Shown here piece by piece: positions 1 to 64,000 of a DNA stretch of 64,000 nt. The position numbers and the translations under genes were made by a program. This DNA is from Diplocarpon mali. Its lineage: Eukaryota; Ascomycota; Leotiomycetes; Helotiales; Drepanopezizaceae. Positions within the stretch are counted from its first letter, which is position 1. Each line of letters opens with the position of its first letter. The stretch covers positions 1-64,000 of the forward strand of contig JAENRP010000258.1 of assembly GCA_024741835.1 (NCBI GenBank). Direction: 5' to 3'. The notes below the pieces were generated by a model that saw only the letters and a program-made list of their open reading frames with translations, did not search any database and was not told the DNA's origin.

Positions 1-115
1 TATGTATATATGTAGATATGTAGATATGTATCTATGTATATGTATATCTATATATCTATACATCTCTATAACTATATCTCTATCTCTACATCTCTATATC
101 TCTACATCTCTATGC
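1..115. repeat. AT-rich TATA/TCTA-type microsatellite
   Basis: The window opens with imperfect tetra- to hexanucleotide repeats of the TATG, TAGA and TCTA kind. Reading frames through it are shadows of the repeat (runs of Tyr, Ile, Ser) and are not taken as genes. The repeat probably continues to the left of the window. Confidence 0.85.
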
Positions 116-2424
116 AAAGAAATGCCAAGCATCAAGTAAGCGTCCTGCACAAAGCAGCGGGCGCGCTCGAGTGCACGGGGCTCTCGTTGTTCATGGACTC
201 GAAGCAGCTGCACTTCATCCGAGGCGGGAGCTGCGTGTCTGGTCGACACGTGACTGGCGGCCTGAAAGGGGGGGGATCTCGTCTAGGTGGAGCTGGAGTT
301 GGGTCGGGGCTTGACCGGATGCGGCATCGCTTCCGGGGCTAGGCTTATCAAGCGCGGGGTCGCGATAAGGAACCTTCGGGGAATGTTTCCCATACAGTAC
401 TTGTATACGCCAACGTCGAGACTCGGCCTGTGGCGAGTCGAGATGGGGGGGTTGCGAGCTCGAGAACACAACCTGGGAGGAACATCCCTCGGCAACGGTA
501 GATGGGGAGATGCAGAGCAATGCTCTTGACAGGTAAATGGGGAGTGGAAGCGTGGCCTGCCCAGGGGGAGAGAGAGCAAGAGAAAACACCAGCGCACGAT
601 GCTTCGCCGACGAGATGAAGTCGTGCGCCGGGCACCATGGCGGCCGAGTGACGACGCACAGCGCCCGCTCGAAGCCTGCTGCGAGGCGAGAAGAAGAAGA
701 AGATGATGATAGTGATTTTCGTGCAGCCGAGGTATCTCGTAGATATACCCTCCGAGAGCCTCCCGGGGGAGCATGGGGACGTGTCTAGCTAAGGGCTCAT
801 ATATAATGCTGCGAGGGAAGAAGGAGCTGCAGAGGCACCAGCTCCAGGCGGGGGAGATGCGAACCGGCATTCTCCAGCGGTGGTCACGGAGAAGAGAGGC
901 TTGTTCGCCATGCCATTTCCTTTGCGATCAGTCGAACGCTTGTTTTCCCCATCGCCGTCCCCCCTTTGCCCGTCTCTCCCCCAGCAGAGACGCCACAAGT
1001 AAACGTAACCCTAACCCTAACCCTAACCCTCTTCTGCGTGCGGCCGGTCCTCCATGCATTCGAGGCCAGAAACCGATCGGCCGAGTGAGCCCTCGTCCTC
1101 TGCGAGTCCGTTGGTTTGGCTCGTCGCCCTCGCCCTCGCCCTCCGGGAGCGAGAAGCCAGGGGTCTCGCGTCCAGCCCGGTCGTCTCATCATCTTCGGCC
1201 CTGGGTTCCGGTAGTCGTCTGGTCGAGGCTGGCAGCAGGGTGAGTCCAGAGAGCGCATGCTTGCACTCTGCAGAGATGGCGAGGGGAGCGTAGCAAGCGT
1301 GCAGGCCGTGTGGCGGTTTGGAGGACGACTCACGCATGGCGGAGTTGCGTCGGCTGCGTCGACCCTGGTTCAACGACGAGACCACACGCTGCTCGCACCC
1401 GTCAGGGCTGGTCTGGTCCTCGTACGGGACGAGGCCGAGACGCTTCGCATAACACCCGGCGTGTATAGGCATGGGTCGGGAGTCGGTGAGGTTGGCTTGC
1501 CGGGTAATCTCATGGAAGAACGAAGAGCAATATCGGCGCAATTTTCGAGTGATATTCGAGTGACCTCGTCGTGATAGGAGGAATCAACCCGTCGACCCTC
1601 CACGGCACCCATCCCAAGGACCCGTCGGTCATCTGCGACCGCCCATGTGGTGATATCTGACGGACTGCCTTGCATCCCGGCTCATGGCTGGCAGCCTCCT
1701 GGGCTGCGACACCCGATCGTATCAGACGAGCCGGGTTTGTTCGGGGCTGGGGATTCGACTTCGGAATGGGAGTTTTTGGGCCCGTGCCATGGAAAAAGAG
1801 AGGAACTGCTGCGGGAGCGAAACAGAGTCGCATCGAGTCGTCCTGTCTGCTGTATGGGGGGAGGGGGTTCCAGAGCGGGCTTGCCAGGGCCCCAGGGGCT
1901 TGCAGCGTCCGACGAACCACGCGGCCAAGAGAAACTCTACTCGAACTCTGCTCGCATTCGACCGGCCGCGACTCTGGAGATTCCCCTTCCATGCGGGCTG
2001 CGGTCGAGAAGACTCGTCGTACCCCCTGGCTGGGACCGGGCAGCTCTGCACGTCAAGGCGATTTGCATGTCAAGACGAGACATCATACCAAGTCCGAAAG
2101 TTCTCGTAGCGTCCCGGCTGACAGCCGAAAAAAGGGGGCTTGGTTGATATACGGGGGCACCTCCGCCCGTTGCTCTCATCTCTCTCACAACTCCCCACCC
2201 ACAACTTCCAACCCACCACTCCCAACTCCCACCATCCAAACCCCCCCAAAATACATCAGGCCGTACCGTACGGCACGTCCAGTCCTCCGCCCGCACCCTC
2301 ATCACACACAGCACATCCTCTTCGCAATATTCGTCGCCCGCAAACGTACCGAGCTCACGTCCGTCGCCGCAATCCACCGCCCTCCTCGCGGCACCCCGTT
2401 CAACTTGGGCCTCGACGCCGCACG
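116..2424. other. GC-rich stretch with no gene recognised
   Basis: Frames are open on both strands, as expected for GC-rich DNA, but none shows a recognisable domain, plausible start context and coding texture together. It holds a short internal telomere-type repeat at 1006-1030. From about 2160 to 2400 the plus strand becomes C-rich with CCACC/CAACC runs, typical of a fungal promoter or 5' leader for the gene that starts at 2425. Confidence 0.5.
1006..1030. repeat. interstitial telomeric repeat, (TAACCC)4
   Basis: Four exact head-to-tail copies of the TAACCC unit plus one extra base. TTAGGG is the telomere repeat of most filamentous fungi, so this is a short internal telomere-type tract and not a chromosome end, because ordinary sequence flanks it on both sides. 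Confidence 0.85.
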
Positions 2425-2916
2425 ATGGCCTCCCCATCACCCATCCCCGCCGTTGCCGCCACCGCGTCCAAGACGCGGCCCAGACGCCAGTCGCGCTTCA
2501 CCGAGGGCGTGCCCGTCACCGGCGGCGAGGGGGCCCAGCAGAGCTCCTCGACCCACGACCTCCTCCTCAGCTTCCTGCTCCAGCAAGACGAGCTCGAGGA
2601 GCGCAAGCGCAAAGCTCGCAGTGATAGCAGCGTCTCGAACGCCTCCACCGACTCCTTCTCCTTCTCCTTCCGCCGGACCACCAGCTCCTCGCACGGAGGG
2701 CAGAGCCCGGTCCGCCCGGACTTCGGGGTCCCGGAGAGGAACATCGGCAGCCGGAGCATCGTCTTTGGACGCAAGAGCGCGGACATGACCCGGCGGAGCC
2801 TGGACGAGAGGCCCCGCGAGTCCGTCGCGGAGAGCGTGGCGACGAAGTTCAAGGGCCGGCTGAGGGCTCTCACCGGGGGCCGCGAGAGATACGTCAAGCC
2901 GGCGCCCGGGACGTGA
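2425..2916 (+). CDS. hypothetical Ser/Arg-rich protein, 163 aa
   Basis: The start is the ATG at 2425, which follows a C-rich leader; the frame is open further upstream, but that part is low-complexity Pro/His/Ser sequence typical of a leader. The protein begins with MASPSPIPAVAATASKTRPR. It contains a short predicted helix with LLLSFLLQQDELEERKRKAR (about residues 50-70), a Ser-rich stretch ending in SFSFSFRR, and a basic C-terminus. I see no known domain, signal peptide or membrane segment. The composition suggests a disordered, possibly phosphorylated fungal protein. No function is assigned, and a longer N-terminus or an intron cannot be excluded. Confidence 0.55.
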   Translation: MASPSPIPAVAATASKTRPRRQSRFTEGVPVTGGEGAQQSSSTHDLLLSFLLQQDELEERKRKARSDSSVSNASTDSFSFSFRRTTSSSHGGQSPVRPDFGVPERNIGSRSIVFGRKSADMTRRSLDERPRESVAESVATKFKGRLRALTGGRERYVKPAPGT

Positions 2917-3501
2917 AGGGCAGAGGGTCGGGAGGTGGAGAGCACCCCACCACACATATCACGACCGTCTTCTCTACGAGGGCATACGAAATTATGAGAG
3001 AAGCAGCAGACGATGACGGAAACATCAGCCCGGCTAAGCCGAGCGGGGGGGGGGGGGAAGCCAGAGCGGCGACATGACGCCGAGGAACTGGGACAGATCT
3101 GGGAAAGCACCCCTGCCCCCTGGGGCGATGGGATCACAGGATATTTGCTACGTGGGCATAAGTGTGTATCAAAGGCGAGACTGCACTCGAGTCTCTGGAG
3201 CCTTCGTAACGAAGATGATCCTCGAGAGCCGCTTCCAACAAGGTCCACTTGCCACTTGCCAGCGTCCTCGTCACGACTGAGGCTTGGGTGGGAGACGACG
3301 GCGAAGCGGCACGGCGCAGGCTGTGGCTCCCCTGGTGTCCCAGTCTGGTCTGGAGGCTTCAGTAGATCTCTTCTAGAGGCTCACGTCACCCCACCTCGCA
3401 ACCGACGGCGACGGCGTGCGTCGGCGCCGCACTGCCGATGTACCGGGGTCGTTCGCGTCTCCGCGCTCGCCTTGTTGCATCGTCTGCCGCGCAGCGACAG
3501 G

Positions 3502-3504
<3 letters not shown>

Positions 3505-3533
<29 letters not shown>
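3505..3533. repeat. (GA)n microsatellite
   Basis: An uninterrupted GA dinucleotide run of about 14 units. Confidence 0.9.
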
Positions 3534-3536
<3 letters not shown>

Positions 3537-3914
3537 GCTCCAGCCGCCAACCCGAGCACGACCAAAGTCCAAGTTCCACGCCGCCTTGATTGTCATTGTA
3601 GTACCTGCACGGTAGATAATATCCTCCCCATGTCAACCTGAAGGCAACCTCGCCAAGCCACGGGCTCTCTCGCTCTGTACCCACATTACCACAGTAGCAT
3701 TAGTTTCACCACTCCGCCCCGCGCCCCCACGCACAACGACATGAGCACTCACCTTTTTCCTTCTTCCATTCCCCCATCTCGCTCTCGAGAAACGTGCAGG
3801 TGGGGACGATTGGGTGCCGGCGGGGTGGCGGGGGAAGCCCGGGCAGGGCGCAGGTGCAGGCTTCTGGTCGGTCAGCGCGAGCGAGTGTGGTGATGGAGGT
3901 ATACCACAGTCTGG

Positions 3915-3990
3915 ATATGGGGGTGGAGAGGGAGAGGGAGAGGGGAGGGGAAGGGGAGGGGAAGGGGAGGGGGAAAGGGAGGGGGAGGAA
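3915..3990. repeat. polypurine G-rich tract
   Basis: GGGAGA and GGGGAA units form a nearly pure purine strand with many G-runs of three to five. Such tracts can form triplex or G-quadruplex structures; that is general knowledge of such sequences, not something shown here. Confidence 0.8.
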
Positions 3991-4054
3991 CTGCCAGAAG
4001 AAACACAGCAAGAATAAAAAGCAAGTAGCCACGCGACGCCGACGTGCGCGTGCA

Positions 4055-4500
4055 TATATGTTGTATATGCATGTACGTGTGTATATATGGATATATGTGT
4101 AGGGTATATGTGTAGGGTATATGTGTAGAGTATATGTGTATAGGAATATGTGTATAGGGGTATATGTGTATAGGTATATGTGTATAGGTATATGTGTATA
4201 GGGGTATATGTATGTACAAGGTATATGTATATGAGTATATGTGTAGGGTATATGTGTAGGGTATATGCGTATGGATGTATGTGTATAGAGATATGTATAC
4301 ATGTATACATGTATACATGTATATGTATATGTATATGTATATACATATGCAAATGTATGTATATATATGTAAATGTATGTATATATATGTAGATGTATGT
4401 ATATATATATATGTAAATGTATGTATATATATGTATATACATATGTACGTATATACATATATACGAATGTGTACATGTATACAGATATGTATACATACAT
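4055..4500. repeat. TATG/TACA-type satellite
   Basis: About 450 bp of imperfect units such as GTATATGTGTAGG and GTATACAT, graded from a GTGTAGG-containing form on the left to a pure TATG/TACA form on the right. Confidence 0.85.
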
Positions 4501-4699
4501 GCATAAATACCCACCCCCACACGCATGCACATCCACCGAGACCAGAAACTCCCCCACCAGCAACCGCCTACCCGGGTACTTCCCACCCCCGACGCCAGCT
4601 GAGGCCGGGAGTGCGGTACTGGCTTTGGCCGTACGGTAGCCGGAGAGGCAAGGGTCGGCTCCGGTGCTGCAGTGTACCGTAGTGCACCGTAGTCCTTGT

Positions 4700-4752
4700 C
4701 GTTATCGTTATCGCCATCGTTATCGCCATCGCCGTCGCCATCGCCATCGCCC
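4700..4752. repeat. GTTATC/GCCATC hexamer array
   Basis: Tandem six-base units alternate between GTTATC, GCCATC and GCCGTC. No convincing reading frame carries it. Confidence 0.8.
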
Positions 4753-5218
4753 TCATCTCGCGAGCTCGCAATATCGGAGGCGGGCCGCGGCCATCGGGTG
4801 TGGATCCCTGCTCGCCGGCAGGCATGTCGAGAGGTGAGAGGTGAGAGGTTTCGTATATAACGCGCCGTGTATTACCTGGGTCATAGTAATAACCTCAAGG
4901 TTTGCGAGTCCGCCGGCCGAGTCCCGCCACCACACACACACACACACACCTGCCGATTCGAGCGGGCAGAGTGTTGCTCCCGGATAGAGTGCGAGCGACC
5001 GTGACCGATAAGGAGGGAACACCCATCATGCCAATTTCCCCCCGCCATCGCCACGCACTCAATTCAGTGCCTCGTGTCCAAGGGGCACGTGACGTCGGGC
5101 CGGATCGTCCGCTGCCCAGTTCATATGCCGGCCACCACAGACGAGAGACATCACATCCAAGCGACGTCTCGGAAGGCTCGACGGTGCTGGCGCATGCATG
5201 TGCGTCTAGATTCAGTTA

Positions 5219-5372
5219 TGTATATATACAGGATGCCTGTGTATGTGTATATACGGGATGCCTGTATATATGTATATACAGGATGCCTGTATATATGTAT
5301 ATACATGATGCCTGTGTATGTGTATATACATGATGCCTGTGTATGTGTATATACGGGATCCGTGTGTGTGTA
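5219..5372. repeat. 25-bp tandem array with palindromic core
   Basis: The core GGATGCCTG or TGATGCCTG recurs with its GATGCC at 5232, 5257, 5282, 5307 and 5332, an exact 25-bp period, with a decayed sixth unit at 5357 (GATCCG). Arms around the core read ATATACAGG and CCTGTATAT, so complete units are near-perfect inverted repeats with a 3-base centre. Confidence 0.85.
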
Positions 5373-5985
5373 TACCCCCCACGCAGTCGGGACAACGACC
5401 CTGACGCGCGACCGTGGGACGCCGTGGAGCGCCGGGGAGGGGAGATGCCTGCTTCGTTGATGACTGAGGCTGGCCGAGATCATGCGCATCCTGGGTCCCG
5501 GGGCTCGTCGTCGGGCTCGACGGTGGCATTCAGACTTGCGCGGGAGCTCATCCCCAGCAGGGAGAGCAGGTGAGATGCGAGCTGGGACGCCCCGACCTCA
5601 CTCGCGCCGGGCGTCGGCCTGCACCAGGTCAACGGAGGGAGAGGCGCCACGGAATCGCAGAGAGCCGCGACATCGACAGGCCCAGTCGCAGGCCCTTCGA
5701 GATATGTGGCACTATGACTCCCAGGCATCTCCGGAGGGAAGCAACGGCAAGAACCCAGCAAAGCACAAGGCATGAGACGTCCACAGGCTCTGATGTCGCC
5801 AATAGCGATGCCGTCTTGGTCACAACGCCGCCGCGCCGCCCCCCCAGATGAAGAGCGCGACGTGGTCTCCCAATCCCGACAACGCCCCGCTGTCATCTCC
5901 AGAACGTCGTGCAAGCTCATCATGCGAGTGCAAGGAAGAGGACGGCGAGGTGAGCCCGCGAAGAATCCTCGGCGGCCGGAGCTCT

Positions 5986-8067
5986 CTAATGGAATGGTCG
6001 CACTTCGCCCATCCCGAGCCCGATCATCTCGAATATTATAGGATTGGCTTCGACTGCCAGCCATCCAATCCCTTAGCCAGGTCAGCGCTCGTCAACAGGG
6101 GAGCGGTGGGCGACCACTCACCAGCATAGACGACCAGTTTCGTCACCACTTCAACATCGTACCGGACCCGAGGCTTCTCCAGTCGTGAAAACATCTCCTT
6201 CTCTTCCAACTCGTGCCGGGGCCCGGCAGAGATATCAGTGCCGTCGGCGTCCGCTTTCTCGTCCCCCGTAGGCGGCGTGGCAGGCGTAATCAAAACATGT
6301 CCCTGGCCCATCATCTGCTCGTAAGAACCAACTCGTGACTGCGCAGGCGTGGGCAAGTTGCCGAGTGAATACTTTCCAAGCACGGCTGAGATTCCCGAGG
6401 CCTCGGAAACGACACCCTCCCGATCAGCATTGCCTGCCGAGCCAAAGTAGTCATCTGCCGGACTGGATTTCTGAGAACGAGGCGACGGGGCTGCTGGAGG
6501 AACCTCACCGGAACCAGTCATGCTGTCTTTGCGTCTCTTCTCCCGGTAAGCCAAAGTCTCGTATGCATCAGCCGCAGACTGAGGACCGACGGAAACAGCG
6601 CGACCGCGTCCCGGATGACGAATTGAAGTGAGGAGACCAGGCAAGTCGGAGACGGAGGGCATAACGTTGTCAACCTTGAGTCGAGCGGGGATCTTGCTAT
6701 ACTTGGATGCAGGCATGAAGAACTTGCGAGGCAGGATAACTCCATATTTCTCAATGCTGCGAAAGAGGTGAGGAAGAATCTTGAGCAGTGCGGGTTTCAT
6801 CACTTCTTTCCAGGCAAAGATGACCAGGATACCGACCAGCAGTCGAATCATCACCGTAACCCACCCCATGTGCTCGAGACTGAACGGCACAGTCGCTGGG
6901 ACCGGAACATCCCATGCCCACTTTCCTGTGGCGTAGTGCCACCCACCGTACTCGATGCCGATCAGGACACCAGCGAAGGAGACGCTGTCGTCAAAACACG
7001 GGCAATCGTCAGCTGGCTCGGGGTGGATCCGAATAAGACAGAAGATTGCAAGAGCTACGAATGCCGGAGCAAGCCAGGAGCTGCTATGCAAAATTCTGTC
7101 AATTTCGGCGCCATAGGTACACTCGATGGCGGAGATCCCTGCGCCCATGAGACTGCCCACAACCACATCTATGAAACCGTGCATACCACAGTAGAGTCGC
7201 CCCAGGATGATGGAGAAAGCATACGTGTAACTGAGTACCTCCACCACCACCTTCGTCGTCGGTTTTAGTTGGCATTCGGGCGAGTAAATATTGAAGAGAC
7301 AATACACAGCTACAGACACGGCGTTCGCAGAATGGGTAGAGGGGAAGCCGTACTCCAAAGCAGCCGATCCGGACATGGTGATTCTGTGAAGCGGGGGAGA
7401 CAGCGGTCTGGGCAAGGAGAGCATGTCCTTGAGGAAGCCTGTGAAGAACACACCCGAGGCGAGAATGTGAACCATCCTGTGCTCGTCAGCTCCGATTCTT
7501 CATATGCCCGGNGGGGGGGGGGGGGTCCTTACCCTCTTCCCACGGAAGTATGCCCACACCAGAAGAGGATAGGAAGGAAAACCATAAAGAAGGTATGTGT
7601 TCCCAGATTTGCAGTGATTGCGAAGTACGAATCGAGAGCTGGAGACCGCATCTTACCCTGCATCCATGCTAGGTAGGGTGTCTCCCATCGCACGAGGGGC
7701 AGCATGCGCTGTCGCAAGTTATACCGCCATGCGGGAAGCCTGCGCTTGTCTGCGAACAATCAGTACGAGCTGGTCGAGATGTTCCTGCAGCGAAAGAGGA
7801 ACGAGACCAGGAGGGTGTGAGATTCTGACTGAAGCAAAGGATGGCAGCAAATGCGACACCTCGAGCGCATACGCCCTTGTGAGGGTGCGGACAAGAGAAG
7901 ACGAAGAACAAGGCCTGGCGATTTTGATCCCCAGCATACATACAATGATCTAGACTTCGCAAACCCGCATCGATCACATCCTTAGGTGCAGTGACCGTTA
8001 TGGATGGCGGAGCATCTTGGAGTTTCTCGAGCTCTGAGCCACTAGAGCCATTGGGAGTCGAGGACAT
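5986..8067 (-). CDS. LCB3: sphingoid long-chain base-1-phosphate phosphatase (Lcb3/Ysr3 type), 593 aa
   Basis: Predicted to remove phosphate from dihydrosphingosine- and phytosphingosine-1-phosphate in the ER, returning long-chain bases to ceramide synthesis. Exons read 8067-7944, 7749-7533, 7476-6122 and 6071-5986. Donors are GTATGT, GTAAGG and GTGAGT, and the frame stays open across every join. The three PAP2-superfamily signature motifs are present: KDMLSLPRP, PSTHSAN, and GRLYCGMHGFID (R-x5-H-x3-D). Several hydrophobic segments follow. The N-terminal joined stretch DHYKRRLPAWRYNLRQ and the last exon, ending GLGMGEVRPFH, match what I know of fungal members. The second intron contains a poly-G run with one undetermined base (7512). 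Divergent from RHO4, with 459 bp between starts. Confidence 0.92.
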
Positions 8068-8526
8068 CGTCGTCGCTGCATATAGAGATCTTCGAAATTC
8101 TCGCGATCGGACGGCGAAGATTGGAGGGACCAGTGGATATGAAGGAGCGTGACTGGGAATCCGGGGTGTTGGCGGTCAACTCGAAGTACGAGAGGTATGC
8201 GGTGTTAGAAGTACGAGAGATACGATAATCCTCGGCAATCTGGGGGAACTAAATTCCGACCCGCGCCTGCCCGCAGAAACAGGGGTTGACAGCCGTTGCC
8301 CGGCCAAAAATGTTGACGCTAGATTCTAATAACGGATTTGATAACTGGAGCTCGAGACCCAAAAGGTCTGGATTACAACATCCCCCGTTCCCAAGACGCG
8401 ACACCTCAACTCCTAAACTGCATTCTATCGGGCATAATTATAGTCATTGCCGCATTCCGAAGCTTCGCTGCACGCACGTCTCACACGCGTCTCGCGACAG
8501 TCCGCTATCCAGCCTCATCGTCAATT
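8068..8526. promoter_or_regulatory. divergent intergenic region LCB3 / RHO4
   Basis: 459 bp between two divergent start codons, so it must hold both promoters. I see no recognisable specific element beyond a pyrimidine-rich stretch upstream of RHO4. Confidence 0.5.
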
Positions 8527-9463
8527 ATGTCGGCGCAATACCAGCAGCCAGATTACTACCACAACCGATCAGATACGTCGGAGCAATACGATGTCCCGAA
8601 AAGAAGATCCACACGTCGTGATCCCTCGGCTAGATCCAGCGACGGAACCGTCAGCACCATGATGAGCTCTTCCACCGGCAGAGAATCCGCAGCTACACAT
8701 GTGACCGAAGGCCCGTCGTACTCGAAGAAGATTGTCGTGGTCGGAGATGGCGGGTGCGGCAAGACATGTCTGCTGATCAGTTACAGCCAAGGTTATTTCC
8801 CAGAGGTATGCGTACTTTTCCACGATCTAGTGGCGACGAGCTGATCGAGATAGAAATATGTGCCGACCGTTTTCGAAAACTACATCACGTACCCATCTCA
8901 CCCGGCCAGCGGTAAGACTGTTGAGCTCGCGCTTTGGGATACAGCCGGACAAGAAGAGTACGATCGCCTCCGACCTCTCTCCTACCCCGAGACCGATCTG
9001 TTGTTTGTGTGCTTCGCCATCGACTGTCCAAACTCTCTAGATAATGTCATGGACAAGGTAGGGCGAGTCAAGTCCACTATTGACAGGTACTAACGCTGCT
9101 CAGTGGTATCCGGAGGTTTTACATTTCTGTCCCTACACACCTCTCGTACTTGTCGGCCTCAAGTCGGATCTGCGGACGAAGCGCACTTGCATCGACCTTC
9201 TCAAAACCCAGGGGCTGACTCCCGTCACTCGGGAGCAAGGAATGGGCGTTGCTCGGAAGATGGGAGCTCAGTACATGGAGTGCAGTAGCAAAGAGATGAC
9301 CGGCGTCGAGGAGATCTTCATGGACGCCATCAACACGGTCGTCGCCAACGACAAGAGCAATCAACAACAACCGCAGTCGTCAGGAGGCGCAGGAGGAGGA
9401 GGTGGCTCTGGCCAACAAGTACGCGTCATGAGGAAGAAGAAGCGAAACTGCCGCTTCCTATGA
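8527..9463 (+). CDS. RHO4: Rho-family small GTPase, Rho4 type, 280 aa
   Basis: Membrane-anchored molecular switch; Rho4 proteins act in septation and cell-wall polarity in filamentous fungi. Exons are 8527-8805, 8854-9057 and 9104-9463, with introns of 48 and 46 nt; the second has a perfect TACTAAC branch site. A roughly 65-residue N-terminal extension, characteristic of Rho4 among Rho proteins, precedes the G domain. G1 is GDGGCGKT, the effector region contains [11 protein letters not shown]3 is DTAGQE, the guanine-specificity stretch reads VGLKSDLR, and G5 is CSSKE. The C-terminus has a Gly/Gln linker, a basic KKKR patch and a CRFL CaaX box; Leu last favours geranylgeranylation. Assignment to Rho4 and not Rho3 rests on the extension and on overall resemblance. 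Confidence 0.9.
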
Positions 9464-9778
9464 GGGCCTTCCACGACTTTGATACGAATTTTAATACGAC
9501 TATGACTGACTGCATAATATGAGCGAAGCAATGCAGGAAATGGCTATGATCTGCGACGAACAGATGGACGGTAGCATTGTTGTCATTCCTTCCAGGACAT
9601 TGGGTTTCTTCTTACAATTTGTGGTTTCTTGAGTAGTAGAAGAGACCGTGTGCAGGCAATGCGCAACTGTGGGTTTCTTATGTAACATGACTTTTTTTCG
9701 TTGTAGAAATAAGAATTCGTACATCAATCATCGGTCTCCCGGTTATCGCCAACCTCAACTCCGACTCGTGCCTCTTCT
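9464..9778. terminator. convergent 3' region between RHO4 and DAD1
   Basis: 315 bp between two converging stop codons. It must hold both 3' ends. No other feature is recognised. Confidence 0.5.
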
Positions 9779-10222
9779 TCACAGACCATTCCCAGCCGCA
9801 CGCAACTGTGTCTCGTCCTCTCTTCCTCCGTCCTCCTCGTCGGCACCTCGTCCTTCCTGCTCAGCAAGGAGATCCTTCGCCGTCACATTCTCGAACTGCG
9901 ACCACAGCGCCTCGACGGAACTGAACTCGTTCCCTACCTGCCTCAGATCAGCCACGGGCTCCATACAGTCCACCCAAGCCCCCAACTCACGGCGATAACT
10001 GCCTCCAGCGACCGATTCAACTTGTTGATGTTCGCCAACACATGTTCGAAGCTCTACGGTGCGGAGTTCTCGTCAACGCGTCGCTCTAGGCAATACAAGG
10101 CACAAGATACATACCACGCCAATCTCCCTGAGCAGGATCTCGCGCTGCTGCTCGAAGAACGTCTTCTCGGGCTGCGCTCCCGCGGAAGAGGCGGCGGGGA
10201 GCCGGCTAGTGCTGGAGGACAT
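9779..10222 (-). CDS. DAD1: DASH complex subunit Dad1, 109 aa
   Basis: Small subunit of the DASH/Dam1 outer-kinetochore complex, which couples chromosomes to microtubules. Exons are 10222-10115, 10053-9991 and 9937-9779, each in phase 0, with introns of 61 and 53 nt (donors GTATGT and GTGAGT). The joined protein contains [18 protein letters not shown], then the signature block [20 protein letters not shown] and the following [18 protein letters not shown], the hallmark of the Dad1 family. The C-terminal 30 residues are acidic and low-complexity. No single unspliced frame shows the gene, so it would be missed by an ORF scan. Confidence 0.93.
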
Positions 10223-12079
10223 TTGGCGGTTCTGGTGGGGTTGCGATTGCAGCGGGCGACGCGACGGACGACTGCGACGCGCCAGGATTGTGACGAGGCG
10301 GCGCGTTCGGCTAGCTTTCCTTTTCGGCCCCTCACGTGTCCAACTCAACCTACGATGTTGTTTGCTGATAGCGAGTCAAAGACGGTACCTGATTTCTAGT
10401 CGCGACTTGGGCATTCATAGCTCTGCTTACATCGGTGCTAGAGCAGAGACCTGCATCTCGGATCTTCATTCGGGCCTTCTTTCAATCTGTCTTGTCTCCC
10501 CCTCTTACGTGGTAATGAGTACCGCCGGGATGAAAAAGGCTGCCCGTACCTATTTTCCTTTGTTCGAGTCCTGCAACAGTTTCGTCCTGGAAAGAACCCT
10601 ACAAGCTTCTCGTCCTGCTACAACGATTACATACTGCACAATCGCTTCTGGGGCCCGTGACAATCTCGCAGGCGTCAAGAAGACATCAGCTAGCAATTTG
10701 GTGTTGCAAGGAGTCACGGTTCCTTGCGAGTAGACCGGGACTATCGAATCAATCTCAGCAATATTTCCGACCGACTGAGGCGATCGGCGGATTAGAGGCA
10801 AATGCGAAACAACATGTATGGAACTCTACGTTGTGAGAAACCTCCTCCTAGGCCTCTCATCGTTATCGTACTGACTTGTCAATCGGGAGCTTCGCCAGTA
10901 TCTCTTGGTCTCTAATCGCAAGACCAGCCTGAGCCTTGTTGGTGCCGTGGATGGACGAGCACCAACGGATGATTCCGCCCTGCAAGCGGGCAACGTTTCT
11001 CTGCTAGAGTCAAGAACCTGGTAAACTGGTCACATTGTCGTAATTCACATGATCACCAGGATACATTGAGATCGCTCATTCCGAGCAAAGCTTGTTCACC
11101 GTGTGGAGGATCTGAGATCAACCCAGGAGACTCGGCTATAGTTAACCCCCTCCAGCCATTCCTGGTGCTGCTGACGGCTCCAGGCTCTGCCATCGGTATT
11201 TACAGATCGTGGGTAAGCGGCAAGTACTTGGAGCCGACGCAGCAACTGACATGCAGAAACCCGAATCCCACGCTCATGGCGAAACTGGTGCTGATCTGCA
11301 CTTGCACCCAAAATATTTTGTGCTAGCTCAAGCAGATCCTCGCGTTCTTGTCTTGGGGAATTCCAAAGTTTTGCTAGGAAAGGACGCTGGCTCGCCGGCC
11401 ATGTTGACTTGGTGTAGAGAGGAGAAATCGCTCCGGCTGTTTTGTTTGGCCACAAGCGAGATATCAAAAGGGGAGCAAGCGAGGACGGTCTTGAAGACAC
11501 TTCCAGTGAGCTGTGCACCTCGCCCAGTGGACGCTGGGAACGTCTCGGATGCAATACACAGTCTGAGCTGTCCAGAAAGCAGCCGATCGCACATTTGAAG
11601 TGAACTCTCGGGAATAGTGGTATCTTCTTTGCGTTCTTTCCCAGTATATCTTTCATAGGATCTCATTATCAGCAAAAGTACGATATACAAGAATAGTAGT
11701 TTGCTCATTCGGCCATCAATTCATTCATCCGCCTTCGTCGTACAGCCTAAGAAGCGCTGCTCGATGAGAAACTCCCTGAAAACACCCACCAAAGTGATTA
11801 CTTATCCTGGATATCTCTTCGTCGTCATTCACATATCCGTGTCCAATATTGCCCAGTCTACCTCTTTCATAAAATATGGACTTTGTTGTACCGTCCCCAT
11901 AACGCCAGAGTCCTCAGGGTACAGCCGATATTCTTGACGTGACTGAAGCTCCGTGAAATTGCCACGATATGGTATGAATTGTCTGCCCGAGACAACATCG
12001 GTGCGAAATTGCGGAGATCCGAAATATCCGTCGCTATGTGTGGCTTCGTAGAATTGTGACGATCGTAGGGTAGGTTTCG
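10223..12079. other. intergenic stretch; possible unrecognised minus-strand gene
   Basis: Two overlapping minus-strand frames lie at 11096-11656 and 11328-11708. The first contains a texture that looks coding, for example LAKLWNSPRQEREDLLELAQ, but matches no family I know. A further open minus-strand frame of about 84 codons (11829-12083) starts directly at the stop of the arrestin-like gene in another phase; it could be an alternative last exon or decayed sequence. None is strong enough to call as a gene. Confidence 0.35.
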
Positions 12080-13385
12080 TCACTCAATTACCATCTTCCG
12101 TTGCCCCCCGACCATCGTCCACCCTAAAGCGCGTAATGCATCTTTGTCGCTCGCTCGAATGATTGTGCAGGCTGGTAACATAGGATTATGTGGATCGACA
12201 TATGAAGCGTCTTTTGCGGCTTGCTCTATGGCGTCCATCTCCTCTTTGCAGTCCTGCTGATCCAGCGGACATACTACTATAGGCTGTCTCAAAACGATAT
12301 CTCTTGCTCCAGACATATGTGCCTATTCTTGTCAGCCGAGTCTTAAATTACGACATTAAAAGGTACCTTTATCATCAAGAAGAACTCAATCTTGTAGAGA
12401 GTCCCAGTGGTCGTGAATGAGTTAACCGCATACATGGGAAATGCAGCCTTTCCTCGCCGAATGATACCTTCTGAATCTCGCAACTCCTTGGAAGGAAATA
12501 CAAGCCCGAGATTGGTAAAGTAACCGGCTTCTGGCATCCTCACTCCAACCGGTTGAGTATGTTTGGCCATTCGATTAACCTTTTTCGTTGGCTCGTCTCC
12601 CTCGGGATTGTATGTAATCTCCTCTTCTATTCCAATTGTAATTTTCTGAATTGTGACCTTCTTCGCCTTATTCAACCAGTCCGGATTTGGCGAGAGCTTT
12701 ATATAGACACTCACAGGGTCCAGAGGACCATAGGACCAACGTGGTAATGATATGCCCAACGTAACCAAGTGATCCGAGGTTTTCTCCGCAGCCTCGGGTC
12801 GGTTGTACATGCCGAAAGTCGAAAGGGTATCATATCTTTGTATTGGGACTGGAAAAGCAAATTTCTTCTGATCCTGGCCTTGCTGGACCGTTACTACCAG
12901 CTCGTAGAATGTCTCTGCTGTTCGGCTCGGAAGCTGCAATGAAGCTGGAGGTATCCGCCTATTAGTCTCTTCCCCCCCTCTGCCAAATGGTATGAACAGT
13001 ACGAATGGGAGGTCCATCAATACCACGCTCTCTGATTCCTTACCAGCCGGGCATCGGAACAGCAGCAGCTCTTTCCCCACCACATCTGTCGTTTCCCTCC
13101 TCGGTGTCCCCAAATGCTTCTTCGCTATCGACTCTGCCGAAGGATGGATCGTTTCCCTCCTTTGTAAACATACTCGGACCAAGGATATCGCAACCGGCGC
13201 GGAAATTCCAGTAAGGGGTCTGATCTCAACCTTACCCTCTATGCGAGGCTGGGGAAATCGCTGTTAGCAAACAAGCAGCTTAGAAAAACAATATACACAA
13301 AGCCTACCAAGGTCGCCGAAATTCCCGGATAGCCGACGAGGAAATTGCTATTTGGCGGCCCCGAGACTCTGACAAAGGCAGCCAT
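12080..13385 (-). CDS. arrestin-like (alpha-arrestin fold) protein, 404 aa
   Basis: Exons are 13385-13308, 13260-12367 and 12322-12080, with introns of 47 and 44 nt. The N-terminal exon reads MAAFVRVSGPPNSNFLVGYP and continues into an IEGKVEIRP strand, as in Arrestin_N domains. The middle exon has the two beta-sandwich-like halves with LPFVLFIPFG, YELVVTVQQG and KVTIQKITIGIEEEI. The last exon supplies a short helix ending GWTMVGGQRKMVIE. Fungal alpha-arrestins link cargo such as plasma-membrane transporters to Rsp5-type ubiquitin ligases, but I see no clear PPxY motif, so ligase recruitment is unproven. The exact paralogue is unknown. Divergent from the cyclophilin gene. Confidence 0.8.
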
Positions 13386-13897
13386 CTTGTCTCGGGCTCA
13401 CGCTGGCGCCGCCGCGCGTTTGCGCAGATATGATCGCAGTGTCAACAGGCCGCGTGATGTTGTCGTGATCTTGGGGGCATAGGGATTGTTCGACTGCAGT
13501 CGCGTGAAATGACGCAGAGACTGGCTGGTGGGTTCCGGATAGGCTCTCGTCGTCACCATATAAGCAAGGCCCAGCCGCCTTGTTAACACTGGCTACTCTG
13601 GTAGGGATATCAATGCAATCGCCGTGCAGCGCCCAAAGTTGGCAGTGGAGTGTAGCAAGTAGTAAGGAATTGGATTAGGCTCAACTAGCAGGTTGGATCA
13701 TTGAGGCCTTTGTTGATCTGCGCTAGTGGGATCGTAGCAAAAGCCCAGAGCCTGGATATCGCAATCGGGGCTAGGCGGTTTCGCGGTCGCATGCAAGGCA
13801 TGGTGGGGCCAAACTGTTTACTCGGTATTCCTAGAAAAGCTTCTGACCTTGGACATCCACCCTCCTAGTATGCGAGCTTGCAAGGCCACGCCAGCTG
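13386..13897. promoter_or_regulatory. divergent intergenic region, arrestin-like / cyclophilin
   Basis: About 510 bp between divergent starts. No gene is seen; it presumably holds both promoters. Confidence 0.5.
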
Positions 13898-14445
13898 ATG
13901 ACAATGTCCGTCACTTTACACACAAACCTCGGAGATATCAAGGTCGAGATCTTCTGCGAGAGTGTGCCAAAGACAGCAGAGGTATGCAATTCGCAATTCG
14001 AAACTATTCTTGAAACAAACCTAACATCCTTCAGAACTTCCTCGCTCTATGCGCCTCGGGCTACTACGATGGCTCCCTCTTTCACAGGCTCATCCCGAAC
14101 TTCATGATCCAAACCGGAGCCCCTACTTCTCAGCCAAAGGGAGGCATATCAATATGGAACGAGCCGTTCGAGGACGAGATCCGGCCTACCTTGCGACACA
14201 ACGCCCGAGGTATTATCAGCATGGCGAACAAAGGGCCGGGAACGAACGGCAGTCAGTTCTTCATCTGCTTTGACAAGGCGCCGCACTTGGATGGGAAGAA
14301 CACTGTGTTTGGACATGTTCTAGGCGATGAAAGCCTTGCGACACTGGCGAAGATGGAGAAAGTCGAGGTGGATAAGAAGAGCAGACCGAAGGAGCAGATC
14401 AAGATTGAGAGCATCACTGTACATGCGAATCCTTTGGCAGGTTGA
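13898..14445 (+). CDS. peptidyl-prolyl cis-trans isomerase, PPIL3/Cyp10-type cyclophilin, 164 aa
   Basis: A single cyclophilin domain fills the protein. Exons are 13898-13981 and 14035-14445, with a 53-nt intron (GTATGC...TTCAG). It begins MTMSVTLHTNLGDIKVEIFC; PPIL3 proteins start at the second Met (13904), so that start is equally possible. The domain shows FHRLIPNFMIQTG, then the FEDEI stretch and GPGTNGSQFFICF, with Arg in the RLIPNFM block as catalytic arginine. PPIL3-type cyclophilins associate with the spliceosome in animals; that role here is inference. Length is normal for the family. Confidence 0.92.
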
Positions 14446-15206
14446 AACGACGTTCGAGGAGGTCTAAGATGATCTGCATGATACCCATGAGGCAATGCGG
14501 CCAGGCAAAATACGCCAAGCATAAAGACGGCTCAGGATGTGCTCCAGACCACAGCGGTATGCCACCGAGTATGGAAGCAGCTTGGGCAGAGAAGCGAGAG
14601 TGTATGGAGATGAGGCGGATTGGAGGCAAGCCGATATTGACGCTCTTCGTAAAGCGATCTCACATAGCGTCAGCACGCGCTGGACAGTACAGATCAATTA
14701 GAAAAGTATAGTTGTAGCGAGCAAGGTGTTAAGCTATAAATACAGGATAGTCAAAGCTGTTGTCACTGACAGTCCGAAGGCTTGAATTGTCCCACACACC
14801 CATCGCAAGTAGGCAAAAGCCGAATTGCATAACCCCTAGACTAAACGATGATGCATTATTACAAGTGTTGGACACGAACCTTTCGCTCAAGGGAGTATTC
14901 AGAATCCTGTGTAAGTCAGTCTTGCGACTACAAAACTCTATTTGTATAAATTGTAGGTCCGAGGCGACTTGGACAACGCGCAGCTTTGTAGCGCGGGGTC
15001 GAATCCGCGGGTCCCAAAACGCTATTGCAGCTTGCTCCCCAAAGCGGCAATAAGATAAGAAAAACTACGCAGGGGCTCACCAACGCTGTAGTGTCTCGCT
15101 TAAATCACCCAGAATTCTTTAAATCAGACCCACGGCCATGGGTCCTAGATATGGGCAGTTCTTTTCTCGTGTGTAAAAGGAAAAAGCCGCATAGCAAAAA
15201 GCATCG
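14446..15206. other. intergenic stretch with a tRNA-like fragment
   Basis: No protein gene is recognised. Near 14950-15010 a plus-strand fragment has a box-B-like GGTCGAATCC in a short CGCGG/CCGCG stem, preceded by a D-arm-like GGCGACTTGGACAACGC. No matching acceptor 5' strand or proper anticodon arm can be drawn, so it is at best a tRNA relic. Confidence 0.4.
15196..15200 (-). terminator. Pol III T-run terminator of tRNA-Leu
   Basis: Five T residues on the minus strand begin six bases after the tRNA discriminator base, with a second T5 run about ten bases further. This is the normal RNA polymerase III stop signal and suggests the tRNA gene upstream is transcribed. Confidence 0.8.
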
Positions 15207-15358
15207 TGAGACCCGTGGGATTCGAACCCACGCCATTTCTGACTGCGGATCGTTATGGGTGCCTTGCGGCTACCTAAACACAGCGCCTTACTGGATGAAA
15301 GTCAGTGCGGGCCTGGCACTTTCTCCTTGGAGTACTTACACCACTCGGCCAGAGTCCC
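15207..15358 (-). tRNA. tRNA-Leu(UAG) with an anticodon-loop intron and a second D-loop insertion
   Basis: The 5' acceptor strand GGGACTC pairs with 3' GGGTCTC (two G-U pairs), followed by discriminator A. Box A (TGGCCGAGTGG) and box B (GGTTCGAATCC) are intact. The T-arm is GTGGG/TTCGAAT/CCCAC. The anticodon stem CTGTG/CGCAG carries the loop TTTAGG...C with anticodon TAG at 15274-15276. A 24-nt intron at 15249-15272 sits after position 37, where tRNA endonuclease substrates normally have it; yeast tRNA-Leu(UAG) also has one. The variable arm is a short TCA-GAAA-TGG hairpin. In addition, 49 nt interrupt the D-loop (15291-15339); without them the D-arm reads GCCGAGTGGTTAAGGC, the usual Leu/Ser form. 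Total gene 152 nt, mature RNA about 79 nt. Confidence 0.88.
15291..15339 (-). other. 49-nt insertion in the tRNA D-loop resembling a spliceosomal intron
   Basis: The insertion begins with a perfect donor GTAAGT, contains CACTGAC, a typical filamentous-fungal branch site, 11 nt before its end, and finishes in CAG. Its length matches the many 44-60 nt introns of this window. The pentamer GTAAG occurs at its start and again across its 3' boundary, so the cut could also be placed as a 48-nt insertion flanked by a 5-bp direct repeat. That it is spliced by the spliceosome is inference; tRNA endonuclease is not known to cut in the D-loop. Confidence 0.65.
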
Positions 15359-18059
15359 ATATTCTGACCATTCAGGAATGACATTTCTGCGATATACTGT
15401 TAATCAAACCCGACGGTACGACTTACCGGCATCTTCCGGCTAGCCAATCGTGGGATCTCAATCGTGGGCGCTATGTCGTTCGCTTACAGCTTACAGCTTC
15501 TCGTCTGAGTTGGTCGGTACGTAAAGATCAAGGTATAGCGCAATATTCAGTAGGCCATCTTGCTTCAATAGCTACATAGAAGTGGTAATAGTGTTGTTGC
15601 TTGCAATTGGATGCGAGGTAAGGGAACAAATGTTGAACTGAACTCTCCTACATGCTGATATCTACTTGGAACAGCAACTCTCCCCCAATTATGTCAAATC
15701 ATCCAACACCTAGCAAGTAGCAATCTAGGAAAGCATCTAACCTTTTGCTCTTGTTACAGGATAGCTGCGACGCTGCCGTGTCTCCCACGTTAACATACCA
15801 AACTTGAAGCAGGAAACCCCTGATTTCCTGTCTCTATGCTTGGTCAAGTTCCACGATAGCGTGCAATCACTTCCGAAATCACCGGAGATGCAAGAAGTTC
15901 GGCTCTGTCATCAGGCCGCGCCTGAATCTTGGCCTGGTCCAGGAACGCTCTGAGCAGAGTCATCTTCAGGCATTACTGCTCACTCCAACTGGCAAAGTCT
16001 AGCTAGACAATGGACGCTTACCAGCCACTTGGTCATTTAGACAGATAAGCCCTTCCTATTCAACCCTTGCCGAGGTATCTACAGACCAATGACAAAATCT
16101 TGCCCATCCAAGCCAGGACTGTCCCCGTAGTCGTGCATCCATCCCGAGTCAGACTCTCTTCTCTCCATTCCCACCGGAAATTCACCCACTACATCTCTAA
16201 TACGACCTAGGGTCTGGTTATGAGAGAGCGGATCGATTTTGCCAAGTTTTTGGATATACAATGGCGACCTCTACTCCCGCAGGAATTCATGACGGCCGCG
16301 CTTGGAAAACCCATTTCCCATATCGCATATGTTCCGTGTATTTTCCCTGCTGAGCGTCAATCATCACGTCATACTCTACATGGAAATGGTTGCCAGATAC
16401 TGGATTGTTGGGGTTGAAGGGGTTGTTGATACACGGTATATCTTGATGCTGTGCAAGTATTAGCGAGGCAACTATTACACCCTTCAAAGAGGTTTACTCG
16501 GGCTCTGTTGAATGTCAGGTAAAGTGTGCTGCATCGGATGTTGACTCCCATAATGTGTTTTCGGTTTGTAATCTCGTCGTCCATTGAGTGCCTAGCGAAG
16601 CATTAGAGCTTTGAAGAAAGGTCTGTCGGTATGCGATCAAATATGGAAGCAAAGACTAACGCGAGATTATGCTTCAATTCGAGTTCAATTCGATTGTATT
16701 TATAACAAGCATCCTAGAGGCTGGAGCTTTGTTTGGAGAATATTTATTCCGAGTTATAGCTTGGGGGGTTCCGGGGAAGGGGGGGCTAAGGTCCTAATGA
16801 AGCCAAGGCAATTGCTCACATTTTTGTGGCTGCAATTGCAGCTTACACTTTGTGTGCCGTACGCCGTGTGAATCTCTGCAAATCTCCGTGTCTGCAAAGA
16901 GGTCGGTAATGGAGGGAAATGCAAGGCTGAACTGTATCACCAATACCACCATTGTCGGGTCCAATCATGTGACAATTTCGACATGTAGCCAACACCAGGC
17001 GTGAGAGGGGGTCAGAACAAGCAGCATAATGCCGAGGTTTATCGGCTTCGTTCAGTTTATTTGCTAACCAAAGTCCTGCTTGTGAGTTGAATGCCCCTGA
17101 TTTTCGAACAAAAGGGGAGGCTCGATAAGGATGAACGAAAAGTACAACTTCAATGGCTGGAGTGAAAAGTTCGATGTACAGAGCCACATACACATTACAA
17201 ACACTCCAAATCAAGTTGCAGCTGAATCTTTTGTTCACTGCCCCTGAAATACGTTTCCGAGCTGCTTGGACAAGCAAAAGGTGGCTTTCCCTACATACGT
17301 GAGATTTCTGGCCCCGAAGCCCACGCATTGATAGAGCTTGGGTTATCAGGCAACGAAACGCATGATCAGACTGAATCTCATGTGCTGAGTGCTTTGGGAA
17401 GCCAAGTGCCTAAGAACTACTTCTTACCACTCTGTATATACGTGCAGATCTTACCAACAGGACAGTGATAACAAGTCTTGCTTAATAGTGAGACCGCTGC
17501 TCCTCCGATTGCAAGCAGAGGACACGAACTAACAGGGTAGCCATGAAGAGGCAGACTTGAGTAGAACTCGTTAACCATTTCAGCATACGAACAAGTAATA
17601 CCAACGATCCAATGTGGGATACAAAATACACAGGGACGGGACTGCGGAATCTGATCCTAGAAACAGAAGAAGAATTCGTAAGAGACTTAGGGATCAGAAA
17701 TCAGAATGCATTACAAAGCCGGTGTAAAAATTTGGATTTAATAGGAGATACTTTGGGCAAGAATTGGGTAATCACAAATTCGATGCAACTCAGTTTAAAA
17801 ATTAAAACTTTTATAGATTTAATAATGTTAGCGTTGACGTACAAGATAAAAAAGGATTATTTTGATTACAATGTTTGAGAGAGGTGCTGGAATACTTGCC
17901 ATCAAAGCTGACACATCAACAGAGAAAAGTGCTGGGGCACTTCGGATAAACACCGGCGGTAATCGAATAAGCGGCGGCGCAAGGCTAGAACTGTCAAGAA
18001 AATAAATAAGTTTCAGCCTTTACCTACGCAATACGATTTCTCTCCACGATATCAACTCG
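15359..18059. other. AT-richer, gene-poor stretch
   Basis: No recognised gene apart from the weak candidate at 16287-16584. An 88-codon plus frame at 17612-17878 lies in distinctly AT-rich sequence and has Lys/Asn/Ile-rich codon use unlike the neighbours; it may be chance or a relic of a mobile element. No terminal repeats or transposase motifs were found. Confidence 0.4.
16287..16584 (-). CDS. possible small two-exon hypothetical gene, 82 aa
   Basis: A frame starting at 16584 (MDDEITNRKHIMGVNIRC) runs to a GTAAAC donor. A GCTAATAC branch-like site and an acceptor TTGCACAG follow, joining in frame to HQDIPCINNPFNPNNPVSGN and a stop at 16287-16289. The splice geometry (49-nt intron) is good. 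The product matches no family I know and the region is AT-rich, so this may be a real orphan gene, a fragment of a longer gene, or chance. Downstream frames on the same strand (16079-16261) could be further exons. Confidence 0.3.
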
Positions 18060-19469
18060 ATGGTTGACCTCGAAGAAGATGCGGCCCTTACCCCAGGTTA
18101 TGCCCATCCTACCGAAGACAACGATCCCAGTGACGAGACTCACGATTTCCGATTTCTTGCGTTCCTGAACTCGAAATCCGGTCAGCTCCCAAAACGAGGC
18201 GAGAAGGACTTCGAGCCCCATGGCACAAAACACCAAGATGGCGTACTAGAAGCTAGCCGACAAGCTATGCATGATGCGCTCAACTTCACCCGGATACACC
18301 AGGATAAGAACCATAGTCGGGGTTTCTACTACGGCGAGGAGGGGTTGAGTCGAGATGATGTTGTCGGGAAGGATTGGACACAAGGACTGGACGATGACCA
18401 TGTTGTTGTACTGGAGTCAAGCAAAGGGCCGTTGTTCAAGTGTATGGGAACACATATCAAGGGGAAGAAGAATCCGAGTTTATGGCTGTTGCCAGAGGAA
18501 GCTTTGTACCTAGTGGAGCGGGGGAGTCTCGATCTGTGGTGGCCAACTCGCACCTCTTTCAACGGCACTTTCGAGGGTCTCGTGGAATATGAAGACGACA
18601 ATAGCCACGGCAAGATTGTGGGTATAGGAGAGACGAAAGACGAAGGGATCCCTATGAGTCTGCAAGCTGCATACGCTATGTTCATAGGCAATGATGGCGA
18701 GAGAGGAAAGATCAGTTTGGAGAGATACACGGTATATGCCCATCTTAAGCGGATGGGCTATATCGTTTTGAGAGCTCCAGAGTGGGATCCAACCAAGCCT
18801 GGTCAGAGGCAAAGCCACGAAGACATTCCGAGTCGAGATTCATCGAGCGTATTCAATTGGCTCTTTGGAAAGTTCTTCGCCAAGAAGGAGTTTGGGCATC
18901 CTGCATGTGGCCCTTTGGTGAAGCCCGGGATGTACAGATCGTACAACTCGATCTACAAACAAATTGCGCTCATCCCCCGGCACAAGCCATCAGCAATACC
19001 AACGGACCCTGCGCCACCGCCAGAAGACCCCTATCGGGTGGTGTTTTGGTTGTGGAAGGCCAGCAAGATCCCGACATTTGCCAAAAGCAACCCTGGTAAG
19101 CCAGACTTCCGAATTGCCGTTGTAGATGCACGGTCGAATCCTATTCCCTCCCTCACCGAGGTTACTTCTCTCCTCGAGAGCACGCCATGGGATCCTCCAG
19201 CCGAGAAAAGCCCGGAATTCAGTGGTCCTGGGAAGCTCTACCAGCGATTGAAAAACGGCTGGCGCAATGTGATCTTAGCCATCATCGATCAGGGCGTTAT
19301 CAGCTATTTGCGTTTGGGCGAAGTCGCCTTTGGAGAAGAGAGCTTGTACGAGCGATTTGACCATGCAAACGCTGTCCAAGGAGGGAAGCGAGGTGGCGGC
19401 GCAGGGCGCGGGGGAGGCCGAGGGAGAGGGAGAGGGAGGGGGAGGGGGAGGGGGAGGGGGCGCAAGTAG
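18060..19469 (+). CDS. SEN54: tRNA-splicing endonuclease subunit Sen54, 469 aa
   Basis: Structural subunit of the heterotetrameric endonuclease that cuts pre-tRNA introns at the anticodon loop. A single exon. The Sen54 N-terminal domain signature is clear: GPLFKCMGTHIKGKKNPSLW followed by LLPEEALYLVERGSLDLWWP (about residues 115-160). A second block, FRIAVVDARSNPIPSLTEV, and the C-terminal GVISYLRLGEVAFG are also typical of the family. The last 30 residues are a pure Arg-Gly tract encoded by a GGGAGG-type repeat, not a usual Sen54 ending. The gene lies about 2.7 kb from the unusual tRNA-Leu; I treat that proximity as coincidence. Confidence 0.93.
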   Translation: MVDLEEDAALTPGYAHPTEDNDPSDETHDFRFLAFLNSKSGQLPKRGEKDFEPHGTKHQDGVLEASRQAMHDALNFTRIHQDKNHSRGFYYGEEGLSRDDVVGKDWTQGLDDDHVVVLESSKGPLFKCMGTHIKGKKNPSLWLLPEEALYLVERGSLDLWWPTRTSFNGTFEGLVEYEDDNSHGKIVGIGETKDEGIPMSLQAAYAMFIGNDGERGKISLERYTVYAHLKRMGYIVLRAPEWDPTKPGQRQSHEDIPSRDSSSVFNWLFGKFFAKKEFGHPACGPLVKPGMYRSYNSIYKQIALIPRHKPSAIPTDPAPPPEDPYRVVFWLWKASKIPTFAKSNPGKPDFRIAVVDARSNPIPSLTEVTSLLESTPWDPPAEKSPEFSGPGKLYQRLKNGWRNVILAIIDQGVISYLRLGEVAFGEESLYERFDHANAVQGGKRGGGAGRGGGRGRGRGRGRGRGRGRK

Positions 19470-20350
19470 AAGTGAGGAGTCTGAGGAGAGAGATAGCGCA
19501 CGAGTAGGTAGAGGATAAGAGCGAGAGGTTTATCGTCAGAGGGAATGTGGGAGAGCCAGATGCGAAGAAGGCTTGGTAAAGACTACGCAAGAAATGATCA
19601 CCATGGACTTCGTCAGCCAACGACGTCGCCCTTGGACGCGGGATTGACGGTACTGCCGTCGACACCGTCTCCGACAAACTATGGCCGAATAGGATTGTGG
19701 GAAGTATACAAAGTTGATTGATCCAGCGGTCGAGAAGTCGAGCTATCGGCTACCTGCAGTTTGGCAAAGGGGAGAGTTGTCCGAATCAAAGCACAATAGC
19801 CTGTGCGTGGGAGTTGTCTCTGCAGCAGAAGAGACTTTTGATCTTCATCAAATCCGATGTAAATATATTTAGACTCTCCTTTCTTCCTTGCCTGACACCA
19901 CCCGGTCCTGGGTCGAGTGCCTAAACACCGCTTCTTGCTAACAATAACACTATTGGAGTTCCTGCTCCGCAACATTCCATTACCGCACCGTATTTCTATC
20001 ACCTCACGCTCGAAAGCTTTCCATTGATAGGGTGCAACGCTACTTTGACCTCCGAAACCACTTAGCGCAGTTTGAAATCAGACTCCCGTGTGTATTACTC
20101 CCTCGACAACTAACTGACTTTTGAGACCGCTCTTCTCTTCACTTGCCGACTTCTTCCATCCCTTTTTCAAGTTCAACCGCAACGTCGACGTTGGCATCAG
20201 GCTTTGGCATCAGCAACAGCAACAGCAACAGCAACAGCATCAGCATCAGCATCAGCACCAGCATCAGCACCAGCATCAGCGTCAAGATTCACTGCCGTCC
20301 CCCGGCTCCTTGCATCACCCTGCGGCCTTTTCTCTCTGGCACGCCTAGAC
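19470..20350. other. intergenic region with CAG/CAT repeat
   Basis: No gene is recognised in about 880 bp. Its last part is a pyrimidine-rich leader to the gene at 20351 and contains a trinucleotide/hexanucleotide repeat. Confidence 0.5.
20212..20284 (+). repeat. CAACAG / CATCAG / CACCAG repeat in a 5' leader
   Basis: Tandem six-base units change from CAACAG through CATCAG to CACCAG. In one frame this would encode poly-Gln/His, in another poly-Ser/Asn/Ile, but all these frames stop before the downstream start, so it is probably untranslated leader or promoter sequence. Confidence 0.8.
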
Positions 20351-22772
20351 ATGGACGCTCTCGATTCATCAAGCTCTGGCTCGCTCACCAGCAGAAGTAC
20401 GGAAAGCATGGAGATCGATACCATGAGTTTGGACAACTCACCCCCTAGGTACGGACGCATTCTGCTCAGCCGTGATGCCAGCCAAACCAGGCGACCTTGA
20501 GCTCTCAACTATGACCAGTCACCACGAATATTGCCACTTCTGCTCCCCACCGCCACTTTTATTGCGTTTCTATTCAAGTGTTGCGTCGCGATGCCTTGCC
20601 TGTTTCCAGAAGCTCTGGCTCGACATATGCTCTTCGCTCTTATTGCTGTTCATCCTCGGGAGCTCGCGTCGTGGATGAGGGCAATCGTGGCGCGCTCTAC
20701 ATTGCACAAGTAGCCATCCAGCGATGCGTACTGCCTCAGCAATTCGCCTCATGATATTTTTCTGCTCGGATTCCTCCTTCTACTTCAATTTCTCTCCCTC
20801 TGTTTTTTTTCTGTTCATCTTTTTTTTTTATTCGCCTCGTCTATTCTACTTCTGGGGCGCCTCCTCGTAACGCATCACCTCGGATTGACAATCGCCCTTG
20901 TCACGTGCTGCCTATTCCTGCCTCTTAAAGCTGCCGGTTGCCTGTGTCACCTCAACCTCAATTGAAACCTCATGATTACTTACTAAAATTGCTGTTTATC
21001 ACAGATCTAACACACCGTTCAACGATGCAGATGCTGATGATGATACTTCCAACCTGCTGAGCACAGACACTGAGAAAAGTGTCATTGTCACTGCTCCATC
21101 CATGATAGACATTGCCGAAAGGCCCGTCATAATGAGCGACCATGGCGAAAGGGGAGATGGAGAAGCTGAAGAAGCTGAAGGAGAAGAAGGAGAAGGAGAT
21201 GAAGGAGATGAAGGAGATGAAGGAGATGAAGGAGAAGGAGAAGAAGGAGAAGAAGGAGAAGAAGGAGAAGAAGGAGGCGAAGAAGACGAAGAAGACGAAG
21301 AAGACGAAGATAATGCCATACACACTCCGTATCAGAAGAGGAAGCGTACGTCGACGTTTAATGACGATGATGCTGGCTCCTGTAAGCCAATCCAAAGCAG
21401 CCCTATCGTCGACAGACCCCTAAAGCGAGGAAAGCTAAGCAAGAACATCCGAGGGGTCATCATTGGCGTATGGCGCGATTCAAATCAGCTCGAAGATGAT
21501 AACAAGCATGTGGTCTTCGGCTTTATTGATATCCATGACAGGCTCCGGACTCGGATTTATGGCATGAATCGTCGAGGAGAAGAAGTAGTTGGTAACGTCC
21601 CTACTGGAGCTGGAGGCTGCTGGGTCACTTTCGAGCGAATCATCTTCGAAGATCATCTTCAAGGCCTCATGCCGGCGGAGATTAAGGAATATGTCAAGAT
21701 TCGATCCGACTCCAAGCCGGGTCCTGACCGAGAGCGAGCTGAGTCCGACGCGAAGGCCGTGTTGCGAGCAAGGGCCGTCGTGGCTGAACAGGAAGCCTTA
21801 AACCCAGGGGGTAGCAAGCCAGTCGTTACTCGCACTTCACTGGGAAGTCAACCGCTGAACCGGCAATCGCTTTCCCGGCAGTCCCTGAACAAGACCTCGA
21901 GTGTAAATACTGCTAATACTCAACCTTCCAAAGCTCCTCCTTTTGCTGAGGGCAAGCCGCATGGCGTTCTTCTTGGGTACTGGGTAGATTCCGACGAGCC
22001 TCGCGTTGAGGATAAGCATGCTGTCTACGGGGTTCTCAGTGAGACCGACTGCTTCCGAGTCAAGGTCCAGCGTCTGACGCGGGACGGACGTTATGTTGAT
22101 GGAAACTTCCCAAATGGTGCCGGGGCACTCTGGGTGAGTTACAAGAAAGTCGTCCTCGAGCCTCATCTGGCCTCGCTGTCACGACCCGAAGTGAAGGAGT
22201 ACTGTCGAATCCGTCAACGCGAACAAGCGGACACAGAGTCAGACAAGGAGCGCAAGTCTAATGAAATCAAGGCCGTTCATCAAGCCAAAATCAACGCCAG
22301 CAAGCCGGGCCTGAAAAATGGCGTAGAAGCTGGTCCTGCCAGCCCTGAAATTGAGATTCGCCATAGCGCTAGATCTGAGCTTAGAATGTCTGCCAGACAC
22401 CAAGCCGAGACTGATGCTGCTGCCGAACAGGTCAGAAAGGAGAAAGTCGACGCTAGGGAGAGACAAAATGAGAAGACCAGGCAGGAGGTCGCCCTGGCCG
22501 AAGCTGACATACAGGAGAGCGCACGAATGGAGCTGAAGAAGAATATCAGAAAGCTGGACAAGGTCTGGATGGCCCAACAAGCGGCAACGAATCCTAGGGT
22601 TGCTGTTAACCCCGAGGTTACTGAGAACGAGGTCAGGTACCACAATGGCATCAAGTACGAGAGAAAGCAGAACGGCGCATTCCAGGGCAAGCTTGTCAGC
22701 CAGGCTCAGATCTTGAGCATCGATGGAGAGGATTTTGTCGAATATCGCATCTTGACCAAGCCGTTCTTCTAA
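20351..22772 (+). CDS. unknown nuclear-type protein with acidic region and two ~105-residue repeats, 621 aa
   Basis: Exon 1 (20351-20448) encodes MDALDSSSSGSLTSRSTESM and more, and joins across a 556-nt intron (GTACGG...ATCACAG) in phase 2 to exon 2 (21005-22772). Residues about 85-135 are almost pure Glu/Asp/Gly, encoded by GAAGGAGAT-type repeats, followed by a KRKR patch. Two copies of an undescribed repeat follow, at about residues 182-290 and 352-455. Each starts [RH]GV[IL][IL]G.W, continues through D.[KR]H.V[FY]G and GN.P.GAG..WV, and ends EH/PHL..L...E[IV]KEY.[KR]IR. A coiled, Lys/Glu-rich C-terminal third ends in FVEYRILTKPFF. I do not recognise the repeat. Nuclear location is a guess from acidity and the basic patch. 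Confidence 0.75.
20449..21004 (+). other. 556-nt intron, unusually long for this window
   Basis: It separates the Ser-rich first exon from the repeat-bearing second exon. It is T-rich with runs of 8-9 T near 20800-20830. No RNA gene was recognised inside it. A missed small exon is possible. Confidence 0.55.
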
Positions 22773-23539
22773 GAAGTGTTGACTTTGACGAACCTAGACT
22801 AATACGCTATGCGCATGTTCGAAGTGTAGTTTTATTAAGAGTTTGAAGATTGCTTGCCTGTTTCATTATGCTGCAACTAATTTTCCTCCATCGGGCGTTA
22901 TTTTTATATACCAACGTTCGTTGCGCTACACCGGTGCTTTTGCATGATATCAAAAGAATGGCTTCGGGAAGTGTGTTTCGTAGCACGGCGTGAGATGGCA
23001 GGGCACAGATTACGGTTGCAGGAATTAGGTTGTGTAAAAAGTTCCTTGCGGGGCTATGGCTTGCTTCACCAGTGGAAGGCCTGGTATAACTATATAAACA
23101 AAAGTCTTCGGTTTTCTATGCGTGCTTGGTGACTCGCGAGTGGTTCTTGCGCTATCGTAACGTGAATGTTCATGCGCTACTTGACCTTTTGCCATTGTTA
23201 TTGTGCTGCTTAGTGATTTCGTCTTGAATTCACGGAAGGAAGCGGAACCTAAGTCGATATAATGCTTCTCGTCACTACCATCATAGCCAGAGACTTAAAT
23301 GCCAGGAGTTGGCTCATCCCGCTCTGGTATATGATAGCGTGGTGTATGCTTCAGTGAATTGATTTTCCTTCACTTGGGAGCCACTTGCGTGGAGAGACAT
23401 TCAATCCGGGTTCTTGTTCTGCCAGAGGCTCTCGGGGACAGGTCCACATCACGCCACGATACTGGCTGGTAGCCTCTGGCCGTAAACGACGCCAGTCGTC
23501 TCTCCGTCGTGCCTTGGCCGTTCCCTCGTAGGTATCAAC
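22773..23539. other. intergenic, no gene seen
   Basis: AT-moderate sequence after the stop of the two-repeat gene. No frame with domain or splice support was found. Confidence 0.5.
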
Positions 23540-25895
23540 AACACCAGTGCGCTTTTCCTCCCGCCATCTTGCGAGTCGACAAGTCTGGCCCTCATCCGCG
23601 TTCGCAGAAGATCCCACGCAATTGGAGTTTCTATCAGATCTGAGAATTGTCACGGCTACAGACGAGTCTCGAAGGTGGGTTGCTCCTCGTCACAGAGTGA
23701 TGGCAATTGCTGGGAGAGTCAAATGCCTCAGGACGAAGTGTCTGATCTTCAAAGCTCTCCACCCCTCGTGTGTACGAGCTCGGCGGCCTGTCTGGAGGAG
23801 TGCTCCGGTCTTGCGGATCTCACTGTCATGTACTTAGCTGATGTGACGCGTCTTACAGACTCAGCTCGAACATCCCAGCGATAGCTGGCATGCCGGTTCC
23901 TTCATCTGAGGCTGTGCCTAGCAACGCTGGTATGCATCTCAAGTAACCTCCTCCAGGCGAAGAGGTGAATAGGGGTATGGACAATGGCGCCAGCGCTGCT
24001 GTAGATAAAGCGGACGCTCGTTGGAAGAGAGACCATTTCTACGGAGTCGGCCCGCGCTAAACTCCTCGGACTGCTTTGGACGCGATTGATCTCAACGAAC
24101 CCTCGTCGCCAGCCGTCTTACTCTCTGCTGAGAGAAGACTGGATCACAGCACGATCACAGCACCAACACACCCTCGACATCCGTGGCTTCTAGAACGAGC
24201 TCCAAGGTCCTGTAACAAGCTGGCATGGCTGGGTCTCCAAGTGTCCTTCATGGTAGATATCATACCTCCATGCTAGGCTCAAGTGTGTTCGCGCATATTG
24301 CCATTGGTTCAGCAGAAGCAGATGCTCCATGCTCAGGCATGGCATTTGAGGATACAGGAGACGAGAGTTACAGTATCCGCACTGCCTTGTGGCCAAGAAA
24401 AAAAGCCAAACACAATTGACGGTATCCTCGTCGGCCATCCTACGGACATGCCTAAGATCAAAGTATATTTACTGTAAGAAAGATGGCAGACCGTCTCCTC
24501 TCCTTCGCGTACTTGACCGATGATTTCAGTGACGAGGTCCGCGGTCCCTGGAATCAGCTCGTCAGCTCTAACTTGACCATCGTGTCGCCAGTGGGAAGGT
24601 CACATTGGGGGCAGGAATTTCCGCGCTGGATCAAGCTGCCATCGAAGCACCGACCGAAGGGAGCCAAGAATCGCTCGTCAAGGCATACTTGATTGCATTG
24701 GCCTCCGAACTTGAAAGAGCCCTCGAGCCCAGAGACCAAGGCGACTCTGTGACAGCGAGGCTACAACGATTTGATCCCCAGTATCTCCTGGTCGGCGTAC
24801 TCAAAAGCGCATATTCTGTTCCTGTACATGCTTACGTTTCTCGGAAGGAACCCACTTCACCTTTCGTTCTGTTCATATATTTGCCAGGGAGAATCGAAGC
24901 CTTTGGCTTCAAACTCCCGAGACTGGCAATCGGCACTTGTAATAGTAGCATGTCCGATGGGGAGTAATTCCGACATAGAATATGATGAAGAGGGTCGGCG
25001 TTTGTGTCTCAATTCGCTGTGAACTTTGTCCAAGATGGTAAGTCTATGGATGAGAACCAAAACTGTCGAACCAATTGGGCGCTCCACTACTGGCAAGTCA
25101 ACAGATTGCACCCGAGGGAGCACCAAAACCAAGACCTGTCTACCGCCAAGAGCCCGCAGCTTACTGCAACGAAGAACAAGACTTAGATACGACTGCTGTT
25201 CGGAAGCGCACCCGAGCCCGAGATCGCTTCTCCGAACCTCTGTCGTCTCTTGAAAGCAAGCGGAAATCCAGCCAGGCCGTGCAGACTCAGCACGAAGAAC
25301 TTGACAGTTCTCATAGATTCGAAGATGACCACGAATTCGAAATAGCAACGCTGCTCGGTCCCCTCTGGACCCAAGGCCACGCTCTCCTTGGGGATCCTCA
25401 AGCTCCTCGAACTTAGAGGGGATGATTTCGCGGCAACCGTCGACACGAGCCCAGCAACTCATCCTGGGCGTCTGAATTTTGGTTTCCTGATTCGCATCGG
25501 ACGAGAGGAGGCGTGGGGCATCAGGCAGTGTCGAGAGAGCCGTCTTTTCGAGCCTTCTGCTATGCTGGCCCTGGAACCATGCAGCTCGTGATCAGAGAGT
25601 CAACCAGCATTTCCGTGTCCTGGGAGATGGGTTCGCCTACCGAGGATATTTCACAGGTCGGGCGCTTCGGGAGGCTCTTGAGGCTTCCGATTTTCTTGCA
25701 ATGGAACTTGGTCGGTCCAAGGTCACCGCGCACCGAGACTTGAAAGACCATTTTTCGTATTATACACGAGCTATGAAATCGGGCTCTCAATCATTAACAG
25801 ACTACCCGAGCCCCTCAGAAATCCTCCGTGACCATGAATTGCTACCTGAAAGCGACCCAAGGCAGGTTGAGCTCTCTGCGCAAATCGTTACTTGA
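23540..25895 (+). pseudogene. possible decayed or multiply spliced gene, function unknown
   Basis: Several plus-strand frames with coding-like texture follow one another but shift frame repeatedly: a start-containing frame at 23547, a Ser/Cys-rich frame at 23675-23884, 24605-24967 (with LLVGVLKSAYSVPVHAYVSR), 25075-25416, and 25513-25895. In the last part one frame (REPSFRAFCYAGPGTMQLVI) appears to give way to another (FAYRGYFTGRALREALEASD) without splice signals, as expected of a frameshift. No domain is recognised. It could be a multi-exon gene I cannot assemble; decay is my preferred reading. Confidence 0.35.
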
Positions 25896-26049
25896 AAGAC
25901 ACCACAAGATCCGGTGGTTGGCGTGATTGAGTTTAGTACCATGTACGTTCTCACAGCGCCGTCCTCAATTATTCAACGGACTCGACGTCGCCAACATAGT
26001 TCGTGACTTTACATCAACAAGCCTGTCTTTCGAAGAGCAAATACGAGAA

Positions 26050-27676
26050 TCAACCGTTGCTCCCCTCACTCTTCTTCTCCTCCTTGACTTCCGCGGCCTT
26101 CTCCTCGTCTGCTATCCGCTTCTTCTCAATACCCTGCTCATCAACATACCCCTCTGTCTGCATATCCAGCAATCCCAAATCCTCTTCCTCTTCTTGAGTG
26201 CGCTCATACTCCTCAGTCTCAATCTGCGGGTCTGCGTCGGGCGAGCACAGGTTCTGGACGTAACTGCTGGCCAGCGGGTCCTTTAGTACCACTGTGAATT
26301 CCCGTTCTCCCTTGATCGCCTCCCCAAGCCCATCAAAGAATCTCTTCCATGTTTGCTTCTCCTCCGACGGTAACGAGTCGCCTCCTGCCTCAGATTCATC
26401 TCCAACATCGTAGATCTGTTGATGCAGATCATCTCGAACTTGCGTGAGTAGGCCTTCGACAGTTGTAAATCGTCCACCGAGGGTACCGGAATTGACCGAA
26501 AGGTTCAGCTCTGGGCACTCCAGGGCGCAGGACTCTGACTTGAGAATGTCCCGAGCCAGATCTGTGGACCCGTTGACACGCAACGTGATTTTCTTGCCCT
26601 TTTCAGGAACTTCGCCGCCGGTCTTGACTTCGTTCGAGCGATAACCGCATTCTTCACAGACTGTACTCATGATGACAACTTGTTTGAAATGCGGAATATC
26701 CACCATCTTCATGTGCGTGACGCAATGTCTCGTGCAACCCGGACATGTTGCTGGGAAGGAGTAAACTTCATTTGGGATGATATCGTCATTCTCGAAGCTC
26801 TCTGCGGTAGATTGACCTGCGGCTGCTGGCGCGGGGGATTCTTGCTCGTTTCCTATACCGAGACCGAGAGCCTCATTTTGTTCCGGTGTTCTGGCGTACT
26901 CGGTCTTCGACCATTTGCCGACGCCGTCTTTCTGATTTGGCTCGATCCAGGAGTTTCCCGCAGGGTCGTCGAGTGAGACCCGGAATGGGAAGCTTTTGCA
27001 AGCCAGCATATCCTCTCCCTTTGCAAGAATCTCCTCAATTTTCGCATATACCTCCGGAGCTTGTTCCTTTCTGACTGATTGTCCTAATTTTAAATCCTCG
27101 AGGACCATGCTGAGGAGCCCTTCAACATTTGTAAGTTGACCACGGCCTGCGGGGACTTCAATGTCGAGCTCGATGAACTTGACGATGCAGGTGTCCGATT
27201 TGACGACCTGGCGGGCGAAGTCCTCGGGGACCCGGAGGCGCAGTTCGTAGTGGGAGCCTTTTTGTTGAATTTCGCCGGCAGATTGTATTTCAGAATTCTT
27301 AAAGTTACAGTGCGGGCAAAAGAAGGACATAATTATAATTTCGCGGAAGAAGGGTATTCTGGTGAGCATTAGTCGAGTAATTCCCTACAAATAATCAGCG
27401 CCGACCAAGACTTGAAATCACCAAGAGTCGTACGTTTTCCTTGCAGTTCATGCACAGGCTTTCAATCTCATCGACCACTTTGGGCTCATCATCATGCGGC
27501 TTGTCTGTTGACTCTGAACCGCTCGCAGTAGGGTCTTTTTGTCCATTTTGGTCGTTAATGGTGAGGTTCTCGGCCTTTTTGCCAATGCTCTCGAAGAACG
27601 TGTCAAAGGCAGCACCGTCTGGCTTGGGATCTTCTGTGGCGTGAGCGGTCATCTTGTCGATTGTTATGGAAAACAT
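26050..27676 (-). CDS. ZPR1: zinc-finger protein Zpr1, 525 aa
   Basis: Conserved eukaryotic protein that binds translation factor eEF1A and acts as its folding chaperone. Exons are 27676-27434 and 27384-26050, with a 49-nt phase-0 intron (GTACGA...TTGTAG). The join rebuilds the first zinc finger: CMNCKEN then GITRLMLTRIPFFREIIIMS and CPHC. The second finger, CPGC...VCEECGYRSNEVKTGG, lies in the duplicated half, each half having the ZPR1 beta-rich domain (VEGLLSMVLEDL and VEGLLTQVRDDL). An acidic C-terminal tail ends the protein. The first Met gives 525 aa; an in-frame Met eight residues later (27652) is a likely alternative start. Confidence 0.95.
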
Positions 27677-28672
27677 GAGGTGGGATGTTGTGGAGGGGTT
27701 TTAATCTTTTTGCGATAACGGCTCATAAGGCTGACCAATCGTAAAGAACCAGGATCAGGGTCTTGCGCGAGGCTGAGGAAGAACGCGGAGTGTGAAGGTT
27801 GGCGAGACATTAAAAGAGAATCGGAAGGGGAAAACTCGAGTTTTGGCTATACCGTTGCAATGAAAGATCAGGTCACCGCATCAGTGGTGTTACATCTTAG
27901 ATAACTAACACTCGAAGCGAGAGAGAGCAGCAGTGAGACCTCAACCGGCAGAATCAATTCCAATGTGGAAGTATCTGGCTCGGTAATATTTAAAATGGCT
28001 CTGGATGACAGTGAAGTTGAGTTCTTGAAGAAATATATTTTCCTAGAAACTGATTAGCTTGAGCGGAGAAAGCGCTTGTAGCCTGGGGAGTCTATCTACC
28101 TGAGTATTCTGCGATTTATATGCTCCATCCCACCAGAATTTCCCGACCCAGGATCTGCAGAGGGTTCATGAGCCTTCGCATAAAAGCCGATAATCAGAAT
28201 TTCTGACAGGCGCAGGTTCGCAGTACGCTCTCAGATATTCAAATAGTACCGAAACAGTCGGAAAAGAACGGAGGGAAGGCGACCATGTAGCAACGTGGAT
28301 CAGGACTGATCTAGAATTCCCCAATGCGTAACCCATTTGCTTCTTGGTACGATGTGATGTACACGACGAGTTGGGCTCCAAGATAGATTGGAGATTTCCA
28401 TCGAAACACTCACAGACCAAGTCTTTGAACTGGAGACCAAAGCAGCTGCTGCCCCGTGCCATGATGTGTAAATATTCGAGTATTCGGCGCGCAATACAAG
28501 TCGTGTATCTTAATCGCAGAGGTGCAATCCATGATAGCGCCTCAATGAATATGGTTGGCAAAAAATAGAGCATAAGGATGGAGGTAAGCTGTCAAAAAGG
28601 GGGACTTGTGCAGAGGTGGCCCCAATATCACCGAACAGACTCGGTGCCTGAGTTACCAAAGCCGCGGACGGT
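27677..28672. other. intergenic, no gene seen
   Basis: About 1 kb. A 135-codon minus frame (28166-28573) and a 74-codon plus frame overlap each other without any family resemblance. The left part is promoter sequence for ZPR1. Confidence 0.45.
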
Positions 28673-29314
28673 TCAACCCTTCTTCATAAAGTCGATCAGA
28701 TCGAGTCCGTATCCAGATGAAGGAACTTGCGAAGCTTGATTTCTGGCCAGAATAGCCGCCAAACCACCCTTGTTCTTCGAACGGCTCCTTTTCTTGTTCG
28801 ATTTACCGATGGTGGTAGCTTGTGGGATTGTCAAAGTAGAACTGGATTTCAGGTTGGATATTGACTTGGATATGCTTTTCCCGTGTCGGCCTGGGGGCTT
28901 TGGTATGCCCGTGGATATTCGAGTTTTCCTGGAACAGATTCCGCAATTGTAGACCATTGTTTTGAGCGGCTCTGCTGCTTCCACTCGCTGCTTGCCCTTT
29001 GCTTTCCTGCCTGGTTCGAGAGTAGCCCCCCATCCCAGAATCATGATGGTACCGCACGCACCGCAAGCTCTCATCATTTGCGATTCCGTGGGCTCGATAT
29101 TTGTTTCGAACATGAGAGCATGGTGTGTACTCATGATATACCTCGAGGTCGCCGGAGCCGTTGCAGCCAGCAAATGCGCGCAATCATCTAAAAACTTTAG
29201 ACGCGCCGAGATTTCCTGGGGAAGCATTCTGGCAGTTCCTAGCTTGGATGTTGTAGCCGTATTGAATGGCGACGCGTTGCGCGGGCGAAGTGTTCTGACC
29301 TGAAGCGAGGCCAA
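28673..29314 (-). CDS. RNase P/MRP protein subunit, Rpr2/Rpp21/Snm1 family, 213 aa
   Basis: The family signature is the helical block ISARLKFLDDCAHLLAATAP followed by SRYIMSTHHALMFE, as in proteins that bind the catalytic RNA of RNase P (Rpr2) or RNase MRP (Snm1). Zinc-binding cysteines follow in CGACGTIMILGW and CGIC. The C-terminal third is basic (KSNKKRSRSKNKGG) and ends DLIDFMKKG. Enzymes of this family process tRNA 5' ends or rRNA. I cannot decide between Rpr2 and Snm1, so no symbol is given. Single exon; the start at 29314 could instead be the later Met before LPQEISARLK. Divergent from DBR1, with 174 bp between starts. Confidence 0.82.
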   Translation of the reverse strand: MASLQVRTLRPRNASPFNTATTSKLGTARMLPQEISARLKFLDDCAHLLAATAPATSRYIMSTHHALMFETNIEPTESQMMRACGACGTIMILGWGATLEPGRKAKGKQRVEAAEPLKTMVYNCGICSRKTRISTGIPKPPGRHGKSISKSISNLKSSSTLTIPQATTIGKSNKKRSRSKNKGGLAAILARNQASQVPSSGYGLDLIDFMKKG

Positions 29315-29488
29315 ATTTCTGTTGGACTTGGGGACGCGTAGAGCCCCTCCGCCGCAACCACATCCTCTTCAACAACACCATGTCCGGTCAAATTCGAGGT
29401 TGCCGTGCTTGATTGCGAGGTAGAAGCAAAGGCTCGGTTTGCTCACATCAGTCGGGTGCTGCTGGTTACATGAGCTTCGCAACCCACA

Positions 29489-31353
29489 ATGGACCCCGCA
29501 TTGAGAGAAGGGCAAGGCTTGCGAATTGCCGTAGAGGGTTGTGTAAGTCCCGGAGCTTCGTGTCTTCTCGAGTATCGGTCTTTAACTAGTCTTTCTTCTT
29601 CGCAGGGTCATGGTACGTTGGATGCCATCTACGCTTCTGTAGGTAAAGCCTGCAAGGTCCGGGGCTGGGATAGTGTTGATCTTCTCATCATCGGAGGTGA
29701 CTTTCAGGTATGTCCTGCGCACAATACTCAGGAGCATCGCTCACATACCTAGTCCGTACGAAATGCCTCCGATCTCACTGTAATGTCCTGTCCGGTCAAG
29801 TATCGAGAAATCGGAGACTTTCATGCATATTACAGCGGCGCGACAAAAGCGCCATACCTTACCATATTCGTTGGAGGTAACCATGAGGCAAGTAGCCACC
29901 TATGGGAACTGTTCTATGGAGGGTGGGTAGCTCCAAACATCTACTACATGGGAGCCGCGAATGTTGTCCGGCTAGGAGGATTACGGATTGCGGGCATGTC
30001 AGGAATCTGGAAGGGATATAACTTCAAGAAGACACACTACGAACGATTACCATACAGCGAAGACGATATCAAGTCAATTTACCACGTTCGAGAGATCGAT
30101 GTTCGGAAATTGCTGCAGCTGAGAACACAGATTGATATTGGAATAAGCCACGACTGGCCCAGAGCGATTGAGAATCACGGCCATGCAAAGTCCTTGTGGT
30201 CCATGAAGCCTGACTTTGAACGGGAATCGAAGGAAGGTACATTAGGAAGTCTCGCGGCGGCTTATGTCATGGATCGTCTGAGGCCGCCTTACTGGTTTTC
30301 TGCTCATATGCACTGCAAATTTGCCGCGATCAAGACTTACGAGGCACCGAACTCGAATGGTGCTCCGGCTCCAGCTCCGGCTCGGGCTCTCATATCCGGC
30401 CCCCAAAATACAGTGCAGCCAGTGACTTTGGCAGCTCGCCACAACTCCGATGAGATTGACCTTGACATGGACGAAGAGCAGCTGCCACCGGCTCAGCCTG
30501 TCGCGTCGAACAGGGCAGCCGTTGCCAATCAAGACGAGATCACATTCGACGAGGACGAGGACGAGCTAACAGACCATGTGCATGGTGTAGGCGCTGCGTC
30601 CCATCAGGGCGAGATCTCCTCGGAAGATGCCGACACGCCCAGGTCTGCTCCCGTATCCTCCGTTTCTTCGGAGCTGAGAGCGCAGCTACCTGCAGCATTC
30701 TCGAGACCGGCTATCCCTTTGATGCGCGCAGGCGTGGAGCCCAAGATACCTGCTGACATTACCAACAAGACGGTTAGATTTCTAGCATTAGACAAGTGCC
30801 TCCCCCGGCGCAAGTTTCTCCAATTGCTCGAGATCAGGCCTCATGGAGAGGTCGGGAAGTCCGCATCCATGGATGGTCCCCGGCCCAAACCGGAGTTTGA
30901 ATATGACCCGGAGTGGCTCGCTATCACCCGAGCTTTCGCGTCCCATATGATCTTTGGAAGCAAGAGTGCGCGCACTCCGGAAGATCTTGGCGAGGCCAAC
31001 TACCGACGCCTGATTGAGAGAGAACAAGCCTGGGTGGAAGAGCATGTTGTCCGGAAGGGGAAGCTAGGAATTCCCGAGAACTTTAGCCCGACAGCCCCGG
31101 TTTTTGTCGTGGGGACGCCGGCGATTGTGGAGGATGGGCCCGTTGAATACAACAATCCGCAGACGCAGGAGTTCTGCGACCTGCTCGGAATGGAGAATCA
31201 ATTCTCCTCCAGCGAGGAAGAACGACAAGAGAGGATGAGACGGGGGCCGCCGCCTCTCGAGCGCCGACACGACGGCGGAGTGGGGGGCAGAGGAAGAGGT
31301 GGTCGTGGAGGTCGGGGAGGTCGGTCTGGGGGCGGACGAGGAGGGGGGAGAGG
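29489..31353 (+). CDS. DBR1: RNA lariat debranching enzyme Dbr1 (3' end lost in gap)
   Basis: Hydrolyses the 2'-5' bond of excised intron lariats. Exons are 29489-29542, 29606-29707 and 29753 onward, both introns in phase 0 (donors GTAAGT and GTATGT). The joined N-terminus reads RIAVEGCGHGTLDAIYASVG then LLIIGGDFQSVRNASDL. Metal-binding motifs of the metallophosphoesterase fold are present: C-x-H in GCGHG, GGDFQ, GGNHE, SHDWP and SAHMH. The Dbr1 C-terminal domain follows (FLALDKCLPRRKFLQLLEI), then an acidic linker and a Gly/Arg tract that runs into an 83-base gap. The frame beyond the gap looks non-coding, so the true stop probably lies in or near the gap. At least 600 residues are visible. 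Confidence 0.93.
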
Positions 31354-31436
31354 NNNNNNNNNNNNNNNNNNNNNNNNNNNNNNNNNNNNNNNNNNNNNNN
31401 NNNNNNNNNNNNNNNNNNNNNNNNNNNNNNNNNNNN
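31354..31436. other. assembly gap (83 undetermined bases)
   Basis: A run of N directly follows a Gly/Arg-coding G-rich repeat, so the gap most likely reflects collapse or failure in low-complexity sequence. It hides the end of DBR1. Confidence 0.99.
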
Positions 31437-31529
31437 GGGACTGGGAGCAGGACTGGAGTCGATGTTGCCTTTCCCCCTCCCAAGATACGGCTTGCTGCTG
31501 GCACAGCAGGGCCATGCCGCGACAGGTGG

Positions 31530-31563
31530 CACGTGGCACGTGTCGCGTGTCACGTGCCACGTG
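31530..31563. promoter_or_regulatory. cluster of four CACGTG E-box motifs in a palindrome
   Basis: CACGTG occurs at 31530-31535, 31537-31542, 31551-31556 and 31558-31563. The inner arms GTGGCACGTG and CACGTGCCAC form a perfect inverted repeat around an 8-base centre. CACGTG is the core site for bHLH factors such as Pho4 (NUC-1 in Neurospora) and Cbf1. The nearest downstream start is GDE1, about 1.77 kb away; DBR1 ends just upstream. Regulatory use is inference. Confidence 0.6.
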
Positions 31564-31739
31564 TCACGCGCGCCGGGCGACCCGTCGGTCCGGGATGAAG
31601 GTCTCAGCCCGAGCGAGATGCATGCGATGTTCGTCTGGGTCAGCCTGCCTCTTGGGGGGGGGATGGGGTTTGCGGCTCGCATGGCCAGACGGGGGCAGTC
31701 CTGGCGAGATGTCGCAGGTCTGGTCACGCCGGGGGCCCC

Positions 31740-31905
31740 TTTTTTTGGTCCAGTCTCTTGTCTCTTGGCCCCTTTTTTGGTTCTGTCTCCTGTCTCTTGG
31801 CCCCTTTCTGGCCCTGTCTCTTGTCTCCTGTCTCTCCTGTCTCCTCTCTCCTCTCTCCCCTCTCCTCTCTCCCCTCTCCCCCACCGATCCAGGCGCATTC
31901 CGGTA
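31740..31905 (+). repeat. CT-rich CCTGTCTC / CTCTCCCC repeat tract
   Basis: A pyrimidine tract of imperfect units (TGTCTCTTGGCCCC changing to CTCCTCTCTCC) about 165 bp long. Confidence 0.8.
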
Positions 31906-32010
31906 GGCCGGACGAAGCGGTGCCTGCTGATCCACCTGTGACTCGGTGTTGATCCGCTCCGCCTGCCCTACCGGTCAACCCTCCCCCTCCCCCTGCCCCG
32001 CGACCCCGTC

Positions 32011-32048
32011 AGGACCCTCGACCCTCGACCCTCGATCCTCGACCCTCA
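32011..32048 (+). repeat. 7-bp tandem repeat GACCCTC
   Basis: About five copies of the unit GACCCTC, one with a C-to-T change. Confidence 0.8.
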
Positions 32049-32893
32049 ACGTGCCCTGCCGAGTAGCGAAACCCTGGCCCACCTGACCTGTCACACCGCC
32101 CTGCGGGCCAGGCCTTTTCTGCCCGGCCTTTCTGCCCGGCCTTTCTGCCCAACTCGCACCCGGTCTGGCAGCGGCCTGCTGCTCGGCTGCTCGGCTGCTC
32201 GGCTCCTCTGCTGCTCTGCTCCTCTGCTCCTCGGCTCCTCCACTGCCCTCGGCCATCTGCCACCGGCCATCTGCCACCGGCCATCTGCCACCCCCCACCG
32301 CCATCTCCACCGCCATCCCCACCGCCCCCCGTCTGCGCCCTGTCACGACTCCGGAGCCATCGTCGCCATGATCCTCGCACAGACCCCGGCCTACATACCG
32401 CTGGGCTCCAACTCTTCTCACGCCCCGTCGCAGGATCCTGGGGATGCCTCGCTCCGAATAGCCGTCCACTGCGTCGCAGGTATCTCAGGTATCTCACGCA
32501 TCTCACGCATCTCGACCATCTCACCCATCTCACCCATCTCACCCTAGTGGGCGCGCCATGTACAAAAAGCGCACCAGCTCCCCCGCCACATGCTGCTCCG
32601 GACGACGATGCTCATTGCCTCCCGTCACTAGTCCCCCTACGGCCGCACTGGCCGGCAGAATCGTCCCCAAATCCCCCCTCCCCACATCCCAATCACTAAC
32701 CCCACGCGGCACAAACCCTCCGCCATCAGACTGCTTGTCGTCCTCGAACCCGCCAAACTCTCTTCAATCGACGGTCCCTGTTCCGTCCCTCCTCTCGCAC
32801 GCCATTCTGGCAATCTTCCCTTTTTCCCTTTTTCCCTTCTTCCATTCCTTCCATTTCTCCATATATTCAATCCATCCTCGCACGTCATTCTTC

Positions 32894-33006
32894 CCCTCTT
32901 CAATCCCCTCTTCAATCCCCTCTTCAATCCCCTCTTCAATCCCCTCTTCAATCCCCTCTTCAATCCCCTCTTCAATCCCCTCTTCAATCCCCTCTTCAAT
33001 CCCCTC
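32894..33006 (+). repeat. 12-bp tandem repeat CCCCTCTTCAAT, about 9.4 copies
   Basis: Nine consecutive, apparently identical copies of the 12-bp unit. Because 12 is a multiple of three, open frames cross it on both strands (Ile-Pro-Ser-Ser plus, Gly-Leu-Lys-Arg or Glu-Gly-Ile-Glu minus), but no start, domain or splice support suggests translation. It lies about 320 bp upstream of the GDE1 start. Confidence 0.92.
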
Positions 33007-33329
33007 GCGCTCGTCCCACACCCGCTCACGCGGCCTGTCTTCCAAACCCCCCGCAGCTGCGACCGGCCATTTCAACTTCCCCGCCCAACTCACCCGGCCA
33101 CATTGCACATTTGCAAAACTGGACTGAATGGCTACTCGGGGCAGGCTCTTGTTCGATCAACGCAGCAGCATTTCATTTCGTCCTAATTGACCGAGCATAC
33201 ATACGACCTGACCCGCAATCAAACCCCCCCCCCCCCAAATAGAACTGACTCTCGGCGGATCCGGCCCGGCACGGTGGAGCAGAGTGCGATTGAGATCCCC
33301 ATTTTACCCCGCGGCTCGAGCTTGCGACG

Positions 33330-36300
33330 ATGAAGTTCGGACGCCAGTAAGTCCATCATGACCGCCGCAGAACTCCCTCCTGCGCCCGGGATCAATGGCT
33401 GATCGCCGGTGCCATAGCCTTCTCCGAACCCAACTTCCCGAGTGGTCGGCCTCGTACATCAACTACAAAGGACTGAAGAAGCTCATCAAAGCGGCGGTGG
33501 CGACGGTCCAGACTGGGACCGATCCGGACTTGGCGGGTACGGTACACAACCTACCTCCCCCTTCCCCCGACACCGACTAACGGGTCGCTCGTTCAGAATT
33601 CTTCTTCACCCTGGACCGGAACCTCGAGGACGTGGACGACTTCTACAACCGGAAGCTCGGGGATGCGGCTCGGCGCTTGAACCTCTTGCAGGAGCGCTAT
33701 GGCTCGTCGAAGGGGGCGCTGGAGTCCTTGGATCTCCACGAGATCGAGGAGCTCAGGGGCGCTCTCCTCGAGCTGCGCGACCAGCTCCGGAAAGTTCAGT
33801 GGTTCGGCGATCTGAACCGGCGGGGCTTCATCAAGATCACCAAGAAACTCGACAAGAAGATCCCGAACGTCTGCACGAGAGACCGGTACCTGGCATCCAA
33901 GGTGGACCTGAAACCGTTTGCCACGAACGTGGGGGGCGCGGAGATGCAGACCACCATCAACGGCCTGCTCTCCATCCTCGGGGATATCCAGGCCGCCGGG
34001 GGCGCCACCGATGCTCGGTCCGTACACTCCGCCAACTCGATCAAGCAGGGTCCCCCGCGAGCGATTCTCAACCTACCCACCGGGCTTCTGGAGACCGTGG
34101 ATCAAGCCATCAGGAGCGACGACGTGCCCACCCTGGCCGGATCCCTGGCCGAGGTCGATCTGGGGCCGGGCGACCCGGCGATGCAGCGGCTGCTCGTCAA
34201 TCTGCTGCAGAGATGCATCTCGTGCCACGCGAAGCTCTCGATCCGCTACCTCCTGCAGCGCATCCAGTCGCTGGACGAGACGGACGATATCAACCAGCGG
34301 AACTGCCTGCACCGGCTCGTCCTGTCCATCGGGCGAGCCAGGCCAGCGGAGGCGGGCGAGCATGGCGGGGCCGCCCTTCTCGGGGCCGAGCAAGGAGGGA
34401 GCAGGTTCCTCACCCCGGCGGCGTCCCCGCCCCTCGGCCCAGCGCGCCGTGACCTGGGGGGGGAGCAGCCGTCCTCGCTGCGCAGGGACGACGAGCACGT
34501 GAAGCTCCTGGCGTACGTGCTGCAGAGCCTGGCGCCGCACCAGCGCCCTGCCTTGGAGTCGAGGGATACCTACGGGAGGCTCCCTCTCCACTACGCGGCC
34601 CAGTTCGGCCTGGTCGTCGTCTGCGAGCTGGTCATGCGACACATGCAAGACTGGGGCCAGTTCAATGTCGAGCACGGCATCGACGCCCCGGAGTGGCAAG
34701 ACAACGAGGGCCAGGCTCCGCTGCACCTCAGCGTCATTGGGGGGCATCCCCTGACGACCCAGGCTCTGCTGCGCGGAGAGAACTGGCAGGGCCAGAGCGA
34801 TCAGAAGGCGGCCATGAGACGCGACATCTCGAAATCCAGCGCCGTGCTGGCCATCGCCACGCGCGCGAACCTGACCCGCATCGTCCAGCTACTCGTCGAT
34901 GCGGGCGTGGATCTTAACTGGCAAGATCCGGCCGGGGAGACCTCCCTGCACGTCGCCGCCCGCTTTGGACACGAGGGCTGCGCCCGGATCCTGCTCCGCG
35001 GGTCCCCGGGACAGCAGGCCAACGTCGATCTGACCGAGAAGACCTTCGCCTGGACGCCTCTGCACATCGCCGCGGTGGACGGACACCTCGCGATCGTGGA
35101 GCTGCTCGTGGCCGCGGGGGCTGATGTCCACCAGCCCGACGCGTCCGGCTGGCTGGCCCGGGAGCATGCCGCTCTCCGCGGCCACATGGCGATCGCGGGA
35201 AAGCTGGCCGAGGCCCGCTCGGCGATCGCCAGCCCGCGGTCGGCGGCCTCTCCCGGTCCCCGATCCGCCTCGCCGCCGAAGCCGTCGTCGATTGGCACGG
35301 CTCGGTCCCAGGCGACCAAGGTGGAGACGACCGAGCCGGTCAAGACGTTCGGGCACCGCTACCTGACCCGCGAGAGCATGGTCCTGGTCAGTCTCGGCTC
35401 CATGGACATGAGGAAGAACGTCCCGGCCGTCCGACTCGACAGGATCCCGCTCGCCGAAGCGCATTCCACCCAGCTGGACACGGCGCTGTCGGTCATCGTG
35501 AGCGTGCACGGGGCCCAGGGGGAGCCGACGACCATCGACCTCCCCGTCCCGGAGAACATCTCGACGGAGCCGATGGTCTTCACCGCCGTGGATGCCACCA
35601 AGGTCAAGGTCTACTTCGACATCGTCCCGACGTATTCTGGCCATCAAGATCACAAGGTCGGACGAGGCGTGGCCATCCTGGGGAGCATCAAGCAGGCGAT
35701 TGGCGCGTCGCGGATGAACCTGCAGGGAGACGTCAGCGTCCCCATCATGAGTACCGATCTCGAGGTCATCGGCACGGTCAGCTTCAACTTTCTCGTCATC
35801 ACCCCCTTCTCCCACCCGAACATGTCGATCACGACGAAGCACACGTATTGGAAGGAGGTCTCGTCGACGATGATCATCGGCCACCGCGGTCTCGGCAAGA
35901 ACGTGGCCTCGAACAGATCCCTGCAACTGGGCGAGAATACGTTGCAGTCGTTCGTCGCGGCGACCAATCTCGGAGCCAGCTACGTGGAGTTCGACGTCCA
36001 GCTGACCAAGGATCACGTGCCGGTCATCTATCACGACTTCCTCGTGAGCGAGACCGGTATCGACGCGCCGGTTCACACGCTGACGGCGGACCAATTCCTC
36101 CACGTCAACGACGCGCCGACCAGGCTCTCGCGCCCGCCGACCCCCCCCCGAGACGCGCCTCCGGCGCCGAACGCCCGAGGCGCCGACCGTGTGCGCTCCC
36201 TGTCGATGGGCCACCTGCTGCCCGATGTCGACATGGCCGAGAGGATGAAGCACACGCGCGATTTCAAAAAGAAGGGATACAAGGCCAACTCGCGCGGACA

Positions 36301-37007
36301 CTTCATCCAAGCTCCCTTCACAACCCTCGAGGAGATGTTTGTCGAGCTCGAGGAGCATGTGGGGTTCAACATCGAGATGAAGTATCCTATGCTGCACGAG
36401 TCTGAAGAGCACGACATGGACGCGTACGCCGTGGAGCTGAACAGTTTCTGCGACACGGTGCTGAATAAGGTCTATGACCTGTGCAAGAAGCGCAAGATGA
36501 TCTTCAGCAGCTTCAACCCGGATATCTGCCTCCTGCTGAGCTTCAAGCAGCCCAGTATCCCCGTGCTGTTCTTGACAGATGCGGGGACCTCTCCCGTGGG
36601 CGACATCCGAGCCAGCAGTCTTCAGGAGGCGATCCGATTCGCGAGTCGTTGGAATCTCCTTGGAGTGGTCAGTGCCGCTGAGCCGCTGTGCAACAGTCCG
36701 CGGCTGGTGAAGGTTGTGAAGGATAGTGGATTGGTTTGTGTCAGCTATGGCACGTTAAACAACGACGAGGAGAAAGTAGACGTTGGTCCCCCCCCCCCCT
36801 TTCCCTTCAATGGCTTCGACGTGGGCAGCACTGACACCGGACTAGCAACAAGTGAGGGAGGGCATCGACGCAGTGATTGTTGACAACGTCCTCAAGATCT
36901 ACAAGGGCATGTCCAGAAACGCGGCGAGATTGACGGACCCCACGACCCGAGATGCCGCGAATCTGATCAGCGGCGTTGGAGGTGCGAAGGAGCCGGTAGC
37001 TGTCTAG
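33330..37007 (+). CDS. GDE1: glycerophosphodiester phosphodiesterase with SPX and ankyrin domains (Gde1 type), 1158 aa
   Basis: Cytosolic enzyme that hydrolyses glycerophosphocholine to glycerol-3-phosphate and choline; SPX domains sense inositol pyrophosphates, a proxy for phosphate supply. Exons are 33330-33346, 33418-33536, 33597-36775 and 36846-37007. The 17-nt first exon gives MKFGRH, joining to LLRTQLPEWSASYINYKGLK, the canonical SPX start. SPX spans about 1-175, ankyrin repeats about 365-585 (HYAAQFG, TSLHVAARFGHEGCARILL, TPLHIAAVDGHLAIVELLV). GDPD starts near 804 with GHRGLGKN, LGENT, YVEFDVQLTKDHVPVIYHDF and ends in EGIDAVIVDNVLKIYKG. Intact HR, E-x-D and HD residues favour an active Gde1 over the Pho81/NUC-2 regulator, which shares the architecture; this is a judgement. 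Confidence 0.92.
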
Positions 37008-37744
37008 ACGGGATGAAGACCCCCCCACCCCACCCCCCCCTCTCTTCCCTTTCCTTTTTTTTTCCTTTCCCTCTTCTTCTTCTTCTCTTCTCCCTCCCCC
37101 TTGGGGATCTCGGGTGTGCATCTAGAGGAGTGCGCATACGCATGTAACTGTACGTGGCACGAGCAAGCGGAGCTACCCGCTGCTTGCAATGGACTTTGGC
37201 CCTGTGTGGGAGTTTCGCAATAGCTGAGCGGAGCATGTTTGTTAGAGGCTGACTTGCCACCGGCTACGTCGAGACGGAGAATTGGGATGGGAATCTCGGA
37301 AGGCCGAGCCATGGCCGTTGCCATGGGTGCTGAAATGTTACTGGGTGCCCAGCCGATGCCGGTTCCTTTCTGGCGATGTGAATGTGACATTGTAATGTAC
37401 CACGGCCATCTCACGTACCTCACCACTTGGATGGGCATAGTTGCGATTCCATCCCCCTGCCCCAGGGCCGAGTAGGCTGGCCATGAATGATGGTATGTCC
37501 ATCGATCGATCCACGACGTGCGTCTGGCCCGACTTTACCATCGAGGGCACCGGTGTTTTCCTCGGCATCGGACAAATGTTGTCGCGGCCGAACCTCAGCC
37601 GGGCCTCGCGCTTGAGACTCGCCACCCTCGGCCTGACTGTCCCCCCACCCACATGTTACATTCCAGTCGTGATCTTTCGCGAGAAGACGTGGACGGCATA
37701 CTTGTCTGCAGAACACAGTCTCTGCGCCGACGTCTCCGCCCACC
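37008..37744. other. intergenic between GDE1 and VPS24
   Basis: A pyrimidine-rich tract (37019-37100, mostly CCCC and CTTCTT) follows the GDE1 stop. The rest presumably holds the VPS24 promoter. No gene is seen. Confidence 0.5.
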
Positions 37745-38507
37745 ATGGAGTCCATCAAGGCCGTGTTCTTCAAACCCGACCCGCAAGCCCAGGTGAGCGA
37801 GTCCCCCTCCCTGTCCCGCCGGAGAGCCGAGTACGTGACGTCTTAACACATGTACTGTGGTCCAGGTCCGGAAATGCAACCAGCTGATCCGGCAAAACAC
37901 CCGAAAGCTCGATCGCGATATCGCGAACATGAGGCTTGCCGAGAACAAAGCCAAAACCCTCATCATCCAAGCCAACCGCCGCGCCCAGCGCAACCCCGCC
38001 CAGGCAAAGCAGGCCGAGAAGGACATCCGCGTCTTCGCGCGCGAGCTGATCCGCACGCGCAAGCAGCACAACCGCCTCGTCACCTCGAAAGCGCAGCTCA
38101 ACAGCGTCTCCATGCAGGTCTCCGAGGCGTTCGCGGTGCGCAAGATCGAGGGCAGCATCCGCAGCTCGGTGGGGATTATGAAGGACGTCAATGCCCTGGT
38201 CAAGCTGCCGGAGCTGACGGGCACGATGAGGGAGCTGAGCCAGGAGCTGGTCAAGGCGGGCATCATCGAGGAGATGGTCGGGGACAGCCTGCCGGGCGAG
38301 CTGGCGGCCGCCGAGGAGGACGAGGCGGCCGAGACGGAGGTCGATAAGGTGCTGGGGGAGATCCTGACGGACAAGATGCGCGCGGCGGGCGCGACGCCGA
38401 CGATGCCGGAGCCGGTCAAGCAGCCTGCGCAGGACGAGGAAGAGGACGAGGATGCCGAGGCGATGCTGGATCAGATGCGGGGGAGGTTGGAGGCCTTGAA
38501 GAGCTGA
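37745..38507 (+). CDS. VPS24: ESCRT-III subunit Vps24 (CHMP3), 229 aa
   Basis: Core ESCRT-III protein that polymerises on endosomes to drive membrane scission in multivesicular-body formation. Exons are 37745-37792 and 37866-38507, with a 73-nt phase-0 intron (GTGAGC...TCCAG). It begins MESIKAVFFKPDPQAQ and joins to VRKCNQLIRQNTRKLDRDIA, the basic helix 1 of Snf7-family proteins. Helices continue with IIQANRRAQRNPAQAKQAEK and MQVSEAFAVRKIEGSIRSSV. The C-terminal EDEDAEAMLDQMRGRLEALK is the MIM1 motif recognised by the Vps4 ATPase. Length and order are normal for the family. Confidence 0.96.
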
Positions 38508-39250
38508 GCGGAGCACATCCTCTCGCAACTTTGTATTTCCTTCCGCGCCGGCATGGAGTTCGGGGGACGGGGCTGGACCGAGAATACTGGCGTCGGCCAC
38601 AATCGATGTGCCCCCCCAACGGCGTCTTCCTGGTCATGATGCACGACTACGCTCTACGAACCCCCTCCTCTCCCTGATCCACTCAGTGGTGGCATGGACA
38701 ATGGTGGAGGGAGGGCCACCGCTCGCGCGAGCTTTTGTCCCGACGTAAGGGCATCTCGCTTTTTCTCCCCCGGCACTCCCAGGAGAGAGATCCGCCAGGC
38801 GGTTGGGAGGTACTCCACAGTGGCCAGCTCTCAAATACCCTCTCGCAACTCGCAGCATCACCACCATCCGTGGAGCCTCGAGTCCGGTCGCTGGTGGCGC
38901 CTTGGTGACTGCGTGGACTCCACTCGAACCAGATCTTAGCCCAGCGAAGATGTGATCCGGCTGCGAGGTAGTTTGGTACCGTGGGAAAGTCTGCATTTCT
39001 TAGTCGCTTATGACGTTGCGCCCTACGCCGGACCAACGCTACTTCCCCCCCCTTTTGTTTTTGGTTGGGTTTTTTTGGGGGGTCTTTTTTCCTGGTCAAA
39101 ATTCTTCTATATAAGGCCTGCTCCTACTCTGACAACCTCCTCATCAGAGAGTACGTGCTTCTACCTTGACACCTTTCTACCTTGCACATTTCCACCTCTC
39201 CACATTTCCGCCTTGACAAATCTCCGCCTCCACACAACTCCGTCTTCACC
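38508..39250. other. intergenic upstream of the secreted-protein gene
   Basis: No gene is seen. Contains homopolymer-rich promoter sequence (runs of C and T near 39044-39090) and the TATA box at 39108. Many CACCTT/CACATTTCC words lie in the leader 39165-39250. Confidence 0.5.
39108..39114 (+). promoter_or_regulatory. TATA box
   Basis: TATATAA lies 137 bp upstream of the ATG at 39251. A clear TATA box is uncommon in fungal housekeeping genes and suggests regulated or high expression of the downstream gene. Confidence 0.6.
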
Positions 39251-40195
39251 ATGCACATCTCCCCCATTTCTTCCGTTGTGGTGCTGGCCATGCTGGTCAT
39301 GCTGGCTCCCACCAGCAACGCCAGCCCCATCGGCCCCATCGTCAGGCTTCCCACCCCTACATCTGGGAACTTCACCGCCAGCGCAGGCTCGTCTCCTGCG
39401 AACTTGGGTTTCAATTTTGGTCCTGGCCCGGTCGTGGAAGGTTCCAAGGCTTCCTCCACCACTCATGGGCTTTGGACGATTCAGACGTCACCGCCAACAC
39501 CGAGCACCAAGACACCAGCCCCCCTGTTGCGAAGATCCCCCTTCCACACCACGGGCGATCCTCTGTCGAGCCCCGAGTCCCTCGCGGCCATCAGGGAATC
39601 CCTCGCGGCCTATGATTCCGCCTTCGGTGTCCCCTCGGAATCGGATATGGCTTCTCTCAGCGTCGCGCAGCAGCAAGTCGTCTCGGACCTTGAGTCCATG
39701 ATCCCCATGTTGTCGGAGGAGGACCGGGCAGCCGCGAAGATGATTGCGCGGTTCATCACGCAGAAGTTGCTGCACCCTTCCCCGGGCGGAGAGGAAAGAC
39801 TGGCGCAAGCTACCACGGCTGTGCAAAATGGGACGCAAGCGATTGCTAGGGCTTCGGTTTGGCAAGACGAGTATTCTGAGGCAGACGGACAGTGTGTCAC
39901 GGACTCCGAGATCCGAGGTCGCGACACAGCCTGCTCGCAGGTGAAGAAGAAGTCCAAGAGCTGCCCTAATGGCGACCCCATGCCCACGTCGGGAGCACAG
40001 GACTGCCCACCGCTCACCTGGTGGCAGGAGGCGCAGAGGCAGGGCAAGGAGCTGCGCAACCATAGGAAGAAGAAGGAGAAGGCCGATGCGGCGAGGGATA
40101 ATAGGAGAATCGTGAGGACGGTGTTCCTTTCGGTGGGCTGTTTTTGCCTCCCATATCTCGTCTGCCCGTTGGTCGTCGTGCCGGGGGCTGTTTAG
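39251..40195 (+). CDS. predicted secreted or membrane protein of unknown function, 314 aa
   Basis: The start at 39251 gives a good signal peptide: MHISPISSVVVLAMLVMLAP followed by a likely cleavage after SNA. An in-frame Met at 39182 exists but would bury the signal. The mature part has a Ser/Pro/Thr-rich N-terminal region, a helical block (ESLAAIRESLAAYDSAFGVP, MIPMLSEEDRAAAKMIARFI), one N-glycosylation-type NGT site and scattered cysteines. A basic stretch (RNHRKKKEKADAARDNRR) precedes a C-terminal hydrophobic segment with three Cys (VGCFCLPYLVCPLVVVPGAV), which could be a membrane anchor. No known domain. Single exon. Confidence 0.7.
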   Translation: MHISPISSVVVLAMLVMLAPTSNASPIGPIVRLPTPTSGNFTASAGSSPANLGFNFGPGPVVEGSKASSTTHGLWTIQTSPPTPSTKTPAPLLRRSPFHTTGDPLSSPESLAAIRESLAAYDSAFGVPSESDMASLSVAQQQVVSDLESMIPMLSEEDRAAAKMIARFITQKLLHPSPGGEERLAQATTAVQNGTQAIARASVWQDEYSEADGQCVTDSEIRGRDTACSQVKKKSKSCPNGDPMPTSGAQDCPPLTWWQEAQRQGKELRNHRKKKEKADAARDNRRIVRTVFLSVGCFCLPYLVCPLVVVPGAV

Positions 40196-42364
40196 AGGGA
40201 ATCTGGTGTTGGGGTTGGAGAAGTATCAATCATAGGGTATCAATGAAAGTGTGAAAGAAAAGAAACCCCCCTCCTTTCTCTTGTGGCGCGCATCTTTCGG
40301 TTGATGTCCAGCTTTTCGTAGGTCTCGGTTAAGTTGTTGCTGGTGGTGAAGCCAGGTCGGCTTGAAGTACTCTGGGATGGACCATTAGATCCTGGGGCCT
40401 GGGAAATGGCAGCTTCGTGAGGCGGAGTGTATGTGCTGCCCATCTCTTAGATATCTGCAACGATCGGCTGCGGGTCTGCGCTTATCGTGGGAAATGGCTG
40501 TCATACTTAGGGTCAGATATCATACACTTTTCCCCAGTCCAAGTCGAGCTCGATTTCCCAGTCGGATCCGGTTTCCGTCGGCATCGCCTATCGTGTCTCG
40601 GGCGGGCTTGCTCTGGGAGCCGGGGATGCCCCTGCGCAAGAGTGTAACGTCGTGACGGATTGTCCACAGCACGATGGGGTTTTGTTTACCTTGTCGGCCG
40701 TTGGCGCCCCCTTTGTGCTGCTCGCTTAGCGGTGCTGACCACGTCCTCCCACGGCCCCACACGATCATAGCAAAAGCAAGACGGCAGATGTCGTCTTAGT
40801 AAAGACAGCGAGTGGTTATAAATGGGATGCGTGGTTGGGGGGTGGCGCTTCTTCTACCTAGCAGTGCAACATGTGGTTTCCGAATTCCGCACCTGTACCT
40901 GGGTCCTGGGCGACAGGTTATGCAACCTCTATTTCCTTGGTCGGATGGCAGGCAGAGAGTCGCTCGGTCGATCCAAGCGAGCAGTGACCTTGGATGCTGA
41001 AGACGCGGTGCTCAGTGCTGCTATAATCATTGCGTATCTCAAGGCCCAGATCATTACTTCTTGCTCGCCCAAGCATAAACAAGTGTTGACAGCTCCAGAG
41101 CATGTTATACTCACAGCAAGAAGCAATCTGGCACCGCGGTGTAACTGCCTTGGATGCAGGAGCAGAAGTGAACACACTTTGACGAACCGGAGATCCATAG
41201 AGGTTCTTGTCCAACAAAGTCTGACAAGGGCCTGGTCTTTGATTCAAGCCATATTGTCTGGACGTCATCGGGCTAGTGTCATGAGACTAATTCTTGATAA
41301 GATGCTCTGCTTTAAATAGCATTGATACCCATCATAGTGGCAAGAGGTGCAGCGATGCTGCGCAGGATTATGGAAATTGAGACAGTCTAGGATATTTTGT
41401 TGACACAAGTCAGAAGACTCGCTTGGACAAGAGGCCGTTTTACAAAAGACGGTAGCACACGATGCTCTGAAAGCCACAGCTCGTACTGTCCAAGTGGGAA
41501 GACGCCAAAGTCAGCTTCGCTAGAGCAGGTGAGCGTGAGAAGTTGACAGTTGTAGTGCGCCAACGATGCTCTGATCAGGGCGACCGCACGGAAGACCGAC
41601 ACCTGTCGGCACGTGACTGGACATGGAGGAGTAAAGCGAAAATGAGCCCGTTGATCTGGGCCGCCAATGATAGGAACAAAGGAGGCTCCAGCACCGGCTC
41701 TGAATGTCCTCCAAGCGTGTTCACGACCCAGCGAGCCAGAGCCGATACGCGTCTACCAAGATAGCAGCAGTGAAAGGAGCGCGAAGGGACACCTCAATGG
41801 AAGACGATGATATAGCCCACGTGACGGAAGCCATCCTGTAGCTGTCTCTCGGTACCTGGGCGTGATAGATCTCTTCCTCCAGCGGGTCAATCCCTCTTGG
41901 GATCGGAGGAGAGGGAGATGGATAATTGCCACGAACAGCCCCTGCGTGAATGTAATAAGGTATCAGTTGTGATAGCGCTGCACTGGACATGGCGGTTAAC
42001 CGGCTCAGACGATGCAGGTGTAGAAAAACATTCCTGCGCTGTGAGGATTCCCTTGTTTCGAGAACAAGCACACGAAAATCATGGAATATTGCTCGAATTC
42101 TGGTTCGCGCTAGTGCCCGCGGAGGGGTTGGGTCCCTTGACGCCGCGGGTTCTTTTGGGTTCTCTGCTTTGCCAGCCGAGAGCAGCAGCCATTTATCAAA
42201 TCAGCCTTGCAAAATCCAACCAGCTTTTCTTTTCTTCCCACAACCAACAACCAACTCAACCCAACCCCAACCTCCACCTCACACCATCTCATTCCTCACA
42301 GAGATTCCTACAACAATCCCCCAATTCGCAGGTTTTTCTCTCATCCTCCCTGTCACGCACAAAC
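40196..42364. other. intergenic, no gene recognised
   Basis: About 2.2 kb. Scattered frames of 60-165 codons show no domain, and several are mutually overlapping. The last 150 bp (42235-42360) is CA/CT-rich leader of the p23 gene. Confidence 0.5.
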
Positions 42365-43234
42365 ATGTCTACTGCCGCGACTCCAGAAGGTAAGCTCCCT
42401 GGCATTGATGGTGTTACAGCCCCCCTTTCGCTCGCGGCACGCTTGAGATTCAGCTTCAAGCTCCAGCCCGTCTTGAGAGCAGCAGAGCAGAACATCCACC
42501 TCTGCTATCTTTGTCTAATCTCCGCCAGTCACAGCAGAAGGCCACCGCTAACACTCCCTACCTAGTCCTTTGGGCTCAACGCTCTAGCAAGACGGACGAG
42601 GCCAAGAACTTCATCTACCTCACCATCACCGTCCCCGACGTTCAGAAGTCGAATCTCAAGCTCGACATCAAGTCACAATCACTCGCCTTCTCCGGCCACT
42701 CGGACTCGCTCAAGAGAGACTACCACCTGGAGCTGACCTTCTGGGGCGAGATTGTCGAGAGCGAGACCAAGATCAACCACACAGCCAAGAATATCGCGCT
42801 GGTCTTGAGAAAGAAGGAGCTCAAGGAGGAGTTCTGGCCACGACTGCTGAAAGACGCTGCAAAGGTTCACTTCTTGAAGACTGACTTCGACAAGTGGGTC
42901 GATGAGGATGAGCAAGATGAGGCCCCCGAGGACGACCTAGGTGAGTGACGGGAGTACGGCACGGCCTTTCGGCGGAAGCTGACAAGACACAGCTGGAAGT
43001 ATGGGCGGCATGGAAGGCATGCCAGGTATGGGCGACATGAGCTCAATGATGGGCGGTGCCGGTGGTGACTTTGGTGGTATCGACTTCTCTAAACTCGGTG
43101 GTGCGGCATCCCAGGAGGACGATGACGACGACGACGATGACGAAGAGATGCCAGCACTCGAGGGCGATGATACCGAGGAGGTAAAGAAGGGGTCCTCCGA
43201 GAAGGCCGCTGCCAAGATCGAGGAGGTTGCCTAG
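42365..43234 (+). CDS. SBA1: Hsp90 co-chaperone p23/Sba1, 213 aa
   Basis: Binds the ATP-bound form of Hsp90 and slows its ATPase. Exons are 42365-42389, 42566-42940 and 42993-43234, introns 176 and 52 nt. The first exon MSTAATPE joins in phase 1 to VLWAQRSSKTDEAKNFIYLT, the conserved opening of the CS domain. The CS domain continues to LTFWGEIVESE and ends with WPRLLKDAAKVHFLKTDFDK and the WVDEDE motif. The third exon is a Gly/Met-rich stretch (GSMGGMEGMPGMGDMSSMMG) and an acidic tail, as in fungal p23 proteins. The 176-nt intron carries a GCTAACAC branch site near its end. Confidence 0.94.
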
Positions 43235-44302
43235 AAGGTCAGACGGAAGAAGCCGCAGGCAAGGTGGAGGCCATTCCGGTATAATGATTTATCGAGCAAG
43301 CGTCACGATGGATACTGAGAAGCCTTCTTTGAGCCAGAACCATGGGTCTTGCGGGGGTTTTATTCTGGAGTTTGCAGGTCACGGCCGTCAGATAATAGTG
43401 ATCCGGCACCACACAGCAGATAACACAAAAGCACCAGTCCACATGGAGTCTCTCGACGGTCGGGTGCATTAGCTGATGAATTTAATGAATGGCCAGTTTA
43501 CATTTGAAGAAGACTTGAACTATCTCAATAGGTGGTGGCTCCCTCCTCTCACTTGGTACTTTTCAGATATTGTTACACGTTCGAGTTGGAGGTGTCGCGT
43601 GAATCTGACGTCTACCCTCATCCACATTCCAGGCATCTGATCATCGGATTGCACCACCCGATTCAGAGTTTCTCCTCGCCGTTCCGCGGCCGGCCTGACA
43701 TCCCCCCACGTCTGGTCCAGCTGACGACGATGCCGGAAGCAGCACGTAGTAATGCAGCGTCCAGCTCTCTTCGTCGGAGCCGGTTGACCACCTCTCCCGC
43801 GGCTCGATGCGCGCTCTTCGCGATGCGTGGTAGGCTACCGGAACGACGTGACTTTCTCGATGACCGTCCTCGAAGTGATGAGTACCGTAGACGTGGCCAC
43901 CCCTTGAACCTCTCTTGCCGTACGACGCAGAGCAAGAACGGGGACAACCGCCCGGCCAAAAAAAAAAAATAAAAAAAAAAAAAAAGACTCGCCCTGCAGC
44001 GGCGTCGCCATGTCGTGCCGGAGGAGGCTCGCTAAGAAAGCGGCGAAAGGGGGCCAGACGACGGGCCGGAGTTGGTCGGCACTTTCTGGCCACAAGCACA
44101 GAATACATCTGGACTGGCTTCATGACGAAGGCTGCTTTCCGTCTCCCACGCTTCGTTTGGAATTCTCTTTTCCGTGCTCTGCGTAACTCGCTCTCGCGGA
44201 CCCGCATCTGGCCGAGCATCTAGTCACAGCGGATCCAGCTCTGGTAGTGGACCGACCAGATGGGATTTCCCAAGTATAGAAACCCGCGAGACCCCAGGGA
44301 TC
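43235..44302. other. intergenic with A-tract
   Basis: No gene is recognised. A nearly pure A run (A12, T, A15) lies at 43958-43985. It could be the footprint of an inserted polyadenylated copy, but no recognisable transcript-derived sequence precedes it on either side. Confidence 0.5.
43958..43985. repeat. poly-A tract
   Basis: Twenty-seven A with a single T interruption. Confidence 0.95.
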
Positions 44303-44668
44303 ATGTCCATCTTCCAAGTTCCCAAAGAGCTGTTGCAGTTATTGGCCTTGCGCTGCCATCTGAGCATTTCCATCTCGGAAGATCTCACCGGAATCTATCT
44401 CCTCGGCACAATGTCCCGGAGGGCAAAGCAGACCGTGTCGAACACCGGGCCGTCAACCACCACAAGTGCAGGGAATCGGAGTCGTGGATCCCGGTCTCCA
44501 TGTCCAGCCGTGGGAACCCCGACCGGGTCGTCGAGACCGGCGTCTTGGAGCGAGGGGCAGCCGCTGATGTATGGCCGGTGCTGTAGGTGCGAGCAGGAGA
44601 TCGTGACTGATATCTGCTACATGTGCGACCCGGTACACGACTGTTGCGGGCGCTGTGTTGTGTACTAG
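44303..44668 (+). CDS. small Cys-rich hypothetical protein, 121 aa
   Basis: The frame is open from upstream, but the first ATG is at 44303; a second in-frame ATG at 44411 (MSRRAKQTVSNTGPS) may be the true start, since the Ser/Thr/Pro/Arg-rich stretch after it is typical of small fungal proteins. The C-terminus has eight closely spaced Cys: RCCRCEQEIVTDICYMCDPV followed by HDCCGRC, probably a zinc-binding knuckle. I know similar C-terminal Cys clusters from fungal hypothetical proteins but no function. It converges on the copper-fist gene, 116 bp between stops. Confidence 0.55.
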   Translation: MSIFQVPKELLQLLALRCHLSISISEDLTGIYLLGTMSRRAKQTVSNTGPSTTTSAGNRSRGSRSPCPAVGTPTGSSRPASWSEGQPLMYGRCCRCEQEIVTDICYMCDPVHDCCGRCVVY

Positions 44669-44784
44669 CTGGGAGGACGGACGGGCTGGCGGAGGCGACC
44701 GGTATGGGAATGTTGCTCCATACATGTTGCCTACACTCACTCCCAATGTGCCAGAAGATGACCCGGAAATACTGCTCGAGCTCT

Positions 44785-45745
44785 CTATCGCATACCTCTC
44801 CTTGGACAGTCCTCAGTTGCCGAGAGATCTTGTGGCCCTACCGATGCTTCGTCCGGACCCCCTCGCCGCGGCTGTGCGCGAGGAGTCCGGCCTATCGTTA
44901 CATCTTCAAGTGTGCTCGAAGAGACGGCAGGGTGCCATTGCTGCTCGTACAGGCTTTGCATCTGGGAATATCCAGTGGCCAGAAACCAAGGAGGTACGTA
45001 GTCCGTAAATCTTCCTTGCACGGGCGACGTTGTCTGTCCTGGCGGGTAAGGCTGAGGGTTGGGTAGCACGTACGGAAACAGCTGCTCATATGGTACATCT
45101 GGATGTACAAGAGGCGGAAGATTGTACTGCTCGTGAACGTGTTTGGGGCCTGGCGTCTGGCCCTGGACCTCTTCTTCCCGGGCTGTTTCGCTTGAGCCTG
45201 AGCAGAAAATGGCCTGTAAACTTCCGGTACAAGGAGACGTCGCGGGCGTGTCGACCTTCTTTCGGATATGCTTTTTCGCGCGCGCTTGGATCCTGGCTTG
45301 GGATTCGGACTTGGGCTTGGGCTTGGAGGAGCTGGTTGACTGGGGAGGCGTGGGCACGGAGGATGGCCTCATCCCAGGCGACTCGGTCATGGCCGGACTC
45401 GAGAGGACTTTCTGCAAGTAAGCTCAAGGACCATGTCTTTTGGAAGATTCGAACAGGGCCTCACCATTCTCCCGAGAGAATAGCTCTGCAACCCTCCCAC
45501 AGTGGCACGTATTCAGGTTGTGACCGCAGCTCTCGAGTGGCCGGCCAGGCTTCCGCACCTCGACGAGGATTCTATCTGTATGTGCGCACGAGGTTGCTCG
45601 GTGGCCACGAATACAGGGCTCGCTGGCATAGTTTAGCACGTCTGGAGAGAAAACAGGACGGGAGATTGAGGGAATTCGACAACTGATTTGTCTCGAGAGA
45701 AAGGAGCCAATACCACGAGTACTTGCTGCCATCAATCAGGGGCAT
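44785..45745 (-). CDS. copper-fist transcription factor, about 275 aa
   Basis: Exon 1 (45745-45714) encodes MPLIDGSKYS and joins in phase 2 across a 91-nt intron (GTATTG, branch TGCTAAAC, GCCAG) to exon 2 (45622-45465). The join restores CEPCIRGHRATSCAH, the copper-fist zinc site C-x2-C-x8-C-x-H, followed by RILVEVRKPGRP with the minor-groove (R/K)GRP motif and CGHNLNTCHCG. A third exon (45422-44785) in the frame VLSSPAMTESPGMRPSSVPT is needed for the C-terminus; the best join uses a 42-nt intron (GTGAGG...CTTGAG), which lacks a clear branch site, so this boundary is uncertain. Copper-fist proteins sense copper (Cup2, Mac1, Haa1 in yeast). Which class this is, and whether it activates uptake or detoxification, is unknown. 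Confidence 0.82.
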
Positions 45746-46289
45746 GATGGAGGGTGAAGTGACGCTGTTCTGATCGCGATCAACCTGTGGGCAGGCAGCG
45801 AACACTGCACCACGGGTACGCCTGTTGGAGTTGCTGTTGCAGTTGCGGTACCGCTATTGAGATTGATGGTAATCTGCTGCTGGAGATGTTGTTCGGAGTT
45901 GGGATCAGGCCAAGCTGCCAGCATCCCGAGTCAGTTTCCTGCGGCAGATACCGAGTAAATATGCTCACGAGAACACCGTAGCGAGGCGTAAACAGAGAGA
46001 CCCATGCCCGACTGAGGTACCTACGAAGGTACTCACTCTATCTTCGCTTATGAGCTGGTTTGAGTTCTTTTCTCTACCAATTCCGTACCAATATTTTGTC
46101 CCCCGCCTGCCCGGTAGACTCATGAGAATTCCTAGGATCAATCGTTGATGCTGCAGCCTGAAAGAAAACAGAGGGATGGAAGATGACAACGATTATTGGT
46201 GCGCCAGGACGTATTTTGACCGTTTTCCCCGGTATTGCCTTCATTGTGAATTGTTTCTCGAATAAAGATTTCACATTAATAAATTAGCT

Positions 46290-46316
46290 GACAGTAGCGG
46301 CGTTGCCGCTACTGTC
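46290..46316. repeat. perfect hairpin, 12-bp stem and 3-nt loop
   Basis: GACAGTAGCGGC and GCCGCTACTGTC flank the loop GTT. Confidence 0.95.
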
Positions 46317-46349
46317 AACCCAGAATGAAGACAGATACTATGCAATCAT

Positions 46350-46386
46350 AGTAGATCACCATCTAGCGCCTAGATGGTGATCTACT
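46350..46386. repeat. perfect hairpin, 17-bp stem and 3-nt loop
   Basis: AGTAGATCACCATCTAG and CTAGATGGTGATCTACT flank the loop CGC. It lies 33 bp from the hairpin at 46290. Confidence 0.95.
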
Positions 46387-47649
46387 TATGATAAATAGCT
46401 GCGATTGTGGTGGGTCATGTTGAAATCCCGGCTCAATCAACAAACACCAGGAATTTAAATTTCAAAGTGCTCTGGAGCTTGAACCCCTCCCCCATCCGCT
46501 TGCGTGCACGGGGGTTTCGTCTTCGGAAATTTCGTCCACTGCCGTCTTCTCGACACCACAGGGAAGATAATATTCTCCTGGATACTTTCGCTGTGTAATT
46601 GGGGGTTTGGGCGTTCCGAGTCTGCTGAGCACTTCCAGATCGAAGCTGAGTAGGGGAGCTTGTGAACATCTCACTCAAAAGGTGCAAGTACCAGTACGTA
46701 TGTAGGGCCTACCTGGCCATCAGCATTATTGCAGAGAAACTCAGCGCAATGCGACAGGAGTATCGGATACCGATATATCCCTCGCAAACTCTTCCGGACG
46801 ATCTGTTCGTGCAGTAGAGTATTCAAAGATATGACTGTTCTTGTCGATGGGCGAGCCAGAGCTCTGGCATCGATTCCCACGTAGCTAAAAGACAAGAAAT
46901 GCAAGCAGGACAGTAGATACTTCGTCGTATAGAAATAGTGAACAGTTTTTACTGCCAGGCATGACTTGCTTGGAATTCAAGTAGTTCGAGTCCTGCTGCG
47001 CTTCGAGACAGATAATCCTGATGGGCGGTGCACCAAATTGCATGAACAGCCTGCGTTATTTACTTCACGAGCCAAGGATTCTCGCTACACATCTAAAGAG
47101 TGTACAGAGGGTCAACGCCGCGATTCCCAAGCTGAAGTTGGAGAATCTTGATTCGGGTCAGCATTGACCTATTGTCTGGCTCTTTTGAACCGTGGCATAC
47201 GTATGTTTACTTCTGGCTCCTGCAGGAATTCACCGAAACGTCGACTCTGGGGACGAAGAATGCGATGCATCTCACGGATTGTCATGACATTTCTGGCATG
47301 ACTAGAGACATCAACCGCTGCTGGAACTGAGTTACTGAGCAATCTGCAAGGTGGCGAAGCTCACTGACTAGCGACAATCTTGATACCTAATTTTATCGGA
47401 CTCCATTTTATCCTCCGCCGGTACGAATTCTCGAGACCCCCTCCGACTAGAGCGGAGTTCTGAGTTCTTTTGAGTTTGTTTGAGGGCAAATATTTCGTGA
47501 TTCCGAGGCTCACATGCATGCAGCGACAATCAACGTCCGCTTGTTCTCAAATGGTTATCTTAGCAGGACTATAATATCGGTCTCGGAGTCCACATAGCTT
47601 CAAGATCTCTCAGAGAATTCCGCATTCTGACCAAGGCCAAGAAATATCT

Positions 47650-48458
47650 ATGCATTTGACAATGGCAACTTCGGTAATCTCATCAACCATTCTGAGCGTG
47701 GCAAAAGCAACCAGTACCGCAGCCGAAGCTATTGCGACACCAGTAGCAGGAGCAGCGATGTCAATGTCGATGGGTAGTGGAGATGGCTGTAAATTATCCG
47801 TAAGTTCTTCAACTTTTCATCCTCGAACTCCTCCCAGGAGAGAGCTCTGCCATTAAGCATGTGTCGGATTTTTGAGAAGCTCAGCTGGTAATAAATCGTG
47901 CTAAACATTTCAGATGCTCCTCAACTGGCACACAATAGACGCCTGTTTCTTATCCTCCATCTTCCATATCCGCTCTTCGTTCACATTCTTCCTGGCATGT
48001 CTTGGTGCCTTCGCCCTTGTCATCTCTTTGGAGTTTATACGCCGTTTCCAGAGAAACTTCGACCGTTATTTGCGAAAGAAAAACAACTACCTCCGAGACA
48101 AAGAGTACGCCGCCACAGCCGAAACGGAAGAGAAGCTCTTGGATCAACCCATTAAACTCAGAGCTGGACATGAAGTGAATCAGAGTGCGGCCGTAGTGAT
48201 GCTGGAGCAAATTTTGAGGGGATTGATCCATGTGGCGCAGTTCTCTATTAGTTATTGTATTATGCTTTTATTCATGTATAGTAATGGTTCGTACCTTTCC
48301 ACTTCGTTCGATGACCTCCTCGACGTCCAGCTTTGACGAGAAGCCTGAGGTATTGACAAAATGCAGGGTTTATCATCATTTCAATCTTGGTCGGGGCGCT
48401 GTTTGGGTCTGCTCTCTTTACTCGAGATACCTTGTACCCCCCCCGGGATACTAAGTAA
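47650..48458 (+). CDS. Ctr-family copper transporter, 204 aa
   Basis: High-affinity Cu(I) channel-like transporter of plasma or vacuolar membrane. Exons are 47650-47799, 47914-48286 and 48367-48458. Intron 1 (114 nt) has GTAAGT and GCTAAAC; intron 2 (80 nt) uses the unusual donor GTTCGT, but only that join gives MYSNGFIIISILVGALFG in frame. The N-terminus has a short Met/Ser cluster (MSMSMGSGDGCKLSM) and then LNWHTIDACFLSS, typical of fungal Ctr2/Ctr3-like proteins. TM1 is about FFLACLGAFALVISLEFI. TM2 carries the M-x3-M copper motif (MLLFM) and TM3 the G-x3-G packing motif (GALFG). The first Met could be 47650 or 47662. Confidence 0.9.
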
Positions 48459-48900
48459 GCTTGCTCTCTATCCCCTCTTTGCCCGCAGCTAAAACAACGA
48501 CAGTGAAACTGTTGATGTGGATCATACTTGTTGTTGAATTGGGAAATATCAAGCGCGAATTCGCGGAATCTGCTCCCAAGTAATGGGCCGATGGTGCATA
48601 AATTCATACAGAATGGAAGAGATCGGTACAGAAAATGATCATGAGTCGTTGCTTATGTTAACATCTTGCCTATTTGTTTGGTGTTGTCGGATGCATTCGA
48701 CGCTGCTTCCTTTAACATCCTGAAGGAGAATCCTCCGCCATGTATTGCTTCCGGATCAGGTTCGATTCCACACGCAGTTGTCGAACCGGTAATCGTGATC
48801 CTACACTACACAGGTCGATATACCATCGTCCTTCGCAATGAGCTCCTGGATGACGCTAAATTCAAAGTCGTAAAGTTGGATTCATTTGTTCAAAACATTG
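48459..48900. terminator. convergent 3' region, Ctr gene / TMA46
   Basis: About 440 bp between converging stops. A 101-codon plus frame at 48666-48971 overlaps the TMA46 tail in antisense and has no family support. Confidence 0.45.
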
Positions 48901-50063
48901 TTAGGGTGAGTCCGTTGCCTCGCCGTTCTCAGCTCCATTGGTGCCGGGTTTCCCATCGTTCCTATTCGTAATTGCACCTCCACCGTAGCCTGCTATCCGC
49001 TCGGCTTCTTTTTTCTCGGCTGCAGCTTCAGTCTCCCGGCGAAGCTTCTCCATATTCCACGCATCGTCTTCCCCGTCGTCTTCACTTCCATCGCCGCCAT
49101 CTTCGCCGCCCTCTTCGTCGCCGCTGGCCTCCCAATCCCCCTTTTCGAACATTGCACGACCAGTGGCTTCCTTGGCGACCTGTGCTTCGGCCTCTGCAGC
49201 CTTCTTGTCCAGACGTTCTCTCTTCCACTTTGCGAATGTTTCGGGGGTGACAGGCGTGAGAGTACCAGTGAGCTTGTGACGTTCGGACTCTAAGAAATCT
49301 TCGAGAGTAAGAGTTTTGAGGGGTGATTTGTCCATGTGCGCTTTCTCCGCAGCGCGCTGTTCCTTTGTCTTGAGCACGAACCTAAATCATAATTAGCCAA
49401 GTGACATCGTTTACTGTATCGAAGAACAAACCCAGGTGGTAATTTATGCTGGTACATGCATTTATCGCCTCCATTTGGACAGGTCCAAAACCAACCATAT
49501 TTGCCTTCTTCCACTGCATCAATAAAAAACTTGCAGACTTTGTCTGTGGTCGTTTTCTGATTTCCCTTCTTGGAGAGCACAACCTGCCTCAGCTTCTCTT
49601 CGTCCCAATCGTCGGAGGTTTCTTTCTTCTTCGTTTCTTCCTCATTCTCCCGAGTATCTTGGTATAAATCTTTCTTTTCTGCTTTTCGTTCAACGTTCAA
49701 GTCATGCGAAAACTTACACTTCCTTCCTTTCTCGCAATGGCCCTTTTTGTAGAATTGACACAGGACAGTCTTTGGATCGACGCCAAAAGGAACTTTCTGG
49801 ACCTGGACAGGTTTGAATAGCTCCATCTCTTCCTTCTTGGCTTTCTCAGTGGCAAGCTTCATGCGTTCTTTCTCGGCTTTCTCGGCAGCCCTCTTCTTTT
49901 CCTCGGGCGTTCCACCAGCTTTCGCAGACTGCGTCATCCGTGCGATATCTTTCTGTGCTTGAGCGCCCTTCTTATTCTTCATGCCAAAAGTCCTGTCCTC
50001 CACGATCTTGGTCGCAGAAGGCTTCTTGCCCCCGCCCTGCTTTTCCTGCTTTTTGGGAGGCAT
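48901..50063 (-). CDS. TMA46: CCCH zinc-finger protein Tma46 (DFRP1/ZC3H15), 370 aa
   Basis: Ribosome-associated partner that stabilises the Rbg1/DRG1 GTPase. Exons are 50063-49432 and 49381-48901; the 50-nt intron (GTTTGT...TTTAG) joins in phase 2 to rebuild [20 protein letters not shown]. The N-terminus is [20 protein letters not shown]. Two CCCH fingers are visible: [19 protein letters not shown] and [20 protein letters not shown] continuing to CMYQH. The DFRP domain follows, with [14 protein letters not shown] and [19 protein letters not shown]. An acidic stretch ([20 protein letters not shown]) and a Lys/Glu helix end the protein. Confidence 0.93.
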
Positions 50064-50502
50064 TATGTCTGCCGTACAAGTTTGTCGAGCGAAGATGAGG
50101 TTGCTAGGGGCGTTGGTTGGATGAAATGCTTTGTTACATATAGGACCGTGAAAGAGATAAGTAGTCGAGTGATTAAGTGACTTGATCGCTGAAGTGGCTA
50201 CCGGTGGGGGGTAGTGAACTAAACGAGGCGCGCTAGGCAGGCAATCAAGCCCAGGGAGCTCAAGCTGGCCTCATCAGAGAATGAAACCCACGTTTACGAT
50301 CCAACTTTCTCCAATCCAGCAGTTGATGCAGGTCCACTCTCCTCAGGTAAGGAAATTACTTAGAATTGTATCCACGAGATTGCCGCGCTTTATGCTAATT
50401 TTCTTTGCAGCCTCACCATAATCAGAAGTCAAACTACTTAGGTGGCTTCCTTTCGACCTCAACCCCTCAAAAATTTAACGCCCACGACAATAAACGTTCA
50501 AA
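50064..50502. promoter_or_regulatory. divergent intergenic region TMA46 / OST4
   Basis: About 440 bp between divergent starts, holding both promoters. No specific element is recognised. Confidence 0.45.
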
Positions 50503-50679
50503 ATGATATCCGATGATGACCTCTATCGTCTTTCAGTATTTCTCGGCTCGGCAGCTATGCTTCTGATTGTTCTTTACCATTTCCTCGAGGTCAACGCAGT
50601 CGAAGAGCCAGAGGTGGGCAGCAAGGGCAACTCCGTATCTTCTATCGCAAACGTCAAAGCCGCATCAATAGCAAGGTGA
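50503..50679 (+). CDS. OST4: oligosaccharyltransferase subunit Ost4, 58 aa
   Basis: Mini-protein of the ER oligosaccharyltransferase that holds Stt3 together with Ost3/Ost6. It begins MISDDDLYRLSVFLGSAAML and continues LIVLYHFLEVNAVEEPE; the MISD start, single membrane helix of about 20 residues and the LIV.YH block match Ost4 proteins. The C-terminal 25 residues (after VEEPEVGSKG) make it longer than the 36-residue yeast protein, as is common in filamentous fungi. The ATG is preceded by AAA. It is small enough to be missed by most ORF scans. Confidence 0.88.
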   Translation: MISDDDLYRLSVFLGSAAMLLIVLYHFLEVNAVEEPEVGSKGNSVSSIANVKAASIAR

Positions 50680-51673
50680 AGATACGGGCGTCCAAGTTAA
50701 ATTGACGGTGGCGGATGCCGGCTTTTGATCGGCTGTTATTGCTGGCTGGAAGAATCACGGCGTTACGAGATACTTCGATGGATGTAAAAGACCCGCGACG
50801 TGGTAGAGCCGAAGGCAATTCTTTTGGGCACTGCTCAGTTGCATCCTTTTTTGCCAGCAGATTTTGCAAACTCGCTCACATGTATTATATGAACCATTGA
50901 ACGTTGGTCTGACCCTTTGTACCTCGAAAATTCTCATGTCTGTCGATTCACTTGTGGAGACATGTGGTCCACGCAGGGCCATGGCCGCTAAGTGGCAGTA
51001 GGAAGAGATGTTTTGTATTCTTCAGTCGAAGTCTCGCATCAAGAAAGTCTCCCAATATAGGGGAATCCTACCGTGATCTTGAAGAGTCCGATGGATGGAG
51101 TGATAGCTCTTAAAGTATAGTAATTAAACTAAACTCCTACAGTAAATCATGACGTAAGTCGAAGCCTGGCGTTGGCCACCTCGCCCTTCGATAAAGACAT
51201 AAAAATGAAGCCATTCACCGCGGGTCTCACGTGATCCAGCCCATGCCACGTGCTTGAAATGACTCAACTTGTGCTAGCGCCTAACTGCAGAATACTTCCT
51301 CTTCTTCCTTCTTCCTTCGTCGCTCCCTCTGCATCGTTCACGCTCATCAACGACCACAAACCCCAAACAACAACTCATCTACTTCTATTCTTCAATCACT
51401 CCATCGAGTTCCTTCACATCAAGTAATAATTCGCGCGCTCATCCAACTTCGACCGTTGCACCTCTATTGCCACTTTTCAGTCGCGATACAGCCTCATTCA
51501 CTCCTCAGGAAAATCACGATACAGCGCAAGAGTCAGCCAGCCTTCCCATCCATCGCGCCCCGCACTTCGATTGATCTGCTATCGATCGATATCTTGTCTC
51601 GCTCTACTGATCCTAACGGTTCGATTCTTAACCAGCTCTTCACCTTCAAACCCGATCACAAGCCACCATCAAG
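50680..51673. other. intergenic and YRA1 leader
   Basis: About 1 kb with no gene. From 51296 to 51480 it is pyrimidine-rich (CTTCCTCTTCTTCC and similar), typical of promoters and leaders of highly expressed fungal genes. Confidence 0.5.
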
Positions 51674-53500
51674 ATGTCTGGAAGACTCGACAAATCGCTT
51701 GATGAGATCATCACCTCTCAACGCACAACTGGAGGTCGTGGCCGAACTCGTCGCGGTGGTCGTCGCTCCGGCCCAGCTGGCAAGGTCGTCACTGTTGCAC
51801 CTGTCGGCGGTGTCAAAAAGATTCCAAAGTCTACCCGAAGCGCGGCGAAGTCCATTCCTACCGGACCGTCAGGAACCGGCGAGGGCAAGATAATGGTTAG
51901 CGGCTTCGTAAGTCTCTATTCTCACCTGTGAAAGTTTTCTGCTAATTTGATGTCAGCCCAAAGATATCAACGAGCCCATGATCAAGGTATGTTACCGATG
52001 ATGAGGCTGTCCAAGTCATCCGAGTTTCGTCGAGAAATCCCATCCACACCGATTAAGATAAGAGGCCGACCTGTCACGATATACTTCCGATGTCGTTGTC
52101 CAGTAAATTTGGAAAGCCTCATCCGGACCGACTCCTGCTCCCTCTTGCTCGCAATATATTTTGAAGCATTTGTGAAGTCCAGTTGAGCGCGTCTCAGTCT
52201 TGCAAAAAGCCTATGATATCTAGAGGTAGCCTGGCAAGCACCCATATCAATCATGGCGCAGACTCGATGATGGTGGTGATTCGCAAGACTTGATGTCTTC
52301 AGAGTTGTGGCGGGGCTTTAAGTCATGGCAAGCTAGAGACAGCTACAGCGAGCGCAGCAGTGGAGCGAACAGCACAAAGTATACCTTATCTCAGTGGTTC
52401 TTGAAAGTTTTCAGGAAGGCTACGATATGCCACCTTCGTTTTAGTTAAGGTCTCGGTTTTTCTCTGGCTAGAGCACGTCCGAAAAGATGGTTAGCCTTAG
52501 CCATGACTTGATTTATACGACAAGTGGAAGAACTTCTCCAGATTGCAAAGGTGGAGTTCGGAAATCTATTTACGATGGCCACGGGTGTTCACGCAGAAGG
52601 ATGTTGATTGAGCGTGCGGATGAACGATTCGAAACACGAGATCGCCCTTCTGTCTGGATACTGGAAATGGAGACTAACGCTCGCTGCTCGCTCGCTGTTG
52701 TTGAGTAGCTACATTGAAGCGCGCCTGAGAGATAGTGGGGTTTTTTTGGTCTTTATTTTCCTTCCGGGCCGACGTCAAGATTTACCTTCGCGCGATCCCA
52801 AATAAGAAACACAACTTCCAGATAACTAACCACTCTTGGACAAAATAGGAATACTTCGCCAAGACCATTGGACCTGTCAAGAGAGTTGAGCTGTCCTATG
52901 GACCACGTGGAGAGAGTAGAGGAATTGCCAACATTACCTTTCTCCGAGCAGAGAGCGCTACGAAGGCTGTCGAGAGCTGCAACAACATTCCCGTCGATGG
53001 CAAACCCATCAAGGTAAGCATATTAGCCATTCTCATAAGCAATCGCGACACGGTAGCTGATATGCGCAGGTTGACTTGGTGCTTGATGCAAGCCGTGCCA
53101 AGTCGGTCCCACCTCCAAAGGGCCTTATCGACCGCATAACGTGAGTTTGTTTTTGCTATCCACCTACTGTTAAGATAGTGTGCCTGATATCTTTGCAGTC
53201 TGCCAAAGACTCAACCGAAATCCGCCGCTGTAACCAAGACGGCTGCTGCTGGTGCCACTCGCGGAAAGGGCCGTGGTCGCGGAGGACGTGGAGGGGCCCG
53301 TAGTGCTCGTCCAGCCAAGAAGACTGCAGAGGAGCTAGATTCGGAGATGGTCGACTATTGGCAAACCGGTGCCACCGCTACTGAAGGCGCTGCTGCTGGC
53401 TCTGCTCCTGCTGCCGCCGGAGATGCCAATATGGATGACGAGATCTTGGTAAGTCTTGCCAGTAGTTGCATTGCCACACGAACTCATCTTCATTCAGTGA
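51674..53500 (+). CDS. YRA1: mRNA export adaptor Yra1/Mlo3 (ALY/REF), 250 aa
   Basis: RNA-binding adaptor of the TREX complex that links mRNPs to the export receptor Mex67. Exons are 51674-51907, 51957-51986 (30 nt), 52849-53013, 53070-53140, 53199-53448 and 53498-53500. It opens with MSGRLDKSLDEIITSQRTTG, the UAP56-binding type helix, and an RG-rich stretch. The RRM is split over exons: KIMVSGFPKDINEPMIK, EYFAKTIGPVKRVELSYGPR, RGIANITFLRAESATKAVES, VDLVLDA. A second RGG box (RGKGRGRGGRGGARSA) and the C-terminal MDDEIL helix follow; the stop is taken as the codon directly after a final 49-nt intron. An alternative acceptor would add a few residues. Intron 2 is exceptionally long. Confidence 0.9.
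51987..52848 (+). other. 862-nt intron inside the YRA1 RRM
   Basis: Donor GTATGT, a branch site ATAACTAAC about 20 nt before the acceptor AAAATAG. Every other intron of this gene is 49-58 nt. In Saccharomyces cerevisiae YRA1 also has one very large intron that mediates autoregulation; whether this one does is inference. No snoRNA or open gene was recognised inside. Confidence 0.8.
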
Positions 53501-56092
53501 AATTCTCGCCGCGAATTCAGGTCTTGACGTGGGTCTGATTGTGTCAGGCACCTGTGATGCCAACATCACGCCCGTGAAGGCCGAGCTCATTTCCGACTGT
53601 ATTACTGTATTGCGCGTGGACCTTTGATCTCATCACGGGGCTCCATCAAAGAATGTACTGGGAATGGATGGACCTCTGCGTCTGCTAATGGACTTTGCGG
53701 TCGGCCGGGGGATCTTCACACTGGTTCAGGGCGTTGCTAGTCGTGGCAGGGCGTTTTTCTTCAAAATGATATACATGAAATAGAAGCCGTGGCAGTAAAA
53801 GTGAAGTTGCAACACGAGAATCTGGTCTCTGACGGCGAAGCTACCATTTGTTTGCGCACTTGCAACGTTGTTCTTCATCAAAGTAGTAATTCAAATTGCG
53901 CTGCAGATTGCCCGATATATTTCCTCGTCGAACGACGCTTCTCATCGTCGGTATTCCACCATCTGTACGTTTTTAGCCGATTGCGCCGAGGGTGCGTGTA
54001 ATCAGACCGCAGGTCTTTCACAGAACTACCCGTGCGGTCTGCCAGAACTCTGCATTTGGGTGATAAGTGTCTGCTGGCGGGTGGTGATCTTGAGTGTTTG
54101 ACTGCTCTTGTTGGCGCCGAGAATCGCTCGATAGGTACCTCGTTGAAATTGACCTCACAACTCAGGGGATCTCTACAATTCCCAACGTTTCTGATGACTC
54201 GGGCACGATGGAAGCGCATACATATGTGTGTGTGTGTATATGTGTGCGCGAGGAGAGCTCTCTTGCGAGTCAAGCTCGGGAAGTCAGGTATTACTGGAAT
54301 ATGATGGCATGGCTGATGGGATCAATGCCGCTGCAAACTGCAGTCTTCTATGCGGGCGTGGAGGAGTCAGCGCTCATACAGAGGCGAAGGTTCATGAGTC
54401 AGCTACAAGCGACAACGACCTTATGATTACCACCTCTCTTATTTTATATCGCTCCTGCGAACGACCTCTTGATGTTCTCGAAGACTAGCATCACGCGTCG
54501 ACACTTCAGTAGTCATTCATTCATTCGTCCGTTCGTTCATCCATCTCATTCTGCATCGGAGTCGATAGCACGGCCCAGCTATTACAGTCGCTCCGCTCTG
54601 TGTAGGCACAACTGTGGCGATGGTCGGAAGAGAATCATCCATCATCTTCTGCAAACCTCGTGATTGTAGTCAGTGGCTACTTCTACGCAGTCGATTATTT
54701 CCGGATTCCCCGACACGCCGTGTGTATTCTGTCACTGCAAGTTATGCATCTGAGAAGCTGGTTGTCAGCTGACACCGGCTGCTTTGATGTGTTTGATTTG
54801 CCTCGTCAAGTATTTGCCGTACTGTGCCATTGACTCCGGGTCCTCGTTTCATGGGTGAAGTATGCATAGCTATTGACGGTATAGCAATTGCTTTGCCTTG
54901 CTTTTGATGTGTCTGGCCCATCCTTCGTCCTTCGGCCCTGACGCAGCTCGGCTTTGAGTCTCCATATCACATCTCCTATTCTAAGAGAAAACCATATTGG
55001 CCGAAAGGGCGATTTTCCATCAAGAGTGAATCGTTGCTCCTGAAGTTGGTTCCGGGAGCTCGCTAACCGCTAACCAAAACGCCCCTTTCTTTTCAAAAAC
55101 CTCGCAGTTGGAATTCTCTTCAAACTTTCAAGTATGAAGACAGCTGTGGTCTTTCCCAATCTTTCATTTATCATTGATCTTGATTGCATATAAATTGAGC
55201 TCCATTGGATCCTTCTATTACTCCAGCACCTCCATTCTGCACCACCTTGGATACCGTCTCGGCGGTCTACTATCGAAGCCTCTCGGGCTACCTGCTTTCT
55301 CACTTTGGAAGCTCTTTTTGTCTTTGGCTTTCCAGTTTGACTGGAGCGCTCTTCTATCAAGGCACTAGCTCCCAGCTAGCTACTCGAACTTCCTCAACCT
55401 TTTCTATTGAAGTTTTTTCTCCGATTTCTTCCAAAACAACAAAACAAAACACAATTTCTTGCGATCTCCTACTTTTCAACCTTCGATTACCGCAACAGTC
55501 GCTAACTCTCTGCCAAGTAGTCACAAAATTTCGGTGATATCATCTTTGCTACAACGAATCTCAAGGTAAGTTTCAGATGCACTTCAATCCTCTTCTTGCA
55601 GGCCACATTCTATTCGCTTTCAACCTTTCCTCGTCGACGACTCAAATCTGCTCCGTAAATTGGATTCACCACTGAATGCACTCAATATACTTGAAAATTC
55701 TTCCCCCACTACTGTTCTCTGTTCTTCAAGTGTTCTCAGTTGATCTGGAGTTCCTCCCCCAGTGGGTTCTGCACTGAAATAGGGGGGTTTTTTTTTTGAA
55801 AAAAAAGGTTTGGCCAGCGTTTTCTTTTCGCATTGCTCTACCAACATAACGTACCTTCAGCCAAAGGTATTTTCTTATTTTCATACACAGGTGGCGGGAC
55901 CTGACTTCTTCCTGATTTAGCGTCTTCCTAAGTTTACTAAACTCCTGCTGTTCTCCAGATCCGCTTTCCTTCGGATCACTGGCCTTTGAGCTCACTTAGG
56001 ACCCCCATAGAGCTCTCTTGTGATCTTTTTGGTCCCCATCCTGTTCTCTCGACACCATTCGAGTTTTACCGCTTTTACCGCAACTAGGATAT
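53501..56092. other. gene-poor stretch, nothing recognised
   Basis: About 2.6 kb. Short frames (60-130 codons) overlap on both strands without family resemblance. Contains a (TG)n run near 54226-54246 and adjoining T10 and A8 tracts at 55787-55806. Confidence 0.5.
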
Positions 56093-58178
56093 TTGAGATC
56101 GATGTTCCGTCCTATACTTACTGACGTGACTCCAGGGCCATATTCACAGATATCTCTCTTCAGCAGAATCATAATGCTCGATCCTGCGCCCCCACCTTCG
56201 CAGAAAAACATTCCGGTCTTCTTAGCGTTCGAGTTATCGAGTGTCCAGACCGGACCGGTGACCCTCGCAGCTGTCGAGGTTACGCCAAACTCCCACGTAG
56301 ATCCCAACTCGAGTGTGCTAGGCCAACCAGTTCCGGAGCTTAAACCTGAGCCTGGCTTAGATGAACCGTTGTTTGTTCCGCTCGACAGTGTAGAAGATGT
56401 AAACATGAACGATTTTTCCAAGGAAGATGATATATCAGTCAAGGAAGAGCCCATGACTCCCCCTCGTATTCTCCGCATCGATCTTACAGGTGATGACGAG
56501 GACGATCTCCCTGAAGTCAGAAGGGAGTGTATCGATCTCACCAGTGACATCGAAGATGAGTTTCCTACTATCGCAGTTATAATCGCTCGATCTCGTTCAA
56601 TCAAACGAGAGTCACAACTCCTAAGCGCCCAAGAGAGCGGTCCGAATCCGTTGGATAAATTGACAGAGTTGTCAACGATGATAGCTGGCTCGCTGACTCC
56701 GGCGACATGAGCATTATGCTCGACCCCGGCGACATATATTCCGACTTCGATTCTGATGACGAGCCTGACCAAGAAGACAATCTAGCTGCGCAGGATTCTG
56801 GTCAACAAGCCCCTATCGAGAAGGAAATTAAGACACGCAAGCTCCTAGGGAAACGTGCAAAGACTGCTAAAGAATAGCATGCCTAATGATAAGCAAAGCT
56901 AAAGCCATCTCGCTAACGTGGTACGGCGGATAAGATCTGCGACGAGCCTTCGGAGGACTTCTACATACTGGAGAACTGCCGACACAAGTTCTGTGCATCC
57001 TGTCTCGAGGAGAGCATGGTCCAGGACATCGAGGACGAAGGCGAGGTTAGTATTCCAACGAATACTCCAGCTTACCCTTTCTCACACCTTAGTTCACACT
57101 TTGTCCCATATGCTCCAGCCTCTATCGAGAGTCCCATACAAAACCTTACTATCAAGAGAAGGCAACCGGAAAAAGAAAGCAGGAAAGATATCAAAGTGTC
57201 ATCTAGGAAAGGCAAAGATGCTCATGGTTTTCGGCCAACATCTGCTGCGAATCAATTCTGCTTCACGAAGTGTCTCGAGCGCTTTGATGCCCGCGAGAGA
57301 GCCCTTCTACTAAGCGCCAAGTTGGTGGGTGTTTGCGACCAAGTCCAAGAATGGATTAGTAAGACTCGACCTCAGGACAAGATCAATATCTATACCCGAT
57401 TCCGCCACTTCCAGGTTATGATTGGCTGCATGCTGGAGAGAGAGAAACTGCATATCGTGTAGTTTTCTGTAAATCCATACTCTTAAACGCGGAAGTACTC
57501 GAAGCTAACTGGATATTCCAGGGTGACACGACTGCGAAACAGCGCGAGGAGACCATTGCAGAGTTCAGAGACGACCCGACTATCAAGATCGTGGTAGCAG
57601 GATTCAAGTGTGGCGGTCTGGGATTGAACTTGAGTTTCGCAAACCGAGTGTTGGTAACGCAAATAAAGCCATGCTCTGAAATGAGTTGAGCTAACAAGAT
57701 CCTAGTGACGTCTGGTGGAATGTCTGCATGTAAGTCAACAACCTCCAAAATCCTCGGCAAAAATTGACGCGGTTTGTTCACCAAGAGATAATCAGGCATT
57801 CGGTCGTGTTTATCGAATTGGCCAGAACAAGGGGAGATACCACGTGAAGATAGTTCTCAGAAACACGGTTGACGCCAGGACTATCCTTGAGCGTATATAC
57901 TTCGCTATCAGTGATATATAGAACCCACTAAGTATTCGCAGTCCAGAAGAAAAAGGAGAAAGGCAATCTGTAGGGCTCCGCAGGATGATCTGACCCAGAA
58001 ACATGCGGACGAGCTACTTAACAAGGACGTTGATGGCAAGTACCATAGCCTCCGGGTGCCGGCTACCATACCTGACATTGGTATACAGAAACTTTTGAAG
58101 AGCTCCTGGAAAGTTTCGGAAAAGATCGGGTTAGGGGTGTTGACGATGTCGTTGCCGACGACGAAAGCCATCAATAAA
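56093..58178 (+). pseudogene. SNF2/RING-type helicase-like locus lacking its ATPase half
   Basis: Four parts lie in family order. (1) 56093-56710: an acidic region with two SUMO-interacting motifs, RIDLTGDDEDD and CIDLTSDIEDE. (2) To 56877 in another frame: DMSIMLDPGDIYSDFDSDDE and KTRKLLGKRAKTAKE, then a stop. (3) Around 56930-57050: a RING-like ICDEPSEDFYILENCRHKFC. (4) 57300-58178, in pieces: helicase C-terminal motifs VVAGFKCGGLGLNLSFANRV and AFGRVYRIGQNKGRYHVKIV. The whole SNF2 N-terminal lobe with Walker A and DEAH-type box, normally between parts 2 and 3, is absent. Expected Cys of the RING are missing (AYPFSH where CPxC is usual). Family: Rad5/Uls1-like SUMO-targeted translocases. Decay by internal deletion is my reading. 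Confidence 0.6.
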
Positions 58179-58979
58179 TGACACGGCCGTGATCTCACGC
58201 CCGCCACAAGAGCGGCTTGGAAATGTAGCTGCGGAACTCACTGCACTAGCCCCAGATTCCATGCCAACGCTTCTGTACGTTGACTGCTAGATACGCCCTA
58301 GCAATAAATCTGGTGAGCCCGGACTTGGGAACTTGGGAGTGAGATTCCTGTCAAGCCTAAACCCCAGCCTGTCTGGATGACTGGTAGGATCTTAGAAATT
58401 TGGATTGGAGCGATTTGTCCTCGATTCGATGGCACAACTCACAGAAACTAGTACATTATTGAATGCTGGGACTAGCATCCATATGAATCTCGACAATTAG
58501 AAACAAGCAAGAGATGATCTCTGACTATGTGCTAGTCTCTCAACACGTTTCAGATGCCTTTGGTCGGATGCGAGAGGCAGTCTCTCGACCATCGGCTTGC
58601 CTCGAGTATGCTGCGACCTTCGACGCTGTGTTCACGGTGGGCGATTCTTCACTGGCTGCACACTATCCACGAGCTCCAAAACGAGGGAGGCAGACAGAAA
58701 TGAATCAAACCAGAGAATTACATCCCAATGAGACGTTGTGATCTGGGACAGTGTGAGCGCTCTGTTCCAGGATCAAGGTAAGCTGGTCCTGGCAGCGCTT
58801 GCTGCCACACAAACAAAAGAATACCGAGTCAAGCGGCGTTCAATCTGGAAGCGGCTGCGTCTTGTAGGAGCCTCATCTTTGGCATCTAGAGAGCTTTTTT
58901 CACTCTTCGGGTTTTGATAGTCAGATGTAGCTCATCAACCTGTATTGTTGCCATAGGCTCCGACTCCAAGATCCCTCTC
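58179..58979. other. intergenic, no gene seen
   Basis: About 800 bp downstream of the helicase relic. A 75-codon plus frame (58514-58741) has no recognised family. Confidence 0.45.
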
Positions 58980-59701
58980 TCACTGCCATGTCGCACAGCT
59001 CACGCGTCTCGGTTTGGCCACGAGAAAAAAGTGCTCCAAATACTGCTCCTCTGCAACATACCGCCACGCCAGAAGCCTACTTCTCGCCAAGAGCATCACC
59101 GAATCCGTCTCGACCTCGCCGAAAGATGCCAGGTCGATCGCGTCGACATCGTGGATGATCCTGCAAGATACAGTTTCGTTGCCAGTGACAGTTGTAAGCA
59201 CTCTCGCTCGCCTGTGACCAGTGTCGCGGCGCACATAGTCAGCTTGATATCTCGGTGTGCAATGAGGGTTTGCAAGCCAAGGTAGGACCCGAGTTGGTCT
59301 GATCCTAGGTTGGAGGCATTCTTCCCATGAATTCCCAAGGACCGTTTCTCGAACTCGTCGCAAGCCCGACAAACGGCATTGACTGAAGCCATCTGCCTCG
59401 GGTGTAGTCTTAGAACGTATGCCAATCGAAGACCAACAGAAGAGAGCGTGGATTCGATGTTTTCAAATCCAGCCAGAACCAAGCCAAGTTCGGGACGCTT
59501 CTTTCTCTCCAAGTGGTTCAACATAACGTGGCTTGCGAAACAGTGTATGGAATCTGCTACAGTACCTCCGAGTTTATGTGCCTGCAGGAGGCCCTCATTG
59601 CTGCCCACCAGGCTCCCTCTGGATTCCACCGGCTCCCTCGCGCAGATCGACGCCGTCAACCTCGTCTTCCCGGCTTCTTTGCCCTTCTCAGAAAGTTGCA
59701 C
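58980..59701 (-). pseudogene. possible decayed N-terminal domain of a fungal STAND/HeLo-like protein
   Basis: A minus-strand frame (59701-59096) contains GLVLAGFENIESTLSSVGLR, HPRQMASVNAVCRACDEFEK and, later, HRDIKLTMCAATLVTGE. The ACDEFEK plus a later AATL pattern faintly recalls helical N-terminal domains of fungal NACHT-type (STAND) proteins. The reading shifts to a second frame (VTGNETVSCRIIHDVDAIDL) near 59190 without splice signals. No NACHT P-loop or repeat domain is seen nearby. Weak assignment; it might be an unrelated hypothetical gene. Confidence 0.25.
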
Positions 59702-62199
59702 CGTGAATTAGGCGACACTGGAAACCTCCCTGGGAATCTCTGCTCTTGTTATGCATCGGTTGGCCTCTGGTAGAATCTGGTCAGATTACATGAGGATGAT
59801 CAATCGCGATAGGTAGTGTACCTTTCGGCCGTCCCGGTCGCGCGCTGTTGGTCTTCCATGTAACTTTTGGGGTTCGTGCATTTGGGTAGTAGTGATAGCA
59901 GACCATGCTACTTTGACGTCTTTTGAGATGTGCAGGATCGCAGAACGCGGCCTTGGATCTGCTGCTTTCGAGGGTAATTCTGCAGTGATCGTCAACAGCG
60001 TTGGATGGGTGGTTTCTAATCTGGTGTTGATGAAACTCTCCACGGCCGGCTGGAGCAAAAAGTGTATGATCTGTACCCGGGAGGGGAGTTAGGGCAACAG
60101 AATCCTAGGACTCAAACTCTCAGAATCGGCTGATGATGCTGCAGAAAGCTACAGGTTGACTTGGGACTTACAGTGCCTCGGCATCGAGAGATTGTGTAGA
60201 AAAGTTATCGTAGAGCAAATATCCGCTCTAGGAACAACCATGTCGAAGAAAAGAAGAGATCTGAAATCGGCCCTGGAATGCAGTGCCTATGGAGGAAATG
60301 AAGAGCCGCACAAGCACCCGAAGCATGAATACACAAACATGGCCGTGGTTGCTCCTCCAGCAGCAGCAGAAATTACCTTGCGATGCTAAGAATCAACGCC
60401 AAGTGCCAACAGTCCACCGCTGATGTGGGAATCACACACCGACCTAACCAGTACACAGAATACGACTTTGCACGCCCCGGATCCTCAAGTCATGGTCAGA
60501 AGGATAGCATCTCAATGGATCAAGCTTGCCGTGATGCCACGAGTCAGATGAGTTCGTGCACATCGCGTCGTGGCTCAGTCTCCCTGACCTCCTCGGTGAT
60601 ATCACGTTCTGATGACGGGCTGTCTGAGAAGCCAATGGCGAGTGCTCAGGATGTTATACGGCCGCGCAGCACGAAGTCCTCAAGCAACGCGTTCGCGCAT
60701 CTTCACTGGGACTCACTGAAAGAGATTCGGAGAGTCCGCTTCGAATTGATGCATAGGTGATTTGTGTTCCGACAATATAGAGAGGGAGTAGCCAGCAAAT
60801 GCAAGTGTCCTCACGAAGAACACAAAATCCCAGTCACTCCCCTGTTAGGGAATTCTTGATAATTCATGCTACTGGCGAATGTTTCTGGAATTTTTCTAAG
60901 CCATTTATATAACATAGGCGTCTTGATCTGTGGTGAACAGGTCGGATCACTATACATGTGCAAATTCTACCAACGCAGTACCTCCCGGCTTCAGAGGATA
61001 CTTTGTAGAAAAGCTCTTTTATAGTTACCACATCGGTGTCAGGATCTATATCAGGCACCCAGCTCTAGGAACCGTATGCTAACCAACGTGTGTTCTGCCA
61101 AATCCCTCATCTCAAAAGCCAGTAGGCTGGAGGAAAGTTCGCAAAACCACTCCGCCCGACTGCTCATGGACAATTTCACACATATCGAGACTGGACTACG
61201 GACTCCGGCCCAATCTTACCTTGGCTGGAACAAAGCGAGGGTTATGATTTCGAAAGCGTGGTTATCCATGTAAATCAGAGAGCTTCGGGTGTAAGACTCA
61301 GACGACAGGGCTGCCACACTCGCCATATCCCATCGAGGCGCAGGCAGACGTTGGTTAAGCAGCAGCTTCTAATGACCTCGAAGGTCAAACCCGTTGTTCT
61401 CGTCGTCGCATACAAACCGAAGTTTTGGAAGAAGTTGACCCTTGGCGGAAGATGACGCATCGGGACCCATATTCTCGTACCAGAACAAGAGAAGCATCGC
61501 GGGACGTGTAAAAGTAGGATGACAGAGACCTAGGCTTCGGACACTGTATGGTGACATTAAAATATCGAATGTGACAGCTGACATAAAAACCAGATGCGAA
61601 TCCGTACGAAAAAAACAAAACGGCGGCAGAGAAGAGCAAGGCAGCAGTAAAGACTTGTCAGACGAGCGGTTCATAAGAACCGCTCTGACGCTACGGTTGA
61701 TTGTGGCTTGTCTTGTTTATATAAAAAAGATAAGGTCGAGACAGCGCAATGCATTACTTAGGGTTTCCATTTACTTAATGTCCTCAAAATTTTGGACGCA
61801 CATACTCACTCTCCGAGCACCAGTCGCTAGATATAGAGGTGTACACCCGCGAGGCATTCCAACCGAGCGGTTGCTCGAGCAGAGCCACAGAGAGCACGAT
61901 CACACGGACATAGTAAGAACGAGCAAACTTACCAGGACAGTCACAAGGGTGCAGTGTTCAAAGTTCATCATCGTATTGCTCAGCGCCCGTCGCTGGCAGA
62001 GTAATTTACACCCATTCAAAAGCAGAACCCTGATGTAACAACTCCGTACCCATGGAAAACCCGAAACCAATCCCATTATCCCCCCGCTCACCCGCTACAT
62101 TGGGGAACCAGACCATATTACCGCTCGCACATATCCTTAGACTAGAACGAATGCGGTAGGTGTGAAGTCGGCTAGGGGAAAGTTGCTGTCATATGACAT
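59702..62199. other. gene-poor stretch, nothing recognised
   Basis: About 2.5 kb. The 125-codon plus frame at 60383-60760 is Ser/Arg-rich and the frames around 61369-62038 lack domains. The last part is the 3' flank of histone H3. Confidence 0.45.
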
Positions 62200-62897
<698 letters not shown>

Positions 62898-63746
62898 TTT
62901 GATGAAGACGAGCGAAGGTGATGGTTGAGTGTTTATCGAGGTTGTTGTTGTAAAATGGTGATGATGATGGTGTTGTCGGGTTGATGATGGCAGAAAGGAA
63001 GCCGGTGGGAGGGGCGATTATTTGTAGCAGGCACGGGCGCTAGCGGCATTGATTGCACTAGCGCGCTTTTGCGAGCGCCGCCAGCCAAGCGAGTTGATTT
63101 AGCTGGGCTGGGTGAACGCGAAACATGTGCTGAGTGCAGCCAATCAGCGTCCAGAAATCATATCAATGATTACGGTGTACAGGGGTAAAGTCACATGCCA
63201 TAGATCCAGAGTTGAGTTGGGCAAATGCCGACTTCACTTACGGACTGGATAGTTCCCCTTTGTGAGTATGAACGTGAGTTGGTATCTCCGCGAAAGTGAA
63301 ATTGGATGCAAGAAGAAATATTCCAAGGCGGTTGATGACTATACTGCGAAGAAACAAAAGTAGAAAAAAAGAGGTGACTCCGATGTATGTGCTTCCTTTC
63401 CCCTTTGCCTTCCTTCCTGTACTCCCTCGGACCCACTTTTTCAGAAGCCTCGCCGCGGTGCATCCTATATCATCCCCGAAATATCCCTAAACCATCCCTG
63501 CCACGCCAAGTAGAAATCAACCACGACTTACGGCTCTCGCTTCTGACCGAATCAGGATTAGGCTCGTTCCTTAGCTCGTGATTACAGCCGCTGCCCAGAA
63601 TCGCGCCACCTCAAATAACCTCAACTTCCAGTCGTATTTCCCTCCCTCCTCCACGAGATATTCCACCCTCAGCATCTCGATACCTTACCCCAGGTTTTGA
63701 AATCAAGTCTTCTCAAACACACACATATCTCCCATCTTCCTAAATC
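62898..63746. promoter_or_regulatory. shared divergent H3/H4 promoter region
   Basis: 849 bp between the two histone starts. A CCAAT box lies at 63140-63144. Both flanks have typical leader sequence (GATGATGATGG on the H3 side, CTCC/CACACA on the H4 side). Coordinated S-phase expression is known for such pairs. Confidence 0.7.
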
Positions 63747-64000
63747 ATGACTGGACGTGAGTAGATTGAACCTGGCTCAGTGCTCACTGCACTGACGCGT
63801 TTCTTCGAAACGATCCTGTTCTGACGCGCTTCGCAGGTGGAAAGGGCGGCAAGGGCCTCGGGAAGGGTGGAGCCAAGCGTCATCGCAAGATTCTCAGAGA
63901 CAACATCCAGGGGATAACAAAGCCCGCTATCAGACGTCTCGCGCGTCGTGGTGGTGTAAAGCGAATTTCAGCTAGTATGCCCCCATTCCTCTGCCAGTGA
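63747..64000 (+). CDS. histone H4, 5' part only
   Basis: Exon 1 is just 10 nt (63747-63756, MTG plus one base). An 80-nt intron (GTGAGT...TTCGCAG) joins in phase 1 to 63837-63974, giving [20 protein letters not shown] and [20 protein letters not shown] then KRISA, the invariant H4 N-terminal half with K5, K8, K12 and K16. A second donor (GTATGC at 63975) starts an intron that runs out of the window; the remaining exon(s) lie to the right. Confidence 0.97.

Follow-up and report, generated by a model that had tools for sequence, protein, structure and literature searches.

Putative spliceosomal introns at nine sites in the nuclear tRNA genes of a member of the Helotiales

The textbook division of RNA splicing gives the spliceosome to Pol II transcripts and an endonuclease and ligase to tRNA. 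Ordinary pre-tRNA introns lie at a fixed site between positions 37 and 38 and are removed by these two enzymes. Introns of the mRNA type are also found in the U6 snRNA genes of some fungi, which resemble the genes described here in that an intron of spliceosomal type interrupts a Pol III transcript, and differ from them in that a single RNA species is affected rather than ten isoacceptors. The rDNA of the lichen fungus Cladonia grayi contains short mRNA-type introns (57 nt in the one tested) that are removed by the host splicing machinery (PMC8527467). These introns likewise lie outside Pol II genes and within a non-coding structural RNA, but they are part of Pol I transcripts, whereas the inserts described here occupy nine sites in Pol III-transcribed tRNA genes of a fungus related to plant-associated Helotiales. 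Non-canonical introns are known from nuclear tRNA genes of the red alga Cyanidioschyzon merolae and, as in archaea, where they may interrupt the D-arm or T-arm, they occur at sites other than 37/38 (PMC3400036). The archaeal introns are marked by a bulge-helix-bulge, in contrast to the inserts in our genes, which have splice sites and a branch motif and no consistent bulge-helix-bulge. A search of the PMC literature listed no title reporting spliceosomal introns in tRNA genes.

The window analyzed here, a stretch of 64,000 nt, is contig 258 of a genome assembly of 49.4 Mb in 676 contigs. Among the best 120 of 3398 matches to the ZPR1 protein encoded in it, those of Drepanopeziza brunnea and of Diplocarpon rosae are 89% identical and that of Cadophora gregata is 87% identical, which places the host among the helotialean ascomycetes, close to these genera. 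The tRNA-Leu(UAG) gene runs from 15358 to 15207 on the minus strand, a detail that the original prediction did not give. The Rfam tRNA model RF00005 fits exactly 15207-15358(-) and scores 30.5 bits, where the gathering score is 29; its alignment has 51 additional letters in the D-arm and another 27 in the anticodon arm. The gene was not reported by a scan of the whole window at the gathering threshold with fast filters, nor was it seen by ARAGORN with bacterial settings. ARAGORN does not call the intact gene, but when the 49 nt at 15291-15339 are removed it calls tRNA-Leu(tag) and a 24-nt intron in the anticodon loop. The predicted tRNA-Leu(UAG), carrying both a 49-nt D-loop insert and a 24-nt intron after position 37, is confirmed.

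The gene is otherwise built as a nuclear tRNA gene, with a tRNA fold by ARAGORN once the insert is left out, both internal promoter boxes and a terminator. Exon 1a (GGGACTCTGGCCGAGTGGT, 15340-15358, minus strand, as for all features of the gene) provides the 5' strand of the acceptor stem, the 5' strand of the D-stem and the start of the D-loop. It contains an intact Pol III box A (TGGCCGAGTGG, 15341-15351) immediately upstream of the insert. The insert is a candidate U2-type spliceosomal intron of the form GTAAGT...CACTGAC...CAG, with a candidate 5' splice site GTAAGT at 15334-15339, a branch-site motif CTGAC at 15301-15305 and a candidate 3' splice site CAG at 15291-15293; the branch-site A at 15302 is 11 nt before the intron end. 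Its removal is predicted to join GCCGAGTGGT to TAAGGCG. Exon 1b (15273-15290) comprises the remaining D-arm, the 5' strand of the anticodon stem and the anticodon TAG up to position 37. It is followed by the ordinary anticodon-loop intron (24 nt, 15249-15272), which is of the tRNA endonuclease type and not GT..AG; this intron is at 37/38, the position of endonuclease introns, and the 49-nt insert is not. The last exon (15207-15248) provides the 3' strand of the anticodon stem, the variable arm, the T-arm with an intact box B (GGTTCGAATCC, 15218-15228), the 3' strand of the acceptor stem and the discriminator A. The acceptor stem has seven pairs, five of them Watson-Crick, and a T5 run at 15196-15200, the Pol III terminator, begins 7 nt past the gene. 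All the elements listed in the original prediction, from the promoter boxes, the paired acceptor stem and the terminator to the three splice signals, were found.

The mRNA introns of the same window offer a direct comparison. Seven of them, two in a Rho GTPase gene, two in DBR1 and one each in Vps24-like, SPP1-like phosphatase and arrestin-like genes, are 45-73 nt long and GT..AG. Their 5' ends read GTAAGT, GTATGT or something close, and YTVAY lies 9-20 nt from the end; Rho and DBR1 introns were placed by homology, the rest from the reading frame and the known sequence of the family. The 49-nt insert matches them in size and signals, as expected of the typical small fungal intron that it had been taken for. 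The DBR1 gene, at 29519-31192, encodes the lariat debranching enzyme; the N-terminal part of the product is 47% identical to an animal DBR1. It lies 14 kb from the split tRNA-Leu(UAG) gene, which is probably a coincidence. Self-splicing introns were sought with Rfam; neither the window at the gathering threshold nor 14000-16500 up to an E-value of 10 yielded a match to an intron of group I or II. With 49 nt, the insert is also too short for the catalytic core of a group I or II intron.

The tRNA-Leu(UAG) gene is one of 11 among 55 tRNA genes examined in the genome that carry a second insert. These extra inserts, 48-65 nt long, occupy nine sites within the tRNA and affect ten isoacceptors, Met twice; the position numbers given here follow our own reading of the clover leaf. 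The D-loop is interrupted after position 20 in the Leu(UAG) gene of the window (49 nt) and at the same place in Leu(CAG) (L085, 54 nt), and elsewhere in the third Ala copy (L048, 50 nt). The insert of His (L096, 51 nt) is in the D-stem. Gly(CCC) (L098, 48 nt) and Ser(UGA) (L045, 49 nt) are interrupted after position 9, and Lys(UUU) (L047, 65 nt) after position 8. In the 3' half, inserts are found in the variable loop of one Met gene (Met1, L043, 49 nt), just before the T-stem of Leu(UAA) (L061, 51 nt), in the T-stem of Tyr (L049, 59 nt) and inside the T-loop of the other Met gene (Met2, L114, C27:112060-112230, minus strand, 50 nt), where box B itself is split. The variable-loop insert of Met1 and the T-loop insert of Met2 are separate gains within one isoacceptor family. 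Every split gene has an anticodon intron in addition except Ser(UGA), in which the extra insert is the sole intron.

The sample of 55 consists of 49 Rfam matches less two (L026, a mitochondrial-looking Lys, and L050), that is 47, plus eight others (the window gene, L061, L084, L085, L096, L098, L112 and L114). The count of split genes is a lower bound, as the RF00005 genome search tends to pass over split genes; it scored 63 of 2443 candidates and missed the window gene. A box B pattern found 30 loci, of which 13 were identified as tRNA genes, three of them split. A gapped box A-box B pattern, whose 12-letter box A misfits Leu and whose longest gap of 105 letters falls short of the 112 of Met1, gave six sites, none readable as a tRNA. 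Two loci left out of the count, the Lys-like L050 (C13:15845-15933, minus strand) and L111, have tRNA-like 3' halves without 5' halves that we could find; they are perhaps further split genes or pseudogenes. Among 5S rRNA genes, 20 of 23 matches were above the cut-off (47 of 1960 candidates scored), and all 20 are 119-120 nt long without an insert.

All 11 extra inserts are GT...AG, a count that is not blind because the inserts were partly recognized by their own signals. In ten, CTRAY is present with its A 10-14 nt from the 3' end; Met2 has TTGAC at 10 instead. When the 11 inserts were shuffled, 0.3% of the shuffles had GT..AG, 3.4% had CTRAY in place and 0.009% had both. A blind test of the boundaries is provided by seven genes in which the cut is set by a paralogue of the same or a sister isoacceptor in the same genome that lacks the insert in question, with 16 to 19 of 18-19 junction letters identical. 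The placement is unique and GT..AG in four of these; the remaining three allow two or three placements each, one of which is GT..AG. The product of (placements/256) across the seven is 2.5e-16. We therefore reject a chance origin of the signals on the basis of the shuffles and the paralogue-fixed boundaries, and an assembly error on the basis of 11 different inserts. The anticodon introns of the same genome, delimited by ARAGORN, served as controls and, unlike the extra inserts, are never GT..AG (0 of 36); CTRAY is found 9-15 nt from the end in 1 of 36.

ARAGORN returns the expected tRNA after removal of the insert in all ten complete genes; Met2, the available piece of which lacks the 3' end and gives a blank result, is excluded from these ten. 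In a removal scan, ARAGORN accepted 9 sites for GT..AG and 3-8 for seven control dinucleotide pairs, mostly in the same genes among those listed, so the program alone cannot set boundaries and the scan is weak evidence. Judged by length and signals, the tRNA inserts (48-65 nt) are of the same make as the mRNA introns of the window. The 49 nt in Leu(UAG), a Pol III tRNA gene, are very probably a U2-type spliceosomal intron and part of a group of such introns that nuclear tRNA genes of this helotialean fungus have gained many times. The mRNA-type intron in a nuclear tRNA gene that was originally proposed for this locus now has the support of ten more genes, seven boundaries set by paralogues and anticodon introns free of the signals.

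Extra introns of the archaeal or red-algal type, which the tRNA splicing endonuclease would cut at a relaxed bulge-helix-bulge, have a nuclear precedent in the non-canonical introns of C. merolae (PMC3400036). The Ala and His inserts (2 of 11) also each have one placement that yields a full 4-bp central helix. No placement yields such a helix in the other 9 of 11, Leu(UAG) reaching one of four central-helix pairs, and the two full helices arise among 24 placements, for which about 0.5 are expected by chance. Since a bulge-helix-bulge would also leave GT, AG and CTRAY at fixed distances unexplained, we regard endonuclease cleavage of the extra inserts as very unlikely. The original prediction took the endonuclease to cut nowhere but in the anticodon loop; a red alga is a known exception (PMC3400036), but the present genes show no consistent endonuclease motif.

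Many insertions of similar length within one genome could alternatively represent a mobile family, such as an introner or a small transposon ending in GT..AG, that is not necessarily spliced. However, the 11 inserts have only 7-8-nt matches in common, which indicates separate introns rather than one such family. The whole Leu(UAG) gene matches only itself in the genome at an E-value of 0.001, in contrast to the near-identical genomic copies that define introners, and 4 of the 11 inserts have a single possible placement and hence no duplicated target letters. A mobile family of this kind is extremely improbable on this evidence.

If the 49 nt are a spliceosomal intron, the Leu(UAG) gene would be transcribed by Pol III from its internal boxes, and U1 and U2 would recognize GTAAGT and CTGAC on the uncapped pre-tRNA, from which, still in the nucleus, the spliceosome would excise the 49 nt. 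Folding of the D-arm and the tRNA core would be possible only after this excision. The unspliced RNA is predicted to fold no better than shuffled sequence (z -0.82). RNase P and the tRNA endonuclease recognize the tRNA core, which cannot form when the D-arm, variable loop or T-arm is split, so the spliceosome likely acts first. End processing would come next, and the tRNA splicing endonuclease and ligase would then take out the 24-nt anticodon intron. On the best reading of the sequences, some tRNAs of this fungus would need the spliceosome and usually the tRNA endonuclease too.

The position of the insert relative to the promoter boxes varies between genes. The insert of Leu(UAG) begins directly after box A and leaves box B whole, so it should have little effect on transcription by Pol III. 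Where the insert follows position 8 or 9, as it does in Gly, Ser and Lys, one box A letter is changed by our reading, and in Tyr the last G of the intron serves at the DNA level as the initial G of a good box B. The inserts of His, Ala L048 and Met2 split one of the two boxes and should thereby make Pol III transcription less efficient, and these copies may be weak or dying. Downstream of three tRNA-Ala genes (L024, L025 and L048, at +14/15) and of His L096 (+28) there is another hairpin that resembles a T-arm and contains the complete box B consensus, which reads CTCGGTTCGATTCCGAG or close to it in the Ala genes. Such a second hairpin accompanies 4 of 49 T-arms in the sample and is possibly an external promoter box.

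The three split promoter boxes would be expected if the inserts, whether introns or intron-like, resided in redundant tRNA copies that are now pseudogenes, working insert-free copies having been missed. Sister genes without an insert do exist for Ala and Leu(CAG), and our genome searches give lower bounds. However, in every complete gene the joined exons are still read as the expected tRNA, and we found no insert-free Leu(UAG), Met, Tyr or His. A copy of Leu(UAG) without the insert elsewhere in the genome was among the counter-evidence suggested in the original prediction, and a BLAST search with the joined exons returned this gene only; as a first look with BLAST omitted known Lys(CUU) relatives, the absence of insert-free copies means that none was found, again as a lower bound.

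Both elongator Met genes found by BLAST are long, with inserts at different places, as are all three Tyr and both His genes; of these seven, four were established as long by sequence and three by coordinates (Tyr C55, Tyr C52 and His C203). One further Tyr match spans the whole query across 152 nt and another consists of two pieces 76 nt apart, ending at the GT and starting at the AG of the query intron, while the second His match spans the whole query across 145 nt. The second Tyr (75% identity) and the second His (74%) align over the whole gene, insert included. They have diverged yet remain full-length, as expected of old maintained genes, and a set of dead copies is an improbable account of the inserts.

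For functional, spliced genes the question is whether the cell depends on them. Leu(AAG) bearing inosine can read CUA, so Leu(UAG) may be dispensable, and the case for dependence is stronger for elongator Met, Tyr and His. It is likely that the spliceosome is an obligatory tRNA-processing machine in this fungus: elongator Met, Tyr and His, and perhaps Leu(UAG), Leu(UAA) and Lys(UUU), would have no spliceosome-independent gene, and all protein synthesis would depend on splicing, with two successive systems. Genes that need both would show the spliceosome working on very short uncapped Pol III transcripts, in which the first exon may, leader aside, measure only 8 nt. Such genes would also be natural settings in which to test how splice sites are recognized when CTD and cap are absent, in what order a tRNA matures, and how small structural RNAs gain introns despite clear structural constraints.

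Split genes of this kind also affect annotation. Given the ten complete split genes as they stand, ARAGORN missed five (Leu(UAG), Tyr, His, Gly and Lys), assigned a wrong anticodon to two (Ala and Leu(CAG)) and gave the right anticodon with wrong boundaries for three (Met1, Leu(UAA) and Ser), so that tRNA annotation goes wrong in such genomes. The published totals for Marssonina brunnea (119 tRNA genes) and M. coronaria (136) were obtained with tRNAscan-SE, a program that would be expected to overlook split genes.

Two further sequence elements were noted during the searches. About 190 nt past the 3' end of the tRNA-Leu(UAG) gene, on the opposite strand (14911-15016), GTAAGT...TTGTAG precedes GTCCGAGG...GGGGTCGAATCCGCGGGTCCCA, and a box-B-like core is present; this stretch has no Rfam match, and a 5' half was not found by eye. 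The box B pattern also picked up a dispersed repeat at L090, L093, L102, L103, L105 and C110:126914, which looks like a transposon fragment and whose box-B-like core reads GGTTCAATTCCTTTAGTTTCC or nearly so.
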